Shown: in pieces, positions 1 through 64,000 of the stretch
Numbering within the stretch: the first letter of the stretch is position 1
How the letters are laid out: each line of letters opens with the position of its first letter
Assembly (NCBI RefSeq): GCF_000147075.1
Contig: NC_014484.1
Location: 2,125,501 to 2,189,500, forward strand
Origin: Spirochaeta thermophila DSM 6192
GTDB taxonomy: Bacteria; Spirochaetota; Spirochaetia; Winmispirales; Winmispiraceae
Reading direction: 5' to 3'
Length of the DNA: 64,000 nt
Position numbers and translations under genes: made by a program
Notes under the pieces: generated by a model
Database searches by the model: none
Seen by the model: only the letters and a program-made list of their open reading frames with translations
What the model was told of the DNA's origin: nothing

Positions 1-114
1 GAGTGCCTCACCCTGGGACGAAGCGAGGGCGGCCTCGAGAAAGGACCGGAACCCGTCCGCCCGGACAGCCCCCGGGAGGAGCAGGAGCAGGAGAAAGGGA
101 ACCCCTCTCCTCAT
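1..114 (-). CDS. Exported protein, N-terminal fragment (possible TolC family)
   Basis: Only the first 38 codons lie in the window. The start reads M-R-R-G-V-P-F followed by a Leu run, Pro-Gly and Ala-x-Ala, a clear Sec signal peptide with cleavage probably after V-R-A at about residue 19. The mature part begins D-G-F-R-S-F-L-E-A-A-L-A-S-S, which resembles the first helix of TolC-type outer-membrane efflux proteins (L-x-E-A-L-x-x-A). The ATG overlaps the TGA of the Yip1 gene by 4 bases (ATGA, 111-114), so the two are probably translated together. Yip1-type proteins beside TolC/adaptor/ABC genes are a familiar arrangement, which supports the tentative TolC call. The rest of the gene is outside the window. 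Confidence 0.6.
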   Translation of the reverse strand, partial: MRRGVPFLLLLLLPGAVRADGFRSFLEAALASSQGEAL

Positions 115-875
115 ACCGCGCCCGGCACGAACAACACCGGCACCACCGAGAAGGCCACGAAGACCACGTAGAAGAGCACCGTCACGAGCACGGCCTTTCT
201 CCGGGGCACTCCCACACTTGAGACGAGTCCTGCGTAGAGGAGCACCAGGTAGAGGATGGAAAAGATGTCCGTGGCCGCATTGACGAGGGCGTACCCCACG
301 TGCCCCAGGTCGGAAGGCGTGAGGACCGCGGCCAGACTCAGTGGGGGCTGGAGGGCGTACCCGAGATCGAGCGAGGTGCGCACGTTCCGGAAAAGGGCAT
401 ACGGATCGGCGCTCACCACCAGGATCTCCCTGATGAGGCTCCCCAGGAGGAGCACGGGATAGGCGAAGACCCCCACCGCATAGGCGTGCCTGAACCGAAC
501 CGCCACTCCCCCCACGCGCGCCCCCACCCAGACGAGGACCCCCACGAGGAGGAGCCCTACGACCACGCTGATTCCGCTCCCCACCACGCTCGAGACGATG
601 GACCACGTGCGTATCCCCGGGGAGGAGAGCTGCTGCTCCATCTGCGAGACCTGGGCCTCGGAAAGCTCCTGACCCATGGCCTCGAGGGTCTGCACCTGCA
701 TCCTCACCAGGGCCTCCTGGTAGGCGGGGTGCGTCATCACCGGCACCAGGAGCGCCGTGATCACCATGGCGAGGAGGGCACACATCAGGGTGGGCATCCC
801 CACCTTTGTCCCGACCGAGACGTCCTTGAATCCGTTGAAGGGATCGAAGAGCACCTGTTTCCACGTCTTCCACAT
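111..875 (-). CDS. Yip1/YIPF-type integral membrane protein
   Basis: A 254-residue polytopic membrane protein with about five hydrophobic segments: residues ~28-48, ~95-120, ~132-152, ~195-215 and ~228-250. The N-terminal W-K-x-V-L-x-D-P-x-x-x-F motif and the helix layout match bacterial Yip1-domain proteins. Their role is unknown, and they often sit beside efflux or secretion genes. A periplasmic loop (~50-90) is rich in Gln, Glu and Met. The ATG is preceded by AAAGGAG at good spacing and by a promoter at 919-947. The downstream exported-protein gene overlaps by ATGA. Family assignment is likely; function is not known. Confidence 0.7.
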   Translation of the reverse strand: MWKTWKQVLFDPFNGFKDVSVGTKVGMPTLMCALLAMVITALLVPVMTHPAYQEALVRMQVQTLEAMGQELSEAQVSQMEQQLSSPGIRTWSIVSSVVGSGISVVVGLLLVGVLVWVGARVGGVAVRFRHAYAVGVFAYPVLLLGSLIREILVVSADPYALFRNVRTSLDLGYALQPPLSLAAVLTPSDLGHVGYALVNAATDIFSILYLVLLYAGLVSSVGVPRRKAVLVTVLFYVVFVAFSVVPVLFVPGAV

Positions 876-918
876 GGTCCGCTCCTTTTGTGTTCTACCA
901 AGCTATGACAGTATATCA

Positions 919-947
919 AATCTACCACGGGAACGCCGTCCCGTCAA
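919..947 (-). promoter_or_regulatory. Promoter for the Yip1 gene
   Basis: On the minus strand TTGACG (947-942), 17-nt spacer, TAGATT (924-919), about 45 nt before the ATG at 875. A TATACT also lies at 915-910. Confidence 0.5.
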
Positions 948-994
948 GGGATCGGCACTAGTCTCTTCCCGTTGGGTGATCCTGTCAACTTCCC

Positions 995-1023
995 TTGTCA
1001 GGGACCTCCAGGTGCACTATGCT
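995..1023 (+). promoter_or_regulatory. Promoter for the LytS-like kinase
   Basis: TTGTCA (995-1000), 17 nt, TATGCT (1018-1023). The upstream in-frame ATG at 1019 falls inside this -10, which argues for the GTG start at 1043 behind AAAGGAGG. Confidence 0.55.
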
Positions 1024-1042
1024 TGTACTAAAGGAGGCCTCC

Positions 1043-3025
1043 GTGTCCTTCCTCCAGGAGGTGATCTTCAACCTCGCCCTCATCCTTGGCCTCACGGGGC
1101 TCTCCGAGCTCCTCGCCCGCCGCTGGCTTCCCCGACACCCCTCGGGGAAGGTCGTCCAGGGCCTCCTCTTCGGCGCCGTCACCCTGGTGGGCATGACCTT
1201 TCCCGCGCACCTCGCCCCCGGTGTCATCTTCGACGGCCGCTCGGTCCTCATCAGCCTCTGCGCCTTCCTCATGGGCCCCCTCTCCGGCGCCCTCGCCGCC
1301 GTGCCCGCCGCGGTCTATCGAGTCATCCTCGGAGGGCCGGGAGCCCCCACCGGCGTGCTCGTCATCCTCTCCTCCTACCTCCTGGGCACACTGGGACGGG
1401 GTCTCGTCAGGAGGTACCACTTCCCCTACTCCCTCGCCTCCATAGGTATCCTGGCCCTGGCCGTGCACGTGGTGATGCTCCTCCTCATGTTCACCCTCCC
1501 GAAACCGCTCGTGTACCCCACCATCGGCGCCATCTGGGAGGCGGTGCTCCTCGCCTATCCGCTCGCGGAACTCGCAACGGGCGCCATCCTCCTCGACCAC
1601 CTCCTGGTCCGAAAGTCCACACACGAGGCGAAGGCGGCACTCACCCTCCAGCTCACCACCCTCAAGAGCATAGGGGATGCGGTGATCGTCACCGATCCGG
1701 AGGGGAGGGTCCTCTTCCTCAACCCTGTGGCCGAACGTCTCACGGGCTGGTCCACCGGGGAGGCCGTGGGGAGACCCATCGACGAGGTCTTCGTCATCGT
1801 GAACGAGGAGACGGGCGAGGCCGCCCCGTCGCCCGTGAAGCGTGTGCTCGAAGAGGGAGTGGTGGTGGGGCTCGCCAACCACACCGTGCTCCTCTCCCGG
1901 GACGGCACCACCATCCCCATCGCCGACAGCGGGGCACCCATCCGCACCGAAGAGGGAACGATCCTGGGCGTGGTCCTGGTCTTCAAGGACCAGAGTGCGG
2001 AGCGTGCCTTCATCGCGGCGCTCACACAGAGCGAGGAGAGGCTCCGCCTGGTCTTCGACACCTTCCCCGAGGCCGTGGCCATCAACCGGGCGAGCGACGG
2101 ACGCTACGTGGACGTGAACCAAGGTTTCACCTCCATCACCGGCTACACCCGGGAGGAGCTCATAGGGAAGTCCTCGCTCGAACTCTCCATATGGAAGGAG
2201 CCCGCGGACCGTGCCCGGCTCGTGGAGCAGCTCCAGAAGGAGGGCATCGTCCGCACCTTCCAGGCACCCTTCACCATGAAGGACGGGTCGGTACGCCAAG
2301 GCCTCATGTCCGCTGCGCTCATGGACCTGAACGGCGAGCCCCACATCCTCTCCATCACACGGGACATCACCCCTCTCAAGGAACTGGAGGAAGAGCTCGC
2401 CCGCCGCCTCAGGGAGCGTGAAGCCCTCCTCCGGGAACTCCAGCACCGCACGAAGAACCACCTCCAGATCATCGCCTCCTTCATCCACCTCTCCCTGGAG
2501 AAGGTGGAGGACCGCACCTTCCGGCGCATCCTCCACGACCTGGAGACCAGGGTGCGGACCATGGCCCTGCTCCACCAGAAGCTCTACGAGTCGGGGGATC
2601 CCTCCTGCCTCGACCTGGATGCCTTCTTCAAGGAGCTCCTCCCCCTGCTCTCCGGGATCCTCCCCCGCCAGGTGAAGCTCGACTACTCCGGGGAGTCGGT
2701 TTCCGTACTCCTCGACACGGCCGTACCCCTGGGGCTCGCGGTCCACGAGCTCGTCCTCAACGCGGCCACACACGCCTTCGGCCCGGAGGGCGGTACCATC
2801 CGCATCACGCTCTCCAAGGAGGGGGAGGGGCTCCGCCTCACGGTGGCGGACTCCGGCAAGGGGCCCCCCGAAGGGTTCTCCCCATCCATGGAGGGGGGAC
2901 TCGGCCTCATCACGGTCCACGAGCTCATTCGGAACCAGCTCCGAGGATCCATCGACTGGCACGGCCCCCCCGGCCTCACCTGGGAGATCCACGTGCCCAG
3001 GGAGATCTACCACCCCCGTATCTAG
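1043..3025 (+). CDS. Membrane sensor histidine kinase, 5TMR-LYT/PAS/PAS/HisKA_2
   Basis: A 660-residue membrane sensor kinase. The first ~185 residues are a 5TMR-LYT (LytS/YhcK) sensor with the typical G-V-I-F-D-G-R-S block, followed by a loop G-P-L-S-G and R-V-I-L-G-G-P-G. Two PAS domains follow (~200-310 and ~330-440). The phosphoacceptor is in the HisKA_2 box H-R-T-K-N-H at His468, and the HATPase N-box holds Asn573. It autophosphorylates and should pass phosphate to a response regulator; none with a DNA-binding output is adjacent. The GTG start at 1043 is chosen for its AAAGGAGG five bases upstream. LytS-type sensors respond to cell-wall or metabolite signals; the signal here is not known. 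The protein at 3107 is the nearest candidate partner. Confidence 0.85.
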   Translation: MSFLQEVIFNLALILGLTGLSELLARRWLPRHPSGKVVQGLLFGAVTLVGMTFPAHLAPGVIFDGRSVLISLCAFLMGPLSGALAAVPAAVYRVILGGPGAPTGVLVILSSYLLGTLGRGLVRRYHFPYSLASIGILALAVHVVMLLLMFTLPKPLVYPTIGAIWEAVLLAYPLAELATGAILLDHLLVRKSTHEAKAALTLQLTTLKSIGDAVIVTDPEGRVLFLNPVAERLTGWSTGEAVGRPIDEVFVIVNEETGEAAPSPVKRVLEEGVVVGLANHTVLLSRDGTTIPIADSGAPIRTEEGTILGVVLVFKDQSAERAFIAALTQSEERLRLVFDTFPEAVAINRASDGRYVDVNQGFTSITGYTREELIGKSSLELSIWKEPADRARLVEQLQKEGIVRTFQAPFTMKDGSVRQGLMSAALMDLNGEPHILSITRDITPLKELEEELARRLREREALLRELQHRTKNHLQIIASFIHLSLEKVEDRTFRRILHDLETRVRTMALLHQKLYESGDPSCLDLDAFFKELLPLLSGILPRQVKLDYSGESVSVLLDTAVPLGLAVHELVLNAATHAFGPEGGTIRITLSKEGEGLRLTVADSGKGPPEGFSPSMEGGLGLITVHELIRNQLRGSIDWHGPPGLTWEIHVPREIYHPRI

Positions 3026-3060
3026 CCCATCCCCTGCCGGTTCTCCCTCTGATATTTCCG

Positions 3061-3089
3061 TGGACGAACGGGTGGTCTCCCGCTATAAT
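3061..3089 (+). promoter_or_regulatory. Promoter for the receiver-kinase gene
   Basis: TGGACG (3061-3066), 17 nt, consensus TATAAT (3084-3089). The RBS GCCGGAGG (3093-3100) starts almost at the expected +1, so the leader would be only ~11 nt before the GTG at 3107. Confidence 0.55.
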
Positions 3090-3106
3090 GGGGCCGGAGG
3101 CATACG

Positions 3107-4246
3107 GTGAAGATCCTTCTCGTGGACGACGAAGAGGTGTTCGTGCGGCTCGTGGAGACCATGCTGGAGGGACAACCGGACACCCTCCTCTGGGCGCCCG
3201 ATACGGAAGCGGCGCGTCGCATCCTCGAGGAAGAACGCATCGACGTGGCGCTCATCGACATCGTGCTGGGCGAGGAGGACGGCCTGGCCCTCCTCCCGGT
3301 TCTCAAGGAACGCCACCCCCTCACCATCCCCGTGGTGGTGAGCGGTCATGCGAGCATGGAGTCGGCCATCCGCGCCCTTCAGGAGGGGGCCTACGACTAC
3401 CTTCCCAAACCCATAAGCAGGCCCGAACTCCTCAACCTGCTGTCCCGATGCAGGGAGAAGCTCTTCCTCCAGGAGGAACGCGAGCGCGCGACGAGAGTGC
3501 TCCTCCAGATGCAGAAACTCGAGGCCGTGGGTCGGGTGACGTCCACCATCGCCCACGACTTCAACAACGTCCTCACCGCGATCATAGGGAACACCGAGCT
3601 CCTCCTCGAGAGTCTCAGGGAGCACGGGACCCCCCAGGACGTCGAGGACGCCCAGGAGATCCTCGCAGCCGCACGACGGGGGAAGGACCTCACCCGGCAC
3701 ATTCTGGCCTTCTCGAGCCGGAGTATGGTGATAGAGGGCGCCACACTCGTGGATCAGGCCCTCTCCTCCCGGGAGGAGATGTGGCGGAGGCTCCTCGCGC
3801 CCGAGGCCGAGCTCGTCCTCTCCCTCTCGGCGCCGGACGTGGCCGTGGGCATGAGCCCCTCGCATATTGAGCACATCGTCACCAACCTCCTGCTCAACGC
3901 CAAGGAGGCGGTGGCCGAGGCGGGCCGGGGCAAGGACCGGGTGATACTCTCCACCGCCGTGGTGGGGGGTGCCCTCCCCGAGCATCTCACCCCCCTCCTT
4001 CCCGTGGGAACCCCCTACGTGAGGATCGGGGTGGAAGACCACGGCGTGGGGATGGACGAGGAGACCCTCGCACGTGCGCCGGAACCCTTCTTCACCACTA
4101 GGAAGGCGAGGCAGGCCTCGGGCACCGGGCTCTCGGTGGTCTTCCACCTGGTCAAGGGGGCCCAGGGCGTGGTGGACATCGCCTCGACGCCGGGGGAAGG
4201 CACCCGGGTCGATGTCTACCTGCCCGTGAAACACGAGGCCTCATGA
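3107..4246 (+). CDS. Receiver-histidine kinase hybrid (REC first)
   Basis: A 379-residue soluble hybrid. Residues 1-125 are a receiver domain with acidic pair D7/D8, phosphoacceptor D51 in A-L-I-D-I-V, and a K in P-K-P near 105. A short helical linker leads to a HisKA box I-A-H-D-F-N-N with His150, then an HATPase domain (D-H-G-V-G-M-D, G-T-G-L-S). The I-A-H-D-F-N-N form is typical of one large hybrid-kinase class. Having the receiver in front means it can take phosphate from another kinase, plausibly the LytS-like protein at 1043, and adjust its own activity. There is no DNA-binding domain. GTG start behind GCCGGAGG. Its end overlaps trmL by ATGA. Confidence 0.85.
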   Translation: MKILLVDDEEVFVRLVETMLEGQPDTLLWAPDTEAARRILEEERIDVALIDIVLGEEDGLALLPVLKERHPLTIPVVVSGHASMESAIRALQEGAYDYLPKPISRPELLNLLSRCREKLFLQEERERATRVLLQMQKLEAVGRVTSTIAHDFNNVLTAIIGNTELLLESLREHGTPQDVEDAQEILAAARRGKDLTRHILAFSSRSMVIEGATLVDQALSSREEMWRRLLAPEAELVLSLSAPDVAVGMSPSHIEHIVTNLLLNAKEAVAEAGRGKDRVILSTAVVGGALPEHLTPLLPVGTPYVRIGVEDHGVGMDEETLARAPEPFFTTRKARQASGTGLSVVFHLVKGAQGVVDIASTPGEGTRVDVYLPVKHEAS

Positions 4247-4707
4247 GCATCCACGTGGTGCTCCACGAGCCCGAGATCCCCCAGAACACAGGGAACATCG
4301 CCCGCACCTGCGCGGCCACGGGGGCGATCCTCCACCTCATAGAGCCGCTCGGGTTCTCGCTCGAGGACCGCTACCTCCGCCGGGCAGGGCTCGACTACTG
4401 GCCCATGGTGGATCTGCGAGTCCATTCCTCGTGGGAGGCCTTCCTGGAGGAGGAACGACCTTCTTCGCTCTTCCTCCTCTCCACGAGGGGGACGAGGCCC
4501 TACCACGTCTGCGAGTTTCCGGACGAGACGTACCTCGTCTTCGGCAAGGAGACGGCGGGGCTGCCCGCCCGCATCCTCGAGGCCTTCCCCGACCGGGTGG
4601 TCAGGATCCCCATGCGCGAAGGGGCGCGGTCATTGAATCTTTCGAACGCCGTTGCTATCCTTGTGTACGCGGCCCTCAGGGGTCAGGGGTTTCCCGGCCT
4701 CGTATGA
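4243..4707 (+). CDS. trmL: tRNA (cytidine/uridine-34 2'-O)-methyltransferase TrmL
   Basis: A 154-residue SPOUT-class methyltransferase that 2'-O-methylates the wobble base of tRNA-Leu isoacceptors with SAM. The start has the family hallmark E-P-E-I-P-Q-N-T-G-N-I-A-R-T-C. The SAM-binding knot is seen in L-V-F-G-K-E-T-A-G-L-P and I-P-M-R-E-G-A-R-S-L-N-L-S-N-A-V-A-I. Length fits E. coli TrmL (157). Its ATG overlaps the stop of the upstream kinase by 4 bases, so its translation is tied to a signalling gene. That is probably simple gene packing. Confidence 0.93.
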   Translation: MSIHVVLHEPEIPQNTGNIARTCAATGAILHLIEPLGFSLEDRYLRRAGLDYWPMVDLRVHSSWEAFLEEERPSSLFLLSTRGTRPYHVCEFPDETYLVFGKETAGLPARILEAFPDRVVRIPMREGARSLNLSNAVAILVYAALRGQGFPGLV

Positions 4708-4744
4708 CGCAGGCGGGAACCTTCATGTCGCACGAGGAGGCACC

Positions 4745-5542
4745 ATGGAGATACGGACCGTGGGGTGTGTGGGCTTCGGCGTGATGGGCGAGACACTCGT
4801 GAAGGGGATACGGAGGGCCTTCCCGGAGGTACGGCTCATGGTGGTGGAGAAGGTGGGGGAACGGGTGCAGAGGGCATGCGAGGAGTACGGCGCAGAGGAT
4901 ACGACGGCGACCCCCGCGCGGGTCTTCACCGAGGCGGACCTCGTGATCCTGGCCGTGAAGCCCCAGGATCGGGAGGCACTGAAGGGGATGGCTCCGGATG
5001 CCACCCGGGCCGCGATCTTCTCGATCATCGCAGGCACGCCCATACGTTTCTTCGAGGAGACCTTCGGGACCCGGGAGATCGTGCGGGTCATGCCCAACAT
5101 CGCGGCCATGGTCCAGAAGGCCCCCATGGGGATGAGTTTCCACCCCCTCGCATCCGAGGGGACCCGCACACAGGCCCTCGCCGTGGCGCGCGCGGTGGGC
5201 ACGCCGTTCGAGATACCTGAACGTCTCATGCCGGCCTTCACCGGGCTCTCGGGATCGGGGATCGCCTACGTGCTCTCGTTCCTCCACGGCATGGCCCTGG
5301 CCGGGACCATGACGGGCATTCCGTACACCGAGTCGCTCCGGATCGTGGAGGCCCTGGTGGAAGGCACGGTGGCCCTCCGGAGGGAGACGGATCGGCACCC
5401 CGAGGAGATGCTCACCTGGGTGACCTCGCCCGCGGGGACCACCATCCAGGGCGTGCACACACTCGAACGAGGGGGGTTCAAGGCCCTTCTCATGGATGCG
5501 GTGAAGCGGGCGGCCGACCGGGCCCAGGAGTTCGAGGGCTAG
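4745..5542 (+). CDS. proC: Pyrroline-5-carboxylate reductase
   Basis: A 265-residue enzyme that reduces 1-pyrroline-5-carboxylate to proline with NAD(P)H. The N-terminus holds the Rossmann motif G-F-G-V-M-G. The C-terminal dimerisation domain holds L-S-G-S-G-I-A-Y, the family signature with Ile where Pro is usual. ATG 4745 follows GAGGAGG and gives the normal family length; an upstream in-frame ATG at 4652 would add 31 unlikely residues inside trmL. The first two steps of the pathway, proA and proB, are 43 kb away in this window, so the proline route is complete but split. Confidence 0.93.
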   Translation: MEIRTVGCVGFGVMGETLVKGIRRAFPEVRLMVVEKVGERVQRACEEYGAEDTTATPARVFTEADLVILAVKPQDREALKGMAPDATRAAIFSIIAGTPIRFFEETFGTREIVRVMPNIAAMVQKAPMGMSFHPLASEGTRTQALAVARAVGTPFEIPERLMPAFTGLSGSGIAYVLSFLHGMALAGTMTGIPYTESLRIVEALVEGTVALRRETDRHPEEMLTWVTSPAGTTIQGVHTLERGGFKALLMDAVKRAADRAQEFEG

Positions 5543-5603
5543 ACCGCTTCGTGCTCTTCGACCGCGTCGAAGGAACGTCATCTCACAGGGAAAGGAGCGG
5601 ACG

Positions 5604-6881
5604 ATGCTTGATCTCAGGTTCGTGAAGGAACACGTGGAGCTGGTGAAGGAGAACGTGAGGAACAGGTTCATGGAGGTGGATGTGGAGGGGGTGGTGGCCC
5701 TCTACGACAGGCGCAACGACCTCAAGGCACGGGTGGACGAACTGAGGGCGCGGCGCAACGAGCACGCCCGCCTCATGAAGAGCGCCTCGCCCGACGAGCG
5801 GCCTGCCCGGGTGGAGGAGGGACGGCGTCTCAAGGAGGAGATCGCCCGGCTCGAGGAGGAGCTCGCCGCGGTGGAGGAGGAACTCCGCCGGGAGGCGCTC
5901 CGCATACCCAACCTGAGCCACCCCGAGGCCCCGGTGGGCAAGGAGGAGAAAGACAACCTGGAGATCCGACGGTGGGGCAAGGTCCCCTCGTTCGACTTCG
6001 AACCGAGGGATCACCTCGAGCTCGGACGTCTGCTCGACATCGTGGACTTCGATCGGGCCGCAAAGGTGAGCGGGGCGAAGTTCTACTACCTCAAGAACGA
6101 GGGTGCACTCCTCGAGCTGGCCCTGGTACGCTACGCCCTCGACGTGCTCAGGGAGAAGGGTTTCGACCTCTTCACCACACCCGACCTCGCGAGGGAATCC
6201 ATCGTGGAGGGGATAGGGTTCCAGCCGAGGGGAGCCGAGAGCAACATCTACACCGTGGAGGAGACCGACCTCTGCCTGGTGGGGACGGCGGAGATCACCC
6301 TGGGAGGGATGTACGCGGACGAGATCATCCCGGGGGAGACGCTCCCCTTGAGGTTCGCGGGGGTCTCCCACTGCTTCAGAAAGGAGGCGGGGGCCGCCGG
6401 ACAGTACTCCAAGGGACTCTATCGGGTGCACCAGTTCACCAAGGTGGAGATGTTCGTGTACTGCAGGCCAGAGGAATCCGAGGGGATACACCGGGAGCTG
6501 CTCGCGATCGAGGAGGAGATCCACGCGGGTCTCGGGATACCCTACCGGGTGGTGGATACGTGCACCGGCGACCTCGGTGCGCCGGCCTACCGTAAGTTCG
6601 ACCTCGAGGCCTGGATGCCGGGCCGGGAGGGATGGGGTGAGATCACGAGCACGTCCAACTGCACCGACTACCAGGCCCGTAGGCTCGGGGTGCGGTTCAA
6701 GGAGGCCGAGGGCGGGAAACCCAGGTTCGTGCACATGCTCAATGGGACGGCACTCGCCGTGCCGAGGGTAATCATCGCGATCCTGGAGAACTTCCAGGAG
6801 CGGGACGGATCGGTGCGCATCCCGGAGGCGCTCGTGCCCTATACCGGTTTCAACGTGATACGTCCGAAGGCAGGGGGCTAA
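5604..6881 (+). CDS. serS: Seryl-tRNA synthetase
   Basis: A 425-residue class II aminoacyl-tRNA synthetase charging tRNA-Ser. The first ~100 residues form the long antiparallel coiled-coil arm that grips tRNA. Motif 2 is seen as F-R-K-E-A-G-A-A-G-Q-Y and G-L-Y-R-V-H-Q-F, motif 3 as L-N-G-T-A-L-A-V-P-R. Length is standard. The ATG follows GGAAAGGAGCGG. It is in line with proC (61-bp gap) and the NeuB-like gene (25-bp gap) and probably shares their transcript. Confidence 0.96.
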   Translation: MLDLRFVKEHVELVKENVRNRFMEVDVEGVVALYDRRNDLKARVDELRARRNEHARLMKSASPDERPARVEEGRRLKEEIARLEEELAAVEEELRREALRIPNLSHPEAPVGKEEKDNLEIRRWGKVPSFDFEPRDHLELGRLLDIVDFDRAAKVSGAKFYYLKNEGALLELALVRYALDVLREKGFDLFTTPDLARESIVEGIGFQPRGAESNIYTVEETDLCLVGTAEITLGGMYADEIIPGETLPLRFAGVSHCFRKEAGAAGQYSKGLYRVHQFTKVEMFVYCRPEESEGIHRELLAIEEEIHAGLGIPYRVVDTCTGDLGAPAYRKFDLEAWMPGREGWGEITSTSNCTDYQARRLGVRFKEAEGGKPRFVHMLNGTALAVPRVIIAILENFQERDGSVRIPEALVPYTGFNVIRPKAGG

Positions 6882-6906
6882 AGGCGGCCCCCGGGGAGAG
6901 GAGGCC

Positions 6907-8052
6907 ATGGACGAGCGACACCACGGGACGATCATCGTGGCCGAGGTGGGCACGGGTCACCACGGGCAGATGGGGAAGGCGGAGGAGCTCATCGAGGCGG
7001 CACGGGAGGCGGGCGCCGACTGGGTGAAGACGCAGGTGGTGTGGGCGGACGAGATCCTCCACCCGCGATGCGGGGTGGTACCGTTGCCGGGCGGTCCCGT
7101 GCCGCTCTACGAGCGGTTCCGGGGCCTCGAGGTACCGGAGGAGTTCTACGAGTGGTTCGCCGCACGGGTGCTCGAGGCAGGGATGCGGCCGCTCTTCTCG
7201 GTGTTCGGGATGCGGAGCGCGGCCCTCATGGGGAGGCTTCTCGCCGTCTTCGGCGGGGAGATCCCTGCGGTGAAGATCGCCTCGCCCGAGCTCGTGTACG
7301 TGCAGCTCCTCGATGCGGTCCGGCGTCTTGGGATGCCGGTGGTGCTTTCGTCTGGGGTGTCCCTGTTGGGCGACATCGAGACGGCGCTCGGGGTGCTGCG
7401 CGGGGAGGGCTGGATGGTGCCGGGGTGGGGGCGTGTGGAGGGCGACGGGAAGGGGGTGCCGGTGACGTTGCTCCACTGCGTGACGGCATATCCTGCGCCC
7501 GAGGAGGACTACAACCTCCGGGTCCTGCCCTTGCTCGCAGGGCTCTTCGGCGTGTCGGTGGGTGTCTCGGACCACAGCAGGGACCCGGAACTGATACCGG
7601 CGACGGCGGCGGCGTTGGGCGCGCGGATGATCGAGAAGCACCTGTGCCTCTCCCACGAGGGGGGAGGGCTCGACGATCCGGTGGCGCTCGAGCCTGACGA
7701 GTTCGCGCGGATGGTGCGGGCGGTGCGGGCGGTGGAGCAGGAGGGGGGGGAGGGGCTCAGGGTGGTGCGCGAGGCGTACGGGGCGCGCGTGGAGGGGGTG
7801 CTGGGGAGCGGGGCGAAGCGGCTCGCGCCGGCGGAGCGCGGCAACTACGGCAGGTCGAACCGGTCGATCCACGTGCGCCGCACCGTGGAGGCGGGGAGCG
7901 TGCTGCGGGAGGAGGACCTCGTGGTGGTACGGACCGAGCGCGTGCTGCGGCCCGGACTGCCGCCGGTGTTCCTGCCGGTGGTGGTGGGCAGACGTGTGGC
8001 GCGTGACGTGGAGGAGGGAGAGGGGCTGCGGTGGGAGGATCTCCTCCCCTGA
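6907..8052 (+). CDS. neuB: NeuB-family nonulosonate/sialic acid synthase
   Basis: A 381-residue enzyme of the N-acetylneuraminate synthase family, condensing PEP with an N-acetylhexosamine to a nine-carbon sugar acid. The TIM barrel carries G-V-S-D-H-S and A-R-M-I-E-K-H-L, both typical. Residues ~318-381 are the SAF (antifreeze-like) cap, R-S-I-H-V-R-R...I/V-x-x-E-D-L. No epimerase (neuC) or CMP-transferase (neuA) is nearby, so the exact sugar cannot be named; legionaminate or pseudaminate-type products, used on flagellins, are possible. The third codon position is strikingly G-rich (GTG, GGG, CTC/GCG), unlike the C-rich genes further along the same strand. Confidence 0.85.
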   Translation: MDERHHGTIIVAEVGTGHHGQMGKAEELIEAAREAGADWVKTQVVWADEILHPRCGVVPLPGGPVPLYERFRGLEVPEEFYEWFAARVLEAGMRPLFSVFGMRSAALMGRLLAVFGGEIPAVKIASPELVYVQLLDAVRRLGMPVVLSSGVSLLGDIETALGVLRGEGWMVPGWGRVEGDGKGVPVTLLHCVTAYPAPEEDYNLRVLPLLAGLFGVSVGVSDHSRDPELIPATAAALGARMIEKHLCLSHEGGGLDDPVALEPDEFARMVRAVRAVEQEGGEGLRVVREAYGARVEGVLGSGAKRLAPAERGNYGRSNRSIHVRRTVEAGSVLREEDLVVVRTERVLRPGLPPVFLPVVVGRRVARDVEEGEGLRWEDLLP

Positions 8053-8067
8053 TGCGGCGATCGAGGC

Positions 8068-8096
8068 TTCCGTTCTTTCCTTTTCCGGGTTATAGT
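8068..8096 (+). promoter_or_regulatory. Promoter for the periplasmic-sensor kinase
   Basis: TTCCGT (8068-8073), 17 nt, TATAGT (8091-8096), followed by the RBS AAAGGAGG (8103-8110) and ATG 8118. Confidence 0.45.
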
Positions 8097-8117
8097 GGAA
8101 ACAAAGGAGGCCTTTCC

Positions 8118-10202
8118 ATGCGGTTCCGGACACTGCCTCTCGTCTTCCTCGTGGTCTTCGGCGTCGGGATATCCTCCCTCCAGGCCGAACCGAACATCCT
8201 CTTCATCCATTCCTATGATCCGAGCTACCAGTGGACCATGGACATCGACCGGGGGGTGAGGGAGGAGCTCTCCTCCCGGCATCCCGAGGTGACCCTCTAC
8301 ACCGAGTTCTACGACACCAAGCATTTCGCACCGGAGGATCTCGAGCAGCCTTTCCTCTCGTACCTCCTCTCCAAGTATGCAGGGGTCAGGTTTTCCGCGG
8401 TCCTCGCCTCCGACGACAACGCCCTCAGGTTCGTGCTCTCCCACAGGGCCGAGCTCTTTCCCTATCGACCCGACATCCCCGTACTCTTCTGCGGGATCAA
8501 CGACGTGGAGTCCTACGATCTCGCCTCGCATCCCAACGTGGCCGGCGTGGCCGAACGCATAGACATCCGCGGCACCCTCGACCTCATGCTCCGTCTCCAT
8601 CCCGACCTCTCGCTGGTAGCGGTCGTCGTCGACGGCACCATCACGGGAAGGATCAACAAGGAACTCTTTCTTCAGGCCATCCCTCCCTACGAGAACAGGC
8701 TCTCCTTCGTCATCCTGGAGAACCGCACCATGGAGGAACTCCTCGATGACGTGAGGGACCTCCCCGAACACAGCGCGCTCCTCTACCTCACCTTCGTCCG
8801 AGATCGGGAGGGAACCCACTTCACCCCGCTCCAGAGTCTCTCGCTCATCTCGGACGTCTCCTCTCGGCCCGTCTACACCTGCTGGGACTTCTTCATGGTG
8901 GGGGAGAAGGTGGTGGGCGGCATGGTGCAGCGCGGGGCGCTCCAGGGCAGGGAACTCGCCATCCTCCTCTCCCGACTCCTCGAGGGAGAGGATCCCGCCT
9001 CCCTGGGTGTGGTGGAGCGGCCGCTCGTGGCGCCCCTCTTCCGATTCGAGGCCCTGCAGATCTTCGGAATCCCCCTCGCCCTCCTGCCTCAGGATGCAGA
9101 GGTCGAGGGGCTCCCGGAATCCGTACAGTACCGGTTCCCGGGATTCTTCTGGAGCGCCATCCTCCTTGGAGCGATCCTCCTCTCCCTCCTCGGCCTCATC
9201 CTCTTCCTCTTCATACGCCAGCGTAGGACCGAACGTCTCTTCCGCTCCCTTTTCCAGTGCCTCCCCGACGGCGCCCTTCTCTACGATACCCATGGCAACA
9301 TCCTGATCCACAACAGGGCCGCCGAGCGGATCTTCGGGCGATCCGAGCTCGACATCAAGAAACACGGCCTCCCGGGTCTCCTCGCTCTCTCCCGGAGTGA
9401 GGTCGCAGCACTCCTCTCCCGCCAACGGGAGGAGCCCCTTCACACGATGCAGCGGGACCTCGCCGGCGAGGACGGACCGAAATTCGTGGAGATCGTCTCG
9501 CTTCCCGTCTCCTTCCACGGAACCCCGGCGGTGCTCGCCATCGTACGGGACATGACCGACTGGCAGAAGACGCACCAGGAACTCGAACGTTCGATTAGAG
9601 AGAAGGAGATCCTCCTCAAGGAGGTGCACCACAGGGTGAAGAACAACCTCCAGATCATGCGGAGCCTGATCCAGCTTCAGAAGACCAAAGACCTCCCGCT
9701 CGAAGCCGTCCGTGAGCTCTCCCAGACCCAGAGCAGGCTCTCGGCCCTCGCAGCCCTCCACGAACTCCTCCACAGGGCCGACGGGTCCGAGCGCATCCGG
9801 GTGGACATCTACCTCTCCACCATCGCCTCGCAGATCGCCTCTTCCCTCATCGAAGGGCCTCTCCCCATCGAGTGGAAGATCTCGGCCGCGGGCATGGAAC
9901 TCCCGCCCGACACCGTCATCCCCTTGGGGCTCATCCTCAACGAGCTCATCACCAACAGCATCAAGTACGCGGCTCCGGCGGGGGCGCCTCTCGTGATAGA
10001 GATCCTCCTCTCCGGGGAGGAACGCAGCTACACCCTCGTCTACACCGACCCGGGCCCGAGCTTCGACTTCGAGAGGCTCCTGGCGGAGAAGAACTCACTC
10101 GGCTTTCAACTCGTGAAGGAACTCGCCAGGCAGCTCCGCGGAGACATCACCTATCGCCACGAGGACGGAAAGAACGTCTTCACCCTCACGTTCAGGGCCT
10201 AG
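8118..10202 (+). CDS. Sensor histidine kinase with ABC substrate-binding-like sensor
   Basis: A 694-residue kinase. A signal peptide (residues 1-22, ending S-L-Q-A) leads to an extracytoplasmic domain of ~310 residues beginning N-I-L-F-I-H-S-Y, the fold used by ABC substrate-binding-like sensor domains. A single membrane helix lies at ~350-375 (F-F-W-S-A-I-L-L-G-A-I-L-L). Then come a PAS domain (~385-480), the HisKA_2 box V-H-H-R-V-K-N-N (His505 likely) and an HATPase domain. It probably senses a small ligand outside the membrane. No response regulator adjoins it. ATG 8118 is set by AAAGGAGG; the upstream in-frame region runs back into the NeuB gene. Its last 11 bases overlap the end of the convergent HAD gene. 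Confidence 0.85.
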   Translation: MRFRTLPLVFLVVFGVGISSLQAEPNILFIHSYDPSYQWTMDIDRGVREELSSRHPEVTLYTEFYDTKHFAPEDLEQPFLSYLLSKYAGVRFSAVLASDDNALRFVLSHRAELFPYRPDIPVLFCGINDVESYDLASHPNVAGVAERIDIRGTLDLMLRLHPDLSLVAVVVDGTITGRINKELFLQAIPPYENRLSFVILENRTMEELLDDVRDLPEHSALLYLTFVRDREGTHFTPLQSLSLISDVSSRPVYTCWDFFMVGEKVVGGMVQRGALQGRELAILLSRLLEGEDPASLGVVERPLVAPLFRFEALQIFGIPLALLPQDAEVEGLPESVQYRFPGFFWSAILLGAILLSLLGLILFLFIRQRRTERLFRSLFQCLPDGALLYDTHGNILIHNRAAERIFGRSELDIKKHGLPGLLALSRSEVAALLSRQREEPLHTMQRDLAGEDGPKFVEIVSLPVSFHGTPAVLAIVRDMTDWQKTHQELERSIREKEILLKEVHHRVKNNLQIMRSLIQLQKTKDLPLEAVRELSQTQSRLSALAALHELLHRADGSERIRVDIYLSTIASQIASSLIEGPLPIEWKISAAGMELPPDTVIPLGLILNELITNSIKYAAPAGAPLVIEILLSGEERSYTLVYTDPGPSFDFERLLAEKNSLGFQLVKELARQLRGDITYRHEDGKNVFTLTFRA

Positions 10203-11016
10203 AGAGACATTCGGGGAAACACCGCTCGAAGACCTCCCTCAGTGCCCCCTCTCCTCCCGGGGCTCCGGTGACGACAGAGGCGACCTCCTTCACCTCCTGC
10301 CTCGCGTTCGCCACCGCCACTCCGGTCCCCGCCCACCGTACCATTTCCACATCGTTGCCGCTGTCCCCCATCGCCACCACCCGTGCCCGAGGCACCCCGT
10401 AGCGCTCGGCCACCCATGCGAGCGCCATCCCTTTGTCCACCTCGGGATGTACCACCTCGAGGTACTGGGGCTTGGAGAAGAAGAGGGAGAGCCTGTCGCC
10501 GAAGAGCCTGAGGGCCTCGGGGTAGTGTTCCTCGAGACGGATGGGATCGTCGTGGAGGAGCACCTTCGGAGGATCGAACGAAAGGAACCTGGAGAGCGGT
10601 CCCACCACACGGTAGGGGATACCCACATTCCGTGCGTAGCGTTCGGCCCGATCATCCTCGGAGGGGACATAGAAGTACTCCTCGTCATAGGTCTGGGCGA
10701 AGAGGCCGTGACGTTCCGCCCATTCCAGGAACCTGCAGGCATCGACGCGGGGGACGCGTCGGGAGAAGAGGACCGTACCCGTACCCGAGAGACCCACGAG
10801 GGCGCCGTTGAAGGCGATGAACGGAAGAGAGACATCCGGCCAGAACGCCTCCACCACCCGCCTCACAGAGGCGAACGGCCGGCCCGAGGCTACCACGGGG
10901 AGGATACCGCACCGCACGGCCCGCCGGAGGAGCCGGAGGTCCTCCTCGGGCAGTACGCCGTCACCCGAAAGGAGGGTGTCGTCGAGGTCACAGGCGAGAA
11001 GGAATTCCCAGCGCAC
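10192..11016 (-). CDS. Cof-type HAD phosphatase
   Basis: A 274-residue haloacid-dehalogenase hydrolase of the Cof/YidA type, removing phosphate from sugar phosphates or cofactors. Motif I is D-L-D-D-T-L-L-S-G near the start; motif IV is M-G-D-S-G-N-D with the following E-M-V. A cap domain lies between (~85-200). The GTG at 11016 is chosen because it sits one base after the TGA of the upstream nitroreductase and gives the family's usual length. A longer frame back to 11193 would overlap that gene. The gene ends within the convergent kinase gene, an 11-bp tail-to-tail overlap. Confidence 0.85.
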   Translation of the reverse strand: MRWEFLLACDLDDTLLSGDGVLPEEDLRLLRRAVRCGILPVVASGRPFASVRRVVEAFWPDVSLPFIAFNGALVGLSGTGTVLFSRRVPRVDACRFLEWAERHGLFAQTYDEEYFYVPSEDDRAERYARNVGIPYRVVGPLSRFLSFDPPKVLLHDDPIRLEEHYPEALRLFGDRLSLFFSKPQYLEVVHPEVDKGMALAWVAERYGVPRARVVAMGDSGNDVEMVRWAGTGVAVANARQEVKEVASVVTGAPGGEGALREVFERCFPECLSRP

Positions 11017-11017
11017 C

Positions 11018-11545
11018 TCACCACCTGTCCCAGTGAACGTACTCTTCCCTGTAACGGGTCCGGGGTTCCTTCTCCTCCGCAGGATACCCCAAGGCGATAC
11101 ACGCCACAGGGACGATGTGGCCCGGGAGGGAGAAGACTTCCCGCAGGTAGTCCATCCGCTCCTTTCGAGGATACACCCCCAACCAGCAGGCACCGAGCCC
11201 CAGGCCCGAGGCTGCGAGCAGGAGATTCTCTATAGCCGCGGCGCAGTCCAGCACCAGATATCCCTCCATCCCGGCATGGGCTGCCTGCAGATCCCCGCAC
11301 ACCGCGATCCCGAGCGGGGCCTCGGCCAGGAACTTTCCATTGGGAAGGCCCTCGGAAACCTGCGTCCTCACCTCCTCGTCCCGCATCACGATGAAACGCC
11401 AGGGATCCTTCCCCACGGCCGAAGGGGCCGCCATGGCGGCCTTGAGGAGGAGCCGTATGGTCTCCGCCGGCACTTCTTCGGGGCGGTACCTCCGCACGCT
11501 CCTGCGGGAGAGTATCCAGTGGATCACATCATCTTTGGGTTCCAT
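11018..11545 (-). CDS. Nitroreductase-family FMN oxidoreductase
   Basis: A 175-residue flavoprotein of the nitroreductase family, reducing nitro compounds, flavins or quinones with NAD(P)H. FMN-binding residues are in S-R-R-S-V-R-R-Y, A-P-S-A-V-G-K-D-P-W-R-F and, near the C-terminus, C-I-A-L-G-Y-P-A-E-E-K. Of the two nitroreductases here it is the shorter, close to the minimal 170-residue form. There is no Shine-Dalgarno: a TAGTAT -10 lies exactly 6 nt before the ATG, so the transcript is probably leaderless. It is followed by the HAD gene with a TGA-G-GTG junction, so the two are one operon. Confidence 0.87.
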   Translation of the reverse strand: MEPKDDVIHWILSRRSVRRYRPEEVPAETIRLLLKAAMAAPSAVGKDPWRFIVMRDEEVRTQVSEGLPNGKFLAEAPLGIAVCGDLQAAHAGMEGYLVLDCAAAIENLLLAASGLGLGACWLGVYPRKERMDYLREVFSLPGHIVPVACIALGYPAEEKEPRTRYREEYVHWDRW

Positions 11546-11551
11546 ACGTTC

Positions 11552-11580
11552 ATACTAGCAGCTTCGACAAGACGTGTCAG
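11552..11580 (-). promoter_or_regulatory. Promoter giving a leaderless nitroreductase mRNA
   Basis: CTGACA (11580-11575), 17 nt, TAGTAT (11557-11552), then GAACGT and the ATG at 11545. Expected transcription start is at or next to the ATG. Confidence 0.65.
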
Positions 11581-11586
11581 TACTCC

Positions 11587-11615
11587 TTGCGCACGCTCAC
11601 ATCCGCAGGTAGTAT
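11587..11615 (+). promoter_or_regulatory. Promoter for the metallophosphoesterase
   Basis: TTGCGC (11587-11592), 17 nt, TAGTAT (11610-11615), then the RBS AGGAGG (11623-11628). It lies back to back with the nitroreductase promoter within 65 bp. Confidence 0.6.
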
Positions 11616-11632
11616 CGAGCACAGGAGGAATG

Positions 11633-12361
11633 ATGGAACGCCTCACCATCGCCCACGTGAGCGACCCCCACATAAGCCTCACGGAGGAGATGCCGTACGG
11701 GGTGGATGTGAAGAAAAACTTCCTCGACGTGCTCGACCACGTCCATGCCACAGGATGCGACCTCATCGTGGTCACTGGAGACCTCTGCTTCAGGGACGCC
11801 TCTGCCCAGGTGTACCACTGGGTGAGAGAGGCCCTGGAACGTCCGGGGCACAGGTTCCTCGTGCTCGCGGGCAACCACGACGACTCGCGCCTCCTCGAAG
11901 CGGTCTTTCCCCTCACCGCCCCCGACCTCGCGCGCGGCCCCGGCTACTCCTGGTGGATCCGGATCGGGGGATGGGAGATCGGCGGTCTCGACACCTCGGA
12001 GGGCCGAATCACGTCTGAGGTGGCCGCCTGGTATCTCACACATCGAGAGCGATCCCCCTCCTCCATCCTCTTCACCCACTACCCGCCCTTCCCCTGCGGC
12101 GTACCCCACATGGACAGGAACTACGCCCTCGCCAACCCCCGGGAGGCGATCGGGATCCTCGGTGAAGGCGCCCTCGTCTTCTGCGGGCACTACCACAACG
12201 ATCGCGTGGTCGTCAGGGAGGGCATCACCGCCTTCCTCACCCCCTCCACGTTCTTCCAGATCGACCCCCACAGCGAGGATCTCGTCGCCGTGCACACCAG
12301 AGGCTGGCGGGAGATCATCCTCACTCCAGAAGGGGTCCAGACCACCGTCCACTGGGTGTGA
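11633..12361 (+). CDS. Calcineurin-type metallophosphoesterase
   Basis: A 242-residue cytosolic metallophosphoesterase. The metal ligands are visible in order: A-H-V-S-D-P-H (D, H), V-V-T-G-D-L (D), L-A-G-N-H-D-D (N, H), L-F-T-H-Y-P-P (H) and F-C-G-H-Y-H (GHxH). The layout matches the cyclic-nucleotide phosphodiesterase (CpdA-like) branch, but substrate cannot be read from sequence. Two adjacent ATGs occur at 11630 and 11633; the second is better spaced from AGGAGG. The 3' end overlaps the convergent gene at 12321 by 41 bp. Confidence 0.87.
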   Translation: MERLTIAHVSDPHISLTEEMPYGVDVKKNFLDVLDHVHATGCDLIVVTGDLCFRDASAQVYHWVREALERPGHRFLVLAGNHDDSRLLEAVFPLTAPDLARGPGYSWWIRIGGWEIGGLDTSEGRITSEVAAWYLTHRERSPSSILFTHYPPFPCGVPHMDRNYALANPREAIGILGEGALVFCGHYHNDRVVVREGITAFLTPSTFFQIDPHSEDLVAVHTRGWREIILTPEGVQTTVHWV

Positions 12362-12959
12362 TGAACCCGCACACCCGCTCCCTGAACGACCGTCCGTCGC
12401 GCGCCGGCACGAGCGCCTCCATCCCCAACACCCGCCCCACCACCCCCTCCGCCCACCGCCGCCGCACCAAGTAGCCCAGCAGGAGGAGCGTATCGACCGC
12501 CTCCTCCACCTCCCCCCACCGCCACTCCCTGCACACCCCCTCCCCCAGCGCCCGCACCACCTCCCCCCTCTCCCGCCACCCACGCCATCCCACCGCCTCC
12601 CACACCCCTCCCTCCGGCCCCGGCTCCCACTCCCACCCCTCCACCCTCGCCACCCGTCCCCCCACCGTCCCCGCGAGCCCCCTCCCCCCCACCAACACCC
12701 ACACCTCCTCCCACCGCTCCCCCCTCCCCGGTACCACCCCCGCTCCGAACCCCACACACACGAGCCGCCGCCCACCCCTCCCCACCCGCACCTCCCTCCC
12801 GCGCCATCGCACCCCCTCCCGCAGCACCCGCACCTCCACCCCCAGCCGTCGCGCCTCCACCCCGCTCCCACACCGCACCACCCACCCCCCCTCACCCACC
12901 CGCTCCCTCACCCACCTCCCACACGACCACACCGGCACCACCCGCACCGTACCCGCCAC
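12321..12959 (-). CDS. Protein of unknown function, G-rich coding strand
   Basis: I do not recognise this 212-residue protein. It is rich in Val, Gly, Arg, Glu and Trp (V-W-S-C-G-R-W-V-R near the start), with no obvious membrane segment or signal peptide. The coding strand has almost no C-ending codons; GTG, GGG, CGG and GAG dominate. The GTG at 12959 follows a G-rich stretch and lies 16 bp after the stop of the SLC12-like gene, so it is probably co-transcribed. That placement, and the continuous frame, are the reasons to accept it. Its end overlaps the metallophosphoesterase by 41 bp. It could be a regulatory partner of the transporter, but nothing in the sequence proves that. Confidence 0.55.
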   Translation of the reverse strand: MAGTVRVVPVWSCGRWVRERVGEGGWVVRCGSGVEARRLGVEVRVLREGVRWRGREVRVGRGGRRLVCVGFGAGVVPGRGERWEEVWVLVGGRGLAGTVGGRVARVEGWEWEPGPEGGVWEAVGWRGWRERGEVVRALGEGVCREWRWGEVEEAVDTLLLLGYLVRRRWAEGVVGRVLGMEALVPARDGRSFRERVCGFITPSGRWSGPLLE

Positions 12960-12975
12960 AAGCCCCCCCCTCGGA

Positions 12976-15213
12976 CTACTCCTCGTCGAACAACGCCACC
13001 CGGTAGGCGCTCTTCACGAAGAGCACCGGCGGAAGCTCGTCGAACCGGGCGATCTGCCGGTCGAACTCCCTCCGGTCGAGCGAGAAGACCCTCGCGAGCC
13101 CCGAAGCCCGCTGGCCCGGCATCCCCATGAGCACGAGAGAGGCATCCCTCGAGTGCTCCTCCACCACCTCGTCGAACGGCCGCTCGTCCGGATCGAGCAG
13201 CAGCACCTCCCCCTCCAGCCGCGCCGCCTGAAGCAAGGCCCGCAACTCGGCCTCCTCCCTCACCCGTTCCATCCGCTCCCCGAGCACCCGTATGAGACGG
13301 ATCCGCTTCCGGGGGAGCCCCCTCTCTGCATCCGTCTCCCGTATGATGTAGGCGAGCAGCGCCATCAGGTTGCCGTTCTCCTGCCCCTTCCACCACACAT
13401 CGATCCTCTCGTCCTCCTCTCCCCTCGGCACCCCATGCTTGTAGAGGAGCACGTGTCGTCCCTCGCCCGCGAGCTCCTCGACCAGTTCGATGAGGTTGAG
13501 GCGCCTGTCGAGCGGCAGGAGCACGGTATTGAGCACGAGCCCCCCGGGCACCGCGGCCAATGCCGCCCCCCGTATGAGGGCCGAAAAGGGATCCTTCCGC
13601 TGAAAGATCACCGCCGTATCCCCGCCGGAGTCGATCTCCCCCTCGAAATCGTCCGGACCGAGGAGGTTGAAGACCGAAAGGCCCTTGAACGCCGTGATCA
13701 TCGAGGCCACCCGCACCCCCTGCTCGATCTGCTCGGGCCTGTCGGCGAAGGCGAACACCCCCATGACCGGCCGCCAGTTCTTGGTCCCCTGGATGATCCT
13801 GCGCATACGACCGAAGGCCCACTGGAGCACCGAGAAGATGAGCCCCCACCACACCCCCTCGAGCCGACCACCCGCCCGATACTTGAGGAGCAGCCAGAAG
13901 AGGAGGAGCTGTGACGCCAGGACCCCCAGGCCCACCCACACGTTGAAGAGACCGATCACCGCGAGCGAGAGCAAAGCCCCGTAGAGGGAGATCGCCCAGT
14001 GACCCCTGAACGTGGGCCTGAAGCTCGGATTCCCGCTCATCCGCTCGAAGAAGGCCGCCACATTGATCCAGCCATACACCACCAGGAAGCAGATACCAAC
14101 CACCGTGGAGACAAAGGTGATATCGCCCGACCACACCGTCCCGAGCACGATGAGGAACGTCAGCACCGAAGCCCAGCGGGGCTCCGTCCCCCCCTTCACG
14201 AAATCCTTTCTCACGAACGAGAGGAAGCCCGGGAGGATCCCGTCCTCGGCGAGGGTCTTGAGGGTCCTGGGCGCGGTGAGAAAGTAGGCGAGAGCCGACG
14301 AACCCGTGGCGAAGAGGATACCCAGGAGCACCAGGAACGAGACGGCAGGCAGGTTGCGACCGAAAAGCGACACGAGAGAAGGCACCTCCCCCCGCTCACC
14401 CGGCAGGAGGAGATTTGGGTCCATGAGGCTGTAGACGTACGTCACCCCCAGATACCCCAGGAGCGTCACCCCTATCGCGAGGAACGTCCCCATGGGGAGG
14501 GAACGCCGCGCATCCTTGAGCTCCCCGCTCATCCCCACCCCGGCATCGATCCCGGTCACCGCGGGGAAGAACGCGGCGAACGCGACCCAGAACCCGAACA
14601 TCCCCGGAACCCCCTCCAGGTTCGGCGTATAGGTGAAGAGCCCCCCCTCGCCGGTCGAGGCCCCGAAGAGGGGCGAGAGGAGGATCGATCCCACCGAAGC
14701 GGTGAGGACGAAGAAGATCACCATCTGGATCCTCGAGGTGAAATCCGCCCCTATGAGGGCGCTGATGAACCCCACCACCGCGAGGATCGACGCGAGCACC
14801 TGCTTCTGCCGGAGCACAGAGAGCCCCAAGGAGGCCGCGAGTCCCTCGTATCCGGGCAGGTTCGAGAGCAGCCCCTGGAGCGGTTCGGCGAACCCTATCA
14901 CGTAGAACCCTATGGAAACCGACTGGGCGAGAAAGAGCTGAATCCCTATGGATCCCCCGAACGCACGGCCGAACGACCGGCGGGCGAGGGCGTACATCCC
15001 ACCCGACCCCACGTGGCGCAGATTGGTCACGCAGTCCGAGAGGGAAAAGGCCGTGGCAATCGTCACCGTGTTTGAGAGGAGCACGATGAACGCCATCCTC
15101 CAGAATCCCACGGCTCCGGTGAGCATGGGAAGGACCAGGAAGAGCACGGTGCCGAAGATCGCCTCGTACGAGGGGATGAACACCCCCCGGAATGTACCGA
15201 ACTTCTTCTGCAT
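12976..15213 (-). CDS. SLC12/cation-chloride cotransporter-like APC transporter
   Basis: A 745-residue transporter. Residues 1-440 hold about 12 membrane helices of the APC fold, beginning G-T-F-R-G-V-F-I-P-S-Y-E-A-I-F-G-T-V with a Gly-rich first helix region. The C-terminal ~270 residues are soluble; they start after G-T-K-N-W-R-P (about residue 478), the link characteristic of SLC12 Na-K-Cl and K-Cl cotransporters, and then form an alpha/beta domain related to universal stress proteins. It probably moves ions with chloride, or amino acids, across the inner membrane. ATG 15213 follows GGAGG; the upstream in-frame start at 15258 lies above the promoter -10. Substrate is inferred only. Confidence 0.78.
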   Translation of the reverse strand: MQKKFGTFRGVFIPSYEAIFGTVLFLVLPMLTGAVGFWRMAFIVLLSNTVTIATAFSLSDCVTNLRHVGSGGMYALARRSFGRAFGGSIGIQLFLAQSVSIGFYVIGFAEPLQGLLSNLPGYEGLAASLGLSVLRQKQVLASILAVVGFISALIGADFTSRIQMVIFFVLTASVGSILLSPLFGASTGEGGLFTYTPNLEGVPGMFGFWVAFAAFFPAVTGIDAGVGMSGELKDARRSLPMGTFLAIGVTLLGYLGVTYVYSLMDPNLLLPGERGEVPSLVSLFGRNLPAVSFLVLLGILFATGSSALAYFLTAPRTLKTLAEDGILPGFLSFVRKDFVKGGTEPRWASVLTFLIVLGTVWSGDITFVSTVVGICFLVVYGWINVAAFFERMSGNPSFRPTFRGHWAISLYGALLSLAVIGLFNVWVGLGVLASQLLLFWLLLKYRAGGRLEGVWWGLIFSVLQWAFGRMRRIIQGTKNWRPVMGVFAFADRPEQIEQGVRVASMITAFKGLSVFNLLGPDDFEGEIDSGGDTAVIFQRKDPFSALIRGAALAAVPGGLVLNTVLLPLDRRLNLIELVEELAGEGRHVLLYKHGVPRGEEDERIDVWWKGQENGNLMALLAYIIRETDAERGLPRKRIRLIRVLGERMERVREEAELRALLQAARLEGEVLLLDPDERPFDEVVEEHSRDASLVLMGMPGQRASGLARVFSLDRREFDRQIARFDELPPVLFVKSAYRVALFDEE

Positions 15214-15230
15214 CCCACACCTCCGAGCCG

Positions 15231-15260
15231 AGTATAGTGCCCCCGCGTCTCCACACACAA
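15231..15260 (-). promoter_or_regulatory. Promoter for the SLC12-like transporter
   Basis: On the minus strand TTGTGT (15260-15255), 18 nt, TATACT (15236-15231). Its -35 falls in the tail of the secF terminator. Confidence 0.45.
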
Positions 15261-15286
15261 GAGGGCCGCCCCCTGGGGGCGGCCCT
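15261..15286 (-). terminator. Terminator after secF
   Basis: Near-perfect GC-rich inverted repeat with arms GAGGGCCGCCCC and GGGGCGGCCCTC, tiny loop, followed on the minus strand by TTGTGTGTGG (weak U-tract). It ends the yajC-secD-secF transcript. Confidence 0.7.
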
Positions 15287-15306
15287 CGACATCCTCTCAG
15301 TATACC

Positions 15307-16374
15307 CTATCTCTTCTTCTTGCGCTTGCTCCGGGGGAGTCTACGGCGCCCCTGGACGATCTGGACCCCGCCTCCCTCACCCTTCTCCTCCGGCTCTCCT
15401 CCTCCAGTCTCCTCGGCGGGAGGCCCCGTCTCCTCCTTCACGGAGAGGACCTGCTGCCGCTGTTCCTTCATCTCCTCCTCTTCCCTGTGCCGTGCGTTCC
15501 TGATCCACATCATCACCGGGGAGGCGATGAAGATCGAGGAATACGTACCCACCAGGATACCCACGATGAGGTTGAAGGCGAAGAGCTTGATGTCGCCCGT
15601 GGTGAAGATGTAGATCGCGAGCACCGCGAGCAGGGTGGTGAGCGAGGTGATGAGGGTACGGCTCAGGGTCTGGGTGATGGAGCCATCCACGATCTCCCTG
15701 AAAGGCCTCTCCTTGAGGAGTTGCGTGTTCTCCCTGATACGATCGAAGACCACGATGGTGTCGTTGATGGAGTACCCCACGATGGTGAGGATGGCCGCGA
15801 TGGTGGCTGTGCTCACCTCGAGCTGGAAGGCCCCGATCACCCCAAGGAGTACGAACACATCGTGAAAAAGGGCCGTGATGGCACCCACCGCATAGGCCAA
15901 CTGGAACCTAAACCAGATGTACACCAACATGAAGAAGATCGCCACCAGCACCAGGAGGAAGGATTGCGAGGCGATGCTCTCGGAGAAGCGCGGTCCGATG
16001 TACTGGGAGGAACGCTCCTCCACGTTCCCCTCACCGAACGCCGCTGAGAGGGCCGACAGGATGGCCGTACGCGTGGTCTCCCTAAAGTTCTCGGCCCCCT
16101 CCTCCTCCTTCACCTTGATGAGAAACTCCTGCGCCTCGGGATCTCCTATGGTCTGTACCTGCACCCCCGGAATCCCGGCGAGCGCCCGGCGCACATCCTC
16201 TATCGACGCCGACACCGACGGGGCTACCGCCACCCGTTCGGTGAGTCCTGCCCGGAAATCGATCCCCAGGTTGAAACCACCCTGGAAGAACGTGGCCACC
16301 CCGCCGGCGACGATCACCAGGAGAGAGAGCGTGATGGCAAGGGCACGATATCGGGTAAAGCGTATGACTTTCAT
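15307..16374 (-). CDS. secF: Protein translocase subunit SecF
   Basis: A 355-residue RND-type membrane subunit that works with SecD to use the proton or sodium gradient to pull proteins through SecYEG. Helix 1 is near residues 12-30, followed by F-N-L-G-I-D-F-R-A-G. The periplasmic domain is ~40-135, and five more helices follow with the V-G-Y-S-I-N-D-T-I-V-V-F-D-R-I-R signature. After the last helix there is an unusual 60-residue acidic stretch ending in a very basic tail (G-R-R-R-L-P-R-S-K-R-K-K-K-R). The ATG at 16374 follows GGAGG by 8 nt; a GTG at 16377 is also possible. It follows secD without a gap. Confidence 0.95.
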   Translation of the reverse strand: MKVIRFTRYRALAITLSLLVIVAGGVATFFQGGFNLGIDFRAGLTERVAVAPSVSASIEDVRRALAGIPGVQVQTIGDPEAQEFLIKVKEEEGAENFRETTRTAILSALSAAFGEGNVEERSSQYIGPRFSESIASQSFLLVLVAIFFMLVYIWFRFQLAYAVGAITALFHDVFVLLGVIGAFQLEVSTATIAAILTIVGYSINDTIVVFDRIRENTQLLKERPFREIVDGSITQTLSRTLITSLTTLLAVLAIYIFTTGDIKLFAFNLIVGILVGTYSSIFIASPVMMWIRNARHREEEEMKEQRQQVLSVKEETGPPAEETGGGEPEEKGEGGGVQIVQGRRRLPRSKRKKKR

Positions 16375-16376
16375 CA

Positions 16377-18095
16377 CTACAGCCTCCAGCTGATACTGAG
16401 CTTCTTCACCTTACGCTGGTCCACCAGGTAGTCGAAGATGAGCCGCGAGACCACCAGGGCCGTGAACATGGAGCTCACGATACCTATCGCCAGGGTCACC
16501 GCAAATCCCTGGATGGGCCCCCGCCCCACCTGGGAGAGGAAGATGGCCGCGATGAAGGTCGTGACGTTCGCGTCCACGATGGTCCAGAAGGCCTTGGAGA
16601 ATCCCGCCTTCACCGCGCTCGCCGGGGTCTTTCCGAGCCGGAGCTCCTCCTTGATACGCTCGTAGATGATCACGTTGGCGTCCACCGCCATACCCACGGT
16701 GAGGATGACCCCCGCGATGCTCGTGAGGGTGAGAGTGAAGTTGAAGACCGAGAGCAGGGCGGTCATGAAGAAGAGATTGAGGAGGAGGGCGATGTCGGCG
16801 ACGATCCCCGCCCCCTTGTAGTAGAGGATCATGAAGAGCACCACCAGGGCGAAGCCGAGCACGATGGCCTGCACCCCCCTGCGGATGGAGTCTTCACCAA
16901 GGGAGGCGCCCACCGCCTCGTAGTCCTCTATCACGAGGTCCACGGGAAGGGCCGCGGTCCTGAGTATGAGGGAGATGTTCTGCGCCTCCTCGGTGGAGAA
17001 GCCGGTGATCTGTACGTTGCCCCTGATGGGCTCCTGGATGGTCGCGTAGGCCTTCACCTTGTCGTCGAGCACGATGGCGAGGCTCCTGTCCACGTTGGCG
17101 CTCGTGAGCTTGTAGAAGATGTCGCTCCCCTCGCTGTTGAGGGAGAAGAGGACCACGGGTTTTCCCGTGAGCGGATCACGCGAGACCTGGGCGCTCGTGA
17201 GGTACGTGCCGTCCAGGCCCACCTCCTCGTAGATGGCGATGGAGCGCACCAGCTTGTCCACCCCGTACTTGTCCTTGGTATAGTAGCCTGCGATCTTAGT
17301 ACCCGCCGGCACGAAGTCCACCCGCTCGGCGAGGATCGCAGGATCGGTGATACCCGTCTGCCGCTGATATTCGATGAGCTTCTGCGTGGTCTCGTCGTCC
17401 ACGATGTGGAAGGTGAGTCGCCCTTTCCCCATGAGGAAGGAGTTCACCCGCGTGGGATCGGGATCTCCGGGAATCTCGATGAGGATCTTGTTCCCCTCGA
17501 GCTTGCGGATCTGGGGCTCGGTGACACCGAAGCGATCGATGCGGTTGTTGAGCACCTCGAGGGCCCTGTCCACCGCATCCCGTCTCTCGACATCCGTGGG
17601 CTCGTGACCCAGCCGCTCGGCCAGGGACGAGAAATCCGGGGCGAGCGTGACCGTGAGCCCCCCGGAGAGGTCGAGGCCGAGCTGGAGCGTCCTGTTCCTC
17701 AGCTCCTTGAGCGAGATGATACGGGCCCTGAAGTAGTCCTCGATGGTCTCGAGGGCTTCCTTCTCATCCACGAAACTCGAGAGCACGGCCTGGTAGGTCC
17801 ACGTGCCGGGAAGGGACTCCTTCGCGATGCGATAGTTCCGCTTCGCATAGGGGACGAGAAACGAGAGATCCTCCGGGAGCTCGGCATCCGGATTCTCGCG
17901 CACCCCTTGTTTGAGGCGCTCGAGGACCTCCAGCGCCTTCGTCTGGCTGTAGCGCCGCACTTCCTCCACGGACGCCTGGGCGACCGTCTTCTCCTCCTCG
18001 GGGACGAAGAAGTACCACTTGACGGTGGGGTAGATGAACACCCCGGCGATGACCATAAAGAAGAGCACAAGCAGCAGTCGGGCTCTCTTACTCAT
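16377..18095 (-). CDS. secD: Protein translocase subunit SecD
   Basis: A 572-residue partner of SecF. Helix 1 (L-L-L-V-L-F-F-M-V-I-A-G) is followed by an extracytoplasmic region of ~370 residues with L-G-L-D-L-S-G-G-L, R-I-D-R-F-G-V-T-E-P and I-E-I-P-G-D. Five C-terminal helices hold the Sec-RND signature G-M-A-V-D-A-N-V-I-I-Y-E-R-I-K-E-E. Length is normal for a spirochaete SecD. The ATG at 18095 is preceded by GGAG; the GTG at 18104 lies too close to that site. The TAG stop directly precedes secF. Confidence 0.95.
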   Translation of the reverse strand: MSKRARLLLVLFFMVIAGVFIYPTVKWYFFVPEEEKTVAQASVEEVRRYSQTKALEVLERLKQGVRENPDAELPEDLSFLVPYAKRNYRIAKESLPGTWTYQAVLSSFVDEKEALETIEDYFRARIISLKELRNRTLQLGLDLSGGLTVTLAPDFSSLAERLGHEPTDVERRDAVDRALEVLNNRIDRFGVTEPQIRKLEGNKILIEIPGDPDPTRVNSFLMGKGRLTFHIVDDETTQKLIEYQRQTGITDPAILAERVDFVPAGTKIAGYYTKDKYGVDKLVRSIAIYEEVGLDGTYLTSAQVSRDPLTGKPVVLFSLNSEGSDIFYKLTSANVDRSLAIVLDDKVKAYATIQEPIRGNVQITGFSTEEAQNISLILRTAALPVDLVIEDYEAVGASLGEDSIRRGVQAIVLGFALVVLFMILYYKGAGIVADIALLLNLFFMTALLSVFNFTLTLTSIAGVILTVGMAVDANVIIYERIKEELRLGKTPASAVKAGFSKAFWTIVDANVTTFIAAIFLSQVGRGPIQGFAVTLAIGIVSSMFTALVVSRLIFDYLVDQRKVKKLSISWRL

Positions 18096-18128
18096 AGCGA
18101 ACACTCCACTCGATGGGATTTTGCAGCG

Positions 18129-18485
18129 TTACTTGTCGGACACCGGCTTGAGGCTTCGTTCCTTCTTGCGGGCGATGGCCGATTTCTCCATGAGGAGGGT
18201 GGTGTGGTCGTCCACCTTGATCACCACGGAATCCTCCTTCACGGACTGCACCACACCGTGGATGCCTCCGATGGTCACCACCTCGTCCCCCTTGTCGAGA
18301 GAGGCGAGCATCTGCTGCACCTCTTTCTGCCGCTTGTTCTGCGGCCTGATGATGAGAAAATAAAAGATGAGGAAGATGAGACCGAAGGTGATGAGCGTCA
18401 CCATCATCTGTCCGGAGGTACTCGCCCCTTGCGCACCCTCGGGTGCGGCGGCCAGGAGCGGGAAAAGAGCTGCACTGTATGCCAT
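18129..18485 (-). CDS. yajC: Preprotein translocase accessory subunit YajC
   Basis: A 118-residue single-pass membrane protein that associates with SecDF. The membrane helix at ~25-48 (V-T-L-I-T-F-G-L-I-F-L-I-F-Y-F-L) is followed directly by the family motif I-I-R-P-Q-N-K-R-Q-K-E and the cytoplasmic domain K-G-D-E-V-V-T-I-G-G-I-H-G. ATG 18485 is preceded by AAGGGA. First gene of the yajC-secD-secF operon. Confidence 0.95.
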   Translation of the reverse strand: MAYSAALFPLLAAAPEGAQGASTSGQMMVTLITFGLIFLIFYFLIIRPQNKRQKEVQQMLASLDKGDEVVTIGGIHGVVQSVKEDSVVIKVDDHTTLLMEKSAIARKKERSLKPVSDK

Positions 18486-18520
18486 AAATACTTCCCTTCT
18501 CTGGAGAATATGGTGCACAC

Positions 18521-18549
18521 AAGCTACCACGCAGGTGAAAAGAAGTCAA
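18521..18549 (-). promoter_or_regulatory. Promoter for yajC-secDF
   Basis: TTGACT (18549-18544), 17 nt, TAGCTT (18526-18521), about 35 nt before the yajC ATG. Confidence 0.6.
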
Positions 18550-18590
18550 GCTTGGACTATATCCCGTCTTTGCAGAAGATTACACGGAGG

Positions 18591-18619
18591 TGGACTATTA
18601 TGCGTTTCCATGTGATAAT
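18591..18619 (+). promoter_or_regulatory. Promoter for the GT4 glycosyltransferase
   Basis: TGGACT (18591-18596), 17 nt, GATAAT (18614-18619) with a TG just upstream of the -10. It lies divergent to the yajC promoter. Confidence 0.5.
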
Positions 18620-18662
18620 CGATTCCCCGATCAAGGCCCATCGATGAGGAGTGAGACCCGAT

Positions 18663-19826
18663 ATGAACATCGCCTTTTTCATGGACTGTTTCCCCCCGAT
18701 GAAGAACGGGGTGGTCACCGTGGTACTCCAGGCCAGGGATGCCCTCGTACGCCGGGGACACCACGTGGTGATCGTCTCCGTGGACACGAGTCACCATCCG
18801 TACACCGGTCATGAGGACTTCCTCCTCTTCCCGCAGATCTCCCTCGACTTCGGTTCCAAGCAGGGCTACGGCTACGCCCTCACGAGGAAGAAACGTGTGA
18901 TAGAGTTCCTCAAGAGCCACCGGATCGAGATCGTGCACAGCCACACCGAGTTCGCCACGGGATTCGCCGCGGGCAAGGCCGCCCGCGCCCTGGGGATCCC
19001 CCGGGTGTGTACCGCCCACACCATGTGGGAGGACTACGCCCACTACTTCCCCCTCCTCAAGATGAAGCCCGTGGTGAGGACCTACTTCAGGCGGTACCTC
19101 AAGGGGGCCTCGCTCCTCATCGCCCCCTCGCCAAAATCGGCCCTCTACTTCCGGGAGATCACCCCTTGGATGGAGACAGTGGTGGTACCCAACGGCATCG
19201 ACATCCAGCGGTTCAAGGACAACATCCGGGAAGAGGTGGTGAGGGAGATCAGGGAACGGTACCGCCTCTCTCCCGGTCACCGTGTGGTGCTCTTCGTGGG
19301 CCGGATGGGACCCGAGAAGCGCATCGAGGAGCTCTACGAGGCGATGAAGCCCCTCCTCCGCAGGAGAGAGGAGGTGCGGCTCGTGTATGTGGGCGACGGC
19401 CCCGGGTTCGACCCGCTCGCGCAAAGGGTGAAGGCGGAGGGCATGGAGGATCGGGTGATCCTCACCGGGTTCGTGGACTGGGAGAAGATCGCCGCCTTCT
19501 ACTCCATCGCGGAGGTCTTCGTCTCGGCATCGCTCAGCGAAGTGCACCCCATCACCACCCTCGAGGCCGCGGCGGCAGGCCTGCCCCTGGTCTGCAGGCG
19601 CGACGTGAGCTACGAAGGGGTGGTACGCGAGGGAGAGAACGGGTTCCAGGTGGACGAGGACGCGGACCTTGCGGAGAAGGTCGCCCTCCTCCTCGAGGAC
19701 ACGGCGCTGCGGGACCGGATGGCCGCTGCATCCCGCAGCGTGGCGGACGAGTACTCCATAGACCGACACGCCGAGCGCCTCCTGGAGGTGTACACCCGGG
19801 TACTGACCGACCACCGGAAGGGATGA
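18663..19826 (+). CDS. Family 4 glycosyltransferase (glycolipid type)
   Basis: A 387-residue retaining glycosyltransferase of the GT4/GT-B fold. The N-terminal M-N-I-A-F-F-M-D-C-F-P-P and N-G-V-V-T-V-V loop, P-N-G-I-D, F-V-G-R-M-G-P-E-K-R and the nucleotide-sugar E-x7-E region S-E-V-H-P-I-T-T-L-E-A (about 291-300) are all present. The best family match I recall is diacylglycerol 3-glucosyltransferases that make membrane glycolipids, common in spirochaetes; acceptor specificity is inference. ATG 18663 lies 12 nt after GATGAGGA; GTG 18651 is an alternative. It is followed by a strong terminator, so it is probably a single-gene unit. Confidence 0.82.
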   Translation: MNIAFFMDCFPPMKNGVVTVVLQARDALVRRGHHVVIVSVDTSHHPYTGHEDFLLFPQISLDFGSKQGYGYALTRKKRVIEFLKSHRIEIVHSHTEFATGFAAGKAARALGIPRVCTAHTMWEDYAHYFPLLKMKPVVRTYFRRYLKGASLLIAPSPKSALYFREITPWMETVVVPNGIDIQRFKDNIREEVVREIRERYRLSPGHRVVLFVGRMGPEKRIEELYEAMKPLLRRREEVRLVYVGDGPGFDPLAQRVKAEGMEDRVILTGFVDWEKIAAFYSIAEVFVSASLSEVHPITTLEAAAAGLPLVCRRDVSYEGVVREGENGFQVDEDADLAEKVALLLEDTALRDRMAAASRSVADEYSIDRHAERLLEVYTRVLTDHRKG

Positions 19827-19832
19827 TCGCAT

Positions 19833-19857
19833 GCCCCCTTGACGGGGGGCCTTTTTT
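19833..19857 (+). terminator. Terminator after the glycosyltransferase
   Basis: Stem GCCCCC / GGGGGC with a 6-nt loop followed by CTTTTTT. The T-tract forms the first bases of the -35 of the next promoter. Confidence 0.8.
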
Positions 19858-19888
19858 GACGCATGGTTTAACCATAGAGTTAAACCAT
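19856..19888 (+). promoter_or_regulatory. TetR operator overlapping the efflux operon promoter
   Basis: A perfect inverted repeat, ATGGTTTAAC (19863-19872), 6-nt spacer, GTTAAACCAT (19879-19888), lies 11 nt before the tetR ATG. A candidate -35 TTGACG (19856-19861) sits just upstream and the -10 region (around 19880-19885, TTAAAC) falls inside the right arm. Binding by the TetR protein would block RNA polymerase and repress its own operon. Confidence 0.8.
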
Positions 19889-19899
19889 AGAGATAACAG

Positions 19900-20532
19900 A
19901 TGCGAGACGTGGATATCAGTACCGAGGAACGCATACGGAAGGCCGCCTTCGAGGTCTTCAGCGAGAAAGGCAAGGCCGGCACGACCATAAAGGAGATCGC
20001 CCGGCGTGCCGGCGTGAACAAGGCCCTGGTGCACTACTACTTCAGAACCAAGGACAGGCTCTACGAGACCATCGCCGAGGAGATGGCCCGACTCGCCCTC
20101 AGGCTGGTCTTCCGGCCCGGGGACGAGGACCTCTCACTCGAAGAGCTCCTCCCGGTCCTCATCAAGCGGCACATCGAGACCATGCGGGCACATCCGCAGC
20201 TCTTCAGGTTCCTCATCGGCGAACTCGCCTCCAACAGGGCCGAATTCCTCGCCATCTTCGCCCGTCAGCTCACACTGGGGGACCGGCACGTGTGGAGCTA
20301 CTTCCTCGAGAAGATCGAGGAGGCCCGCAAAGAGGGGCGCATCAAAGAGGTGGATCCTCTCCAGCTCATCCTCGATGTCCTCTCCCTCAACATATTCCCC
20401 CTCCTCGTCGCCCCCGCGCTCCTCCCGCTTATCGCAGAGAGGTCGGACCTTACGTTCGACCTCGAGCAGGTCCTCGAAGAACGGGCCGAGCACGTCGCCC
20501 GTCTCCTCTGGGACGCCATCAAGAAGGAGTAG
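19900..20532 (+). CDS. TetR/AcrR-family repressor of the efflux operon
   Basis: A 210-residue regulator. The N-terminal helix-turn-helix spans ~10-55 (R-I-R-K-A-A-F-E-V-F-S-E-K-G... T-I-K-E-I-A-R-R-A-G-V... L-V-H-Y-Y-F-R-T-K-D-R-L-Y), followed by a divergent all-helical ligand-binding domain. It is the first gene of the operon (3-bp gap to the TolC gene), with a perfect operator directly upstream. It therefore probably represses itself and the exporter until a substrate of the pump binds. There is no obvious Shine-Dalgarno ahead of the ATG at 19900. Confidence 0.9.
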   Translation: MRDVDISTEERIRKAAFEVFSEKGKAGTTIKEIARRAGVNKALVHYYFRTKDRLYETIAEEMARLALRLVFRPGDEDLSLEELLPVLIKRHIETMRAHPQLFRFLIGELASNRAEFLAIFARQLTLGDRHVWSYFLEKIEEARKEGRIKEVDPLQLILDVLSLNIFPLLVAPALLPLIAERSDLTFDLEQVLEERAEHVARLLWDAIKKE

Positions 20533-20535
20533 ACC

Positions 20536-21852
20536 ATGAAACCAGTTGCCCGCCTCATCCCCCTCCTCCTCACCACCCTCCTCCACGCCCACACCCTGGA
20601 CCTCCCCACTCTCCTCTCCCTCGCCCTCACCCACGACCCCCTCCTCCACGCCCTCTCCGCCGAGGCCTCCGCCGCCGACGCATCCCGCCGCCAGGCCCTC
20701 GCATCCCTCCTCCCCTCGCTCGGCATCTCCGCCTCCACCGCCTTCCAGTCCGACGTCCCCCACGCCACCCTCACCCTCCCCCCACCCCTCGGCTCCCTCG
20801 ACATCGAACTGGGCGAGACCACCACCTACCAAGCCGGTCTCCTCGCCACCTGGGAGTGGCAGCTCGGTATGGAAGGCCCCTCACGCCTCGAAGCCGCCTC
20901 CCAGACCCTCACCGCCGCCCGACTCCACATCGCCGCCCGGGAACAGGAGCTCACCCGCACCATCCTCACCCTCGCCTTCCGGTACCAGCTCTCCCTCGCC
21001 TCCACCCAGTCCCTCCAAGCCGCCCTCGCCCGACTTAAGGCCCACCACGAACGCCTCGCCGCACTCAAGGCCGGAGGTCTCGCCTCGGAAAAGGACGAAC
21101 TCGACCTGCGTATCCAGCTCACCCAGACCGCCGCCCGCATCGAGGCATCCGAGGCCGACTCCCGTCTCATCCTCCGGGAACTCGCCCTCCGCTGTGGACT
21201 CGACCGCCTCGACGGCCTCACCCTTCCCCAGCAACTCCTCGCCGTCCTCCCCCCCTCCAGCCTCGAATCCCTCCGCGACCGCCTCCCCACCCTCCCCGCC
21301 GCCCTCACGGCCCGCACCCAGACACTTATCCGGGAAGCCCTCCTCAACGCCGCACAGGCCTCGTGGTGGCCGAGCCTCCAGATCCAGGCAGGCGCCACCC
21401 TCCAGTACCCCGGGCTCTCTCTCACCGAGGACGAAGCCGACATCCTCTTCACCGGGCGCATCGGCCTCACCTGGCCCCTCTTCACCTCCGGAGCCCGCAC
21501 CGCGCGGATCGACGAACAGAAGGCCCGCCTCGAGGCAGCCCGCGCTACCTACACCCAGACCCTGGAGGACCTCACCCTCGCCTTCGACCGGCTCCTCGAG
21601 GAGGCACACACCCGCTACACCACCTACGAGGCGGCCCGTGACGTCCTGACGCTCGAACAGCGACGACACGCCATCGTCCAGGAGGAGTGGCGCCAGGGCC
21701 AGACACCCCTCGCCGCGCTCCTCGAGGCCGAGCAACGGCTCCGCGAAGCCGAACTCGGAGTCCAACAGGCACGCTACGCCTACCTCCTCGCCTACCACCA
21801 GACCCGCCTCTTCGCCGGATCACCACTCTTGCCACAGGAGGAGACCCCATGA
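20536..21852 (+). CDS. TolC-family outer membrane efflux protein
   Basis: A 438-residue outer-membrane channel. A signal peptide (to about residue 20, L-L-T-T-L-L-H-A-H-T) is followed by two related halves of long helices, each with the TolC pattern (L-P-T-L-L-S-L-A-L-T-H-D-P-L in half one; W-P-L-F-T-S-G-A-R-T-A-R-I near 310). It should dock with the lipoprotein adaptor encoded next to form a conduit across the outer membrane. Codon use is extreme: nearly all codons end in C. Its stop overlaps the adaptor start (ATGA). RBS AAGGAG lies in the last codons of tetR. Confidence 0.9.
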   Translation: MKPVARLIPLLLTTLLHAHTLDLPTLLSLALTHDPLLHALSAEASAADASRRQALASLLPSLGISASTAFQSDVPHATLTLPPPLGSLDIELGETTTYQAGLLATWEWQLGMEGPSRLEAASQTLTAARLHIAAREQELTRTILTLAFRYQLSLASTQSLQAALARLKAHHERLAALKAGGLASEKDELDLRIQLTQTAARIEASEADSRLILRELALRCGLDRLDGLTLPQQLLAVLPPSSLESLRDRLPTLPAALTARTQTLIREALLNAAQASWWPSLQIQAGATLQYPGLSLTEDEADILFTGRIGLTWPLFTSGARTARIDEQKARLEAARATYTQTLEDLTLAFDRLLEEAHTRYTTYEAARDVLTLEQRRHAIVQEEWRQGQTPLAALLEAEQRLREAELGVQQARYAYLLAYHQTRLFAGSPLLPQEETP

Positions 21853-22706
21853 GACGACTCATCATCCCCCTCACCCTGCTTCTCGCCGCCTGCAGCGCGG
21901 ACCAGCACTGGTACACCGGCATCGTGGAGGGCACCCAGTACCTCCTCTCCAGCCCCATCGCCGAACGACTCGTCGCCCTCGAGGTCCACGAAGGCGACCA
22001 GGTAGAGACAGACCAGATCCTCGCCCGACTCGATCAGGCCGCCCTTGACCTCAAGATCGCCGCACTCCAGGCCCAACTCGAACAGCTCACCTACCAGGCC
22101 GAGGAGCTCGAAGCCCGCATCCGACAGGCACAAGAGATGCGGGACTACCTGCGTACCACCTACGAACGCAACAAGACCCTGCTCGAGGCACAGGCAGTCT
22201 CACCCCAGACCGTGGACGAACTCGCCTCGCGCCTCTCCAACCAGGAGGCAGAGCTCGCCGCACTCCAGGCCCGGCGAAAGGCTCTGGGCGCACAGAGGAA
22301 GGCCCTCCGGGCAGAGCTCGAAGGCCTCCAGCTCCAGCGCACGCGCACCCTCATCACCGCCCCCAGCTCGGGGATCGTGGAAGAAGTCTTCTATGACGTG
22401 GGGGAGATGGTCCCGGCCTTCTCTCCCGTGGTGGAGGTGGCGGATCTCGCCCACGTCTCCACCACCGTCTACGTGGAAGAGCGGACCCTCGCCCTGATAC
22501 GGCCCGGAGATGAGGTGCGCGTCCGCACCGCCCTGGACGAGCGCACGGGCACGGTCGTCAAGCTCCCCACCAGGGCGGAGTTCTCCCCCAAGGAGGTCCG
22601 CACCCCCGAGACCCGGGAGGCCCTGGTCTACGCGGTGAAGGTGGCCATCCCCAACGAGGACCTCGTCCTCAAGATAGGCATGCCGGTGGAGGTCTCGTTC
22701 CAATGA
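21849..22706 (+). CDS. HlyD-type periplasmic adaptor lipoprotein
   Basis: A 285-residue membrane-fusion protein. The start M-R-R-L-I-I-P-L-T-L-L-L-A-A-C-S is a lipoprotein signal with Cys15 as the lipidated residue. The biotinyl-lipoyl half-domain, a helical hairpin rich in Gln, Glu and Leu (~65-150) and the second lipoyl half with I-T-A-P-S-S-G-I-V-E-E-V (~160) follow, then a beta-barrel. It links the ABC permeases in the inner membrane to the TolC channel. ATGA overlaps on both sides show tight translational coupling. Confidence 0.9.
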   Translation: MRRLIIPLTLLLAACSADQHWYTGIVEGTQYLLSSPIAERLVALEVHEGDQVETDQILARLDQAALDLKIAALQAQLEQLTYQAEELEARIRQAQEMRDYLRTTYERNKTLLEAQAVSPQTVDELASRLSNQEAELAALQARRKALGAQRKALRAELEGLQLQRTRTLITAPSSGIVEEVFYDVGEMVPAFSPVVEVADLAHVSTTVYVEERTLALIRPGDEVRVRTALDERTGTVVKLPTRAEFSPKEVRTPETREALVYAVKVAIPNEDLVLKIGMPVEVSFQ

Positions 22707-23608
22707 CCATCGTACACGTAGAAGGCCTCAGACGCACCTATCAGGGCAGGCCTGCGGTGGACGGGATCACCTTCTCGGTGGACGAAGGCCGCATCGTGGG
22801 GCTTATAGGCCCGGATGGTGCGGGCAAGACCACCACCATGCGCCTCATCCTCGGCCTCGACCACCCAGAAGAGGGTATCATCCAGCTCCCCGACGAAGAC
22901 CACTCTCACTGGATCAAGCGCCATGTGGGCTACATGCCCGAACGCTTCTCCCTCTACGAAGACCTCACGGTGGAGGAAAACCTCTGGTTCTTCGCCACGG
23001 TCCACGGCCTCTCCGAGGCACACTTCAAAGAGAAGGCCGCATGGCTCTACCGCTTCAGCAGGCTCGCACCATTCAGGACGCGGAGGGCCGGTGCCCTCTC
23101 GGGCGGGATGAAGCAGAAACTCGCCCTCTCGTGTGCCCTCCTCCATAACCCCCGCCTCCTCATCCTCGACGAACCCACCACCGGCGTGGATCCGCTCTCC
23201 CGGAAGGAGTTCTGGGATATGCTCGACGCCCTCCGGAGAGAGGGGATGGGCATCCTCATCTCCACCCCCAACCTCGGCGAGGCCGAACACTGCGACACCG
23301 TGCTCTTCCTCCATGAGGGCAAGATCGTGCTCCAGGGCTCCCCCCAACAGCTCAGCAGGAGGCTGGAGGGCCGCCTCTTCCGGATCGAGACCGAGGCCGA
23401 CCCCCGGGCACTCCGGGAGGAGGTGCGCAGGACGGCCCCCCACATCCCATGCTACCTCGGACCCGACGGGATCCGCATCACAGGCACCCGTGAGGAACTC
23501 GCCCCCCTCCTCTCGGCCAGCTACCACCTCGAAGGCCCGCTCCCCCCCAGGCTGGAGGACGCCTTCCTCTCCACCTTCCTCGGCATAAGCGACCGGGAGG
23601 CGGTATGA
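22703..23608 (+). CDS. ABC exporter ATPase, first subunit
   Basis: A 301-residue ATPase. Walker A G-P-D-G-A-G-K-T-T-T (about 33-42), Q-loop with the Y-M-P-E-R-F-S-L-Y-E-D-L block, intact signature L-S-G-G-M-K-Q-K-L, Walker B L-L-I-L-D-E-P-T-T-G-V-D, and a C-terminal extension of ~70 residues seen in drug-exporter (CcmA/YbhF-type) ATPases. With the second ATPase at 23605 it should form a heterodimer driving the two ABC-2 permeases. In the switch region the usual His is replaced: S-T-P-N-L-G-E-A-E-H, i.e. Asn where the H-loop His is expected. Confidence 0.9.
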   Translation: MTIVHVEGLRRTYQGRPAVDGITFSVDEGRIVGLIGPDGAGKTTTMRLILGLDHPEEGIIQLPDEDHSHWIKRHVGYMPERFSLYEDLTVEENLWFFATVHGLSEAHFKEKAAWLYRFSRLAPFRTRRAGALSGGMKQKLALSCALLHNPRLLILDEPTTGVDPLSRKEFWDMLDALRREGMGILISTPNLGEAEHCDTVLFLHEGKIVLQGSPQQLSRRLEGRLFRIETEADPRALREEVRRTAPHIPCYLGPDGIRITGTREELAPLLSASYHLEGPLPPRLEDAFLSTFLGISDREAV

Positions 23609-24354
23609 CCGGACGGGACCAGTCCACCTCACCCATGATCGAAGTGGAAGGACTCGTGAGACGTTTCGGCAGCTTCACCGCGGTGAATCGCATCTCGTTT
23701 TCGGTAGCCAGGGGAGAGGTCTTCGGCCTCCTCGGTGCCAACGGGGCGGGGAAGACCACCACCATACGGATGATCTGCGGCCTCCTGCCCCCCACTGCCG
23801 GCCGCATCTTCGTCGACGGCATACCCGTACACCGCCAGCCCAGGCTCGCCCGCACCCGCATCGGCTACCTCTCCCAGCGATTCTCCCTCTACGAGGACCT
23901 CTCTCCCGAGGAAAACGTCCGGTTCTTCTCGGCCCTCTACCGGGTAGAGGACACACGTACAGCGCACTACCTCGCACGGCTCTCCTCATGGCTCGGGGAG
24001 GGGGCTCGCCGTCCGGTACGCACCCTCCCTCTGGGGTTCAGACAGCGCGTCGGCCTCATGTGCGCACTCCTCCACGACCCGCCCCTCCTCATCCTCGACG
24101 AACCCACCTCGGGGGTCGATCCCGTCGGACGGCAGGAGTTCTGGGAGGAGATCTACCGCCAGAGCTCGAAAGGAAAGACCATCCTGGTGACCACCCACTA
24201 CATGGAAGAGGCCGAATACTGCCACAGGGTAGCGATCATGCACCAGGGGAAGGTCCTCGTCGAAGGACCGCCGCAGGAGATCATGGCCAGCTCAGGCACC
24301 CGCACCCTTCAGGAGGCCTTCATCCACCTCGTCTCGTCAGGAGGAACACCATGA
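23605..24354 (+). CDS. ABC exporter ATPase, second subunit (degenerate signature)
   Basis: A 249-residue ATPase. Walker A is G-A-N-G-A-G-K-T-T-T, Walker B L-L-I-L-D-E-P-T-S-G-V-D, and the H-loop His is present in T-T-H-Y-M-E-E-A-E. The signature is altered to L-P-L-G-F-R-Q-R-V, losing the Ser-Gly-Gly. The first subunit has the opposite pattern (good signature, no H-loop His), so the pair would have one competent and one weak ATP site. The same split is seen in the two halves of YbhF-like exporters. ATGA overlap at both ends. Confidence 0.9.
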   Translation: MTGRDQSTSPMIEVEGLVRRFGSFTAVNRISFSVARGEVFGLLGANGAGKTTTIRMICGLLPPTAGRIFVDGIPVHRQPRLARTRIGYLSQRFSLYEDLSPEENVRFFSALYRVEDTRTAHYLARLSSWLGEGARRPVRTLPLGFRQRVGLMCALLHDPPLLILDEPTSGVDPVGRQEFWEEIYRQSSKGKTILVTTHYMEEAEYCHRVAIMHQGKVLVEGPPQEIMASSGTRTLQEAFIHLVSSGGTP

Positions 24355-25436
24355 GACTCTGGGCCCTCCTCCGCAAAGAATGGTGGCACCTCTCGCGTGA
24401 CTACCGCACGCTCCTCGTACTCTTCATCCTCCCTCTCCTCCAGCTCATCCTCCTCGGGTATGCCATGGAAACGGAACCGAAACAGATCCTCCTCGTGATC
24501 CACGACTTCGATCGGACATTCCTCACCCGGGCCCTCGTGGACCGTCTCTCGGGCACCCCGCTCTTCGTCGTGAAACGCTCCGAGCTCCCTGCCTCGGAGA
24601 TCTTCGCACGGAGGGAAGCGGAGGCCGTGCTCACCCTCCTTCCCGGTACTACCCGGAGCCTCATCCGGGGAGGCGGGGTCCTGCCACACCTCGCAGTGGA
24701 CGCCTCTGATCCGCAGCGGGCGCAGACCGTGGCCGCCTACATCCTCCACGCCCTCTCCTCGTCCCTCCCATCCCTCCCCTCCCCCGTGGCCGCCACCCCT
24801 ATCTTCCTCTACAACCCCACGCGGGAGAGCGCCTTCTTCTTCGTACCCGGGATCACGGCCCTCCTCATTCTCATGGCCTCCGCCCTGCTCTCCAGCCTCA
24901 CCATCACAAGGGAAAAGGAGTCGGGAACCTTCACCCTCCTCAGGCTCTCCCGACTCTCGGCCGTCGACGTCGTGGGAGGCAAGCTCATACCCTACTTCAT
25001 CCTCGCGGGACTCCTCTCCCTCGTGGTCCTGGTTGCGGGCATGCTCCTCTTCGGTGTGCCGCTCAAGGGGAACGCGCTCCTCCTCGTGGGAGTGCTCCTC
25101 CTCTACACCCTCACCGGGATCAGCATGGGTATCCTGATCTCGAGCGTGGCCCCCACCCAGCAGTCGGCCATGCTCGCCTCCCTTCTCATCACCCTCTTCC
25201 CCACCCTCCTCCTCTCGGGTTTCATCTTCCCCCTCGAGTCCATGCCCCTGGTCCTGAGGGTGATAGGTCACGCCCTGCCCGCCACCTACTTCCTCCAGTG
25301 CCTGCGAGGCATCATGCTCAAGGGGAACACCGTATCCCAGCTCATACCCCAGCTCTCGGCTCTGGGAGGATTCACCTTGTTCTTTCTCCTGGTGGGCACG
25401 GTGCGCGCCAAAACACTCATGGAGCTCTCGCCATGA
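24351..25436 (+). CDS. ABC-2 type exporter permease, first subunit
   Basis: A 361-residue permease. It has an N-terminal helix (T-L-L-V-L-F-I-L-P-L-L-Q-L-I-L-L-G-Y-A), a large extracytoplasmic domain (~45-165) and five C-terminal helices from ~170, including S-L-T-I-T-R-E-K-E-S-G-T-F at the coupling helix. This is the ABC2_membrane_3/YhhJ arrangement for drug or lipid export through a TolC partner. The coupling-helix E-K-E-S-G-T is the contact point with the ATPases. Starts in the stop of the ATPase gene (ATGA). Confidence 0.9.
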   Translation: MRLWALLRKEWWHLSRDYRTLLVLFILPLLQLILLGYAMETEPKQILLVIHDFDRTFLTRALVDRLSGTPLFVVKRSELPASEIFARREAEAVLTLLPGTTRSLIRGGGVLPHLAVDASDPQRAQTVAAYILHALSSSLPSLPSPVAATPIFLYNPTRESAFFFVPGITALLILMASALLSSLTITREKESGTFTLLRLSRLSAVDVVGGKLIPYFILAGLLSLVVLVAGMLLFGVPLKGNALLLVGVLLLYTLTGISMGILISSVAPTQQSAMLASLLITLFPTLLLSGFIFPLESMPLVLRVIGHALPATYFLQCLRGIMLKGNTVSQLIPQLSALGGFTLFFLLVGTVRAKTLMELSP

Positions 25437-26530
25437 AACGACTCCTCGCCTTTCTCAGGAAGGAATTCCTCCTCCTCAAGGCCGATCCGCTCCTTCCCCG
25501 TCTCATGATCGCAGCCCCGATCCTCCAGCTCCTGGTGCTCGGGTACGCCCTCACCTTCGAGACTGCGCACGTGAAGACCGCGATCCTCGATCTGGACCGA
25601 TCTCCGGCCTCCCGTGCCCTTGAAGCCGCCCTCGAGGCGAGCGACAGGTTCGACCTTGCAGCCCGCGCCACATCCCTCGATGAGCTCGAGGAACTCATAG
25701 AGGAGTGGGAGGTGAAGCTGGGGATCTACATCCCCCCGGACTTCTCCCGAGACCTCCAACGGGGACAGGCCCGGGTCCTCTGCCTCCTCGACGCCGTGGA
25801 CGGCACCCAGGCCTTCACGGCCTACACCTACTTCGAGGCCCTGGCGGCACAGACGTTCCCGCAGGTCGGCACCCGGCCCGTGGTCCGTGAGGGAACCGCC
25901 ACGGTCCACTACTGGTACAACCCGCTCCTCAAGAGCCAGGTGTACATGATCCCGGGGCTCGTGATCCTCATCGTCACCATGGTCTCGCTCCTCCTCGGCG
26001 CGCTCTCCCTCGTGAGGGAGAAGGAACAGGGCACGCTCGACCAGCTCCTGGTGAGCCCCCTCTCCCCGCTCCAGATCCTCACGGGCACGCTCTTCCCCTT
26101 CCTCCTCTACTCCCTCGTCGAGCTCTCCCTCGCCATGACCGCGGCGTGGGCCATCTTCGGCACCCTCCCGCGAGGGGGCATCCTCCCCCTCTTCCTCGTG
26201 GTCACTCTCTACCTCTTCACCACCCTGGGGCTCGCCCTCCTCATCTCCACGATCTCCCACACCCAGACACAGGCCCTCTTCTTCGCCTGGTTCGCCATGG
26301 TGGTCCTCATCCTCCTGAGCGGGTTCCTCATCCCCGTGGCGAACATGCCGCAGTGGCTCAAGACCCTCACCCTCCTCAACCCCCTGCGGTACATGATGAC
26401 CGTGGTGCGGGAGCTCTACATAAAAGGAGCACCCCTCTCCGCGCTCTGGAGAGAGGTGCTCGCACTCGGAGGGCTCGGCATCCTCGTCATGGGCGTCGCA
26501 GCAGCCCGCTTCGGACGAAGCGGCGCCTGA
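25433..26530 (+). CDS. ABC-2 type exporter permease, second subunit
   Basis: A 365-residue homologue of the preceding permease with the same layout: helix near 20-40 (L-M-I-A-A-P-I-L-Q-L-L-V-L-G-Y-A), an extracytoplasmic domain, and five helices from ~180, with the coupling helix L-V-R-E-K-E-Q-G-T-L-D-Q-L. The two permeases form a heterodimer. It is the last gene of the operon; its stop is 2 bp from the end of the convergent pdhC, so no room is left for a classical terminator. The exported compound is unknown. Confidence 0.9.
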   Translation: MKRLLAFLRKEFLLLKADPLLPRLMIAAPILQLLVLGYALTFETAHVKTAILDLDRSPASRALEAALEASDRFDLAARATSLDELEELIEEWEVKLGIYIPPDFSRDLQRGQARVLCLLDAVDGTQAFTAYTYFEALAAQTFPQVGTRPVVREGTATVHYWYNPLLKSQVYMIPGLVILIVTMVSLLLGALSLVREKEQGTLDQLLVSPLSPLQILTGTLFPFLLYSLVELSLAMTAAWAIFGTLPRGGILPLFLVVTLYLFTTLGLALLISTISHTQTQALFFAWFAMVVLILLSGFLIPVANMPQWLKTLTLLNPLRYMMTVVRELYIKGAPLSALWREVLALGGLGILVMGVAAARFGRSGA

Positions 26531-26532
26531 GC

Positions 26533-27828
26533 CTACACCAGGGCACGCCCAGGCTCCTCCACGTACCTCGCGAGCCCGGCCATGAAGGCAGCCCCCACTG
26601 CGCCGTCTATGGTCCTGTGGTCGCAGGAGAGGGTGAGGCGCACCACGCGCGCCGGCACCACGCCTCCTCCCTCCCACACAGGTTCGGTGGTCACCGCCCC
26701 CACGGCGAGTATGGCCGAGGCCGGAGGATTGATGATGGCCGTGAACTCCGTGATCCCATACGACCCCAGGTTGCTGATGGTGAAGCCCGCTCCGGTGTAC
26801 TCCTCAGGGGAGAGTCCCCCCTCACGGGCCCTAGCGATGAGGTCCTTGAGCTCCCGATCGATCTCCTCCACGGTCTTGTACTCGCACGAGCGGACCACGG
26901 GGGTGATGAGGCCGCCGGGGAGCGCCACGGCGAGCCCTATGTCCACGGTATCGAAGTAGCGGATGGCCTCACCCTCCCATGAGGAGAGGATCTGCGGATG
27001 CCGCACGAGGGCCTCGGCAGCGAGCTTCATGAGGAAGGCGTTGAAGGAGAGCCGCTCCTGCCGGCCTTCGTTCACCTGCTCCCGCAGGGTAAGGAGTCTG
27101 TCGGCGCGGACCTTCACCGTGAGGGTGAAGTGGGGGGCGGTGCGCTTCGACTCGGAGAGCCGCCGCGCGATGGCCGCCCGCATGGGCGTCACGGGCTCCC
27201 GCCCGCCCGCAAGCCGCCGCGGCCCACCTGAGGCCGCGGGGGAAGCGGCGGGTCCGGCCTTCGCGGCCTCCTCCACGTCACGCACCGTCACCCTGCCGCC
27301 CGGTCCGGAGCCGCGCACCAGCCGCAGGTCCACCCCCAGTTCCCTCGCCCGCTTCCGCGCGAGCGGACTCGCCTTCACCCTCCCTGCAGGAGGAGGCACC
27401 TCCAGCGCCGCCCTTCCCCGGAGGTCCTCCACCCCCCCTCCCGCCACGCGCCCCTGCGCCCCCTGCGGCCCGGGCTCCTCCTTCGGGGAAGGCGCCTCCA
27501 CCGCAGGCGGCCGGTCGGGCTCCGACCCGGCCTTCGGCGTCTCCTCAGCCGCCGCGCTGATCTCGGAGAGGAGCGAGGAGATATCCTCCCCCTCCTCCCC
27601 GAGCACCGCGATCACCTCACCCACCCGGGCCTTCTCCCCTTCCTTCTTGAGGATCTCCAGGAGCACGCCACTCTGGGTGGACTCGTAGTCCATCGTGGCC
27701 TTGTCCGTCTCCACCTCGCAGAGCACGTCCCCGCTCTCCACCCTCTCGCCCTTCTTCTTGTGCCAGGCGACGATCGTCCCCTCCTCCATCGTGGGAGAGA
27801 GGGCTATCATGAGCACCTTTTCCGCCAT
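26533..27828 (-). CDS. pdhC: Pyruvate dehydrogenase E2, dihydrolipoyl acetyltransferase
   Basis: A 431-residue E2 that moves the acetyl group from lipoyl-lysine to CoA. The single lipoyl domain (1-80) has E-T-D-K-A with Lys43 as the lipoylated residue. A Pro/Ala/Glu-rich linker leads to the peripheral-subunit-binding domain (~150-185, A-S-P-L-A-R-K-R-A-R-E-L-G-V). The catalytic domain ends with D-H-R-T-I-D-G, containing the active-site His. It follows pdhB by 3 bp. No E3 (lpd) is in the window. Oxo-acid preference is inferred from E1; branched-chain use is not excluded. Confidence 0.92.
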   Translation of the reverse strand: MAEKVLMIALSPTMEEGTIVAWHKKKGERVESGDVLCEVETDKATMDYESTQSGVLLEILKKEGEKARVGEVIAVLGEEGEDISSLLSEISAAAEETPKAGSEPDRPPAVEAPSPKEEPGPQGAQGRVAGGGVEDLRGRAALEVPPPAGRVKASPLARKRARELGVDLRLVRGSGPGGRVTVRDVEEAAKAGPAASPAASGGPRRLAGGREPVTPMRAAIARRLSESKRTAPHFTLTVKVRADRLLTLREQVNEGRQERLSFNAFLMKLAAEALVRHPQILSSWEGEAIRYFDTVDIGLAVALPGGLITPVVRSCEYKTVEEIDRELKDLIARAREGGLSPEEYTGAGFTISNLGSYGITEFTAIINPPASAILAVGAVTTEPVWEGGGVVPARVVRLTLSCDHRTIDGAVGAAFMAGLARYVEEPGRALV

Positions 27829-27831
27829 AGT

Positions 27832-28812
27832 CTACTCCAGATAGAGCACCCTGGAGACCGCCGCCACCACCTTCTCCACGGAAGACTGCACCGCGAGCTC
27901 CAGCGTGTGGTTGTAGGGCATGGGGACGTCCTCGGACGTCACGATCTCCACCTGGGCGTCCAGGTCGTCGAAACAGGCCTTGCCGACGGCCCAGGCCACG
28001 AACGAGGCAGGACCGCACATGGGCCAGGCCTCGTCCACCACCACGGCCCGGTGGGTCTTGCGCACCGAGGAGAAGATCGTCTCGGTATCGAGCGGCCTGA
28101 GCGACCTGAGGTCCACCACCTCCACATCCACCCCCCGCTCCTCGAGGACCTTCGCCGCCTCCATCACCACCTTGAGCGGTTTGGAGTAGGTGATCACCGA
28201 GACATCCTTCCCCGGCCGCTTGATATCGGCCTTCCCGATGGGGACGAGGTACTCCTCCTCGGGCACCTCCCCCTCCCAGGCGTACATCAGCTCCGCCTCG
28301 AGCATCACCACCGGGTCGTCGTCCCTTATGGCCGACTTGAGGAGCCCCTTCGCATCATAGGGCGTGGCCGGCGCCACCACCTTGAGGCCCGGCACATGCA
28401 TCCAGAAGGCCGCGAGCGACTGGGAGTGCTGGGACGAGAGATACTCCGCAGGCCCGTTGGGACCCCTGAAGACGATCGGCACCTTGAGCTGACCGCCCGA
28501 CATGTGACGCATCTTGGCCGCATTGTTGATCACCTGGTCCATCGCCAGGATGGCGAAGTTGTGGGTCATCCACTCCACCACCGGCCTGAGCCCTGCGATC
28601 GCCGCCCCTATCCCTATCCCCGTGAACCCCAGCTCCGATATGGGGGTGTCGATCACCCGTTTCGGCCCGTACTTGACGAGCAGCCCCCTGCTCACCTTGT
28701 AGGCCCCGTCGTACTCCCCCACCTCCTCACCCATGAGGAACACCCGTTCGTCCCTCGCCATCTCCTCCTCGAGGGCCCGGTTGAGCGCCTCCCTGTAGGT
28801 CATGACCGCCAT
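27832..28812 (-). CDS. pdhB: Pyruvate dehydrogenase E1 beta subunit
   Basis: A 326-residue subunit completing the thiamine-diphosphate site with E1alpha. E-E-V-G-E-Y-D-G-A-Y-K-V, D-T-P-I-S-E-L-G-F-T-G-I-G-I-G-A-A and the transketolase C-terminal D-L-R-S-L-R-P-L-D are all present. ATG 28812 follows GGGGAGGATG and overlaps pdhA by 13 bp. A longer frame to 29256 would run deep into pdhA. Confidence 0.93.
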   Translation of the reverse strand: MAVMTYREALNRALEEEMARDERVFLMGEEVGEYDGAYKVSRGLLVKYGPKRVIDTPISELGFTGIGIGAAIAGLRPVVEWMTHNFAILAMDQVINNAAKMRHMSGGQLKVPIVFRGPNGPAEYLSSQHSQSLAAFWMHVPGLKVVAPATPYDAKGLLKSAIRDDDPVVMLEAELMYAWEGEVPEEEYLVPIGKADIKRPGKDVSVITYSKPLKVVMEAAKVLEERGVDVEVVDLRSLRPLDTETIFSSVRKTHRAVVVDEAWPMCGPASFVAWAVGKACFDDLDAQVEIVTSEDVPMPYNHTLELAVQSSVEKVVAAVSRVLYLE

Positions 28813-29816
28813 ATCGCATCCTCCCCTGCGTATACGTCTTCGTACATGGTGTGGAGGGCAGGCTCCTCGCTCTGCTCCGCGAACGCCACCGCCTCCTCCA
28901 CCTCCCTCTGGATCTCGTCGTAGAGGCTGCGGAAGGTCTCCTCGTCGAGGAGCCCCTCCTCCTCCATGAAGGTCTTGAGCCTGCCGATGGGATCCTGACG
29001 CTTGTACTCCTCGAGCTCCTCCCTCGTACGATACTTCGCAGGATCGCTCATGGAGTGGCCCTTGTACCGGTAGGTCCGGGCCTCGATGAGCACCGGTTGC
29101 CCCTCCCTCGCGCGGGAGACCGCCTCGCCCGTGGCCTCGTACACCGCCCGCACGTCCATCCCATCCACCTGGACGCCGGGGATGTCGTACGCCGCACCGA
29201 GCTTGTAGAGGTCGGCCACGGCCGAGACCTTCTTCCAGAAGGTCCCCATACCCCACTGGTTGTTCTCGCAGACGTAGACCACCGGCAGCTCCCAGATCTT
29301 CGCCATGTTGAGCGCCTCGTGGAAGGCCCCCTGGTGGATGGCGCCGTCCCCGAAGTACACGAGCGTCACCCCCCCCGTGCCCTGGTACTTCTGCGCGAAC
29401 GCCACCCCGGTCCCCACCGGGATCTGGGCACCCACGATCCCGTTGCCGCCGAGGAAGTGCTTCTCCACGTCGAACATGTGCATGGACCCTCCCTTCCCCC
29501 TGCTACACCCCGTCACCTTCCCGAAGAGCTCGGCCATCACCACCTTCGGATCCATGCCGCAGGCGAGGGCATGGCCGTGATCCCGGTAGGCCGTGACCAC
29601 GTAGTCCTTCGAAAGATCGATCGCGGCGATGGAACCCACGGCCACCGCCTCCTGCCCGATGTAGAGGTGGCAGAACCCCCCGATCTTCCTGAGCCCGTAC
29701 ATCTGGGCCGCCTTCTCCTCGAAGAGGCGGATGAGGAGCATCTCCCTCAGGAACTTCATGTAGAGATCCCGGTCGGACCTCTCCCCTCTCTGTGTGCGAG
29801 GGCGTTTCACTCCCAT
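28800..29816 (-). CDS. pdhA: Pyruvate dehydrogenase E1 alpha subunit
   Basis: A 338-residue thiamine-diphosphate subunit that decarboxylates pyruvate and acylates the E2 lipoyl group. The ThDP motif reads G-D-G-A-I-H-Q-G-A-F... ending in E-N-N, and the phosphorylation-loop region Y-R-Y-K-G-H-S-M-S-D-P is conserved. G-G-F-C-H-L-Y-I-G-Q-E-A and the G-K-G-G-S-M-H-M-F-D block point to pyruvate rather than branched-chain 2-oxo acids. It overlaps the upstream PNPOx-like gene by 10 bp. Confidence 0.94.
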   Translation of the reverse strand: MGVKRPRTQRGERSDRDLYMKFLREMLLIRLFEEKAAQMYGLRKIGGFCHLYIGQEAVAVGSIAAIDLSKDYVVTAYRDHGHALACGMDPKVVMAELFGKVTGCSRGKGGSMHMFDVEKHFLGGNGIVGAQIPVGTGVAFAQKYQGTGGVTLVYFGDGAIHQGAFHEALNMAKIWELPVVYVCENNQWGMGTFWKKVSAVADLYKLGAAYDIPGVQVDGMDVRAVYEATGEAVSRAREGQPVLIEARTYRYKGHSMSDPAKYRTREELEEYKRQDPIGRLKTFMEEEGLLDEETFRSLYDEIQREVEEAVAFAEQSEEPALHTMYEDVYAGEDAIWRS

Positions 29817-30253
29817 GAGACCACCTCCCTCACCCCTTCGCGGGGCCTCTCGTACTCCAACCTGGTGATCACCGTCTCGATCACCACGAACTCCTTGAGC
29901 TCGCCGTGCACCTTCCAGAAGAGCTCCAAGGCCTCCGCGATCCCCTCGAGGAGCTCACCGAGGAGCGCAGGGTTCTCGATCACCTGGGCGCGGCCCCAGA
30001 CCCTGAAGACCTCCCGGTAGTCCTTGCGGCTGAAGACCCAGAGCACCTCTGGATTCGTCCTCACCTCCTTCACCTTGCGGTCATGGGGAGAGGAGACGGT
30101 GTAGAGGTCCCTGTGCTGTCCCTTGAGGAACCCGGCGGTCATCCAGCGGGCATTGGGGACCTGAGACTCACCCACGGTCACCAGGAGCCCGAATCTGGTG
30201 GTGTCCACCACCTCCTCAAGTCTCGTGAGGATTTCTTCTCGTTTCACGATCAT
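29807..30253 (-). CDS. PNPOx-like split-barrel flavin-binding protein
   Basis: A 148-residue protein of the pyridoxamine-phosphate oxidase-like (general stress protein 26) fold. It has a strand L-L-V-T-V-G-E..., A-R-W-M-T-A-G-F-L, and D-L-Y-T-V-S-S-P-H-D-R-K-V-K-E-V-R-T-N-P, the usual FMN-site region. It is the first gene of the pdh operon and overlaps pdhA by 10 bp. Its role is unknown; FMN or F420 binding is possible, but catalytic PLP-oxidase residues are not evident. The ATG at 30253 abuts AAAGGGG; the in-frame GTG at 30247 is better spaced (6 nt) and may be the real start. Confidence 0.75.
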   Translation of the reverse strand: MIVKREEILTRLEEVVDTTRFGLLVTVGESQVPNARWMTAGFLKGQHRDLYTVSSPHDRKVKEVRTNPEVLWVFSRKDYREVFRVWGRAQVIENPALLGELLEGIAEALELFWKVHGELKEFVVIETVITRLEYERPREGVREVVSWE

Positions 30254-30260
30254 CCCCTTT

Positions 30261-30311
30261 CATCGGCATTCATCCGATGTATATATTACTATTTTTGTAA
30301 GAAAAGTGCAA
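30261..30311 (-). promoter_or_regulatory. Promoter and hairpin of the pdh operon
   Basis: Minus strand TTGCAC (30311-30306), 17 nt, TAATAT (30288-30283). Just downstream is a perfect hairpin, CATCGG-7nt-CCGATG (30261-30279), in the 5' leader between +1 and the RBS. It could be an operator or a leader structure. Confidence 0.6.
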
Positions 30312-30414
30312 ACCGTGAAACCCCTCCCCGTCTCCTACGCACACCTTTACGTACACGAGAGGGGTTCTCATACCTTTATTATAGTATGTCCCTGACAGGT
30401 GTCCACTGAAAGAC

Positions 30415-30439
30415 GAAAAAACCCTCCCGTTCGGGAGGG
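30415..30439 (-). terminator. Terminator after the small 30446 gene
   Basis: Stem CCCTCCC-gaac-GGGAGGG on the minus strand followed by six Ts (30420-30415). Confidence 0.85.
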
Positions 30440-30445
30440 ATTCCT

Positions 30446-30664
30446 TCACGCCCGCAACCGTTCTATCTCGGGTCTCTCGGCGGGACTCAGATACCCCGTC
30501 CTCATACACGCCTCGAAGAGATCCCGCGAGATCCAGGACTCCTCCTCGTAGACATCACCCTCGAGATACTTGAGAATCCTCATGAGGAGGGAATCGCCCG
30601 CATCCCTCACGATCTCCGCATACACGGGATGTGCGCCCTTTACCCTGAAAAACTCAGTGTGCAT
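30446..30664 (-). CDS. Small protein of unknown function, 72 residues
   Basis: I do not recognise it. The chosen start (M-H-T-E-F-F-R-V-K-G) has GAGGAG 7 nt upstream; a longer frame goes back to 30841 but the added part is low-quality Gly/Arg-rich sequence. The protein is acidic and probably helical, with H-P-V-Y-A-E-I-V-R-D-A-G and Y-L-E-G-D-V-Y-E-E-E-S-W-I-S-R. A strong terminator follows the stop at once, and htpG lies upstream on the same strand with a ~190-bp gap. A single-gene unit or the tail of the htpG transcript; no function assigned. Confidence 0.6.
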   Translation of the reverse strand: MHTEFFRVKGAHPVYAEIVRDAGDSLLMRILKYLEGDVYEEESWISRDLFEACMRTGYLSPAERPEIERLRA

Positions 30665-30856
30665 CCCGACGCTCCTCATCAAGGTGATCTCCCGGCCCAA
30701 AGGGGCCTCTCTTTTCTTGTCGGTCGTCGGGAAGCCGGAATAAAGGGAAATAGCACCCCAAGAGGCGCACCTGGCCCACCCCATCCCCCACGCCCCCCTT
30801 CCACGGGACCCCGGTGCGCGGCCGCCCTCGGAGGGACCCACGAAGGACGCCGCCCC

Positions 30857-32704
30857 CTACGCCCGCTCGAGCATCCGCACGATCCTCCGCGCGAACTCCG
30901 GGCCGTCCTCCGGCTTGAGCCCTGCGGTGAGCACGGCCTGATCGTACACGAGCAACACCATGTCTTCCAGCTCCTGCCCCTCGGCCGCGCGTATCCGCTC
31001 GATCACCGGGTGGTCGAGATTCACCTCGAGCACGGGCTTCGTCTCGGGTAGATCCGCCTGGCCCATGGCCTTGAGAATCGCCTGCATCTGTGGGGAGAGA
31101 TCGCGTTCGTCCAGCACGGCCGCCGCAGGTACGTCCGAAAGCCTGCTCGATGCCACCACGTCCTTCACCCGGTCTTTGAGCACCGCCTTCATCTTCTCGA
31201 GCACATCCTTCTTCTCCTCCCGACGCCTCTTCTCCTCCTCACTCTCACCCAGCTCCTCGGCCGCATCCCTGGTATGCACCGCCTTGAGCGGCACCCCCTG
31301 GTACGAACCGATCACAGGGGCGAGGAGCTCGTCTATCTCGTCGTCCATGATGAGCACCTCGATATCCCGCCTCTTGTACGCCTCGAGTATCGGCGCGTTC
31401 CGGAGGAGCCCCTCGTCCCCGCCCGCGATGTAGTACACCGCCTTCTGATCCGGCTTCATCCGCTCCTTGTAGGCCGCGAGGCTCGTGTAGCCCTCCACCT
31501 TCGTGGACTTGAACCGCACCAGCTCGATGAGCACGTCCCGGTGCTGGTGATCGAGGTAGAGCCCCTCCTTGAGCGGCTTGTTGTACTCCCTGATGAACCG
31601 CTCGTACGTGGCCGGATCCTCCTCTGCGATCCGCTTGCATTCCTGCAGGAAACGTTTCACCGCCGCATTCCGGATGGTGGCGAGTATCCGGTGTTCCTGG
31701 AGCATCTCGCGGCTCACGTTGAGCGGGAGATCCTCCGAGTCGATCACCCCTCTCACGAACCTGAGGTACGTGGGGAGGAGCTCCTTGTCGTCCTCGGTGA
31801 TGAAGACCCGCTTCACGTAGAGCTTCACCCCCGCCCGATAGTGGGGGGAGAACATGTCGAAAGGAGCGCTCGAGGGCACGTAGAGGAGCACGGTGTACTC
31901 CAGGGTCCCCTCTGCCTTGAAGTGGAGCCAGAAGAGCGGATCCTCCTCGTCGTGGGTGAGCGTCTTGTAGAAATCCTTGTACTCCTGTTCGGAGATCTCG
32001 CCCTTCGGGCGACGCCAGAGGGCCACCGCAGCATTGAGCTGCTTCTCCACCTCGGTCCGCGTTCCTTCCTTTTCTTCGGTGTAGTGGAGGTAGATGGGGA
32101 ACTGGATGTGGTTCGAGTACCGTCGTACGATCTCCTCGATCCGCCACCGAGAGGCGAACTCCTTGCCCTGCTCGTTGAGATAGAGCTTCACCGTGGTCCC
32201 GTGACCCGCCCGTTCGGCCGGAAGGATCTCGTATTCCCCCTTTCCATCGCTCACCCAGAGAAAGGCCTTCTCTTCTCCGGCCTTTCTGGTGAGCACCTCT
32301 ACCCTATCGGCCACCATGAAGGCGCTGTAGAAGCCCACCCCGAACTGTCCGATGAGGGTCGCATCCTTCTTCGCATCCCCTGTGAGACGCGAGAGGAACT
32401 CGCTCGTACCCGACTTGGCGATGGTCCCCAGGTTCTCGATGAGGTCCTGCTCGTTCATCCCGATGCCGGTATCCTCCACCTGGAGGTACGACCGTCCTTC
32501 CTCGTCGAACCGGATGTCGATCCTGGGAGTGAAGGGAACCCCCTTGTAGGCCTCGTCGGTGAGCACGAGGAATCTGAGCTTGTCGAGGGCGTCCGAAGCA
32601 TTGGAGACGAGCTCCCGGAGGAAGATCTCCCGGTGCGAATAGAGCGAGTGGATGATGATATCGAGGAGCCTGTGCACTTCGGTCTGGAATTCATGTCGAG
32701 CCAT
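30857..32704 (-). CDS. htpG: Molecular chaperone HtpG (Hsp90)
   Basis: A 615-residue ATP-dependent chaperone. The GHKL ATPase domain (1-~225) shows the start [28 protein letters not shown] and G-Q-F-G-V-G-F-Y-S. The middle domain has the catalytic-loop Arg region [16 protein letters not shown], and a C-terminal dimer domain follows. Length is typical (E. coli 624). ATG 32704 follows GGGAGG. Upstream lie an AT-rich promoter region and a 12-bp palindrome. Confidence 0.96.
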
Positions 32705-32739
32705 GACACCTCCCACCCTGACGATCTACTCGAGATGCA

Positions 32740-32751
32740 GTGGCATGCCAC
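32740..32751. promoter_or_regulatory. 12-bp palindrome upstream of htpG
   Basis: GTGGCATGCCAC, perfect twofold symmetry, 36 bp before the htpG ATG and just downstream of an AT-rich stretch (32758-32800) that should hold the promoter. It is not a CIRCE element (no TTAGCACTC arms). Confidence 0.4.
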
Positions 32752-32809
32752 CGATGTGTCTATAATAAATGGATACGCTAAAAATAATAATGTTATCACG
32801 AAACGGAAA

Positions 32810-32830
32810 GGCCGGGGATCCATCCCGGCC
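32810..32830 (-). terminator. Terminator after the small beta-barrel gene
   Basis: GGCCGGG-7nt-CCCGGCC, followed on the minus strand by a T-rich but interrupted tail (TTTCCGTTT). Confidence 0.65.
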
Positions 32831-32859
32831 CGCCTACGCCCACACGACCTGAGGAGGTG

Positions 32860-33351
32860 CTAGAAGTGGAAGAGTATCCCGGTGGAAATCCTCGTACTGT
32901 TGTTGATCCATCGCGGCGGACCTATAGTGAGCTCCTGCTGCAGCTCCAGGAACCAGTCCATATAGGGATGTACGTTGAGCCTGAAGCCCGCTTCCCCATA
33001 GGGTCCCAGGAAGAAGGAGGTCTCCTCCGCGAGGGAAAACTGGGGAGAGAGCCCGGCGCCGAAGTAGGGGACGAAGACCGGAGAAGTGGGGAAAAGGAAC
33101 TCGAGCCCGAGCTCCCCTGCGATGAGGAAGTCGGCCGTCACCTGTCCCCCCCGCTCCTCGGTGGCGATCGCCACGTGTGCACCGACCACCATCTCCATGG
33201 TGTCGGCCACCTTCTGGTGGTACGCCCCCTCCAGGTCGAGGAAGGTCCGTTCGTACTGGAAGAACGAAGTCCCGATCCCTGCAGAAAACATCTGGGCGTG
33301 GAGCATGCCGGCCCCTGCGAGCAGGATGAGCACACACAGTCGCTTTCTCAT
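32860..33351 (-). CDS. Small outer-membrane beta-barrel protein
   Basis: A 163-residue exported protein. Signal peptide M-R-K-R-L-C-V-L-I-L-L-A-G-A-G-M-L-H-A, cut before Q-M-F. The mature part has alternating hydrophobic strands and turns (F-V-P-Y-F-G-A-G-L-S, F-F-L-G-P-Y-G-E-A-G-F-R-L) and ends in I-L-F-H-F, the C-terminal aromatic signal of outer-membrane barrels. An eight-strand barrel fits the size. Start set by GGAGGAG five bases before the ATG. Function unknown; a structural or adhesin role is only a guess. A longer frame to 33702 runs antisense to the next gene and is not used. Confidence 0.72.
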   Translation of the reverse strand: MRKRLCVLILLAGAGMLHAQMFSAGIGTSFFQYERTFLDLEGAYHQKVADTMEMVVGAHVAIATEERGGQVTADFLIAGELGLEFLFPTSPVFVPYFGAGLSPQFSLAEETSFFLGPYGEAGFRLNVHPYMDWFLELQQELTIGPPRWINNSTRISTGILFHF

Positions 33352-33411
33352 ATATACTCCTCCCCCTACCAGTATATAGCAATAATCGGAAAATCCTACT
33401 AGAGTTTCACC

Positions 33412-34134
33412 ATGAAACACAATATAGCCACGCTCGCCGTCTGGGACGCCTTCCGCCAGGACGGCACGTGTCCTCTCTGCCTCCTCGAGCGGAAGCAGGA
33501 ACACCAGCTCGTCACCTCGCACCTCGAGAACATCATGGATCCCGCGACCCGTACCCTCATAGAGGAGAAAGGCTACTGCGGCCGCCACCTCCGGCTCCTC
33601 TACGAACGCAACGACCTCCTCCCCCTCGCCATCCAGCTCAAGGACATCCTCGTCTACCGGGTCGGCCGCAGACGGAAGCGGTATGACGAAGTGCGAAGAC
33701 ACGCGGAACGAGTCCCCCGCCTCATCAGGCTACTGAAGAAACGATCTCAGATCGAGGACGAGACCTGCCTCATCTGTGACGAACTCGAAGAAGGCACCTC
33801 CCTCAACATACACATCATCTTCACCCTCTGGAAAAAAGAGGAGGACTTCAGGGAAACCGCGGCCCGGTGTGCAGGCTTCTGCCTCCCCCATGAAGATCTC
33901 CTCCTCCGGGAAGCTCCCCTCCTCCTCGGAGGGAAACACCTCTCATCGTTTCTCTCCATGATAACAGCACGTCAGGAGGACCGATTCCGCACCCTCGAGG
34001 AAACCCTCTCCTACTTCATCGACCAGTACGACTACCGGAACGCGGGCCGTCCGTGGGGCACATCACGCGAGGCCGTACCACGCACCATCGAGACTCTCGC
34101 TGGTCTGATCCTGAACGAAAAGAAAGAGAAATAG
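33412..34134 (+). CDS. Cys/His-rich protein, DUF6062-like, duplicated metal motif
   Basis: A 240-residue cytosolic protein with two similar halves. Half one has C-P-L-C (about 20-23) and G-Y-C-G-R-H (~56). Half two has C-L-I-C-D (~119) and G-F-C-L-P-H (~159). Each pair can make one C2-CH zinc site or bind an iron-sulfur cluster. The overall look is that of the DUF6062 family of Firmicutes and spirochaetes, whose role is unknown. Divergent from the beta-barrel gene with ~60 bp between. A perfect hairpin directly follows the stop. Family name from memory; confidence in the motifs is high. Confidence 0.65.
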   Translation: MKHNIATLAVWDAFRQDGTCPLCLLERKQEHQLVTSHLENIMDPATRTLIEEKGYCGRHLRLLYERNDLLPLAIQLKDILVYRVGRRRKRYDEVRRHAERVPRLIRLLKKRSQIEDETCLICDELEEGTSLNIHIIFTLWKKEEDFRETAARCAGFCLPHEDLLLREAPLLLGGKHLSSFLSMITARQEDRFRTLEETLSYFIDQYDYRNAGRPWGTSREAVPRTIETLAGLILNEKKEK

Positions 34135-34156
34135 GGGAGGGCCCGTGGCCCTCCCC
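34134..34156 (-). terminator. Shared terminator hairpin
   Basis: Perfect 10-bp stem GGGGAGGGCC-cgt-GGCCCTCCCC. It begins at the last base of the upstream stop codon. The minus-strand tail is T-rich (TATTTCTCTTTC), the plus-strand tail weaker, so it mainly ends the foldase gene but may serve both. Confidence 0.75.
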
Positions 34157-34183
34157 TGTGTGCCGCCTCGACACATTTCCTCT

Positions 34184-35194
34184 TCAGTAGATCTCTATCT
34201 CCGCCTTCCCCTTGAGTTCCTCAACCAAGGCGTTGATGGCTTCTGAACTCTTCTGTTGGAGGAGCATCTCCTTGAGCTGATCCTTCACCTCTTCGAAGGA
34301 CGCCTTGCCTGCTTCCTGTTTGTCGGTGACCTGGATGAGGTGGAGCCCGTACTCGGTACGCACCACGTCGCTCACCTGGTTCACCTCGAGGGCGAAAGCG
34401 GCCTCCTCAAACGCGGGAACCATCTGGCCCCTGCCGAAGAATCCAAGGTCACCACCGTTGGGGGCGGAAGGTCCCTCGGAGTAGGTCCTCGCGAGCTCGG
34501 CGAAGTCGGCTCCCTGCTTCAACTTCTCCTGTACTTCATGGATCTTCGCATACGCGGCCTCTTCCTCTTCCTTGGAAGCATCCGGATCAAGGCGGATGAG
34601 GATGTGACGCGCCCTGATCTGTTCGGGCTGCTCGAACTGTTCCGGATTCTCGTCGTAGTACGCCCTCGCCTCCTCGTCGCTCACCGAGAGATGTTTGGTC
34701 ACCTTCTCATCCACCACCTGCTGGAGGAGGAAGGCCCGGGAGAGCTCCTCACGGAATTCCTCCTCGGTATAGCCCGCCTGTGCAAGGATGTTCTTGAAGG
34801 TCTCCTCGGATCCCGACTGGAGCTTGTACTGCTCTATCTGGGCCTCCACCTGGGCCTGATCGACCGACAACCCCATCCTCTTCGCCTCCTGGAGGAGGAG
34901 GAGTCTCCCTATGAGCACGTCCAGGACCTGTTCCCTCAGCTTCTGCTCCTCTTCCGGCGACACCTCCATGCCGTACTGCTGATACTGCGCGACGTACCTC
35001 TGGACCTCCCTCTCCACCTCCTTCGAAGGCACCTCCTCCCCGTTCACCCTTGCCGCCACCTCCCCGGAAGCGGGAGCCGCCGCCTGCACCTCCGCCGCCT
35101 CCCCTCCCTTCGCCTCTCCCTTCCCACCGGCGCACGCCGGAAACACGGCGAGCACCAATGCCGCTAACACACATACGATGGTTCTTGTTTTCAT
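34184..35194 (-). CDS. PpiC/SurA-type peptidyl-prolyl isomerase lipoprotein
   Basis: A 336-residue envelope foldase. The N-terminus M-K-T-R-T-I-V-C... ends in F-P-A-C-A-G-G, a relaxed spirochaete lipobox. After an Ala/Glu linker comes a SurA_N-like helical region (V-A-A-R-V-N-G-E-E-V-P, ~45-185). A parvulin domain follows (~190-290) with A-R-H-I-L-I, F-A-E-L-A-R-T-Y-S-E-G-P-S, G-G-D-L-G-F-F-G-R-G-Q-M-V-P and G-L-H-L-I-Q-V. It probably helps fold outer-membrane or periplasmic proteins. AAGGGG lies before ATG 35194. Confidence 0.9.
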   Translation of the reverse strand: MKTRTIVCVLAALVLAVFPACAGGKGEAKGGEAAEVQAAAPASGEVAARVNGEEVPSKEVEREVQRYVAQYQQYGMEVSPEEEQKLREQVLDVLIGRLLLLQEAKRMGLSVDQAQVEAQIEQYKLQSGSEETFKNILAQAGYTEEEFREELSRAFLLQQVVDEKVTKHLSVSDEEARAYYDENPEQFEQPEQIRARHILIRLDPDASKEEEEAAYAKIHEVQEKLKQGADFAELARTYSEGPSAPNGGDLGFFGRGQMVPAFEEAAFALEVNQVSDVVRTEYGLHLIQVTDKQEAGKASFEEVKDQLKEMLLQQKSSEAINALVEELKGKAEIEIY

Positions 35195-35206
35195 GTCATC
35201 CCCTTG

Positions 35207-35250
35207 GGTAGATATCGATCTACCATACTCCATCGGGTCGGTTTTGACCA
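35207..35250 (-). promoter_or_regulatory. Promoter with an operator-like inverted repeat
   Basis: Minus strand TGGTCA (35250-35245), 17 nt, TATGGT (35227-35222). A perfect repeat GGTAGAT-4nt-ATCTACC (35207-35224) overlaps the end of the -10 and the expected start site, so a repressor could act here on the foldase gene. Confidence 0.5.
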
Positions 35251-35254
35251 CCCT

Positions 35255-36640
35255 TTACCGGAGGGCCGGCATCGGCTCCCTCTCCATCATCGACCGTATG
35301 GTACGAGGCACCCACAAGGCAGCGGTGAGCGCGGTAGAGAGGTTGGCGAAGATGAGCCCGAACCAGACACCCCGTATCCCCAGGTGGAGCACATAGACGA
35401 AGAAGAGCACCGCAGGCACGGCGAGGAGTACGAGCCGCAGGAGCACGAGGAGGAGCCCCGCCCATCCCTTTCCTATGGCCTGAAAGAACGATCTGCCCAG
35501 GATCCCGAACGAAGCGAAGATGAAGGCGTACTCCATGGTGCGGACCTGGGCCACCGCATAGGAGAGGACCTCGGGTACATCGGTGAAAAGCGAGAAGATC
35601 CTCGGCGCGAACACCACGATGGCGAGCACGATCACCGTCACCGTGGCCACCGAGACCCTGAGCGCCACGTGCCAGATGCTGAGCATCCGATCGTAGAGTC
35701 TCCTCCCGAAGTTCTGCCCCATCATGGTCACAAGGGCCGAAGCCACGGCGAAGATGGGCATGAGGATGGCCTGATCGAACCGCCCGCAGAGGGTGAAGGC
35801 CGTGAGCGCGAGGGGATCTATGGCGATCACGATCCGGTTGAAGATGAGAAAGCTCAAGGACATGATCGCCTGTCCCAGGGTCTGGGGGAAGCCCACCGAG
35901 AAGATCTCGGCCATCACCTTGCCCCGTATCCCCGAGAGCCGTATGTGGATGGGAACCCTCGTCTTTCCTGCGAGAAAGACGTACACCACATAGAGGAAGC
36001 CGATCCCCTGGGCGAGCACCGTGGCGAGGGCCGCGCCCTTTATCCCCCATCCGAAGAGGAAGATGAACACAGGATCGAGGACGATGTTGAGAACCGTCCC
36101 GATGATCATCGATCGCATCACGTAGTTCACGAGCCCCTCACCCTGGAGCACCCCGATGAGGGTGTTCTGCATGAAGATGAACGCAGCACCGGGGAGGATG
36201 TAGGTGAAATACTCCAGGGCCCGCATGTAGTAGTCGCCTTCGGCTCCCAATGCACCGACGAGCTGCTCCTTGAGCAGATACCCCCCTGCGAGCATCGCCA
36301 CAGAGATGAGGACAGCCATGAATATCCCCGAATCGGCTGCCGCGTCGAGTTTTTCTTCGTTCTCCTCACCCACGGCCCGGGCGACGAGTGAGGCCGTACC
36401 CACCATGAGCCCATTCCCCAAAGCCATGAAGAAAAAGAGCAGCGGGAAGATGATACCGATCCCCCCCACGAGCGAGGGGTCTTCCAGATCGATCCAGCTT
36501 ATCCACACCGTGTCGGTGATGTTGTAGAGGAGCTGAAAGAACATCCCCGCGAAGATGGGGAGAGAGAGACGAACGAGGAGCGGCAGAACCGGACCGGAGA
36601 ACATCTGATCCTGAAACCGAGAGTTGCGCACCTGCTGCAC
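35255..36640 (-). CDS. MATE-family multidrug/sodium antiporter
   Basis: A 461-residue inner-membrane exporter with twelve helices in two pseudo-repeats. The start of repeat one reads L-P-L-L-V-R-L-S-L-P-I-F-A-G-M-F-F-Q-L-L-Y-N-I-T-D-T, the usual MATE opening, with D-T-V-W-I near residue 44. V-G-T-A-S-L-V-A-R-A-V-G follows at ~80. It expels cationic compounds using Na+ or H+. GTG start with GGAGG 7 nt upstream. It has its own promoter with a 14-bp palindrome. Confidence 0.9.
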   Translation of the reverse strand: MQQVRNSRFQDQMFSGPVLPLLVRLSLPIFAGMFFQLLYNITDTVWISWIDLEDPSLVGGIGIIFPLLFFFMALGNGLMVGTASLVARAVGEENEEKLDAAADSGIFMAVLISVAMLAGGYLLKEQLVGALGAEGDYYMRALEYFTYILPGAAFIFMQNTLIGVLQGEGLVNYVMRSMIIGTVLNIVLDPVFIFLFGWGIKGAALATVLAQGIGFLYVVYVFLAGKTRVPIHIRLSGIRGKVMAEIFSVGFPQTLGQAIMSLSFLIFNRIVIAIDPLALTAFTLCGRFDQAILMPIFAVASALVTMMGQNFGRRLYDRMLSIWHVALRVSVATVTVIVLAIVVFAPRIFSLFTDVPEVLSYAVAQVRTMEYAFIFASFGILGRSFFQAIGKGWAGLLLVLLRLVLLAVPAVLFFVYVLHLGIRGVWFGLIFANLSTALTAALWVPRTIRSMMEREPMPALR

Positions 36641-36676
36641 GAGAGTTCCTCCGAATCGTATGAATGATACGAGTGA

Positions 36677-36705
36677 ACGATACTAAATATTAGACGTCTA
36701 ATCAA
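36677..36705 (-). promoter_or_regulatory. Promoter and palindromic operator of the MATE gene
   Basis: TTGATT (36705-36700), 17 nt, TATCGT (36682-36677). The spacer holds a perfect 14-bp palindrome ATTAGACGTCTAAT (36689-36702) that also covers part of the -35, typical for a repressor site. Confidence 0.6.
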
Positions 36706-36760
36706 GCAAAATCGGCCAGAAGGACAGGCGCGTGGCCGTGCCCCGCCACTTCATGAGATA

Positions 36761-37039
36761 CTACACCGGTACGCTCGGCTTCCTGAGAAACCACGCAACG
36801 GATCCTAACGTCTTCGAAAGGTCGAGAAAAATCGTAGCTGCAGGCTTCCACTCCTTAGGACGATACGCATACACCACCCCCATATACTCCCAGTACTCAT
36901 TCCCATCCTTGTCCTTACCAAGATACGTATCCCTTTCCGGTAGGATCTTCTTCCCCGTCCGATACTCAAACCACGTCGCATAGTCCCTCGTCGCAAGCTC
37001 ACCCCGTATGAACAGACGCCCCTCCTCGTCTACCCTCAC
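36761..37039 (-). CDS. Small protein of unknown function, 92 residues
   Basis: I do not recognise it. It starts at a GTG that overlaps the pyrC stop (GTGA, 37036-37039) and would be translated by coupling. It is Tyr, Trp, Lys and Asp-rich (A-T-W-F-E-Y-R-T-G-K-K, W-E-Y-M-G-V-V-Y-A-Y-R-P-K-E-W-K-P), with A/T-ending codons much commoner than in its neighbours. That could mean recent arrival. There is no signal peptide; a weak hydrophobic segment lies near the C-terminus. It is the last gene of the MFS-PLC-pyrC operon. Confidence 0.55.
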   Translation of the reverse strand: MRVDEEGRLFIRGELATRDYATWFEYRTGKKILPERDTYLGKDKDGNEYWEYMGVVYAYRPKEWKPAATIFLDLSKTLGSVAWFLRKPSVPV

Positions 37040-38046
37040 CTCCCCTTTTCTACCACCCTCCAACCGAGGCGCATCCCGGCGCAGGCGGGCACCACCCCGT
37101 GATACTCGGCCGGCACGACCCACTCCTCCTTCCGGAGCACCACCCTCTCCTCGTTGAGCAGGAGGCCGTAGAACCGCGCCCCACGCTCGCTCACAAACCC
37201 CTCGAGCACCCCGAGCACGCCGTGTGCCTCGAAGAGCGAGGCCAGGGCCTCAAGGGCGTACGGCGCAGTGTAGCACCCCGCCGCACCCTCCCGCTCCTTC
37301 TTCTCGCGGGGGTGAGGCGCGCTGTCGGAGCCGAAGAAGAAGTGCGGATCGCCCGAGAAGGCGGCCTCGCGAAGGGCATCCCTGTCTGCCGACGTCTTCA
37401 CCACGGGCTTGCAGAACAGGTGAGGGTTGAGCCTTCCGCCCAACAGGTCATCGAGGGTGAAGAGGAGGTGGTGGAGAGTGATAGTCCCCGCCACCTTGTC
37501 GGGGGGGAGGGTCCTGATCAACGCCACCGTGCGGGCGTCCGAGACGTGCTCGAAGACGATCCTCAGCGAGGGAACGGCGTGGTGGATGCGGAGAAAGGTC
37601 TCGTGGAACGCCGCCTCCCGCTCCAGGACGGGCGCACCGGGCGACTCGGCGTGGATGCACAGGACCAGCCCCTCCTCCGCCATGGCCTCGAAGACCGGGA
37701 AGAGCCCCTCCACGTCGCGCACCCCGTCCTCGGCATGGGTGGTGACCCCCTCGGGGTAGAGCTTGCCCGCCACCGCCCCTGCCTCCTTGAGGGAACGCAC
37801 GAGGCCCGCATCCATGTGGGGGAGTATCTTGAACGTGAGCAGGGGGGTGAAGCCCGGAGCCGCCTCCTCGATCTGCCTTCCATACGCGCGCACGGACTCG
37901 GGCGAGGCGAGCGGGGGGAGGGTGTTGGGCATCACAAGGCCCCGCGCGAACGATCGCGCCGCATCCCGGGCATAGGCGACGAGCTGTGCCCCCTGACGCA
38001 GGTGGAGGTGCATGTCGTCTGCGGCCCTCATCTCCAGATACTGCAT
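37036..38046 (-). CDS. pyrC: Dihydroorotase
   Basis: A 336-residue zinc amidohydrolase closing carbamoyl-aspartate to dihydroorotate in pyrimidine synthesis. This is the short, E. coli-type (class II) form. Metal ligands: D-M-H-L-H-L-R (HxH), the carboxylated Lys in G-K-L-Y-P-E-G-V-T-T, C-I-H-A-E-S, F-E-H-V-S-D and the catalytic Asp in F-G-S-D-S-A-P-H. GAAGGAG precedes the ATG. The start overlaps the upstream phospholipase-like gene by 19 bp. No other pyr genes are near. Confidence 0.94.
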   Translation of the reverse strand: MQYLEMRAADDMHLHLRQGAQLVAYARDAARSFARGLVMPNTLPPLASPESVRAYGRQIEEAAPGFTPLLTFKILPHMDAGLVRSLKEAGAVAGKLYPEGVTTHAEDGVRDVEGLFPVFEAMAEEGLVLCIHAESPGAPVLEREAAFHETFLRIHHAVPSLRIVFEHVSDARTVALIRTLPPDKVAGTITLHHLLFTLDDLLGGRLNPHLFCKPVVKTSADRDALREAAFSGDPHFFFGSDSAPHPREKKEREGAAGCYTAPYALEALASLFEAHGVLGVLEGFVSERGARFYGLLLNEERVVLRKEEWVVPAEYHGVVPACAGMRLGWRVVEKGR

Positions 38047-38966
38047 AGAGGCTCCTTCTCCACGTCGAAGTACTGCATGGGCCTCCCGTCGTCCACCGGA
38101 AGCCCCGTCTCAAGGCACGGCCCGGGGGGCCACCCCTCCGGCCCCTCCTCCTCCAGCATCCGCACGTACCCCCTCCCCCGCTCCACCGCCTCCTCCATCA
38201 ACTCCTCCACCCTCGTCCGCCGCACCTCGCCCGTCACCGGGTGCCGCCACTCCACCGGCCGCCCCCACACCCCACGCATCCGGGCGAACCGCTCCCGGTA
38301 GAAGAGCCCGCGGAAGCTCCGCAGGGCCGGCACCACGGCCGATGCCGCATCCACCCACCGGGCCGCACGCTCCGAGAAGAACAGCCCCTGCAGCGCCCCG
38401 TGCCCCCACACCGCCCGCCGGACCGGCCCCACCCGGCCTCCATCCAGGAACCACGCCCGCCCGAGCACCTCCAGCACCCCCCTCTCCCCCCGGTACGGCC
38501 CCACCATCCTCGCCACCCGCCCCCCGAACGGCACCTCGTGCCGCTCCATCACGTACAGGTCGAGCACCGTCTCCAGGACGTAGTGCCGATACGTGCTCCC
38601 CTCCCTCACCCGCTCCTCCCCCGCCTCCCGGCACCCCGTAAGGTGGAAGACCATGGGGTGGAAGACCACATCGGCCGCCACGTGCGTGAGCCACCCCGCC
38701 ACCAGGGCATCCCGCACCGCACCCCCCTCCCCCTCCATCGCACACCGCAGCCCCGCGAAGCTCTCCATCCCCCCCTTCCCGTGCACCCGCTCCCCCGCCT
38801 CACGCACCTCCCTCGACGGCGCAGGCACGTAGAAGAGCGAGTCGGGCGCCACCGCGCCGTACAGGAAGAGCCCCGGGTGTGCCTCGACCGCCCTCCGCAC
38901 CCTCCCCCGATGGAGCCCCTCCGCCACCCTCCGGGCGATCGCCCAGTGCATCACCTCCTTCGGCAC
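38028..38966 (-). CDS. Zinc-dependent phospholipase C-like protein
   Basis: A 312-residue protein with the bacterial zinc-dependent phospholipase C pattern (Zn_dep_PLPC): M-H-W-A-I-A-R-R at the start, then G-L-F-L-Y-G-A-V-A-P-D, H-G-K-G-G and W-L-T-H-V-A-A-D-V-V-F-H-P with V-F-H-L-T-G. These supply His and Asp metal ligands. It has no signal peptide, so it may act in the cytosol on an unknown phosphoester, unlike secreted toxins. GTG start directly after the TAG of the MFS gene. Coding-strand codons are very G-rich in position three. Its end overlaps pyrC by 19 bp. Confidence 0.72.
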   Translation of the reverse strand: MPKEVMHWAIARRVAEGLHRGRVRRAVEAHPGLFLYGAVAPDSLFYVPAPSREVREAGERVHGKGGMESFAGLRCAMEGEGGAVRDALVAGWLTHVAADVVFHPMVFHLTGCREAGEERVREGSTYRHYVLETVLDLYVMERHEVPFGGRVARMVGPYRGERGVLEVLGRAWFLDGGRVGPVRRAVWGHGALQGLFFSERAARWVDAASAVVPALRSFRGLFYRERFARMRGVWGRPVEWRHPVTGEVRRTRVEELMEEAVERGRGYVRMLEEEGPEGWPPGPCLETGLPVDDGRPMQYFDVEKEPLCSIWR

Positions 38967-40238
38967 CTAGGCCCCCTTCCGCTCCAACCCCCGCTCCACC
39001 AGGAGGAGGACAAGCCCTATGAGGAACAGCAGGTTCACGCTGAAGATCCCCGCCGCCGTGTGGCGCGTGAGATCGGTGAAGAACCCCACCAACGCCGGCC
39101 CCATGATCGCCGCGAACTTCCCCATCACGTCGAAGAACCCGAAGAACTCCGCCGACTTCTCCTTGGGCACGAGCCTCCCGTAGTACGAACGACTCAGCGA
39201 CTGCACCCCGCCCTGCGCCGTCCCCACCAGCACCGCGATCACCCAGAAGACCGCAGTCTTCACCCCCAACGAAGGGATGAACGGCAACGACGTGGCGAGC
39301 AGGGTGATCACGAAGTACGTGGCGATCCCCACGAAGAGCATGGTACGGGTGGAGAACCGGTCCGCGAGCCTCCCGTAGAGGAGCGAGCACGGAAAGGCCA
39401 CGAACTGCACCACGAGGAGCACGACCAGCAGGGTGGTCTGGCCCAGCCCTATGTCCATCCCTATGGGAATCGCCATCTTGATGATCGTCACCACGCCATC
39501 GATGTAGAAGAAGTAGGCCAGGAGGAAGACGAAGAGGGCCTTGTACCGGGCCACGTTCTTGAAGGTGTGGTAGAGCCTCCCGAAGGCCTCGCGCACCGGC
39601 CGGCCAGAGTGTTCCACAAAGTAGTTTTGTCTCACAAAGAGGAAGAACGGGATGCTGAAGACCGCCCACCACGCCGCCGCGATGAGGAACGAGGCCCGCA
39701 CCATGGGCACCTGGCTCTCGAGCCCCAACTGCGAGTGGAAGAGGATGAGCACCATGGCGAGGAGGAACGGGATGCTCCCCCCGATGTAGCCCCACCCATA
39801 CCCGCTCGCCGACACCCAGTCCATGCGCTCGGAGGAGGTCACGTCCACTACGAACGAATCGTAGAAGATGTTCGCCCCCGAGAAGCCGATCACCGAGGCT
39901 ATGAAGAGCACGAGCCCCGTGGCCCACTGCCCCTCCACCACGAAGGCGATCCCCGCGGTGGCGAGCACCCCCAACAGGAAGAAGACCGAGAAAAACCGCT
40001 TCTTGGAGTTGCGGTAATCGGCCAGGGCCCCCAGGATCGGGGCCAGGAAGGCCACCACCAGGGAGGCGAAGCTGTTCGCATACCCGAGCAGGGCCGTGGA
40101 CCGGTGCGCCTCCATCCCCGAGGCGAGCACCCCCTTGAAGAACATGGGAAAGATCACCGTCATCACGATCATGGTGTGCGCAGAGTTCGCCCAGTCGTAG
40201 AGCACCCAGCTGCGCTCCTGGGTCGTCATGCCTTTCAC
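38967..40238 (-). CDS. MFS transporter, Atg22/UMF1-like
   Basis: A ~423-residue transporter with 12 helices. The N-terminal W-V-L-Y-D-W-A-N-S-A-H-T and later G-A-L-A-D-Y-R-N-S-K-K-R-F-F motif, plus Y-D-S-F-V-V-D-V-T-S, match the Atg22-like (UMF1) branch of the major facilitator superfamily. In yeast that branch exports amino acids from the vacuole; the bacterial substrate is unknown. The GTG at 40238 has AAGGAGG 6 nt upstream; ATG 40229 is the alternative. First gene of the MFS, phospholipase-like, pyrC, 36761 operon. Confidence 0.82.
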   Translation of the reverse strand: MKGMTTQERSWVLYDWANSAHTMIVMTVIFPMFFKGVLASGMEAHRSTALLGYANSFASLVVAFLAPILGALADYRNSKKRFFSVFFLLGVLATAGIAFVVEGQWATGLVLFIASVIGFSGANIFYDSFVVDVTSSERMDWVSASGYGWGYIGGSIPFLLAMVLILFHSQLGLESQVPMVRASFLIAAAWWAVFSIPFFLFVRQNYFVEHSGRPVREAFGRLYHTFKNVARYKALFVFLLAYFFYIDGVVTIIKMAIPIGMDIGLGQTTLLVVLLVVQFVAFPCSLLYGRLADRFSTRTMLFVGIATYFVITLLATSLPFIPSLGVKTAVFWVIAVLVGTAQGGVQSLSRSYYGRLVPKEKSAEFFGFFDVMGKFAAIMGPALVGFFTDLTRHTAAGIFSVNLLFLIGLVLLLVERGLERKGA

Positions 40239-40266
40239 CACCCACCTCCTTGCACCGATTTCCCCC

Positions 40267-40294
40267 ATTGTACCGCATCTCTGTTAAAACGCAA
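40267..40294 (-). promoter_or_regulatory. Promoter for the MFS-pyrC operon
   Basis: Minus strand TTGCGT (40294-40289), 16 nt, TACAAT (40272-40267), about 30 nt upstream of the GTG. Confidence 0.6.
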
Positions 40295-40342
40295 TGAAAA
40301 CCTCTCTCGGGTGCGCCCCATGCCACCGGCCATGGCCCCCTC

Positions 40343-43258
40343 CTACAGGGGGAGCACCACCTTCCGGTGCGGCACTCCCTCCAGCTCGGCCACCCGCTCC
40401 TCATCCCCCAGCACCGCCACCCGCCCCTCACCCCACCTCTCCACCAGCCGCCGCGCCGCCTCCTGCACCTCCCGCACCCCGCACCCCAACACCCCCTCCC
40501 TGTGCGCCTGCCGCACCTCGTCCCCTATCCCCAACACCCGCCTCCGCAAGGCCCGGAACCCCTTCACCCCCGGCCCGTCCGGCGCGATCTCGCGCCCCAC
40601 CACACCCCGCACCGCCTGCTCCACCGCCTCCTTCGGCACCCCCCTCTCCGCCACCCCCTCCAGCACCTCGCGCACCACCTGGATCGTCCTCTTCACGTGC
40701 GGGTCGCGGTAGCTCGTCACCGTGAACAGCCCCTCCATGGCAGACGCCCCGGCAAACGCCCCGTACGCCCCCCCCTCCATCCGCACCCGCTCCCACAGCG
40801 GCCCGCCCTTGAGGAGGTGGGCCACCACCACCATGGCCGCAAACCCCTCCTCACCCAGACGAAGGGCCGGCACCGCCTGCGCCACGTACGCCACCTTGCT
40901 CGGCGCCACGAAGGCCTCCGCCTCACGCCCCACCTCGGGCCCCTCCACCACACCCACCCCATCCCCCTCAGCCATCCCTGCGAACCACCCCTCCAGCACC
41001 CGCTGCGCCCGCTCCACCCCCTCCCCCCTCCCCGTGATCCCCACCACCAACCCCCTCCGCACCACCACACGCCTCCGCATCCGCTCAAGCACCTCACCCA
41101 CCCCCTCAAGCCCCCTCCGCTCCAGATCCCGGAGGAAGAAGAACTGACTCACCCCGCCCCAGACCTCCTCGAGCCGCATCGCCCTCGAGAACGCCGCCTC
41201 GGCACGCAGACTCATGAAGCTGTGCCCGGAAGGCACGATCGAGGAGACGAAGTCCTGCTTCAGCTCCAGGAACCGCATCCTGAGCCGCCTCTCATCCCAC
41301 AGATCCGGCTCCTCCAGGAGCCGACGCACCAGGAAAAGCCCCTCCTCCACGTACTGCTCGAGCATCTTCACCCGCACCACCACCTGAGGCACCGGCTCGC
41401 GCCTCACCAGGTGCGAGGTCGCATCCTCCTCCACCGAGAACCCACCCGTGGTGAGCGAGAGCCGCACCGCCACCCTGTCGTACGACATATCCGGAAGCCC
41501 GGCCCCCTCCACCATATCCACCAGCAACGGCACGTACGGGAGATCCTCAGGACCGACCCCCCCAAGCGGGAAGAGGAGATCCACGTACACGATCCCATTG
41601 GTCGCAAGTGGGTGCACATACACCGGCACCCCGGCACACACCCGCTCCTCCTGGGGAATCCGCTCCACCTCGCGCGGCAGATCCTCACGCCGCAAGAGCG
41701 GGATCACCCCCGCATCCTCTTCCGCCTGCTGGAAGGCCCGCACCCTCGCCGCCTTCTCCTCCACCGCCCTCCGCTCCTCCTCGGAGAGCCGCACCCTGAG
41801 CTCCTCGAGGGCCCTCCGCTCCGCCTCCTCCTCACGCGCGAGCTTACCCGGCTCCGGCCGCACCACCAGGATGAGACGGTGGGGATTCTCCAACAGGTAC
41901 TCCCGGATGAGACACGGGAAGAACCCCGGCTCCTCGGAGAGCCGCACCTTGAGGGCCTCGAAGACAGGGAGGAACTCCAGCATGAACCCCGGCGGTATAT
42001 CGTAGATCCACCCCCTCACCACCCTCCGGATGAGCGAGAGCCCCGCATTCCTCTTCCCGGGAAGCTCCCGGAACCGGAACTCCACCCGGCGGAGCACGCT
42101 CTCCACCACCTCGTCATCGATCCCCTTCTCCGCAAGCTCCTCCAGGGTGGAGAAGATGCACTCCTCGATCTCACCCGCCCTCTCGGGATCGGTCCCCTTG
42201 AGCCCTGCCGAGAACACCGGATGAAAGATCTCGCTCTCGATCCCCGTGGTGGAGGCCACGTCCTCCCCCAGCCCCGACTCCAGCAAGGCCTTGCGCAGGG
42301 GCGAGCCGTCGTGCCCCACGAGCACCTCGCTGAGCACCTCCAGGCTCAAGGTGGTGAACCGGTCCCACAGGGTGGTAAGCAGCCAGTTCACCGTCACGAT
42401 CGACCTGCCCCCAACCGGCTCCCCCTCGCCGATCCCGTACGTCTTCTCCATCCTCCTGGGGGCCTCCCACCGCACCTGGAACGGCACCCTCGTATCCGGC
42501 GACCTCCTCCCCTCGAACCGCGAGAGAAACTCCCGCTCGAGGAAGGCGAGCTGCTCCTCGGTGGGGATGTTCCCGTAGAGCATGATCCTGCACCGCGAGG
42601 GGTGGTAGTACTCCCCGTGGAAGCGCACGAACTCCTCGTAGCTCAGGTGCGGAATCGCGGAAGGATCCCCCCCGCTCTCGAAGCGGTACGCACTCTCGGA
42701 GAACAGCCCCCTGAGCGACCACTCTCCCGAGACCGCCTCGGGATCCGAGTAGGCCCCCTTCATCTCGTTGTAGACCACCCCTACCCGCACGAGCCTCCCA
42801 TCCGGGGTAAACTCGAGCCTGTGCCCCTCCTGAAGAAAGGCCTCCTCCTTGAGGAGCGGAAAGAACACCGCATCCCCGTAGACCCGCATGAGGTTGAAGT
42901 AGTCCTCCTTCACCGTGCTCCCCGCAGGATAGATCGTGCGGTCAGGATAGGTCATGGCATTGAGGAACGTGGCGAGACTCCCCTTCATGAGCACGGCGAA
43001 CGGATCCTTCAGCGGGAACCGCTGTGACCCGCAGAGCACCGTGTGCTCGAGGATGTGGGGCGTACCCTTGTCGTCCTCGGGAAGGGTCTTGAAGACAAAG
43101 GCGAAGAAGTTCTCCTCGTCGTCGTTGAAGAGGTGGTAGACCTCCGCCCCCGTGGGCTCGTGGACCGCCCGGATCCCCACCCCGCGGAAATCCGGAACCG
43201 CCTCCACCTCCTTTATGAGAAACCCGCCCACTCGCGTACCAGGCGTAAGGTGCTGCAT
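40343..43258 (-). CDS. M16C family metallopeptidase (PreP/falcilysin-like)
   Basis: A 971-residue cytosolic zinc peptidase that degrades short peptides inside a closed chamber made of two ~50-kDa halves. The inverted zinc motif H-I-L-E-H gives His68, Glu71 and His72; the distal Glu ligand lies in Y-N-E-M-K-G at about 165. Length and the L-x-G-S-x-x-F-P-x-K-D-P-F block (78-90) match M16C. No signal peptide. ATG 43258 follows GAGGAGGAG. The 3' half is strongly G-biased on the coding strand compared with the 5' half. Confidence 0.92.
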   Translation of the reverse strand: MQHLTPGTRVGGFLIKEVEAVPDFRGVGIRAVHEPTGAEVYHLFNDDEENFFAFVFKTLPEDDKGTPHILEHTVLCGSQRFPLKDPFAVLMKGSLATFLNAMTYPDRTIYPAGSTVKEDYFNLMRVYGDAVFFPLLKEEAFLQEGHRLEFTPDGRLVRVGVVYNEMKGAYSDPEAVSGEWSLRGLFSESAYRFESGGDPSAIPHLSYEEFVRFHGEYYHPSRCRIMLYGNIPTEEQLAFLEREFLSRFEGRRSPDTRVPFQVRWEAPRRMEKTYGIGEGEPVGGRSIVTVNWLLTTLWDRFTTLSLEVLSEVLVGHDGSPLRKALLESGLGEDVASTTGIESEIFHPVFSAGLKGTDPERAGEIEECIFSTLEELAEKGIDDEVVESVLRRVEFRFRELPGKRNAGLSLIRRVVRGWIYDIPPGFMLEFLPVFEALKVRLSEEPGFFPCLIREYLLENPHRLILVVRPEPGKLAREEEAERRALEELRVRLSEEERRAVEEKAARVRAFQQAEEDAGVIPLLRREDLPREVERIPQEERVCAGVPVYVHPLATNGIVYVDLLFPLGGVGPEDLPYVPLLVDMVEGAGLPDMSYDRVAVRLSLTTGGFSVEEDATSHLVRREPVPQVVVRVKMLEQYVEEGLFLVRRLLEEPDLWDERRLRMRFLELKQDFVSSIVPSGHSFMSLRAEAAFSRAMRLEEVWGGVSQFFFLRDLERRGLEGVGEVLERMRRRVVVRRGLVVGITGRGEGVERAQRVLEGWFAGMAEGDGVGVVEGPEVGREAEAFVAPSKVAYVAQAVPALRLGEEGFAAMVVVAHLLKGGPLWERVRMEGGAYGAFAGASAMEGLFTVTSYRDPHVKRTIQVVREVLEGVAERGVPKEAVEQAVRGVVGREIAPDGPGVKGFRALRRRVLGIGDEVRQAHREGVLGCGVREVQEAARRLVERWGEGRVAVLGDEERVAELEGVPHRKVVLPL

Positions 43259-43290
43259 GTGCTCCTCCTCGACTCGCTCCTGTATCCCTT

Positions 43291-43319
43291 CCTCTACACC
43301 ATATCAGCCGGTTTGGCAA
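43291..43319 (-). promoter_or_regulatory. Possible promoter for the M16C peptidase
   Basis: TTGCCA (43319-43314), 17 nt, TAGAGG (43296-43291); the -10 is poor. Confidence 0.3.
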
Positions 43320-43327
43320 CAGGACAC

Positions 43328-43355
43328 AAAAACGGCCGCCGGCACCCCGGCGGCC
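43328..43355 (-). terminator. Terminator after the E1-lipoyl-KASIII gene
   Basis: Perfect stem GGCCGCCGG-4nt-CCGGCGGCC followed on the minus strand by GTTTTTG. Confidence 0.85.
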
Positions 43356-43394
43356 ACGTAATCCCATCCCTCCTTGACAGGCGGAAAGAGAGAC

Positions 43395-46300
43395 TCACAG
43401 GGTCTTCACCACCCCTCCGGCAAAGGTGAACCCTGCCCCGAAGGCCGTGAGCCCCAGGACCATCCCGGACCGTGCCGTGGGGAAGATCTCCTCGAAGCAG
43501 AGGGGAATGGTCGTAGCCGAGGTGTTGCCCAGCCGGGCGATGTTGGAGAACACCTTCTCCTCCGGCACCCCCATACGCTTCCGCACCGCATCGATGATCC
43601 GCTGGTTCGCCTGGTGCGGCACCAGCAGATCCATCTCCTCCAGACTGAATCCTGCCTCATCCAGGGCCCTCCTGAGGATGTGGATGAGGGCCTTCACCGC
43701 ACGCTGGTAGACCGCAGGCCCGTCCATGAAGATGGGCTCCTCGTAGGGGATCCTGAGGATGGACCCATCCTCCCCTTCGGCCGAGAGCACAGGCCGGTAG
43801 AGGAAGCCCTTACCCCCGGCCCCCGCCTTCGCACCTGCCACGAGCGTGGCGCTCGCCCCATCGGCAAAGACCGGTGCGGTGGAGGGATCGGAGACATCGA
43901 GCCTCCTCGAGAGCACATCGGCGGTCACCACGAGCACGGTATCCTCGGGTCGGGAGGCGAGATAATCGTAGGCGATCTGGAGGGCATAGAGATAGCCGGA
44001 GCAGGCTGCGTTGATGTCGTAGGCCGGGCAGGTGATCCCCTGCTTCCCCCGGCCCAGCCTGTGCTGGAGCAGGGTGGCAAGGGCCGGGCTGTTGTGGGGC
44101 GGCGTGGTGGTCGCACAGAGGATGAGATCCACGTCCTCGATCCCCGCGCCCGTGCGCTCGAAGAGCCTCTGTACCGCATCCACCGAGAGCGAGAGGATAT
44201 CCTCATCCTCGGAGGCCCACCGCCGTTCATGGATCCCGGTACGACGCACGATGTCCTCGGGGGTCCAGGTGGGACACATCTTCGAGATCTCCTCGTTGGT
44301 CACCACCCTCGAGCCGGGCCTGCCGGCCACGTCCACGATCACGGGGAGGGCCGCATCCCTTCCCTCCTCCTGCGGACGCTCCTCACGCGCCGCATCGATC
44401 CTCACCCCGGGCTTCTTCTTCGCCCCGCCGAGCCCCTCGATGATGGGCGCACCAGGCTCCTCCTGGGTGATCGGCTTCTCCTTGGATGCAGCCCCCTCGG
44501 GGAGCCTTATCCGGGCGATGGCGCTCCCCACCGGCGCCGACTCCCCTTCCTTCACCATGAGCTCCTCCACCACCCCATCGACCGAGGCCCGTATCTCCAC
44601 CGCCGCCTTGTCGGCCTCTGCCTCGGCCACGATCTCGCCTGCCTTGATGGCATCGCCCTCCTTCACCTTCCACTCGAGGATGGTGATCCGCTCGTCCGAC
44701 GGGCTCGAGCCCACCGCCTCCAGGAAGTAGTAGCCGGCCTCGGCCTTGGGCTTCTCCTGCCACCGTACGGTGCCGCCGAGCATCCGCACCGCCGTGGTGA
44801 GCACCCGCTTGTACGAGGGGAGCACCTCGAGCTGACAGGGGAAGTTGCACGGCACGTAGGTGTCGGCCCGCGTCACACGGACCGCCTCCACCGGAACGCC
44901 GGCCTCCTCGGCCACGGTGGCCACGATCTCCGCCCCCATACCCGCGGTGTGGGTGTCCTCGTGCACCACGATGAGCCTGCCGGTCTTGCGCACCGAGGCG
45001 AGCACCGCCTCCTTGTCCCACGGCACGATGCTCCGCAGGTCGATCACCTCCGCCTCCACCCCGTACCGGGAGAGGGTCTCGGCTGCCCTGAGGCAGTGGA
45101 GGATGTTGTTCCCCCACGTCACCATGGTGAGGTCCTCCCCCCGTCGAAGGATCTTCGCCTTGCCTATGGGCACCAGGTGGCGGCGGACATCACGTGTGGC
45201 GGCGAACTGCCTGTTGTTGAGCATGCTCTTGGGATAGAAGAAGAGGGTGGGCCTCCCCGAGGCAAAGGCGGCGTTGAGGAGGCCTGCGGCGTCGTCGGCC
45301 GAGCTCGGCATGAACACATCCACGCCCGGTATGTGGGCCGCAATCCCCTCCATGGTGCTCGCGTGGAAGGGCCCGAGGCCGGGCTTATACCCCCCACACG
45401 AGATCATCACGATGACAGGACACTCCCACCCCCCGTTCGTGCGCCACCACATACTCCCCAGCTCGCTGATGATCTGGTTGAAGGCGATGGGGAGGAAGTC
45501 GGCAAACTGGAGGAAGGCCACAGGCCGCTTCCCTGCGAGGGCCATCCCGATGGAGATCCCCAGGATGCTCGACTCGGCGAGGGGTGAGTTCTGGACCCTG
45601 CCGGGGAACTTCCGGGTGAGCCCCCTCGTCACCCCGAAGACATCCCCCTTGGGATCCTCTATGTCCTCTCCGAAGAGGAAGACGCCCGGGTTCCCGGCGA
45701 GGTGCTTCTCCAGCACCCGGTTGATCGCATCCCGCATCACGAGGACCTCCTCCTCGGAGAGGGGAGGTGCCTCGTCCTCGATCGATGGGTCCTCCAGCTC
45801 CGGCGGGAGGGGCTTCTTCGCGGTGAAGATGGGCTCGGGGTCGGGCACGAGCTGGCACCTCGCGGCGAGGCCTTCGAGCTCGGCCCTCCAGGCGGCCTCC
45901 TTCTCCAAGAGCTCGGCCTCGGAGAAGCCGCTCTCTATGAGGGCGGCCCTGAGCTTCTTGATCGGATCCGCGGCCTCCCGCACCCTCCGCCGTTCGTCCT
46001 CGGGCCGGTAGATCGACTCGTCGTCCGCATTCGTGTGGTTGCACAGCCGCTCCACATCGAAGACCACGATCCGGGGCTCCCGGTCATCCCGCATCCTCGC
46101 CACCACGTCCCTGAGGGTGTGGTATGCCGTCACCGCATCGGTGCCGTCCACATAGGTGATGGGGATGCCGTAGAAGGAGTCCACCCTCCCCCCTGGAAGC
46201 TCGTAGAAGGTCTTGCCCTCGGTCCTGGTGGAGATGGCGTACTTGTTGTCCTCGATGAAGAAGAGCACGGGGAGCCGGTCCCTCACCGCATGGGCGACAG

Positions 46301-46772
46301 CCTCGAGCACCTCCCCCTGCTGGGTCATGCCGTCGCCCAGGGAGCAGAGGACCACGGGCGCCCCCTCATCGTCGCGCACCGCCTTGGCCACACCCACCGC
46401 CTGGAGGGCGGAATTGCCGACCGGCCCCACGATGGAGAGGATCTTGAGGTGCGGGGCGCTGATGTGCGCGCTCATCTGTCTCCCTGCGGAGTGCGACTCC
46501 CGGTTGGTGAAGAGCGAGTGGAAGAACTGCGCAGGATCGAGCCCCCTCGCGAGCATGAGGGCCTTGTCGCGGTAGTGGCAGTGAAGCCAGTCGTGCTCGG
46601 TAAGGAGCGGGGCGAGCACCGCGGAGGCCTCGTGGCCTGCACCGGAGACCGTGAAGAAGGCCTCGCCCCGCTTGGTGTAGTCCTCTTCCAGGCGATCTAT
46701 CTCCCTGGCGGAGAACATGTATCGGTAGAGGTCGAGAAAAAGCGCTCTCTCGGATTCGTTGAGACGTGCCAT
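43395..46772 (-). CDS. Fused 2-oxoacid dehydrogenase E1alpha-E1beta, lipoyl domain and KASIII
   Basis: One 1125-residue polypeptide. Residues 1-~310 are E1alpha, with the ThDP motif L-G-D-G-M-T (146-150) ending at E-D-N (176). ~335-670 are E1beta (G-E-D-I-E-D-P-K-G-D-V-F; D-L-R-S-I-V-P-W-D), closest in feel to branched-chain (2-oxoisovalerate) types. ~690-760 is a lipoyl domain, E-A-D-K-A with Lys722. After a charged linker, ~810-1125 is a ketoacyl-ACP synthase III (FabH) with Cys924 (A-A-C-S-G), His1053 (P-H-Q-A-N) and Asn1083 (L-G-N-T). There is no subunit-binding or acyltransferase (E2) domain. I infer oxidative decarboxylation of a branched-chain oxo acid, capture on the lipoyl arm and condensation with malonyl-ACP to start iso/anteiso fatty acids. 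ATG 46772 follows GGGGGA. Own promoter and terminator. Confidence 0.88.
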   Translation of the reverse strand: MARLNESERALFLDLYRYMFSAREIDRLEEDYTKRGEAFFTVSGAGHEASAVLAPLLTEHDWLHCHYRDKALMLARGLDPAQFFHSLFTNRESHSAGRQMSAHISAPHLKILSIVGPVGNSALQAVGVAKAVRDDEGAPVVLCSLGDGMTQQGEVLEAVAHAVRDRLPVLFFIEDNKYAISTRTEGKTFYELPGGRVDSFYGIPITYVDGTDAVTAYHTLRDVVARMRDDREPRIVVFDVERLCNHTNADDESIYRPEDERRRVREAADPIKKLRAALIESGFSEAELLEKEAAWRAELEGLAARCQLVPDPEPIFTAKKPLPPELEDPSIEDEAPPLSEEEVLVMRDAINRVLEKHLAGNPGVFLFGEDIEDPKGDVFGVTRGLTRKFPGRVQNSPLAESSILGISIGMALAGKRPVAFLQFADFLPIAFNQIISELGSMWWRTNGGWECPVIVMISCGGYKPGLGPFHASTMEGIAAHIPGVDVFMPSSADDAAGLLNAAFASGRPTLFFYPKSMLNNRQFAATRDVRRHLVPIGKAKILRRGEDLTMVTWGNNILHCLRAAETLSRYGVEAEVIDLRSIVPWDKEAVLASVRKTGRLIVVHEDTHTAGMGAEIVATVAEEAGVPVEAVRVTRADTYVPCNFPCQLEVLPSYKRVLTTAVRMLGGTVRWQEKPKAEAGYYFLEAVGSSPSDERITILEWKVKEGDAIKAGEIVAEAEADKAAVEIRASVDGVVEELMVKEGESAPVGSAIARIRLPEGAASKEKPITQEEPGAPIIEGLGGAKKKPGVRIDAAREERPQEEGRDAALPVIVDVAGRPGSRVVTNEEISKMCPTWTPEDIVRRTGIHERRWASEDEDILSLSVDAVQRLFERTGAGIEDVDLILCATTTPPHNSPALATLLQHRLGRGKQGITCPAYDINAACSGYLYALQIAYDYLASRPEDTVLVVTADVLSRRLDVSDPSTAPVFADGASATLVAGAKAGAGGKGFLYRPVLSAEGEDGSILRIPYEEPIFMDGPAVYQRAVKALIHILRRALDEAGFSLEEMDLLVPHQANQRIIDAVRKRMGVPEEKVFSNIARLGNTSATTIPLCFEEIFPTARSGMVLGLTAFGAGFTFAGGVVKTL

Positions 46773-46804
46773 GGGTCCCCCTTTCTCGGCCGATGGTCGA
46801 AAAC

Positions 46805-46833
46805 ATGGTACCCCGCCCTCCACGGGGTGTCAA
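46805..46833 (-). promoter_or_regulatory. Promoter for the E1-lipoyl-KASIII gene
   Basis: Consensus TTGACA (46833-46828), 17 nt, TACCAT (46810-46805), about 32 nt upstream of the ATG. Confidence 0.65.
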
Positions 46834-46934
46834 CAGGAGAAGCGGTAATCCCCTGGGTGTGCGCAGGAGGCACTTCCCCTCAGTCCCTCCTCGATCCTGC
46901 GGGAACCGCACCCTTTACTCCCCTCCATATGTCA

Positions 46935-46965
46935 ACAAAAACGGCCCGGCACGTGGCCGGGCCGT
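46935..46965 (-). terminator. Terminator after the beta-helix lipoprotein
   Basis: 10-bp stem ACGGCCCGGC / GGCCGGGCCGT with a 5-nt loop, followed on the minus strand by TTTTTG. Confidence 0.85.
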
Positions 46966-46985
46966 GGGTGCCCGCAGGCGCTCAT

Positions 46986-48059
46986 CTAGTAAAGGGCGTA
47001 GTAGATGTTGGACCAAGAAGCCCAGCTGCTCGTAGCATCCACGTAGATCCCCTCCCAGTCCCCGTCTGAAGGTGAGGTGGTAGTCCCGTCTCCGTTGGTG
47101 TCGCCCTTCCGCATGTCGTCCCGGTACGAGGTGAAGGCCACCCCGCTTCCGTCGTGGTTCACGATCTGATCCTCGCTGGTCTCGAGATAGATCCCAGTGT
47201 CAGTACCCCACAGCTTCAGCACCACGTCATCCCCCAGCGTGAGGGTGTAGCCTGTCGATACCGTGAGCGTCGAGTCGAGGACATAGGCCACCTCGGTCTC
47301 CTCCCAGGTGATGCTCGGTCCGTCCTCCCCGATGGCAAGGGCGTAGGAGTCCACGAAGATCCCGTTGTAGTCGTTGGTCACCGCGGGATTGTCGGGATCG
47401 TGGAAGGTGTTCGAGTCGTCGAGGCTGTAGCGCAGCCCCACCAGGAGTGGCTTCTCGCTGTCGTAGAACACGTTGTTGGTGATGATGGTCTGCGAGAGGG
47501 CCTCCGCGGCATCGAAGGCCCCGTAGTCCTGTCCCTCGTTGTGGGCGAAGGTGCAGTGATCCACGGTCACATAGGAACCGTAGACTTCCAGTGTGCTGTC
47601 GTACGACCCTCCCCCGCCGTACAGGAACTCGCAGTACACGAACCTGCTCCCGCTCGCCTCGATGTAGACCTGGTCCCAGTCGCCGCGCGCAGGCCGGGTG
47701 AGGTCCCCGTCACCGTTGGAATCCCCGCCGTGGGCGTCGTCCCGTATCGAGGTGAAGACGATGGGCGCATCCTGGGTCCCCTCTGCGATGACCGCCGCCT
47801 GATCACTCACCCACAGGTATGCATCCGGATAGAACTTCACCACCACCCCCGGCTCGATCACGAGTCGTCCGTCACCCTCCACAGACACCGAGTCTTCGAC
47901 CACGTAGACCTTGCCGGACTCCCAGGTCACGTTCTCATCGATGACGCCATCGGCGATGATGAGGGAGTCCTCGTTCCCTCCCCCCTCCGTCCCCGTGAGA
48001 TCACACCCTGCGAGCACCAGGACGATGATCCCCGCCATACCCATGATCAGTCGTTTCAT
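46986..48059 (-). CDS. Surface lipoprotein with beta-helix repeats and Ca-loop motifs
   Basis: A 357-residue lipoprotein. Signal M-K-R-L-I-M-G-M-A-G-I-I-V-L-V-L-A-G-C-D (Cys19). The body reads as a right-handed beta-helix (V-I-E-P-G-V-V-V-K-F-Y, then H-C-T-F-A-H-N, N-N-V-F-Y). Two matching blocks occur: F-T-S-I-R-D-D...D-S-N-G-D-G-D...G-D-W-D-Q-V-Y-I-E-A and F-T-S-Y-R-D-D...D-T-N-G-D-G-T...G-D-W-E-G-I-Y-V-D-A. Each has a DxNxDG calcium-type loop. The protein stops soon after the second block, as if truncated relative to the first. Probably cell-surface carbohydrate or matrix related; function not shown. ATG follows GGGGGA. Confidence 0.78.
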   Translation of the reverse strand: MKRLIMGMAGIIVLVLAGCDLTGTEGGGNEDSLIIADGVIDENVTWESGKVYVVEDSVSVEGDGRLVIEPGVVVKFYPDAYLWVSDQAAVIAEGTQDAPIVFTSIRDDAHGGDSNGDGDLTRPARGDWDQVYIEASGSRFVYCEFLYGGGGSYDSTLEVYGSYVTVDHCTFAHNEGQDYGAFDAAEALSQTIITNNVFYDSEKPLLVGLRYSLDDSNTFHDPDNPAVTNDYNGIFVDSYALAIGEDGPSITWEETEVAYVLDSTLTVSTGYTLTLGDDVVLKLWGTDTGIYLETSEDQIVNHDGSGVAFTSYRDDMRKGDTNGDGTTTSPSDGDWEGIYVDATSSWASWSNIYYALY

Positions 48060-48197
48060 GGCATCCCCCTTCCATATGGGATTACTATGGCATACTCTCA
48101 ACATAGCGCAGTGCACGGAGGAATTCACGACGGACTCGCACGAATTCCGTGAATCGAAGGGAACCCTCGGAGAGGGGGGGTGTACATACCCTCCCGA

Positions 48198-48226
48198 TTG
48201 AAGTACAGGCCTGCATCCTCTATCCT
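48198..48226 (+). promoter_or_regulatory. Promoter for proA-proB
   Basis: TTGAAG (48198-48203), 17 nt, TATCCT (48221-48226), upstream of AAGGAGG and ATG 48264. Confidence 0.55.
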
Positions 48227-48263
48227 TATGGAGAGCACAGTGCCAAGGCTCCAAGGAGGAACC

Positions 48264-49574
48264 ATGTCGGTACTCGACCAGGCGCGTGAGGCGAGGAAGG
48301 CGGCACAACGGCTCCAGGCCGCCTCCACCGAGCTCAAGAATCGGGCCCTCTCGGCGGTCCGGGAGGCCCTCATCTCCCACACAGAGGAGATCGTGGCGGC
48401 CAACAGGGAGGATCTCGCACGGGCCGAGGAGAGCGGCCTCCCTATGCCGCTCAAGAAGCGGCTCGCCTTCACCGAGGAGAAGATCGCCGAGGTCTGCAAA
48501 GGCATAGAGACCCTCATCTCGCTCGAAGACCCCGTGGGCAGGACCCTCGAGGCCACCGAACTCGACGAGGGGCTCGAGCTCTACAAGGTCTCCTGTCCCA
48601 TCGGCGTGATCGGGGTGATCTTCGAATCCAGGCCCGATGCCCTGGTGCAGATCTCCACCCTCTGTCTCAAGAGCGGGAACGCGGCCCTGCTCAAAGGCGG
48701 GAGCGAGGCCGAACGCACCAACACGGTGCTCGCCCGCATCGTCGGAGAGGCCTCGACAGGGGCCGGCCTCCCGGAGGGGTGGATCCAGCTCCTCCACACC
48801 CGTGAGGACGTGAAGGCCATGCTCGAGCTCGACGAGTACATCGACCTCATCATCCCCCGCGGCTCCAACCAGTTCGTCCGCTACATCATGGACAACACCC
48901 GCATCCCGGTCCTCGGCCATGCCGACGGGATCTGCCACGCCTACATCCACGAGGACGCCGATCTGGAGATGGCCGTGCGCGTGGTGGTCGATGCCAAGAC
49001 CCAGTACGTGGCCGTCTGCAACGCCCTCGAGACCCTCCTCGTGCACGAACAGATCGCGCCCCGGGTCCTTCCTCCTCTCGCAGCGGCACTCCAGGAAAAG
49101 GGAGTGGAACTGCGGGGCTGCGATCGGACCAGGGGGATCATCGAGTGCCACCCCGCCACCGAGGCCGACTGGGGCACCGAGTACCTCGACTACATCCTCT
49201 CCATCAAGGTGGTCGACAGTCTCGAAGAGGCGGTGGATCACATCAACACCTATGGATCGGGCCACACCGACACCGTCATCACCTCATCCCCCGATACCGC
49301 CCGCAGCTTCCTCTCCCTCGTGGATTCGGCCGACGTGTTCTGGAACTGCAGCACCCGCTTCTCCGACGGCTACCGCTACGGCCTCGGCGCCGAGGTGGGG
49401 ATAAGCACCAACAAGCTCCACGCCCGGGGTCCCGTGGGCCTCGAGGGCCTGGTCATCTACAAGTACCTGCTCCTGGGGAACGGTCACGTGGTGGCCGACT
49501 ACACCGGCCCTTCCGCCCGCCCCTTCACACACAAGAGGCTTTCGAAGGCCTATCCCTTCTCCCGGGGTGGATGA
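48264..49574 (+). CDS. proA: Glutamate-5-semialdehyde dehydrogenase
   Basis: A 436-residue enzyme reducing gamma-glutamyl phosphate to the semialdehyde with NADPH, step two of proline synthesis. Seen are P-I-G-V-I-G-V-I-F-E-S-R-P, the nucleotide-site K-S-G-N-A-A-L-L-K-G-G-S-E and the catalytic Cys in A-V-C-N-A-L-E-T. ATG 48264 is fixed by AAGGAGG. The TGA overlaps the proB start. Gene order proA-proB is the reverse of the common proBA. Confidence 0.95.
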   Translation: MSVLDQAREARKAAQRLQAASTELKNRALSAVREALISHTEEIVAANREDLARAEESGLPMPLKKRLAFTEEKIAEVCKGIETLISLEDPVGRTLEATELDEGLELYKVSCPIGVIGVIFESRPDALVQISTLCLKSGNAALLKGGSEAERTNTVLARIVGEASTGAGLPEGWIQLLHTREDVKAMLELDEYIDLIIPRGSNQFVRYIMDNTRIPVLGHADGICHAYIHEDADLEMAVRVVVDAKTQYVAVCNALETLLVHEQIAPRVLPPLAAALQEKGVELRGCDRTRGIIECHPATEADWGTEYLDYILSIKVVDSLEEAVDHINTYGSGHTDTVITSSPDTARSFLSLVDSADVFWNCSTRFSDGYRYGLGAEVGISTNKLHARGPVGLEGLVIYKYLLLGNGHVVADYTGPSARPFTHKRLSKAYPFSRGG

Positions 49575-50683
49575 GCATGCGCGACTTTTCCTCGGTCCGC
49601 CGTATCGTGATCAAGATAGGGACCAACTGCCTCACCGGGCCCAACGGGATCGACGAGGCCTTCATCCACGACATCGCATCCCAGATCGCCCGGCTCAAGG
49701 AGCGCGGCTACAGTCCGCTCATCGTCACCTCGGGTGCCATCGGTATGGGGGCGCGGGAGCTCGGCATCACCGGCAAGGTGAAGAAGATACGCCTCAGGCA
49801 GGCCCTCGCGGCCATAGGTCAGCCGGTCCTCATGTACACGTACCGCGAGGCCTTCCTCGCCCACGGCATCCCCGTGGCCCAGGTGCTCCTCACCCGGGAG
49901 GTCTTCGACAACCGGCGGGCCTACCTCAACCTCAGGCAGGCGGTCGAGACCATCCTGGAGCTCGGCGCCATCCCCATCTTCAACGAGAACGACTCGGTCT
50001 CCACCGCCGAGATCGGCACGGCCTTTGGCGACAACGACACCTTGAGCGCCCACATCGCGAGCAAGATCGACGCCCAGCTTCTCGTCATCCTCACCGACAT
50101 CGACGGCCTCTACACCGCCGACCCGAGGGAAGCCCCCTCGGCGACCCTCATCCCCCAGGTGGAAGAGATCACCCCCGAGATCCTCGCCCTCGCAGGTGAT
50201 GCAGGCACCACCCATGCCACCGGCGGGATGCGGACCAAGCTCCAGGCGGCCCGTATCGCGGGCGAAGCGGGGTGCATGGTGGTCATCGCCCATGGGAGGA
50301 AAGAGCGGATCCTCGAGCGCATCCTCTTAGGCGAGGAGGAGGGCACCCTCTTCCTCCCCCAGGCGAGGAGGAGCCAGCGGGAGCGGTGGATCCTCCAGGC
50401 ACGCCCCCGCGGCAACATCGTGGTCGACGAAGGCGCCTACCGGGCCATCCTCTCACGCAAGAGCCTCCTGCCCTCCGGTGTCCGCGAGGTGGAGGGACAC
50501 TTCGCCGCGGGCGATGTGGTCACGGTGAACCGTACCATCAAGGCCATCGCCGCCTTGAGCAGCGAGGAAATCCTTCTCGTGAGAGGCAGGCACTCCTCGC
50601 AGGTGAAGGAAATCCTCGGACATGAGAGCCCGGACGTGGTGATCAGGGCCGATGATGTGGTGATTCCGTCAAAAAATGAATGA
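49571..50683 (+). CDS. proB: Glutamate 5-kinase with PUA domain
   Basis: A 370-residue kinase making gamma-glutamyl phosphate, the feedback-controlled first step to proline. The amino-acid-kinase domain (1-~260) has V-I-K-I-G-T-N, V-T-S-G-A-I-G-M-G, F-N-E-N-D-S-V and L-T-D-I-D-G-L-Y-T-A-D-P; the PUA domain is ~285-370 (G-N-I-V-V-D-E-G-A). The ATG at 49571 overlaps the proA stop; ATG 49577 is also possible. A very strong promoter for the next gene starts 6 bp after its stop. Confidence 0.95.
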   Translation: MSMRDFSSVRRIVIKIGTNCLTGPNGIDEAFIHDIASQIARLKERGYSPLIVTSGAIGMGARELGITGKVKKIRLRQALAAIGQPVLMYTYREAFLAHGIPVAQVLLTREVFDNRRAYLNLRQAVETILELGAIPIFNENDSVSTAEIGTAFGDNDTLSAHIASKIDAQLLVILTDIDGLYTADPREAPSATLIPQVEEITPEILALAGDAGTTHATGGMRTKLQAARIAGEAGCMVVIAHGRKERILERILLGEEEGTLFLPQARRSQRERWILQARPRGNIVVDEGAYRAILSRKSLLPSGVREVEGHFAAGDVVTVNRTIKAIAALSSEEILLVRGRHSSQVKEILGHESPDVVIRADDVVIPSKNE

Positions 50684-50688
50684 CACTC

Positions 50689-50717
50689 TTGCACTTTTCC
50701 CTAAGGAAATATATAAT
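50689..50717 (+). promoter_or_regulatory. Strong promoter for the twin-FMN lipoprotein
   Basis: TTGCAC (50689-50694), 17 nt, consensus TATAAT (50712-50717), in an AT-rich patch, followed by CGAGGAGG before the ATG. The best sigma70-type match I see in the window. Confidence 0.8.
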
Positions 50718-50746
50718 AAATTATCATAATATCACGAGGAGGCTAT

Positions 50747-51598
50747 ATGCGAAAGGCCATTAGGTCCATGCTCGTCATACTCATGGGCGTGTTCCTCATC
50801 CTCTCCGGCTGCGCGAAGAAGGAAGAAGCCGCGGCCAGTACATGGAAGGATGGGGTGTACTTCGCCCAGCTTCCCGACTTCGACCCCGAGAGCGGTTGGA
50901 AGGACGTGGTGATCCTCGAGGTGAAGGATGGGAAGATCGCCTCCGTGGTCTGGAACGCCGTGCACAGGGATGCGGGTCCCGACAAGATCACACGCTCCAT
51001 GAACGGACAGTATCCCATAGTGGAGCGTGGCGGTGCCAAGGCTCCCTGGCATGAGCAGGCACAGAAGGCGGTGGAGTACCTTCTTAAGACCCAGGATCCC
51101 ACCAAGATCACCTACACCGACGACGAGGGCCACACCGACGCTATCTCGGGCGTCTCCATCCACGTGAAGGAGCTCTTCGAGCTCGCGAAGGAGGCCCTGG
51201 AGCGCGGCCCCGTCGGCTACGGCCCCTACAAGGATGGCACCTATCACGCCGAGCAGGCCGACTTCAGCCCGCAGGGGTGGAAGGAGTTCGTGGACATCAC
51301 GGTGCTGGGCGGAAGGATCGTGGCCGTGCGCTGGGATGCCCTCCACAAGGACGGCGGCGATCCCAAGGACACTCGCTCCCGCAATGGCGAGTACGGCATG
51401 TACGAGAACGGTGGGGCACAGGCACCCTGGTGGCAGCAGGCCGAGGCGGTGGAGAAGTACCTGATGCAGACCCAGGATCCCACCAAGATCACCTACACCG
51501 ACGACGAGGGCCACACCGACGCTATCTCGGGCGTCTCCATCCACGTGAGCTCCTTCTTCCAGCTCGCCCAGGAGGCCCTCAAGGACGCCCGAAGGTAA
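50747..51598 (+). CDS. Lipoprotein with two FMN-binding domains (PplA-like)
   Basis: A 283-residue surface lipoprotein. The signal F-L-I-L-S-G-C puts the lipid on Cys22. Two FMN-binding-type domains follow (~32-150 and ~159-277), repeating with a period of 127 residues. Each ends in the flavinylation-like motif D-A-I-S-G-V-S, with Ser137 and Ser264 as possible covalent FMN acceptors; the usual Ala before the acceptor is Val. The same two-domain architecture is found in PplA of the Listeria extracellular electron-transfer locus and in spirochaete membrane immunogens (COG4939). Neighbours make the quinone side of such a chain. The promoter is very strong, so the protein is probably abundant. 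Confidence 0.85.
   Translation: MRKAIRSMLVILMGVFLILSGCAKKEEAAASTWKDGVYFAQLPDFDPESGWKDVVILEVKDGKIASVVWNAVHRDAGPDKITRSMNGQYPIVERGGAKAPWHEQAQKAVEYLLKTQDPTKITYTDDEGHTDAISGVSIHVKELFELAKEALERGPVGYGPYKDGTYHAEQADFSPQGWKEFVDITVLGGRIVAVRWDALHKDGGDPKDTRSRNGEYGMYENGGAQAPWWQQAEAVEKYLMQTQDPTKITYTDDEGHTDAISGVSIHVSSFFQLAQEALKDARR
51087..51167 (+). repeat. 81-bp direct repeat, copy 1
   Basis: Identical over 81 bp to 51468-51548, offset 381 bp (127 codons), covering the end of FMN domain 1 of the lipoprotein. Confidence 0.97.
51468..51548 (+). repeat. 81-bp direct repeat, copy 2
   Basis: Identical to 51087-51167 including all silent positions, while the rest of the two domains has diverged. Confidence 0.97.
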
Positions 51599-51615
51599 AC
51601 CCTTCGCCACACCGC

Positions 51616-51643
51616 AAGGCCTCCCCGGCCGGGGAGGCCTTTT
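51616..51643 (+). terminator. Terminator after the twin-FMN lipoprotein
   Basis: 11-bp stem AAGGCCTCCCC-ggcc-GGGGAGGCCTT followed by TTTCTTC. It separates the lipoprotein from menA. Confidence 0.85.
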
Positions 51644-51688
51644 CTTCATGCCCATCTTCCTGCTATCGTTCGCACCGAGGAGGATCGT

Positions 51689-52624
51689 GTGATCACACCC
51701 TATCAGTTCGCCCGCATCGTGGAGATCCGTACCAAGATCGTGAGTGTCTCCTCGTTCGCCATAGGCACGCTCTACGCCATCGCCATAGTGGGGGAATGGG
51801 ACCCCGTACGCCTGGTGGTGATGTTCCTCGCCGTGTTCGCGGTGGACATGGGGACCACGGCCTTCAACACCTTCTTCGACTACTGGAAGGGAGTCGACCG
51901 CAAGGAGCTCAACAGGGAAGAGGACAAGGTACTCGTGCATCAGGACGTGCCGCCGGGATACGCCCTCATCATCGCGGGAGGGCTCTTCCTCCTCGCCGCC
52001 CTGCTGGGGCTCGTGCTCGCAGTGCTCGTGGCCGAGGCCTTCGGCCTCGCGGCAGCCCTTGGGCTCCTCGCCACCGGTGCGGCCTGCATGGCCGTGGGCT
52101 TCTTCTACAACGGTGGGCCGAGACCCCTCTCCTTCACCCCGTTCGGGGAGCTCTTCGCAGGCGGGTTCCTGGGAGGCATCCTCGTCCTCCTCTCCATCTT
52201 CGTCCAGACAGGCCGTATCACCCCCCCGTCCCTCCTCCTCGCCGTCCCCTCCACCCTCCTCGTGGCCTCCATCCTCACCGTGAACAACACCTGCGACATG
52301 GAAGGGGACCGCGTGGCAGGACGCCGCACCCTCTCCATCCTCGTGGGCCTCCCCGCCAGCCGCATCCTCGTCTACGCCCAGGGGATCCTGGCCTATCTCG
52401 TCCTCGCCCTCTGCGGCCTCCTCGACATCCTCCCCCGCCTCACCCTCCTCACCGCCGCCCTCGGCCTCACCCAGGCCCTCCTCACCTACCGGCGCATGCA
52501 CCGGCGGGGCTATGCCCACGCCACCAAGGGCCCCTCCATGCAGGACATCCTCGCCGTCTTTCTCGTCTTCACCCTCGCCGCCGTCCTCCCCCTCACCCTC
52601 CGCCTCTTCCTCCCCGTCCCCTGA
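51689..52624 (+). CDS. menA: UbiA-family prenyltransferase, MenA type
   Basis: A 311-residue membrane enzyme that attaches a polyprenyl chain to 1,4-dihydroxy-2-naphthoate to make demethylmenaquinone. The two Asp-rich motifs are N-T-F-F-D-Y-W-K-G-V-D (about 60-70) and N-N-T-C-D-M-E-G-D-R (about 200), with around eight helices. GTG start with GAGGAGGATC upstream. Its stop lies 6 bp from that of the convergent polyprenyl synthase, which should supply its prenyl donor. Other men genes are not in the window, so the naphthoate source is unknown. Confidence 0.88.
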   Translation: MITPYQFARIVEIRTKIVSVSSFAIGTLYAIAIVGEWDPVRLVVMFLAVFAVDMGTTAFNTFFDYWKGVDRKELNREEDKVLVHQDVPPGYALIIAGGLFLLAALLGLVLAVLVAEAFGLAAALGLLATGAACMAVGFFYNGGPRPLSFTPFGELFAGGFLGGILVLLSIFVQTGRITPPSLLLAVPSTLLVASILTVNNTCDMEGDRVAGRRTLSILVGLPASRILVYAQGILAYLVLALCGLLDILPRLTLLTAALGLTQALLTYRRMHRRGYAHATKGPSMQDILAVFLVFTLAAVLPLTLRLFLPVP

Positions 52625-52630
52625 CACCCC

Positions 52631-53614
52631 CTACACCCTCCGCACCACCAGCTCCGCCAGCACCTCCTCCAGCACCCGCCGCCACCTCCCCGCCGGCAGC
52701 CCACCCGCCTCCCGAAGCGCCCGCGCCGTGAACCCCTGCGCGAACCCCCTCGCCTCCTCCACCGCCCCCGAGGCCACGAGCCGCCTCCGGACCTTTCCCG
52801 CCCACACACGGCTAGCCACCCCTCCCGCGCACGCCCGTCGCATCCAGACCCCCAGACGCTCCCCCTCCCGCCGCGCGAGCATCACCGCCGGCGCCCCCAC
52901 CACCCCCTGCTCCACATCCCGCCCCACCGGCTTCCCCAACCCCCTTCCCGCCACATCGAGCACATCGTCGATCACCTGGAAGGCCATCCCCACGTTGTAG
53001 CCGATACGCCTGAGCCTGCGCACCACCTCCTCCTCCGCCCCGGCCTCCGACGCCCCCAGGTGGAACGCCACCACGAACAGAAGCCCCGTCTTCCTCAGGA
53101 TGCGCCTCAGGTACCTCCTGAGGCTGAAGGCATCCCTCCCCAGCGCCCGTCGCACCTCCACCTCCTCTATCTCGCCGTCGAGGATGTGCCGGACCCCACG
53201 GGAGAGGAAGACCGCATGGTCCCTGCTCGCGTACTCGGCCACCAGTTCGAGGGCCTTCGCGAACAGGAGATCCCCCATGAGCACCGCCTCCTTCACCCCG
53301 TACGCCCGATGCAAGGCCGCCCCACCCCGTCTCGTCGCCGCATCGTCCACGATATCGTCGTGCACCAGGGTCGCCATGTGGAGCATCTCGAGGGCCGCGG
53401 CGAGCCGCACCACCCTCTCGGGGATCTCACCCTCGCCCACGCCGAACCGCGCCGAGAGGACCATACACCCCGGCCGGAGGAGCTTCGCATCGCGCGAGGC
53501 GAGGTCCACGAGCGCAGAAGAAAGCTCCCCCGAAGGGGAGCCGAGCTCCTCACGGATGAGATCCCTCACCCGCACCACGTCGGGTGCTATGGAAGGAAAC
53601 TTCTCCCAGAACAT
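52631..53614 (-). CDS. Polyprenyl diphosphate synthase
   Basis: A 327-residue trans-prenyl synthase adding isopentenyl units for the quinone tail. The first Asp-rich motif H-D-D-I-V-D-D is at ~85-92, followed by T-R-R-G; the second, Q-V-I-D-D-V-L-D, is at ~212-219. The size and the small residues before the first motif (L-H-M-A-T-L-V) suggest a long-chain (C30-C50) product, but chain length cannot be fixed by eye. ATG 53614 shares its A with the TGA of ndh (TGATG). The 3' part is extremely G-rich on the coding strand. Co-transcribed with ndh. Confidence 0.87.
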   Translation of the reverse strand: MFWEKFPSIAPDVVRVRDLIREELGSPSGELSSALVDLASRDAKLLRPGCMVLSARFGVGEGEIPERVVRLAAALEMLHMATLVHDDIVDDAATRRGGAALHRAYGVKEAVLMGDLLFAKALELVAEYASRDHAVFLSRGVRHILDGEIEEVEVRRALGRDAFSLRRYLRRILRKTGLLFVVAFHLGASEAGAEEEVVRRLRRIGYNVGMAFQVIDDVLDVAGRGLGKPVGRDVEQGVVGAPAVMLARREGERLGVWMRRACAGGVASRVWAGKVRRRLVASGAVEEARGFAQGFTARALREAGGLPAGRWRRVLEEVLAELVVRRV

Positions 53615-55584
53615 CAGGGACGAGGCTCTCCGCTGTAGAAATAGCTCCTCTTGGCGAGACCGAACCCGTTCCAGCGGTCCTTGACCCAGGGCATCACGTA
53701 GTGATCCAGACCGAACCCACGACCCGCACCACCCATCATCACCACCGCCGCTGCGATGTACCACAACAGTTCGGGGGAACCCCATCCGGAGATGATGAAC
53801 ATCACCGCAAGACCGATCGTCGCCACCGCAGCCGGGAATACGAAGAGCCCTCCGATGAAGGCGAGCCCTATCAAGATCTCCGCGAGCACCACCCCCGCCT
53901 GCGCCAGGAAGGCGAGCGCAGGCACGGCCGAGAGCACGTGCTCGGCGAACCAGGTGTAGATCCCCAAAGCCGGCATGAGCGCCTCGCCGTAGCCACCACC
54001 CGCTGCAGCCTCCGCCGCCGCGCTCGCTGCAGTGGCCGCATCCGCTGCCGCCTGGGCCGAAGCCGCGCTCACCGCATCACCCAGCACCACACCGGGAAGG
54101 TGGATCGCCGAAGGATCGGGGTTGAACACCCCGCCTGCACCGGGGTTGAGCCACCCCTCCAGGACCTTCTTGATCCCCTCCACGAGCCACTTCGCCCCCA
54201 GGAAGAGCCGCAAGGGGAGGGCCCAGTACACAGGGATCCGCCACGCGAGGTGATCGTGCACGATCGAACGCCTGTCCTTGATGTGGAAGAACTCCTCCTG
54301 GAGGTACCTCCAGACCGCATTGAACCCCGCGAGCCCCCACAGGTAGTGCAGGTTCACCATGTGCTTGAGGGCCATGGCCAGGATCCCGGACATCTGCACC
54401 CCCATCACGTGGGCAACCGCGTACGTGCTCCCCACCGACACCATGAACCCGTGGTAGTTGCTCCGGAAGGGCTTTTTCTCCTTGCCCTCTATATCGGCGA
54501 TGATGTTGTGCGCCGCAGTCTCGGCGGTCTGGAGCGCCGTCTCCACCACCTGGGGGAGGACCTTCTTCCCCTCCACGTACCAGGTGATATCGCCCACCAC
54601 GTAGACATCGGGGTGATCGTGGGCCTGCATCTGGTCGTTCACCAGGAACCGGCCCCGCACCCCCACCATATCGCGGTCCTCCTCGTCGATGTAGCAGGCC
54701 GCCATGCCGTGGATCCCGTCCGACGTCACCACCGAGCACTGCCCCCTGGCCGCCTGTCCCATGGTGAGCGGCACCCGGGCACTCAGCTCACCGCCGTGTA
54801 CCCCAGCGGTCCAGATGAAGGTCTCGGTCTCTATGGTCTTCTCGCCTATGAGCACCTCCCTCTTGCGCGCGCCGGTGATGGGCGAGCTCGTGAGGATCTC
54901 CGCCCCCATCCGTTCGAGCCTCCGGTGCGCCTTCCGGGCGAGACGCTCGGTGAAGTTCGGAAGGATCCGCGGGAGGGCCTCCACCATGACGACCCTCACC
55001 TCATCCTTCGGAATGTGGTACTTCCTGCAGAGCACCTTCCTGTGTTCGAGCAGCTCTCCTGCGAGCTCGACCCCGGTGAACCCACCCCCTGCGATCACAA
55101 AGGTGAGGTAGCGCCGCCTCTTCCGGGGATCCTGAGTCTTCGAGGCCTCGTCGAAGCAGTTCTCCACGTGCCTCCGCAGCCTCACCGCATCGTCCCAGCT
55201 CCAGAGGGTGAAACAGTTCTCCTGCACACCCGGTATGTTGAAGAACTCGGGCGCCCCGCCAGCCGCCATCACCAGGTAGGTGTAGGGGTAGCGTCCCTCC
55301 TCCCCTATCACCACCTTCTCCTCCACGTCCACGGTCTCCACCCTGTCGGTGACCCAACGCACCTTCCTCCCCCCGAAGATCACGTGGAAACTCACCCTCG
55401 TGGCATCGGGCACCACCCGCCCGCCTGCCACCTCGTGGAGGTCGGTCATGAGCGTGTGGTAGGGATTCTTATCGATGAGCAGGATCTCCACGTCCTCCCG
55501 CTTCCTGAACCGCTTCTCCAGGATCTTGGCCGCATGCACACCGGCATACCCGCCGCCTATGATGACAATTCGCCTCGTCTCCAT
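53614..55584 (-). CDS. ndh: Type II NADH dehydrogenase fused to a DoxX domain
   Basis: A 656-residue membrane flavoprotein. Residues 1-~440 are NDH-2: FAD site I-V-I-I-G-G-G-Y-A-G (6-15), NAD site V-I-A-G-G-G-F-T-G-V-E (163-173), and V-Y-V-V-G-D-I (327-333). From ~450 a DoxX-like domain follows: first helix R-L-F-L-G-A-K-W-L-V-E-G-I-K-K-V-L, then an inserted Ala/Gly-rich loop (503-533), then three more helices (545-625). NDH-2 passes electrons from NADH to quinone without pumping. In an otherwise fermentative genome this points to electron disposal. ATG 55584 follows GGAGG. Operon with the polyprenyl synthase. Confidence 0.88.
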   Translation of the reverse strand: METRRIVIIGGGYAGVHAAKILEKRFRKREDVEILLIDKNPYHTLMTDLHEVAGGRVVPDATRVSFHVIFGGRKVRWVTDRVETVDVEEKVVIGEEGRYPYTYLVMAAGGAPEFFNIPGVQENCFTLWSWDDAVRLRRHVENCFDEASKTQDPRKRRRYLTFVIAGGGFTGVELAGELLEHRKVLCRKYHIPKDEVRVVMVEALPRILPNFTERLARKAHRRLERMGAEILTSSPITGARKREVLIGEKTIETETFIWTAGVHGGELSARVPLTMGQAARGQCSVVTSDGIHGMAACYIDEEDRDMVGVRGRFLVNDQMQAHDHPDVYVVGDITWYVEGKKVLPQVVETALQTAETAAHNIIADIEGKEKKPFRSNYHGFMVSVGSTYAVAHVMGVQMSGILAMALKHMVNLHYLWGLAGFNAVWRYLQEEFFHIKDRRSIVHDHLAWRIPVYWALPLRLFLGAKWLVEGIKKVLEGWLNPGAGGVFNPDPSAIHLPGVVLGDAVSAASAQAAADAATAASAAAEAAAGGGYGEALMPALGIYTWFAEHVLSAVPALAFLAQAGVVLAEILIGLAFIGGLFVFPAAVATIGLAVMFIISGWGSPELLWYIAAAVVMMGGAGRGFGLDHYVMPWVKDRWNGFGLAKRSYFYSGEPRP

Positions 55585-55625
55585 TCGAAGTCCTCCGGGG
55601 AATATACGGATGAAACTATATCCAG

Positions 55626-55654
55626 AGACTACTCCACGTCGGGGCCTTTGTCAA
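55626..55654 (-). promoter_or_regulatory. Promoter for the ndh operon
   Basis: Consensus TTGACA (55654-55649), 17 nt, TAGTCT (55631-55626), about 40 nt before the ATG. Confidence 0.7.
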
Positions 55655-55705
55655 GAAATGCTCAGAAATTATCTATAAATGTGGATCACAGGAGAAAGGA
55701 TTCCC

Positions 55706-55734
55706 TTCAATTCCCGAAGTTTTTTCCCTATACT
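55706..55734 (+). promoter_or_regulatory. Promoter giving a leaderless glycerate kinase mRNA
   Basis: TTCAAT (55706-55711), 17 nt, TATACT (55729-55734), then TGTTCC and the ATG at 55741. Confidence 0.6.
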
Positions 55735-55740
55735 TGTTCC

Positions 55741-57093
55741 ATGGAACCCTTGGAAGCCGACCTCACCCGACTCTTCACGACCGCCGTGGCGGCGGTGGAT
55801 CCCGCATCCCTCGTACGAGGCGCCCTCTCCCTCGAAGGGGACCGCCTCACCATCCGGGCCAAAGACACCCACCTCCGATGCGACCTCTCCTCGTTCCGAG
55901 AGGTGTGGGTGCTCGCCGCAGGCAAGGCCGCCTGCCCCATGGCCCGTGCGGCAGAGGAGATCCTCGGCGACCGCATCACGGACGGACTCGTGGTCACCAA
56001 GTACGGCCACGCCTCCCACCTGAGGCGCCTCCCGGTGAAGGAGGCCGGCCACCCCGTGCCCGACGAGCGGAGCCTCGAGGCGGGCGAGGCCTTCCTCCGC
56101 CTCGCCTCCCGGGCCGACGACCACGCCCTCGTCCTCATCCTCCTCTCGGGCGGCGCCTCCAGCCTCCTCGCCCACCCCTACCGCGACGACCGCATCGCCC
56201 TCACCCCGGAGGACCTCACCGCCGCCACACAGACCCTCCTCGCCTGCGGCGCCCCCATCCAGGAGGTGAACTGCCTGAGAAAGCACCTCTCCGGCCTCAA
56301 GGGCGGCCGCCTCGCCCGCGCCCTCTTTCCGGCCCGCTCCTACACCCTGGTCCTCTCCGACGTGATCGGCGACGACCTGTCCGCCATCGCCTCGGGCCCC
56401 ACCGTCCCCGACCCCACCACCTTCGCCGACGCCCTCGCCATCGTCGACCGCTACGGCATAGCAGACCGCCTCCCGCCTCGGGTGAGAACCCTCCTGGAGG
56501 CCGGGGCCCGCGGCGAGGTGCCCGACACCCCCAAGCCCGGCGACCCCGTCTTCGAACAGGCCTCCACCCTCATCATAGGGAACAACCTCACCGCCCTCGA
56601 GGCCGCAGCCGCCGAGGCCCGCCGCCGGGGCTACACCCCCCTCATCCTCACCGCAGGCCTCGAGGGCGAGGCCCGCCAGCTCGCCCACCTCTTCGCCGCC
56701 CTCATCCGAGACATCCTCCGCGGCATCCCCCTCTCCCCACCCTGCTGCATCCTCGCAGGCGGCGAGACCACCGTGACCGTCACCGGCAACGGCACGGGCG
56801 GCCGCAACCAGGAGATGACCCTCGCCGTGCTCCTCTCCCTCCTCACCCGCCCCCCCTCCCGCCCCGCAGGCTTCCTCTCCGGCGGCACCGACGGCACCGA
56901 CGGCCCCACCGACGCGGCCGGCGGCCTCATCACCCCCCGCATCCTCGAACGCGCCCGGCCCCACCTGTCCCGCCTCCGGGCGGCCCTCGCCGACAACGAC
57001 GCCTACCACGCCCTCGCCTCACTGGACGCCCTCCTCATCACCGGGCCCACCGGCACCAACGTCTGCGACATCCAGATCGTCCTCGTGCCGTAA
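55741..57093 (+). CDS. Glycerate 2-kinase (MOFRL family)
   Basis: A 450-residue kinase of the GckA/TtuD (MOFRL) family, phosphorylating D-glycerate to 2-phosphoglycerate. Seen are A-A-G-K-A-A-C-P-M-A (~60), L-L-S-G-G-A-S-S-L-L, V-N-C-L-R-K-H-L-S-G-L-K-G-G, the G-G-R-N-Q-E-M MOFRL block and G-T-D-G-T-D-G-P-T-D-A-A-G-G. Older annotation calls this family hydroxypyruvate reductase. There is no Shine-Dalgarno, and the -10 is 6 nt from the ATG, so translation is probably leaderless. Divergent from ndh across 156 bp. Confidence 0.9.
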   Translation: MEPLEADLTRLFTTAVAAVDPASLVRGALSLEGDRLTIRAKDTHLRCDLSSFREVWVLAAGKAACPMARAAEEILGDRITDGLVVTKYGHASHLRRLPVKEAGHPVPDERSLEAGEAFLRLASRADDHALVLILLSGGASSLLAHPYRDDRIALTPEDLTAATQTLLACGAPIQEVNCLRKHLSGLKGGRLARALFPARSYTLVLSDVIGDDLSAIASGPTVPDPTTFADALAIVDRYGIADRLPPRVRTLLEAGARGEVPDTPKPGDPVFEQASTLIIGNNLTALEAAAAEARRRGYTPLILTAGLEGEARQLAHLFAALIRDILRGIPLSPPCCILAGGETTVTVTGNGTGGRNQEMTLAVLLSLLTRPPSRPAGFLSGGTDGTDGPTDAAGGLITPRILERARPHLSRLRAALADNDAYHALASLDALLITGPTGTNVCDIQIVLVP

Positions 57094-57112
57094 CGACCCG
57101 GACACCGCCCTC

Positions 57113-58462
57113 CTACTCCCTCGCCCTCCGCCGGGCGTGGGCGGCGATCGCCACGAAGAGGAGCACCACCCCCGGAAGGAGCCAGAAGGCCCACCCCTCT
57201 CCGGAGAAGAGTCCCAGCAGGTAGAACCTGAGGTGGTGGCCGCCGTCGGTGAAGGCCGTGATGAGCTGGCCCTCAGGCACGGAGACCCCCACCTCGGCCG
57301 CGAGCGAGGTGTAGAGCGGGGCCAGTCTCGTGGCGATGAGCAGGTAGGTCACCACCACCGGGATCCCCGCGAGCACCGACCGTACCACGTTTCCCCGGAA
57401 GAGGAGCACCGAGATCGACATCACGGAGATGAGGTTGGGAAGATCGCCGAGCGGGAGCACCTTGTTCCCGGGGATGAAGAAGGCCAGGAGGAGCGAGATC
57501 GGCATGAGCAGCAACCCGGTGACGATCACCGAGCGGTGCTGCATGAGCACCCCGGTGTCCACCGCCACATAGAGTCCCTGCTTCGAAGGGAAACGCCGCT
57601 GGATCCTCTCCTTGAGCGTCGATGAGATCGGCGAGATCCCCTTCCCTATGAGCTCACCTGCGAGCGGGAGCAGGAACATCACCGCCGCCAGGTGTATCGA
57701 AAGCTCGAGCATCTCCTTCACCGAATAGGCGGCAAGCAGGCCGAGCACCACCCCCAGGAGGAGCCCTATCACCATGGGCTCGGACAGGAGCGAACGCGCC
57801 CCGGAGCCGGCCCCCCGCTCCTGGGGATCCACCCGCCACCTGCGGAACCCGGGTATCCGCTCGAACAGGAAGTCCATCGCCGCGGTGAAGGGCAGGAGTC
57901 CCACCACCGAAATCGGCGAGATGGTCACCCCTTCGAGCGCGGTCTCCTTCTCCACGTACACCGAGGCCCAATCGGCGAGCTTTATGGTGAGCACGGCGAT
58001 GACCAGGGTAGCGGCGAGGGCGAGCCACATGCTCCCGGTGACCGCCTGGACCAGTGCGCCCAGCAGGGCGAAGTGCCAGTAGTTCCAGATATCGAGGTAG
58101 ACCGTGCGGGTGAGGTTGAGGGCGATCATCAGGGTGTTGAGACCCAGCACGAGGAGGATCGAGAGCGGTGCGATCACCGAGGCCCAGGTGATGGCCGCGA
58201 GCGGCGGCCACCCCACGTCGAGCACCGTGTACTCCAGCCCCCGCACCGACACGATGGCCTCGACCGCAGGCCGTATGTTGTCCACGAAGAACGAGAACAC
58301 CACGAAGATCGATGCGAACCCCACCCCCATCCGCAGGGCCGAGAGAAGGGCATCCTTCACCCTCATCCCCACCAACAACCCCAAGGCCAGCATGATGAAG
58401 GGAAGCATCACGTAGGCCTTGAACGAGAAAAACACCTCGAGTGCGTGACGAATCATCTCCAT
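57113..58462 (-). CDS. PTS galactitol-type IIC permease, orphan
   Basis: A 449-residue membrane protein with ~10-12 helices resembling GatC, the IIC channel of the galactitol PTS. It shares the early G-L-E-Y-T-V-L-D-V-G-W-P-P-L-A-A block and G-L-x-x-A-V-D-T-G-V-L. IIA and IIB partners are absent on both sides. A kinase-independent uniporter role, or partners elsewhere, are both open. AAGGAGGA lies ~10 nt before ATG 58462. The nitroreductase gene is 58 bp upstream on the same strand. Confidence 0.82.
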   Translation of the reverse strand: MEMIRHALEVFFSFKAYVMLPFIMLALGLLVGMRVKDALLSALRMGVGFASIFVVFSFFVDNIRPAVEAIVSVRGLEYTVLDVGWPPLAAITWASVIAPLSILLVLGLNTLMIALNLTRTVYLDIWNYWHFALLGALVQAVTGSMWLALAATLVIAVLTIKLADWASVYVEKETALEGVTISPISVVGLLPFTAAMDFLFERIPGFRRWRVDPQERGAGSGARSLLSEPMVIGLLLGVVLGLLAAYSVKEMLELSIHLAAVMFLLPLAGELIGKGISPISSTLKERIQRRFPSKQGLYVAVDTGVLMQHRSVIVTGLLLMPISLLLAFFIPGNKVLPLGDLPNLISVMSISVLLFRGNVVRSVLAGIPVVVTYLLIATRLAPLYTSLAAEVGVSVPEGQLITAFTDGGHHLRFYLLGLFSGEGWAFWLLPGVVLLFVAIAAHARRRARE

Positions 58463-58520
58463 CGACTCGGTTCCTCCTTCCAGAAGATCTCGAACCTCAA
58501 GAAGCGGCGTACGGCATGCC

Positions 58521-59099
58521 CTAGCCCAGGGCCGCAGCCTCGTCCCAGGTATCCCAGAAGACCACCTCGGAGAGCGGCCGCCTCACGCGTGGACCGGTCT
58601 CGAGCTCCCGGTGCTTCTCGTTGAGCGTGGAGGCATCACCCGGATACCCGAGGGCGATCACGGTCACCGGCACCGCCCGCTCGGAGATCCCGAAGGCCTT
58701 CCGCAGACCCGGTGAGTCGAAGCCCGCCATGGGGTGGGCGTAGAGCCCCTCATGGGTGGCCTGGAGGAGCAGGCCCATCACCGCCATCCCGGTATCGAAG
58801 AGGGCGTACTCCCTCCTGTCATCGAGCCTGCAGTCGAGCTCGGGTGCGGTCACCACCAGGATGTAGGCCGGGGCCTCCTTGGCCCAGTAGTTGCCCGGGG
58901 AGAGGTGGGCGGCCACCTTCCCCCTCGCCTCCTCGGAGAGGGCCACGAGGAACCGCCAGGGCTGCTTGTTCATGCAGGAGGGGGCAAGGGTAGCGGCGTG
59001 CAGGAGGCGCTCCAGCACCTCCCTCGGCACAGGACGCGGGGAGAGGGCGCGGTAGGCCCTCCGTTCCCTGATCTCTCGCAGGATCGTCTCGTCGTTCAT
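58521..59099 (-). CDS. Nitroreductase-family FMN oxidoreductase
   Basis: A 192-residue flavoprotein with R-R-A-Y-R-A-L-S at the start, A-P-S-C-M-N-K-Q-P-W-R-F (about 40-50), and the C-terminal I-A-L-G-Y-P-G-D. It reduces nitroaromatics, quinones or similar compounds with NAD(P)H; substrate unknown. ATG 59099 (M-N-D-E-T-I-L) has no Shine-Dalgarno; TATATT lies exactly 6 nt upstream, as for the nitroreductase at 11545. The longer frame to 59117 would start upstream of that -10. Possibly co-transcribed with the PTS IIC gene. Confidence 0.88.
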   Translation of the reverse strand: MNDETILREIRERRAYRALSPRPVPREVLERLLHAATLAPSCMNKQPWRFLVALSEEARGKVAAHLSPGNYWAKEAPAYILVVTAPELDCRLDDRREYALFDTGMAVMGLLLQATHEGLYAHPMAGFDSPGLRKAFGISERAVPVTVIALGYPGDASTLNEKHRELETGPRVRRPLSEVVFWDTWDEAAALG

Positions 59100-59105
59100 G
59101 GCAAA

Positions 59106-59134
59106 AATATAATACACCCATCTCCGCCGGTCTA
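59106..59134 (-). promoter_or_regulatory. Promoter giving a leaderless nitroreductase mRNA
   Basis: Minus strand TAGACC (59134-59129), 17 nt, TATATT (59111-59106), then TTTGCC and the ATG at 59099. Confidence 0.5.
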
Positions 59135-61009
59135 CACGGCGGCGGCCCTCACCCTCACCTCGCCCTCCCGCTCACACCACACGAGCAGCACCCCCTCATC
59201 CGGCACCTCCTCACACCGCACCCCCTCCCCGCTCACCTCCACCCTCCACGCACCCCCGAACCCGAGGCGGGGAAGGCGTATCACCGTGGGCGCCCTCACG
59301 GAGGGATCGGCCCTGAAGGCGCACGTGAACACGCCCCTCGCAAAGCGCTCACGCAGGGGCACACCCGCCACCGCCAGGAGGTACGGCCTCACGAACCCCC
59401 TCGAGGCCCTCCCCTCCGGGGCATCGTCCCTCGACCACACCGAGAGGTCCTCCCTGTTCCACCCATCGCCATGGGCGTGCGTGTTCGAGGCCGTGTAGTT
59501 CCACAGCGTGCACCCCAGGAGGAGCTCGTCCATGGCATCGTAGTACATCGAGAGGGCCTCCTCCTGCCGTGTGTACGAGCCGGACCGCGCGGGTTCGAAC
59601 GGCACGCCGAACTCCCCCACCAGGCACGGCACCTCGCCCATGGCCTCCCGCGTCTCCTCGACCCGTGCCTCAAGCTGTCTCCGGAACGAGGCCCGCACCG
59701 CCCTCCTCCCCAGCACAGGCCACATCCGCCCCTGCTGCACCGAGAACCAGGGCACGAACCTCCGGGTGAAGAGCGTGAACCCGTCGTACCAGTGGAAGGC
59801 GTGCACGAGCCCCTCCGGCACCCCCCTCCGGAACCGCGGCGGCCTGCCGTTCGGCACCCCCTCCGCCATCACGAGCACCTCCGGGAGCACCCCGCGCACC
59901 GCCTCCGCCACCCGTTCCACGAACGGCGCCAGGAAATCCTCCTCGAACGAGACAGGACGTCCCCCCACCCGCGCGAAGTAGTCGGGCATCCTGAGCACCG
60001 GTCTTCCCCCCTCCACCGCCCACACCCCCTCCATGCGCCACGGACACTCCCTCCCCTCCTGAAACACCGAGACCCCCTCCGGGTTGAGCACCGCCTCCCC
60101 CACCCGCCTCTCACCCCCGAGCCCCGGCCGGTACACCCCCACCCGGGTGGGGAAGCCGCTCGCCGCTGCCATGGCCTCGAACCCCGTGGGCATGGGCCCC
60201 AGGGCGAGCATGTGGTTCCCGAGCCGTCTGAGGTCCTTGAGCCCGATGAACCCCGGATGCGGCTCGTTCATGGTCCCCACCCCCACCACGTTCCGAAGCC
60301 CCCGCAGGCTCCTTCCCACCTCCCGCAGCATCCCCAGGTACCGCTCCTGGAGCCAATCCTGGACGTTCCGGCCCTCCACCCTGCAGTGCGGGGCGAAGAC
60401 CCGTCCGCCGAAGAACAGGGTGAACATCGTGGCCGCGCCGTAGCGGGAGTAGTTGGTGGGCCAGGCCATGTAGGGGAAGGCCTCCCCCGCCTCCTGGTGG
60501 AGGAAGGCCGCACCCGAGGCGTGCATCCGCTCGGGAACCATCCCCACCGCCTCCAAGGTCCACACCGGCGCCCCATCGCCCCCCGTCCACCTCGACCACA
60601 CATCCTGGTGCGGATCCACCCACATGAGGAGCCCCCTCTCCCCCGCAATCTCCACCAACGCCTTCAGGTAGTCCAGGAACTCCCTGTCGTACACCCCCGG
60701 TCCTGCGTGCTCCACCGCCTCCCAGGTGATCACCAGCCGTATGAGGGAGCACCCATAGGCGCGAAGCCGCTCCAGGTGGTCCTCCGCCTCCCCGAGCGGC
60801 ACCGGCCTCCCCACGAACGAGACATCCCGCCGTTCATAGAACCCCTCCCGCACGTGGGTGCGCCCGTCCGGCCGCGCAGGCACCTTCGAATCTCCCCCCA
60901 GGTTGATCCCCCTGAGGAGCACCACCCTCCCCGCCCCATCCACGATCCACCGACCCTCGGTCCTAAGAGGAGGGAGCACCCCACACAGTCGTCCGTCCTT
61001 CGTCCTCAT
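59132..61009 (-). CDS. GH5 glycosidase, endoglycosylceramidase-like
   Basis: A 625-residue family 5 glycoside hydrolase. The TIM barrel begins L-L-R-G-I-N-L-G-G-D-S-K, has W-E-A-V-E and W-V-D-P-H-Q-D-V-W-S-R, the acid/base Glu in T-M-N-E-P-H (about 247) and the nucleophile in V-G-E-F-G (about 464). A C-terminal beta-sandwich (~540-625) completes the endoglycosylceramidase layout, so the natural substrate may be a glycolipid rather than cellulose. It has no signal peptide and would act in the cytosol. The start has TATGCT 6 nt upstream and only a weak TGGTGG as RBS. Confidence 0.83.
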   Translation of the reverse strand: MRTKDGRLCGVLPPLRTEGRWIVDGAGRVVLLRGINLGGDSKVPARPDGRTHVREGFYERRDVSFVGRPVPLGEAEDHLERLRAYGCSLIRLVITWEAVEHAGPGVYDREFLDYLKALVEIAGERGLLMWVDPHQDVWSRWTGGDGAPVWTLEAVGMVPERMHASGAAFLHQEAGEAFPYMAWPTNYSRYGAATMFTLFFGGRVFAPHCRVEGRNVQDWLQERYLGMLREVGRSLRGLRNVVGVGTMNEPHPGFIGLKDLRRLGNHMLALGPMPTGFEAMAAASGFPTRVGVYRPGLGGERRVGEAVLNPEGVSVFQEGRECPWRMEGVWAVEGGRPVLRMPDYFARVGGRPVSFEEDFLAPFVERVAEAVRGVLPEVLVMAEGVPNGRPPRFRRGVPEGLVHAFHWYDGFTLFTRRFVPWFSVQQGRMWPVLGRRAVRASFRRQLEARVEETREAMGEVPCLVGEFGVPFEPARSGSYTRQEEALSMYYDAMDELLLGCTLWNYTASNTHAHGDGWNREDLSVWSRDDAPEGRASRGFVRPYLLAVAGVPLRERFARGVFTCAFRADPSVRAPTVIRLPRLGFGGAWRVEVSGEGVRCEEVPDEGVLLVWCEREGEVRVRAAAV

Positions 61010-61032
61010 ACCACCAGCATAGTCCACACGCA

Positions 61033-61063
61033 CAAAAAAATCCCACCCCTTCCGGGGTGGGAT
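61033..61063 (-). terminator. Terminator after rho-rpmE
   Basis: Perfect stem ATCCCACCCC-4nt-GGGGTGGGAT followed on the minus strand by seven Ts (61040-61034). Confidence 0.9.
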
Positions 61064-61081
61064 GTGCAGTACCACACTCCG

Positions 61082-61327
61082 CTATTCCTTGATGTTGTAC
61101 TTCTTCCTGAAGCGCTCGATCCGCCCCGCCGTGTCCACCAGCTTCTGCTTCCCCGTGAAGAACGGATGCGAGGCACTGGAGATCTCCAGGTTGTAGAGGG
61201 GATATTCCTTGCCCTCGTAGGTCACCGTCTCCTTGGTCTTGACGGTCGAGTGGGCGAGGAAGATCGTACCCGTCGAGGCATCCCTGAACGCCACAAGCCT
61301 GTACTCGGGATGGATACCCTTTTTCAT
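61082..61327 (-). CDS. rpmE: Ribosomal protein L31, type B (zinc-free)
   Basis: An 81-residue large-subunit protein. M-K-K-G-I-H-P-E-Y, then [28 protein letters not shown] identify L31. The CxxC zinc cysteines of the type A protein are missing, so this is the zinc-independent form that many bacteria use under zinc limitation. It follows rho by 15 bp in the same transcript and is closed by a strong terminator. Confidence 0.95.
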
Positions 61328-61342
61328 AGCTCACTCCTATCT

Positions 61343-63241
61343 CTACATCCCCTCGTTGGGGACAAGCGGTGTATTCATGGAATTGAGGAACACCTCATTA
61401 TTCTTGGTTTTCGACATTTTGTCAATGAGGAACTCTATGATCTCCACGTCGTCGAGCGGGTTGAGGAACTTACGCAGTATCCAGATCCGCTGGAGCTCCA
61501 TGGGAGCGAGGAGGAGCTCCTCCTTCCGCGTACCCGACTTCTTGATATTGATGGCAGGGAAGAGCCTCCTGTCCGCGAGCCGCCTGTCGAGATGCACCTC
61601 CATGTTACCCGTACCCTTGAACTCCTCGAAGATCACCTCGTCCATGCGGCTCCCCGTGTCGATGAGCGCCGTCGCCACGATGGTGAGGCTCCCGCCGTTC
61701 TCTATGTTCCGCGCCGCCCCGAAGAACCGCTTGGGACGGTGCAGGGCATTGGAGTCGACACCACCGGAGAGGATCTTCCCGGACGTGGGCACGGTCTGGT
61801 TGTAGGCCCGGGCGAGTCGCGTGATGGAGTCGAGCAGGATCACCACGTCGTGGCCGTGCTCCACGAGACGCTTGGCCTTCTCCAGCACCATCTCCGCCAC
61901 CTGTACGTGGTTCTTCGCCTGCTCGTCGAACGTGGAGGAGATCACCTCGGCCTCCACGTTCCGCTGCATGTCGGTCACCTCCTCCGGCCGCTCGTCGATG
62001 AGGAGGACGATGAGGTAGACCTCGGGATGGTTCTCGGTGATCGCATTGGCGATCTGCTGGAGGAGGATCGTCTTACCGGTACGCGGTGGGGAAACGATGA
62101 GGCCCCTCTGCCCCTTTCCTATGGGACAGAAGAGATTGATCATTCGGGTGGAGATGTTCCCATCCCTGGTCTCGAGATCGAGCCGCTCGTTCGGATAGAC
62201 CGGGATGAGGTTCTCGAACGGAATCCGCTGCTGGGCCACCGAAGGATCGGTGAAGTTGATGCTCTCCACCCGGAGCATCGCGAAATACCGCTCCCCCTCC
62301 TTGTTGGGGAGGCGTATCTGACCGAAGACCGTATCTCCGGTCTTCAGGTTGAAGAGCCGTATCTGCGAAGGCGAGAGATAGATGTCGTCGGTCCCATTGA
62401 GGAAGTTGTTCTGAGGGGATCTGAGGAACCCGTACCCGTCGGGAAGTATCTCGAGGGCACCGTATGCGTAGATGTTCCCACCCCTGTGGGTGTACTGCTT
62501 GAGGATCTCGTAGATGAGCTCCTGCTTCCTGAAGGCCACCAGATCGTCGTGCTTCACACCAAGATACTCGGCGATTCCCCGTATCTCCTTCATGTCGAGG
62601 AGGATGAGCTCGTTGATGGTGATACCCGCAGGATCGTTCGGGAGGATCATGCGATACGGCCGGTAGGGCTTCACCAGTTCGTGGATCCAGGTGGCGAGCC
62701 GCTCTATCCTCGAAGGCCCGCGCGCGTCCACGGAAGGCATGGGGGGCGTGTGCTCTTCGCCCACCCCTTCTGCATTGGGAGGAGGCGAGATCGGCGGGAC
62801 GAAAGCCTGGGAGACGGGCTTTCGCGTATGGCCGTTGCCGTTCTGGCGTTCGCCGTCCTTCACGATGGCCACCTTGATCTTCCGCCTCCTGCCCCGCCTC
62901 TGCACCTTCTGTGGTGCGCTCTGCGGTTCCTCTTCCGCCTCCGCCTCTCCTGCTACTTCTTCGGGGTCCGCAGGAGCCGCATCCTCGGCGCCCACGGATT
63001 CCCCGGAAGGAGGTTCGGACCGGTCGTGGGCCTCATCTCCCGGACGCTCCTCTCCTTGAGCGGCTGCTTCCTTCTCGGCGGTTTCGGTCTTCTCAGAGGC
63101 TTCCGTCTCTCCGGTCTCCGAGGGATCGGAAGGCGGCTTCTCTTCTCCGGCAGGTGCGAGATCCCCGAAGAGATCCCCTTCTCCTGCGATGGATGTCGTC
63201 TCGTCAGTGGATTCGTTTCGTCTTCTGCGCAATAATGCCAT
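61343..63241 (-). CDS. rho: Transcription termination factor Rho, long acidic N-terminus
   Basis: A 632-residue hexameric RNA helicase that ends transcription. The first ~170 residues are disordered: Glu, Ala, Pro and Ser rich with a basic patch (R-R-G-R-R-R-K-I-K), absent from the 419-residue E. coli protein. The Rho_N/cold-shock RNA-binding part (~195-330) has G-Y-G-F-L-R-S-P and the ATPase domain has P-P-R-T-G-K-T (Lys about 389), [12 protein letters not shown] and the R-loop. GGAG before the ATG; promoter at 63265-63293. Co-transcribed with rpmE. Confidence 0.95.
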
Positions 63242-63264
63242 GAAAAACTCCAGTATGCGAAGGG

Positions 63265-63293
63265 ATTATAGGCGTGAACTCCTCACTACATCA
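63265..63293 (-). promoter_or_regulatory. Promoter for rho-rpmE
   Basis: TGATGT (63293-63288), 17 nt, consensus TATAAT (63270-63265), ~24 nt before the ATG. Confidence 0.6.
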
Positions 63294-63347
63294 CTCTGTT
63301 CATGGAATTTCATCCCGCTATCAGGGGGAGAACGATCGGGGTGTGCC

Positions 63348-64000
63348 TCACGTCAGTTTATTTTCAATATAGTCCGCAAGTTCCCTCCTGTCAAGCCAGT
63401 CTTCCTCCTCCACCAGGATGTACGTGAGCAGCCCCGCGAGGAGCGCGCTCTTGTGTTGTATCCGCTCCCGGTCACCGCGAAGGAGGGCCCTAAAGGTACG
63501 GCTCCGGCCGTCTCTCCTGCCCACTCCCACACACACGGTGCCCACCGGCTTCTCGGGGCTCCCCCCCGAAGGTCCGGCGATCCCGGAGACCGCGGCAGCC
63601 ACGTCCACCGGCATGTGCTCGAACACCCCCCGCACCATCTCCTCCACGGTCTGTCGGGACACCGCCCCGAAGGTCCGCAAGGTCTCGGGCCGCACCCCCA
63701 GGAGCCGCTCCTTCGCCTCGTTGCTATAGACGACAACCCCTCCCCAAAAGACCTCAGAGGCACCAGGCACCTTTGTGAGCGAAGAGGCGATCCTCCCCCC
63801 GGTACACGACTCGGCGAAACCCACCGTGAGCCCACGCCGGGCAAGGGCCTCCTTGAGAAGCACGAACAGGTCCTTCTCCCCCTCGAAGACGAGCACGGGG
63901 AGGAACCGCTCCTCGAGCGAGGCCACGCACGCGCGGATGGTCTCCTCGTCCCCACCCGAGAGCACCAGGAACACCCTCCCCGGCTGGGCCTGCGTGGCCC
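63348..64000 (-). CDS. cinA: CinA-type protein, C-terminal part (open at window edge)
   Basis: The frame is open to the window end, giving the last ~217 residues. The C-terminal CinA (PncC, NMN amidohydrolase-like) domain has G-F-A-E-S-C-T-G-G-R-I-A, W-G-G-V-V-V-Y-S-N-E-A-K, A-A-A-V-S-G-I-A-G-P and T-V-C-V-G-V. The preceding ~45 residues (P-G-R-V-F-L-V-L-S-G-G) fit the linker domain of full-length CinA, so a molybdopterin-like N-domain should continue outside. Function: recycling of NMN; older link to competence. The internal GTG at 63974 is not taken as the start. Confidence 0.85.
   Translation of the reverse strand, partial: ATQAQPGRVFLVLSGGDEETIRACVASLEERFLPVLVFEGEKDLFVLLKEALARRGLTVGFAESCTGGRIASSLTKVPGASEVFWGGVVVYSNEAKERLLGVRPETLRTFGAVSRQTVEEMVRGVFEHMPVDVAAAVSGIAGPSGGSPEKPVGTVCVGVGRRDGRSRTFRALLRGDRERIQHKSALLAGLLTYILVEEEDWLDRRELADYIENKLT

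What the first reader, a model, noticed from the sequence alone, without database searches (positions are those of the whole stretch)
43395..46772. E1alpha-E1beta-lipoyl-KASIII single-chain enzyme
One continuous frame carries the full ThDP E1 pair, a lipoyl domain with a lipoylation Lys, and a KASIII with an intact Cys-His-Asn triad. The E2 acyltransferase and its subunit-binding domain are missing. KASIII normally uses acyl-CoA made by a separate branched-chain dehydrogenase complex. Here the acyl-lipoyl arm could deliver its acyl group straight to Cys924, skipping free CoA, as a built-in starter for iso/anteiso fatty acids. E1 fusions are known; I do not recall a characterised enzyme joining all four parts. 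The gene stands alone with its own promoter and terminator.
Basis: partly seen in the sequence, partly recalled or inferred. Interest (0 to 1): 0.9.

Follow-up and report, generated by a model that had tools for sequence, protein, structure and literature searches.

The report
Fused E1–lipoyl–KASIII fatty-acid starter enzyme
A single bacterial protein joins the enzyme that decarboxylates a 2-oxo acid, a lipoyl swinging arm and the enzyme that starts fatty-acid chains, and comparison with about 90 relatives suggests it starts (probably branched) fatty acids without going through coenzyme A.

Summary
Observation confirmed. Window 46772..43395 (−) is one 1125-aa frame: E1α, E1β, lipoyl domain, KASIII; no E2 acyltransferase, no subunit-binding domain. 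Not an artefact: 80 further full-length homologues were fetched (Spirochaetes, Planctomycetes, Kiritimatiellota, Lentisphaerae, others). Lipoyl Lys722, KASIII Cys924/His1053 and E1 catalytic residues are invariant in 89 aligned; Asn1083 in 88 (one gap).

New evidence for direct lipoyl-to-KASIII transfer: both residues that clamp the CoA adenine in E. coli FabH (Trp32, Arg151) are gone in all 90 fusions, while Cys-His-Asn and Arg249 stay; true FabHs from the same genomes or class all keep Trp32. Other spirochaetes carry an E2-like protein whose acyltransferase core is replaced by KASIII; one such genome shows no E2 acyltransferase at all. In five fusion-bearing relatives the only E2 found sits in a PDH operon.

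Substrate is untested; branched-chain 2-oxo acids fit best (E1α nearest BCKDH; iso-fatty acids in Salinispira and Kiritimatiellota). No published description found in the open-access library. New variant of a known kind.

The parts
43395..46772 (-). whole gene, 1125 aa: E1alpha-E1beta-lipoyl-KASIII
45900..46727 (-). E1alpha-like ThDP domain (aa 16-291); invariant H47, E48, GDG 146-148 region, N176, H246, D250, D251, Y255, R256
   Evidence: Pfam E1_dh 3.6e-42; conservation over 89 sequences
45216..45740 (-). E1beta pyrimidine-binding domain (aa 345-519); invariant E400 and H470
   Evidence: Pfam Transket_pyr 1.1e-26
44838..45164 (-). E1beta C-terminal domain (aa 537-645)
   Evidence: Pfam Transketolase_C 6.5e-31
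44508..44681 (-). lipoyl domain (aa 698-755)
   Evidence: Pfam Biotin_lipoyl 6.9e-16
44607..44609 (-). lipoyl-attachment Lys722 (E-A-D-K-A), invariant in 89 of 89
44337..44507 (-). flexible linker aa 756-812, pLDDT < 50 at 783-805, with a partly conserved KPxTxExPGxP motif (aa 766-776)
   Evidence: AlphaFold2; conservation
43398..44336 (-). KASIII (FabH-like) domain aa 813-1125
   Evidence: Pfam; NCBIfam PRK09352 268 bits vs cut-off 249, TIGR00747 239 vs 292; FabH fold
44001..44003 (-). catalytic Cys924 (E. coli C112)
   Evidence: 90 of 90 fusions
43614..43616 (-). catalytic His1053 (E. coli H244)
   Evidence: 90 of 90
43524..43526 (-). catalytic Asn1083 (E. coli N274)
   Evidence: 89 of 90, one gap
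44253..44255 (-). Asp840 in place of E. coli FabH Trp32 (stacks on CoA adenine)
   Evidence: never W in 90 fusions (D67 E11 A8, others); role of W32: PMC4606726
43884..43886 (-). Pro963 in place of E. coli FabH Arg151 (other half of the adenine clamp)
   Evidence: never R in 90 fusions; PMC4606726
44088..44090 (-). Ser895 in place of E. coli FabH Phe87 (acyl pocket); Thr or Ser in 89 of 90 fusions
46805..46833 (-). sigma-70-like promoter TTGACA-17-TACCAT upstream of the ATG
   Evidence: consensus match only
43332..43357 (-). terminator-like hairpin after the gene
46941..46965 (-). terminator-like hairpin of the gene upstream, separating it from this one

Best explanation
A self-contained, CoA-independent initiation enzyme for type II fatty-acid synthesis. 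The E1 half decarboxylates a 2-oxo acid (most likely a branched-chain one) on ThDP and reductively acylates the lipoyl arm on Lys722. Instead of passing the acyl group to CoA through an E2 core, the arm swings to the fused KASIII, whose Cys924 takes the acyl group. KASIII then condenses it with malonyl-ACP to give the first 3-oxoacyl-ACP (iso or anteiso if the acid is branched), and a dihydrolipoamide dehydrogenase acting in trans reoxidises the arm. Shown here: domain order, intact catalytic residues, loss of the CoA-adenine clamp, wide conservation, presence of E3 and lipoate-attachment genes in carriers. Inferred: every chemical step, the substrate and the product.
For: All four domains in one frame with catalytic residues invariant in 89 full-length sequences, N1083 in 88 with one gap. 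KASIII of 90 fusions: E. coli Trp32 position never W and Arg151 position never R, whereas C112/H244/N274, N247 and R249 are kept; 31 of 31 stand-alone FabHs of the class have W and R, and 19 of 19 FabHs above the family cut-off from fusion-bearing genomes of other phyla keep W. W32/R151 sandwich the CoA adenine (PMC4606726). No E2 core or PSBD in the chain. A second architecture, E1alpha-beta plus lipoyl-PSBD-KASIII, shows KASIII standing in the place of an E2 core, and one genome with it (G011, 96% complete) has no PF00198 match but has E3 and lipoate-attachment genes. Intact fusion carriers among the relatives all have E3-like and LplA/LipB-like genes. One Kiritimatiellia carrier has a gene read by eye as lipoate-protein ligase next to the fusion (L101). 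Branched substrate: E1alpha scores 128/106 bits to BCKDH alpha chains of Thermus/human versus 72/68 to PDH alpha chains of human/Geobacillus; leuA-leuB-like genes lie directly upstream in L044; iso-C15:0 is 11.7% in Salinispira pacifica and iso-C12/14/18 are major in cultured Kiritimatiellota, whose MAG relatives carry the fusion and whose FabH has Phe87 as in E. coli.
Against: A separate fabH exists in this genome and most carriers, and a PDH and a second E2 exist here, so an acyl-CoA route is available. Loss of Trp32 alone is not unique: some other planctomycete KASIII paralogues have L/V there; Arg151 also varies in planctomycete FabHs. E1beta scores differ little between BCKDH and PDH. Neighbour evidence rests on single loci; other neighbours are unrelated. 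Whether organisms with the exact fusion make iso-fatty acids is mostly inferred from relatives.
Confidence: 0.62

Rival explanations
1. Same CoA-free relay but the 2-oxo acid is pyruvate (or 2-oxobutyrate), so the enzyme starts straight-chain fatty acids with acetyl (or propionyl) instead of branched acyl groups.
For: NCBIfam E1 matches are mostly PDH-named models although all are below cut-off; fusion is common in Pirellulaceae, which by general knowledge make mainly straight-chain acids; IlvA-like gene next to the fusion in L089.
Against: E1alpha much nearer BCKDH than PDH alpha chains; Thr/Ser at the Phe87 position opens the acyl pocket; the genome already has a PDH and a FabH for acetyl.
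Confidence: 0.15
2. The KASIII domain acts as an acyltransferase, moving the acyl group from lipoyl to an ACP thiol for a specialised metabolite, as reported for the lipoyl-dependent glycolyl-ACP loading of NapB/NapD and QncN/QncL (recalled, paper not held).
For: The recalled precedent shows lipoyl-to-ACP transfer; the gene is patchily distributed like accessory genes (7 of 296 Spirochaetota).
Against: His1053 and Asn1083, needed for malonyl decarboxylation, are conserved (89 of 89 and 88 of 89 with one gap); KASIII acyltransferases usually lose the Asn (general knowledge); no biosynthetic cluster or dedicated ACP beside the gene in the contexts read.
Confidence: 0.1
3. The domains are only tethered for proximity: an E2 core from another complex in trans takes the acyl group to CoA, and KASIII then uses acyl-CoA as FabHs do.
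For: E2 cores and FabH are present in most carriers.
Against: CoA-adenine clamp lost in 90 of 90 fusions while kept in FabHs of the same class; no PSBD to join an E2 core; G011 has the sister architecture with no E2 at all.
Confidence: 0.1
4. Assembly error or chance read-through joining separate genes.
For: None for this gene; one relative (G048) has copies broken by frameshifts.
Against: Same order in a single frame in 80 of 80 independent records and 14 spirochaete relatives.
Confidence: 0.01

Closest known systems
[quoted passage not shown]
   Same: ThDP E1 alpha and beta folds with conserved catalytic residues and a lipoyl domain with its Lys; E1alpha nearest BCKDH alpha chains
   Different: E1 alpha, beta and lipoyl are one chain; no E2 acyltransferase core, no PSBD; acceptor appears to be KASIII, not CoA
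FabH / beta-ketoacyl-ACP synthase III
   Same: FabH fold, Cys-His-Asn triad, Arg249 on the ACP side
   Different: fused behind a lipoyl arm; both CoA-adenine clamp residues lost; TIGR00747 score 239 below its 292 cut-off
NapB/NapD and QncN/QncL two-component transketolases (recalled; paper not held)
   Same: ThDP enzyme with lipoyl arm passing an acyl unit to an ACP-bound path without CoA
   Different: recalled as transketolase-like, ketose-phosphate substrates, NRPS extender units; whether they contain a KASIII domain could not be checked here
E1alpha-beta + lipoyl-PSBD-KASIII pair in other Spirochaetia (L052, L053, L155; found here)
   Same: lipoyl arm and KASIII on one chain in place of an E2 core
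   Different: E1 on a separate protein, PSBD present (PF02817 6e-9 in L052), Tyr at position 32 and Arg151 kept; common origin with the fusion not resolved (AU p 0.446)

Membership tests
2-oxo acid dehydrogenase complex | E1 alpha and beta ThDP subunits with catalytic residues | tested here: met
   Pfam hits, invariant H246, D250, D251, E400, H470 in 89 sequences
2-oxo acid dehydrogenase complex | lipoyl domain with modifiable Lys | tested here: met
   Biotin_lipoyl 6.9e-16, K722 in 89 of 89; modification itself not testable
2-oxo acid dehydrogenase complex | E2 acyltransferase core (PF00198) making acyl-CoA | tested here: not met
   no PF00198 in the chain at E up to 1; E2 cores elsewhere in the genome
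2-oxo acid dehydrogenase complex | peripheral subunit-binding domain | tested here: not met
   no PF02817
FabH (KASIII using acyl-CoA) | Cys-His-Asn triad | tested here: met
   Cys and His 90 of 90, Asn 89 of 90 with one gap
FabH (KASIII using acyl-CoA) | Trp32/Arg151 CoA-adenine clamp | tested here: not met
   0 of 90 W, 0 of 90 R
FabH (KASIII using acyl-CoA) | score above TIGR00747 cut-off | tested here: not met
   239 vs 292; PRK09352 is passed, 268 vs 249
FabH (KASIII using acyl-CoA) | condensation with malonyl-ACP | not testable with these tools
   residues kept; needs assay
lipoyl-dependent ACP-loading transketolases (NapB/D, QncN/L) | ketose-phosphate donor, glycolyl-ACP product | not tested
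   sequences and paper not at hand

The most novel reading that the evidence does not exclude
A widespread but undescribed enzyme class in which KASIII has replaced the E2 core of a 2-oxo acid dehydrogenase, so that fatty-acid synthesis is started directly from a 2-oxo acid through a lipoyl arm with no free acyl-CoA, reached in two architectures (single chain; E1 plus lipoyl-PSBD-KASIII).
Probability: 0.5. Interest if true: 0.85.

Novelty: new variant of a known kind. Interest (0 to 1): 0.75.

Why it matters
Branched-chain fatty acids are taught as starting from acyl-CoA made by a separate BCKDH and used by FabH. If this enzyme works as inferred, several bacterial phyla have a CoA-free route in which decarboxylation, carrier and condensation sit on one chain. 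It would explain how organisms whose FabH looks E. coli-like (Phe87) can make iso-fatty acids, would add lipoate as a cofactor of fatty-acid initiation, and would give a single-gene module for making branched acyl-ACP.

Tried and rejected
Artefact or frameshift: rejected by 80 single-frame homologues. Absence of fabH and E2 in this genome as proof of the model: tested and not met. Conserved gene neighbourhood as a clue to function: none consistent; aconitase-like, SDR, BMC-domain and other neighbours vary by lineage; BCAA-related neighbours occur in single loci only and are close to what chance could give, so used as weak support. Common origin of the fusion and the lipoyl-PSBD-KASIII form: FastTree joined them with support 1.0 but the careful IQ-TREE run did not resolve it, so not claimed. 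E1beta as substrate marker: too small a difference. Literature for the fusion or for NapD/QncL domain content: nothing found, or not held; one further literature search failed on an over-long term.

Full report
What is there. The reported frame is real: 46772..43395 on the minus strand encodes 1125 aa with one ATG start and no internal stop. Pfam finds E1_dh 16-291, Transket_pyr 345-519, Transketolase_C 537-645, a lipoyl domain 698-755 and the two KASIII domains 918-981 and 1037-1123. At E up to 1 there is no E2 acyltransferase core and no E3-binding domain. A sigma-70-like promoter lies just upstream and terminator-like hairpins lie on both sides, so the gene appears to stand alone. AlphaFold2 gives mean pLDDT 88.2, with confidence under 50 only at 783-805, the linker between lipoyl and KASIII; Foldseek matches are FabH structures and E1beta chains.

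It is conserved, not an accident. The window lies in a single-contig 2,472,645-base genome, a size that from memory fits Spirochaeta thermophila DSM 6192. Among 60 relatives the chain recurs full length at about 50-90% identity in more than a dozen; in an even sample of the phylum it is in 7 of 296, so it is patchy. A scan of GTDB genomes gave 295 related places; the 80 best all cover nearly the whole chain and each carries it as one long ORF, median 1127 aa. They include Spirochaetes, Planctomycetes, Kiritimatiellota, Lentisphaerae, Verrucomicrobia, a Sumerlaeota MAG, Accumulibacter MAGs, a Xenococcus MAG and a Marinobacter contig; some of the last may be mis-binned. Over 89 distinct full-length sequences the lipoyl Lys722, Cys924, His1053, E1beta E400 and H470, and E1alpha H246, D250, D251 and N176 are invariant, and Asn1083 is kept in 88 with one gap.

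The new evidence on mechanism. In E. coli-type FabH the adenine of CoA is stacked between Trp32 and Arg151 (PMC4606726). I aligned the KASIII parts on E. coli FabH taken from NC_000913. In 90 distinct fusions the Trp32 position is D67, E11, A8 and a few others, never W, and the Arg151 position is P35, F30, Q7 and others, never R; C112 and H244 are kept 90 of 90, N274 89 of 90 (one gap), N247 and R249 90 of 90. After moving lipoyl-PSBD-KASIII chains out of the control set, all 31 stand-alone FabHs from the class have W and R. As a second control, 19 FabHs scoring above the family cut-off in fusion-bearing genomes of other phyla all keep W; Arg151 varies there (R in 13), and a few other KASIII paralogues lack W but keep R. 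So loss of both is specific to the fusion in this sample. A condensing enzyme that keeps its catalysis but has dropped its CoA clamp, and is tied to a lipoyl arm, is what direct acyl-lipoyl delivery predicts. This is inference from residues, not an assay.

A second architecture points the same way. In other Spirochaetia an E1alpha-beta chain of about 660 aa is followed by a 500-535 aa chain of lipoyl domain, subunit-binding domain and KASIII (L052, L053, L155; the PSBD passes its Pfam cut-off in L052 only and is read from motif in the others). That chain is an E2 with KASIII where the acyltransferase core should be. Genome G011 (96% complete) has it, has E3 and lipoate-attachment genes, and shows no E2 core at all. 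The two KASIII groups are each one clade (100/100), but whether they share one origin is not settled.

This genome has a good fabH at C1:96681-97649, a true PDH complex inside the window at about 26533-29816 (E1alpha passes TIGR03182) and a second E1/E2 set near C1:908-912 kb of unknown substrate. So absence of fabH and of a second E2 is not met here. In G002, G013, G028, G038 and G051 the only E2 found lies in a PDH operon, which leaves those organisms without a recognisable BCKDH E2; this uses coordinates from two searches and MAG completeness limits it (G051 is 81%). E3-like and LplA/LipB-like genes were found in all intact carriers among the relatives.

Substrate. E1alpha scores 128 and 106 bits against BCKDH alpha chains of Thermus and human, against 72 and 68 for PDH alpha chains of human and Geobacillus; E1beta is less telling, 210 versus 193. 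The Phe87 position of FabH is Thr or Ser in 89 of 90 fusions, which by general knowledge widens the acyl pocket, though S. aureus FabH takes branched acids with Phe there, so this is only a hint. Salinispira pacifica has 11.7% iso-C15:0 (PMC4511686); genome G048 matches it in size but its fusion copies are broken by frameshifts. Cultured Kiritimatiellota have major iso-C12, iso-C14 and iso-C18 acids (PMC7356697, PMC10880615), related MAGs carry the fusion, and their separate FabHs have Phe87 like E. coli. LeuA-LeuB-like genes lie just upstream in one spirochaete (L044). Against this, the fusion is common in Pirellulaceae, which from general knowledge make mainly straight-chain acids, so the substrate may differ by lineage.

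Verdict. I found no description of the four-part chain in the open-access library; subscription papers were not searchable, and the recalled NapB/NapD and QncN/QncL work could not be read. I rate it a new variant of a known kind.

Noticed in passing
L052:1273-4758 (G011), L053:6763-10236 (G016), L155:2712-4316 (G014), L055 (G039): E1alpha-beta chain followed by lipoyl-PSBD-KASIII: an E2 whose acyltransferase core is replaced by KASIII; G011 shows no E2 core in the genome.
   Followed up: partly
window 26533-29816 (-): Pyruvate dehydrogenase operon (E1alpha, E1beta, E2) in the same window; E1alpha passes TIGR03182.
   Followed up: partly
L051:4826-8315 (G048) and G048:C1:1146697-1148886: Two copies of the fusion gene in one genome, both interrupted by frameshifts; sequencing indels or decay.
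   Followed up: partly
L044:3682-6476, L089:4792-5841, L098:1415-2620: Genes read by eye as leuA-leuB, ilvA and a Glu/Leu dehydrogenase next to the fusion in three unrelated loci; number is small enough for chance.
   Followed up: no
L101:4737-5810: Gene read by eye as lipoate-protein ligase directly upstream of the fusion in a Kiritimatiellia MAG.
   Followed up: no
L102, L124, L131, L133, L134, just downstream of the fusion: A gene that looks like a bacterial-microcompartment shell protein follows the fusion in five Pirellulaceae loci.
   Followed up: no
L119 (Marinobacter halodurans), L079 and L082 (Accumulibacter MAGs): Fusion in Gammaproteobacteria/Betaproteobacteria-labelled records; transposase-like gene near it in L119; transfer or mis-assignment.
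   Followed up: no
L200, L204, L206, L207, L209: Planctomycete KASIII paralogues with Leu/Val at the Trp32 position but Arg151 kept, below the FabH cut-off; function unknown.
   Followed up: no
window 44475-44505 region, aa 766-776: Linker motif KPxTxExPGxP between lipoyl and KASIII is conserved across phyla although the rest of the linker is not; possible docking element.
   Followed up: no

Follow-up and report, generated by a model that had tools for sequence, protein, structure and literature searches.

The two tandem FMN_bind domains encoded by a PplA-like twin-flavin lipoprotein gene share an exact 81-bp identity that is, with very high probability, the footprint of intragenic gene conversion. 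The gene lies in a 64,000-nt stretch of the Spirochaeta thermophila DSM 6192 genome (hereafter the window), and is a clean natural case of intragenic conversion restricted to the cofactor-attachment segment, with a sister-species test at hand. The features of the gene are as follows.

50747..51598, + strand: twin-FMN lipoprotein gene; ORF of 283 aa with two tandem FMN_bind-type domains, PplA-like
50894..51193, + strand: domain 1 in the 300-nt repeat register (direct repeat D1, 73% identity, spacing 381)
51275..51574, + strand: domain 2 in the 300-nt repeat register (direct repeat D1, 73% identity, spacing 381)
51087..51167, + strand: homogenised (putatively converted) tract, copy 1, holding the motif DAISGVS; it matches copy 2 exactly over 81 bp and shows concerted site patterns when compared with two related species
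51468..51548, + strand: homogenised (putatively converted) tract, copy 2, holding the motif DAISGVS; exact 81-bp identity with copy 1, concerted site patterns
51155..51157, + strand: codon for Ser137, where FMN is predicted to attach in domain 1 (SGVS), from motif position and analogy with the [S/T]GA[S/T]-like motif
51536..51538, + strand: codon for Ser264, where FMN is predicted to attach in domain 2 (SGVS), on the same grounds

The gene and its neighbours

The product combines the two features expected of a PplA-type twin-FMN lipoprotein—two FMN_bind domains and a lipoprotein signal, the latter a lipobox-like start, LSGC, read from the sequence. Domain 1 matches Pfam FMN_bind (PF04205) at 24.2 bits against a cut-off of 22, and domain 2 has a solved homologue, 2kzx (E 8.7e-45). 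PplA is the best named relative, with a score far under the model cut-off; the 283-aa protein reaches 45.8 bits against the 325 set for NCBIfam NF041941. FMN_bind is found at three other places in the genome, which also encodes one ApbE flavin transferase (308 bits), not adjacent to the twin-FMN gene. Both domains carry SGVS, and because its third position departs from [S/T]GA[S/T], flavinylation of Ser137 and Ser264 is graded here as likely, as a prediction by analogy.

Three genes adjoin the FMN lipoprotein gene in the window, and their counterparts do so in G111 and in the third species of the comparison below (G002):

51689..52624, + strand: UbiA-family prenyltransferase, menA/DmkA-like (PF01040, 6.3e-25; 1,4-dihydroxy-2-naphthoate prenyltransferase models below cut-off)
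52631..53785, - strand: polyprenyl diphosphate synthase (PF00348, 1.6e-51; ORF start uncertain)
53614..55584, - strand: NDH-2-like pyridine nucleotide-disulphide oxidoreductase with a C-terminal extension (PF07992, 4.1e-35)

We infer a role for the lipoprotein in flavin-based extracytosolic electron transfer. The frames of the polyprenyl synthase and the NDH-2-like enzyme, both on the - strand, overlap by 172 bases as listed, so the synthase start is probably further inside. Elsewhere in the window, a 1142-aa frame (43395-46823, - strand) is presumably a fusion of 2-oxoacid dehydrogenase E1 alpha/beta, a lipoyl domain, and a ketoacyl synthase III-like domain.

The tract within and between species

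The tract copies are identical over exactly 81 bp, in register at 381 bp and with no extension on either side; a genome search for a third copy of the 81-mer returned two matches, both inside the twin-FMN gene, and thus no outside donor. The tract comprises 26 whole codons (residues 115-140 and 242-267 of 283), and upstream of it the two domains differ at 107 of 264 aligned sites. Its silent-site identity exceeds what codon bias predicts: 26 of 26 codons agree, with a log10 P of -6.57 given the same residues and a codon-usage null taken from seven neighbouring genes, and a permutation of same-residue codons gives P about 0.001 for the identity run. Codons 50-114, the remainder of the aligned domain, include 28 same-residue degenerate codons; by this usage 15.3 of them should be identical, and 14 are. 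An earlier note on this DNA had claimed the identity, its reach to silent sites, and the divergence of the remaining domain; each is borne out, with the ends of the tract at the same bases.

A contig scan gave only two relatives, and the comparison was therefore built on whole-genome searches. It sets the window genome (G000) beside its genus-mate and sister species G001, whose protein is 97% identical, and G002, a third species of the same family. Inside the tract the copies group by species, and outside it mostly by domain position—the pattern of concerted evolution of one segment. The copies within a gene differ at 0/78 tract sites in the window, 5/78 in G001, and 14/78 in G002; between species the differences are 5/78 and 7/78 for the window against G001, and 20-25/78 to G002. 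In G002 the copies are again nearer to each other than to their orthologues; G001 alone is near parity (5/78 within the gene against 5 and 7 between species), and its last whole-tract exchange is therefore older, although its copies keep a 37-bp exact run. The note had proposed that converted tracts should differ between relatives and match within each gene, and at the species level this is what we find. In the N-terminal part the order is reversed; copies within a gene differ at 106-113 of 264 sites, and orthologues are nearer, at 17/267 and 11/264 between the sisters and 88-97/264 to G002.

Informative sites sort in the same way. Counted as concerted/orthologous/third patterns, the three species comparisons give 3/0/0, 13/0/0, and 10/0/0 inside the tract, against 1/106/0, 18/41/2, and 19/41/5 outside (Fisher, 1.9e-5, 2.9e-6, and 5.0e-5). 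Outside the tract, the 18 and 19 concerted sites compare with 2 and 5 for the third pattern, which points to earlier exchanges or parallel change in the flanks too, and the tract boundaries are fuzzier over longer times (the 18 sites belong to G000 against G002). Two codons are altered in both G001 copies: codon 124 reads AAG for ACC (Thr124 to Lys, two base changes), and codon 132 reads GCC for GCT. The latter could be two parallel mutations. At codon 124, G002 encodes Thr in the first copy and Lys in the second, and the window and G001 lineages may therefore have had opposite directions of conversion.

Selection on the DNA or RNA, or a strong codon bias, might keep two stretches identical with no copying between them, and the tract does sit in a well-conserved part of the domain, in a GC-rich stretch of uneven codon usage. 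However, the usage that fits the 14 of 28 codons outside the tract leaves the run inside it at the log10 P given above. The two G001 copies depart from the window's mostly at silent sites and at about the gene-wide rate (47 of 852 sites), and every other domain of the 71-gene set described below matches the window tract at 63/78 or fewer. Conservation of the identity in all relatives, which the note had named as contrary to conversion, is thus not what is seen. We regard this explanation as extremely improbable, and DNA-level conservation of the tract in particular is ruled out by the different tract DNA that G001 carries in both copies.

An assembly or sequencing artefact, through repeat collapse or a copied consensus, was the note's other concern, and perfect repeats can indeed be mis-assembled. 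The repeat, however, is only 81 bp long with distinct flanks on both sides in a single-contig genome, and a collapse would lose one copy rather than equalise two; G001, also a single contig, has its own different version of the tract in both copies, and on the strength of this sister genome we reject an artefact as very unlikely. That the whole domain was duplicated only recently and its N-terminal part then diverged fast, as the 73% identity of the tandem domains over 300 nt might suggest, is refuted by the positional orthology of the flanks, where 106 of 107 informative sites between the sisters group by domain position and each domain tracks its G002 counterpart (41 sites against 18); this reading is left with scarcely any probability.

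Gene conversion would account for the history of the gene as follows. Since flank sites group by domain position (domain 1 with 1, 2 with 2), the duplication is an old event that predates these species and the split from G002. The segment that begins in the loop after helix 1, takes in the SGVS motif, and ends where helix 2 starts would have been copied repeatedly between the domains, and for this reason evolves in concert within each gene. The last copying in the window's lineage probably followed the split from the sister species, and one codon in G001 was seemingly converted in the opposite direction. From the observed identity, concerted pattern, and location, we infer conversion as the molecular route, by a non-reciprocal exchange that may have been of RecA type or a template switch between the 381-bp-spaced repeats. 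Zero differences within the gene against 5 to 7 between the sisters give a loose age bound, placing the conversion within the final 43-60% of the period since the sisters separated (5% level); of the note's "recent gene conversion", the conversion is supported, and "recent" holds only relative to the split from G001.

Multi-domain FMN genes across the class

The wider survey covers 71 genes of 70 genomes, namely 68 of the 78 matching genomes plus G019 and the Tissierellales locus L031. Five of the 78 were left unfetched (G062, G101, G243, G251, and G304, with short single-domain matches), and five fetched genomes failed a two-motif filter (G048, G109, G144, G347, and G349), as did L032 and the weak matches G013, G026, G038, G046, and G049; second matches in the same genomes (L023-L030) were excluded, and for four genes lacking a motif its position was taken from the spacing. 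The genes hold two domains (40 genes), three (28), four (2), or five (1).

Long silent-identity runs are more frequent within genes than between species. By permutation, 5 of 146 within-gene domain pairs carry one at P<=0.002, against 1 of 400 controls (drawn from 1624 between-species paralogous pairs), and at P <= 0.02 the counts are 11/146 and 2/400. The single control match at P<=0.002 is between G030 and G050, which are sister genomes; each also has a run at that position between its own domains 2 and 3 (L005 and L007), and these matching runs apparently go back to a common ancestor. The C-terminal half contains all 11 within-gene runs, against an expected 7.3 (P about 0.01). Domains 1 and 2 of a three-domain relative (L010, from G041) share a 95-bp exact repeat at codons -34 to -2 from the motif, longer than that of the window gene.

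Half-versus-half contrasts were drawn over 64 genes with a same-family partner of equal domain number. The within-gene excess over between-species paralogues is 0.053 for codons -45..+11 and 0.014 for codons -105..-46; the contrast is positive in 10/12 families (95% interval 0.021-0.052, P 0.0024). In 20 disjoint species pairs from within a genus, matched in domain number and with orthologues no more than 0.955 identical, the ratio of concerted to third-pattern sites is 147:69 for the C-terminal part, compared with 90:74 for the N-terminal (P 0.010). Summed over all same-genus and G002 pairs, which are non-independent, the ratios are 1326:445 (codons -42..+11) and 718:663 (-102..-43), and the last bin (+18..+23) is likewise concerted (224:54, again from non-independent pairs). 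The note's further claim, that conversion is focused on the flavin-attachment end, thus stands for the window gene and is moderately supported for the class.

The class-wide pattern outside the window gene could also arise without any copying of DNA, if selection on amino acids acted in parallel on both flavin pockets. The silent-site-only contrasts are weak: the half contrast over the 64 genes includes zero (0.043, -0.012 to 0.079), and the test in the 20 disjoint pairs falls short of significance (P 0.60). Some of the class-wide signal could therefore stem from such selection. On the other side stand the long silent-identity runs in other genes (30 codons in G041, 25 in G217, 22 in G287) and the rarity of such runs in the between-species control. 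As the source of the whole pattern, parallel selection seems to us rather unlikely. Only tentatively do we suggest that recurrent conversion is a standing feature of this class's multi-flavin proteins, keeping the attachment half alike (perhaps for matched redox potentials) and leaving the other half position-specific. If the class-wide bias is conversion, not parallel selection, it would offer an explanation for the lasting likeness of tandem flavin domains, and a link from DNA exchange to matching redox potentials that can be tested.

The attachment segment and known systems

The location of the tract may have several causes. A weak structure model (mean pLDDT 67, from a two-row alignment), used only for placing helices 101-115 and 138-153, would put the tract at the loop between these helices and the start of the second. 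Exchange needs matching sequence, and its focus may therefore follow similarity alone; amino-acid identity between paralogues drops from 0.62 in the C-terminal part to 0.42 in the N-terminal, and the location of the tract may be a consequence of that difference. Conversion in the N-terminal parts may be selected against, since these are position-specific, and selection may also favour matched flavin sites. Crystal structures of related domains, as described in the parts of PMC10339131 drawn on here, place the attached residue at the start of the second helix, with phosphate, ribityl, and pyrimidine contacts in or beside it; the residues that stack on the flavin ring lie elsewhere than the tract region. 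The same source gives one potential, -184 mV, for the three similar domains of SaFMN3.

The gene has likenesses in both flavoproteins and converted genes. In the passages of PMC10339131 used here, SaFMN3 and CbFMN4 have three and four tandem covalent-FMN domains of over 80% mutual identity; the window gene shares the tandem arrangement and the high mutual similarity, with covalent FMN only predicted. It differs in having two domains, and the evolution of the similarity in SaFMN3 and CbFMN4 is not analysed in those passages. Among the matches listed, literature searches that paired flavinylated or FMN-binding proteins with gene conversion or concerted evolution gave no report of intragenic conversion in multi-flavin proteins, and searches on repeats inside bacterial genes gave nothing closer; the term "gene conversion" is absent from the main text of PMC8238504 and PMC10979944, which deal with flavinylated proteins.

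Intragenic gene conversion is itself already known. PplA is the flavoprotein of Listeria flavin-based extracellular electron transfer, with menaquinone-type and NDH-2 genes nearby, and the Listeria cassette includes the EetA/EetB membrane proteins. Like PplA, the window protein is a lipoprotein with two FMN_bind domains encoded near menaquinone-type and NDH-2 genes; unlike PplA, it scores far below NF041941 (45.8 vs 325), carries an SGVS motif, and has its ApbE gene elsewhere in the genome.

Among converted genes, tuf and others (26 prokaryotic genes in all) show long-lasting concerted evolution according to the portion of PMC6053082 that bears on this. They share with the window gene the recurrent conversion of paralogous coding sequence; however, conversion in that set is between genes, and intragenic repeats are not treated in that portion. 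In mtrA, as far as the part of the source used here describes it, conversion is limited to the one domain that bears the corrinoid, and the rest of the protein diverges. There the exchange is between two separate genes and spans a whole domain, whereas here it is between two domains of one gene and spans about 26 codons; in both cases homogenisation affects one part only, and the copies are nearer within a species than to their orthologues.
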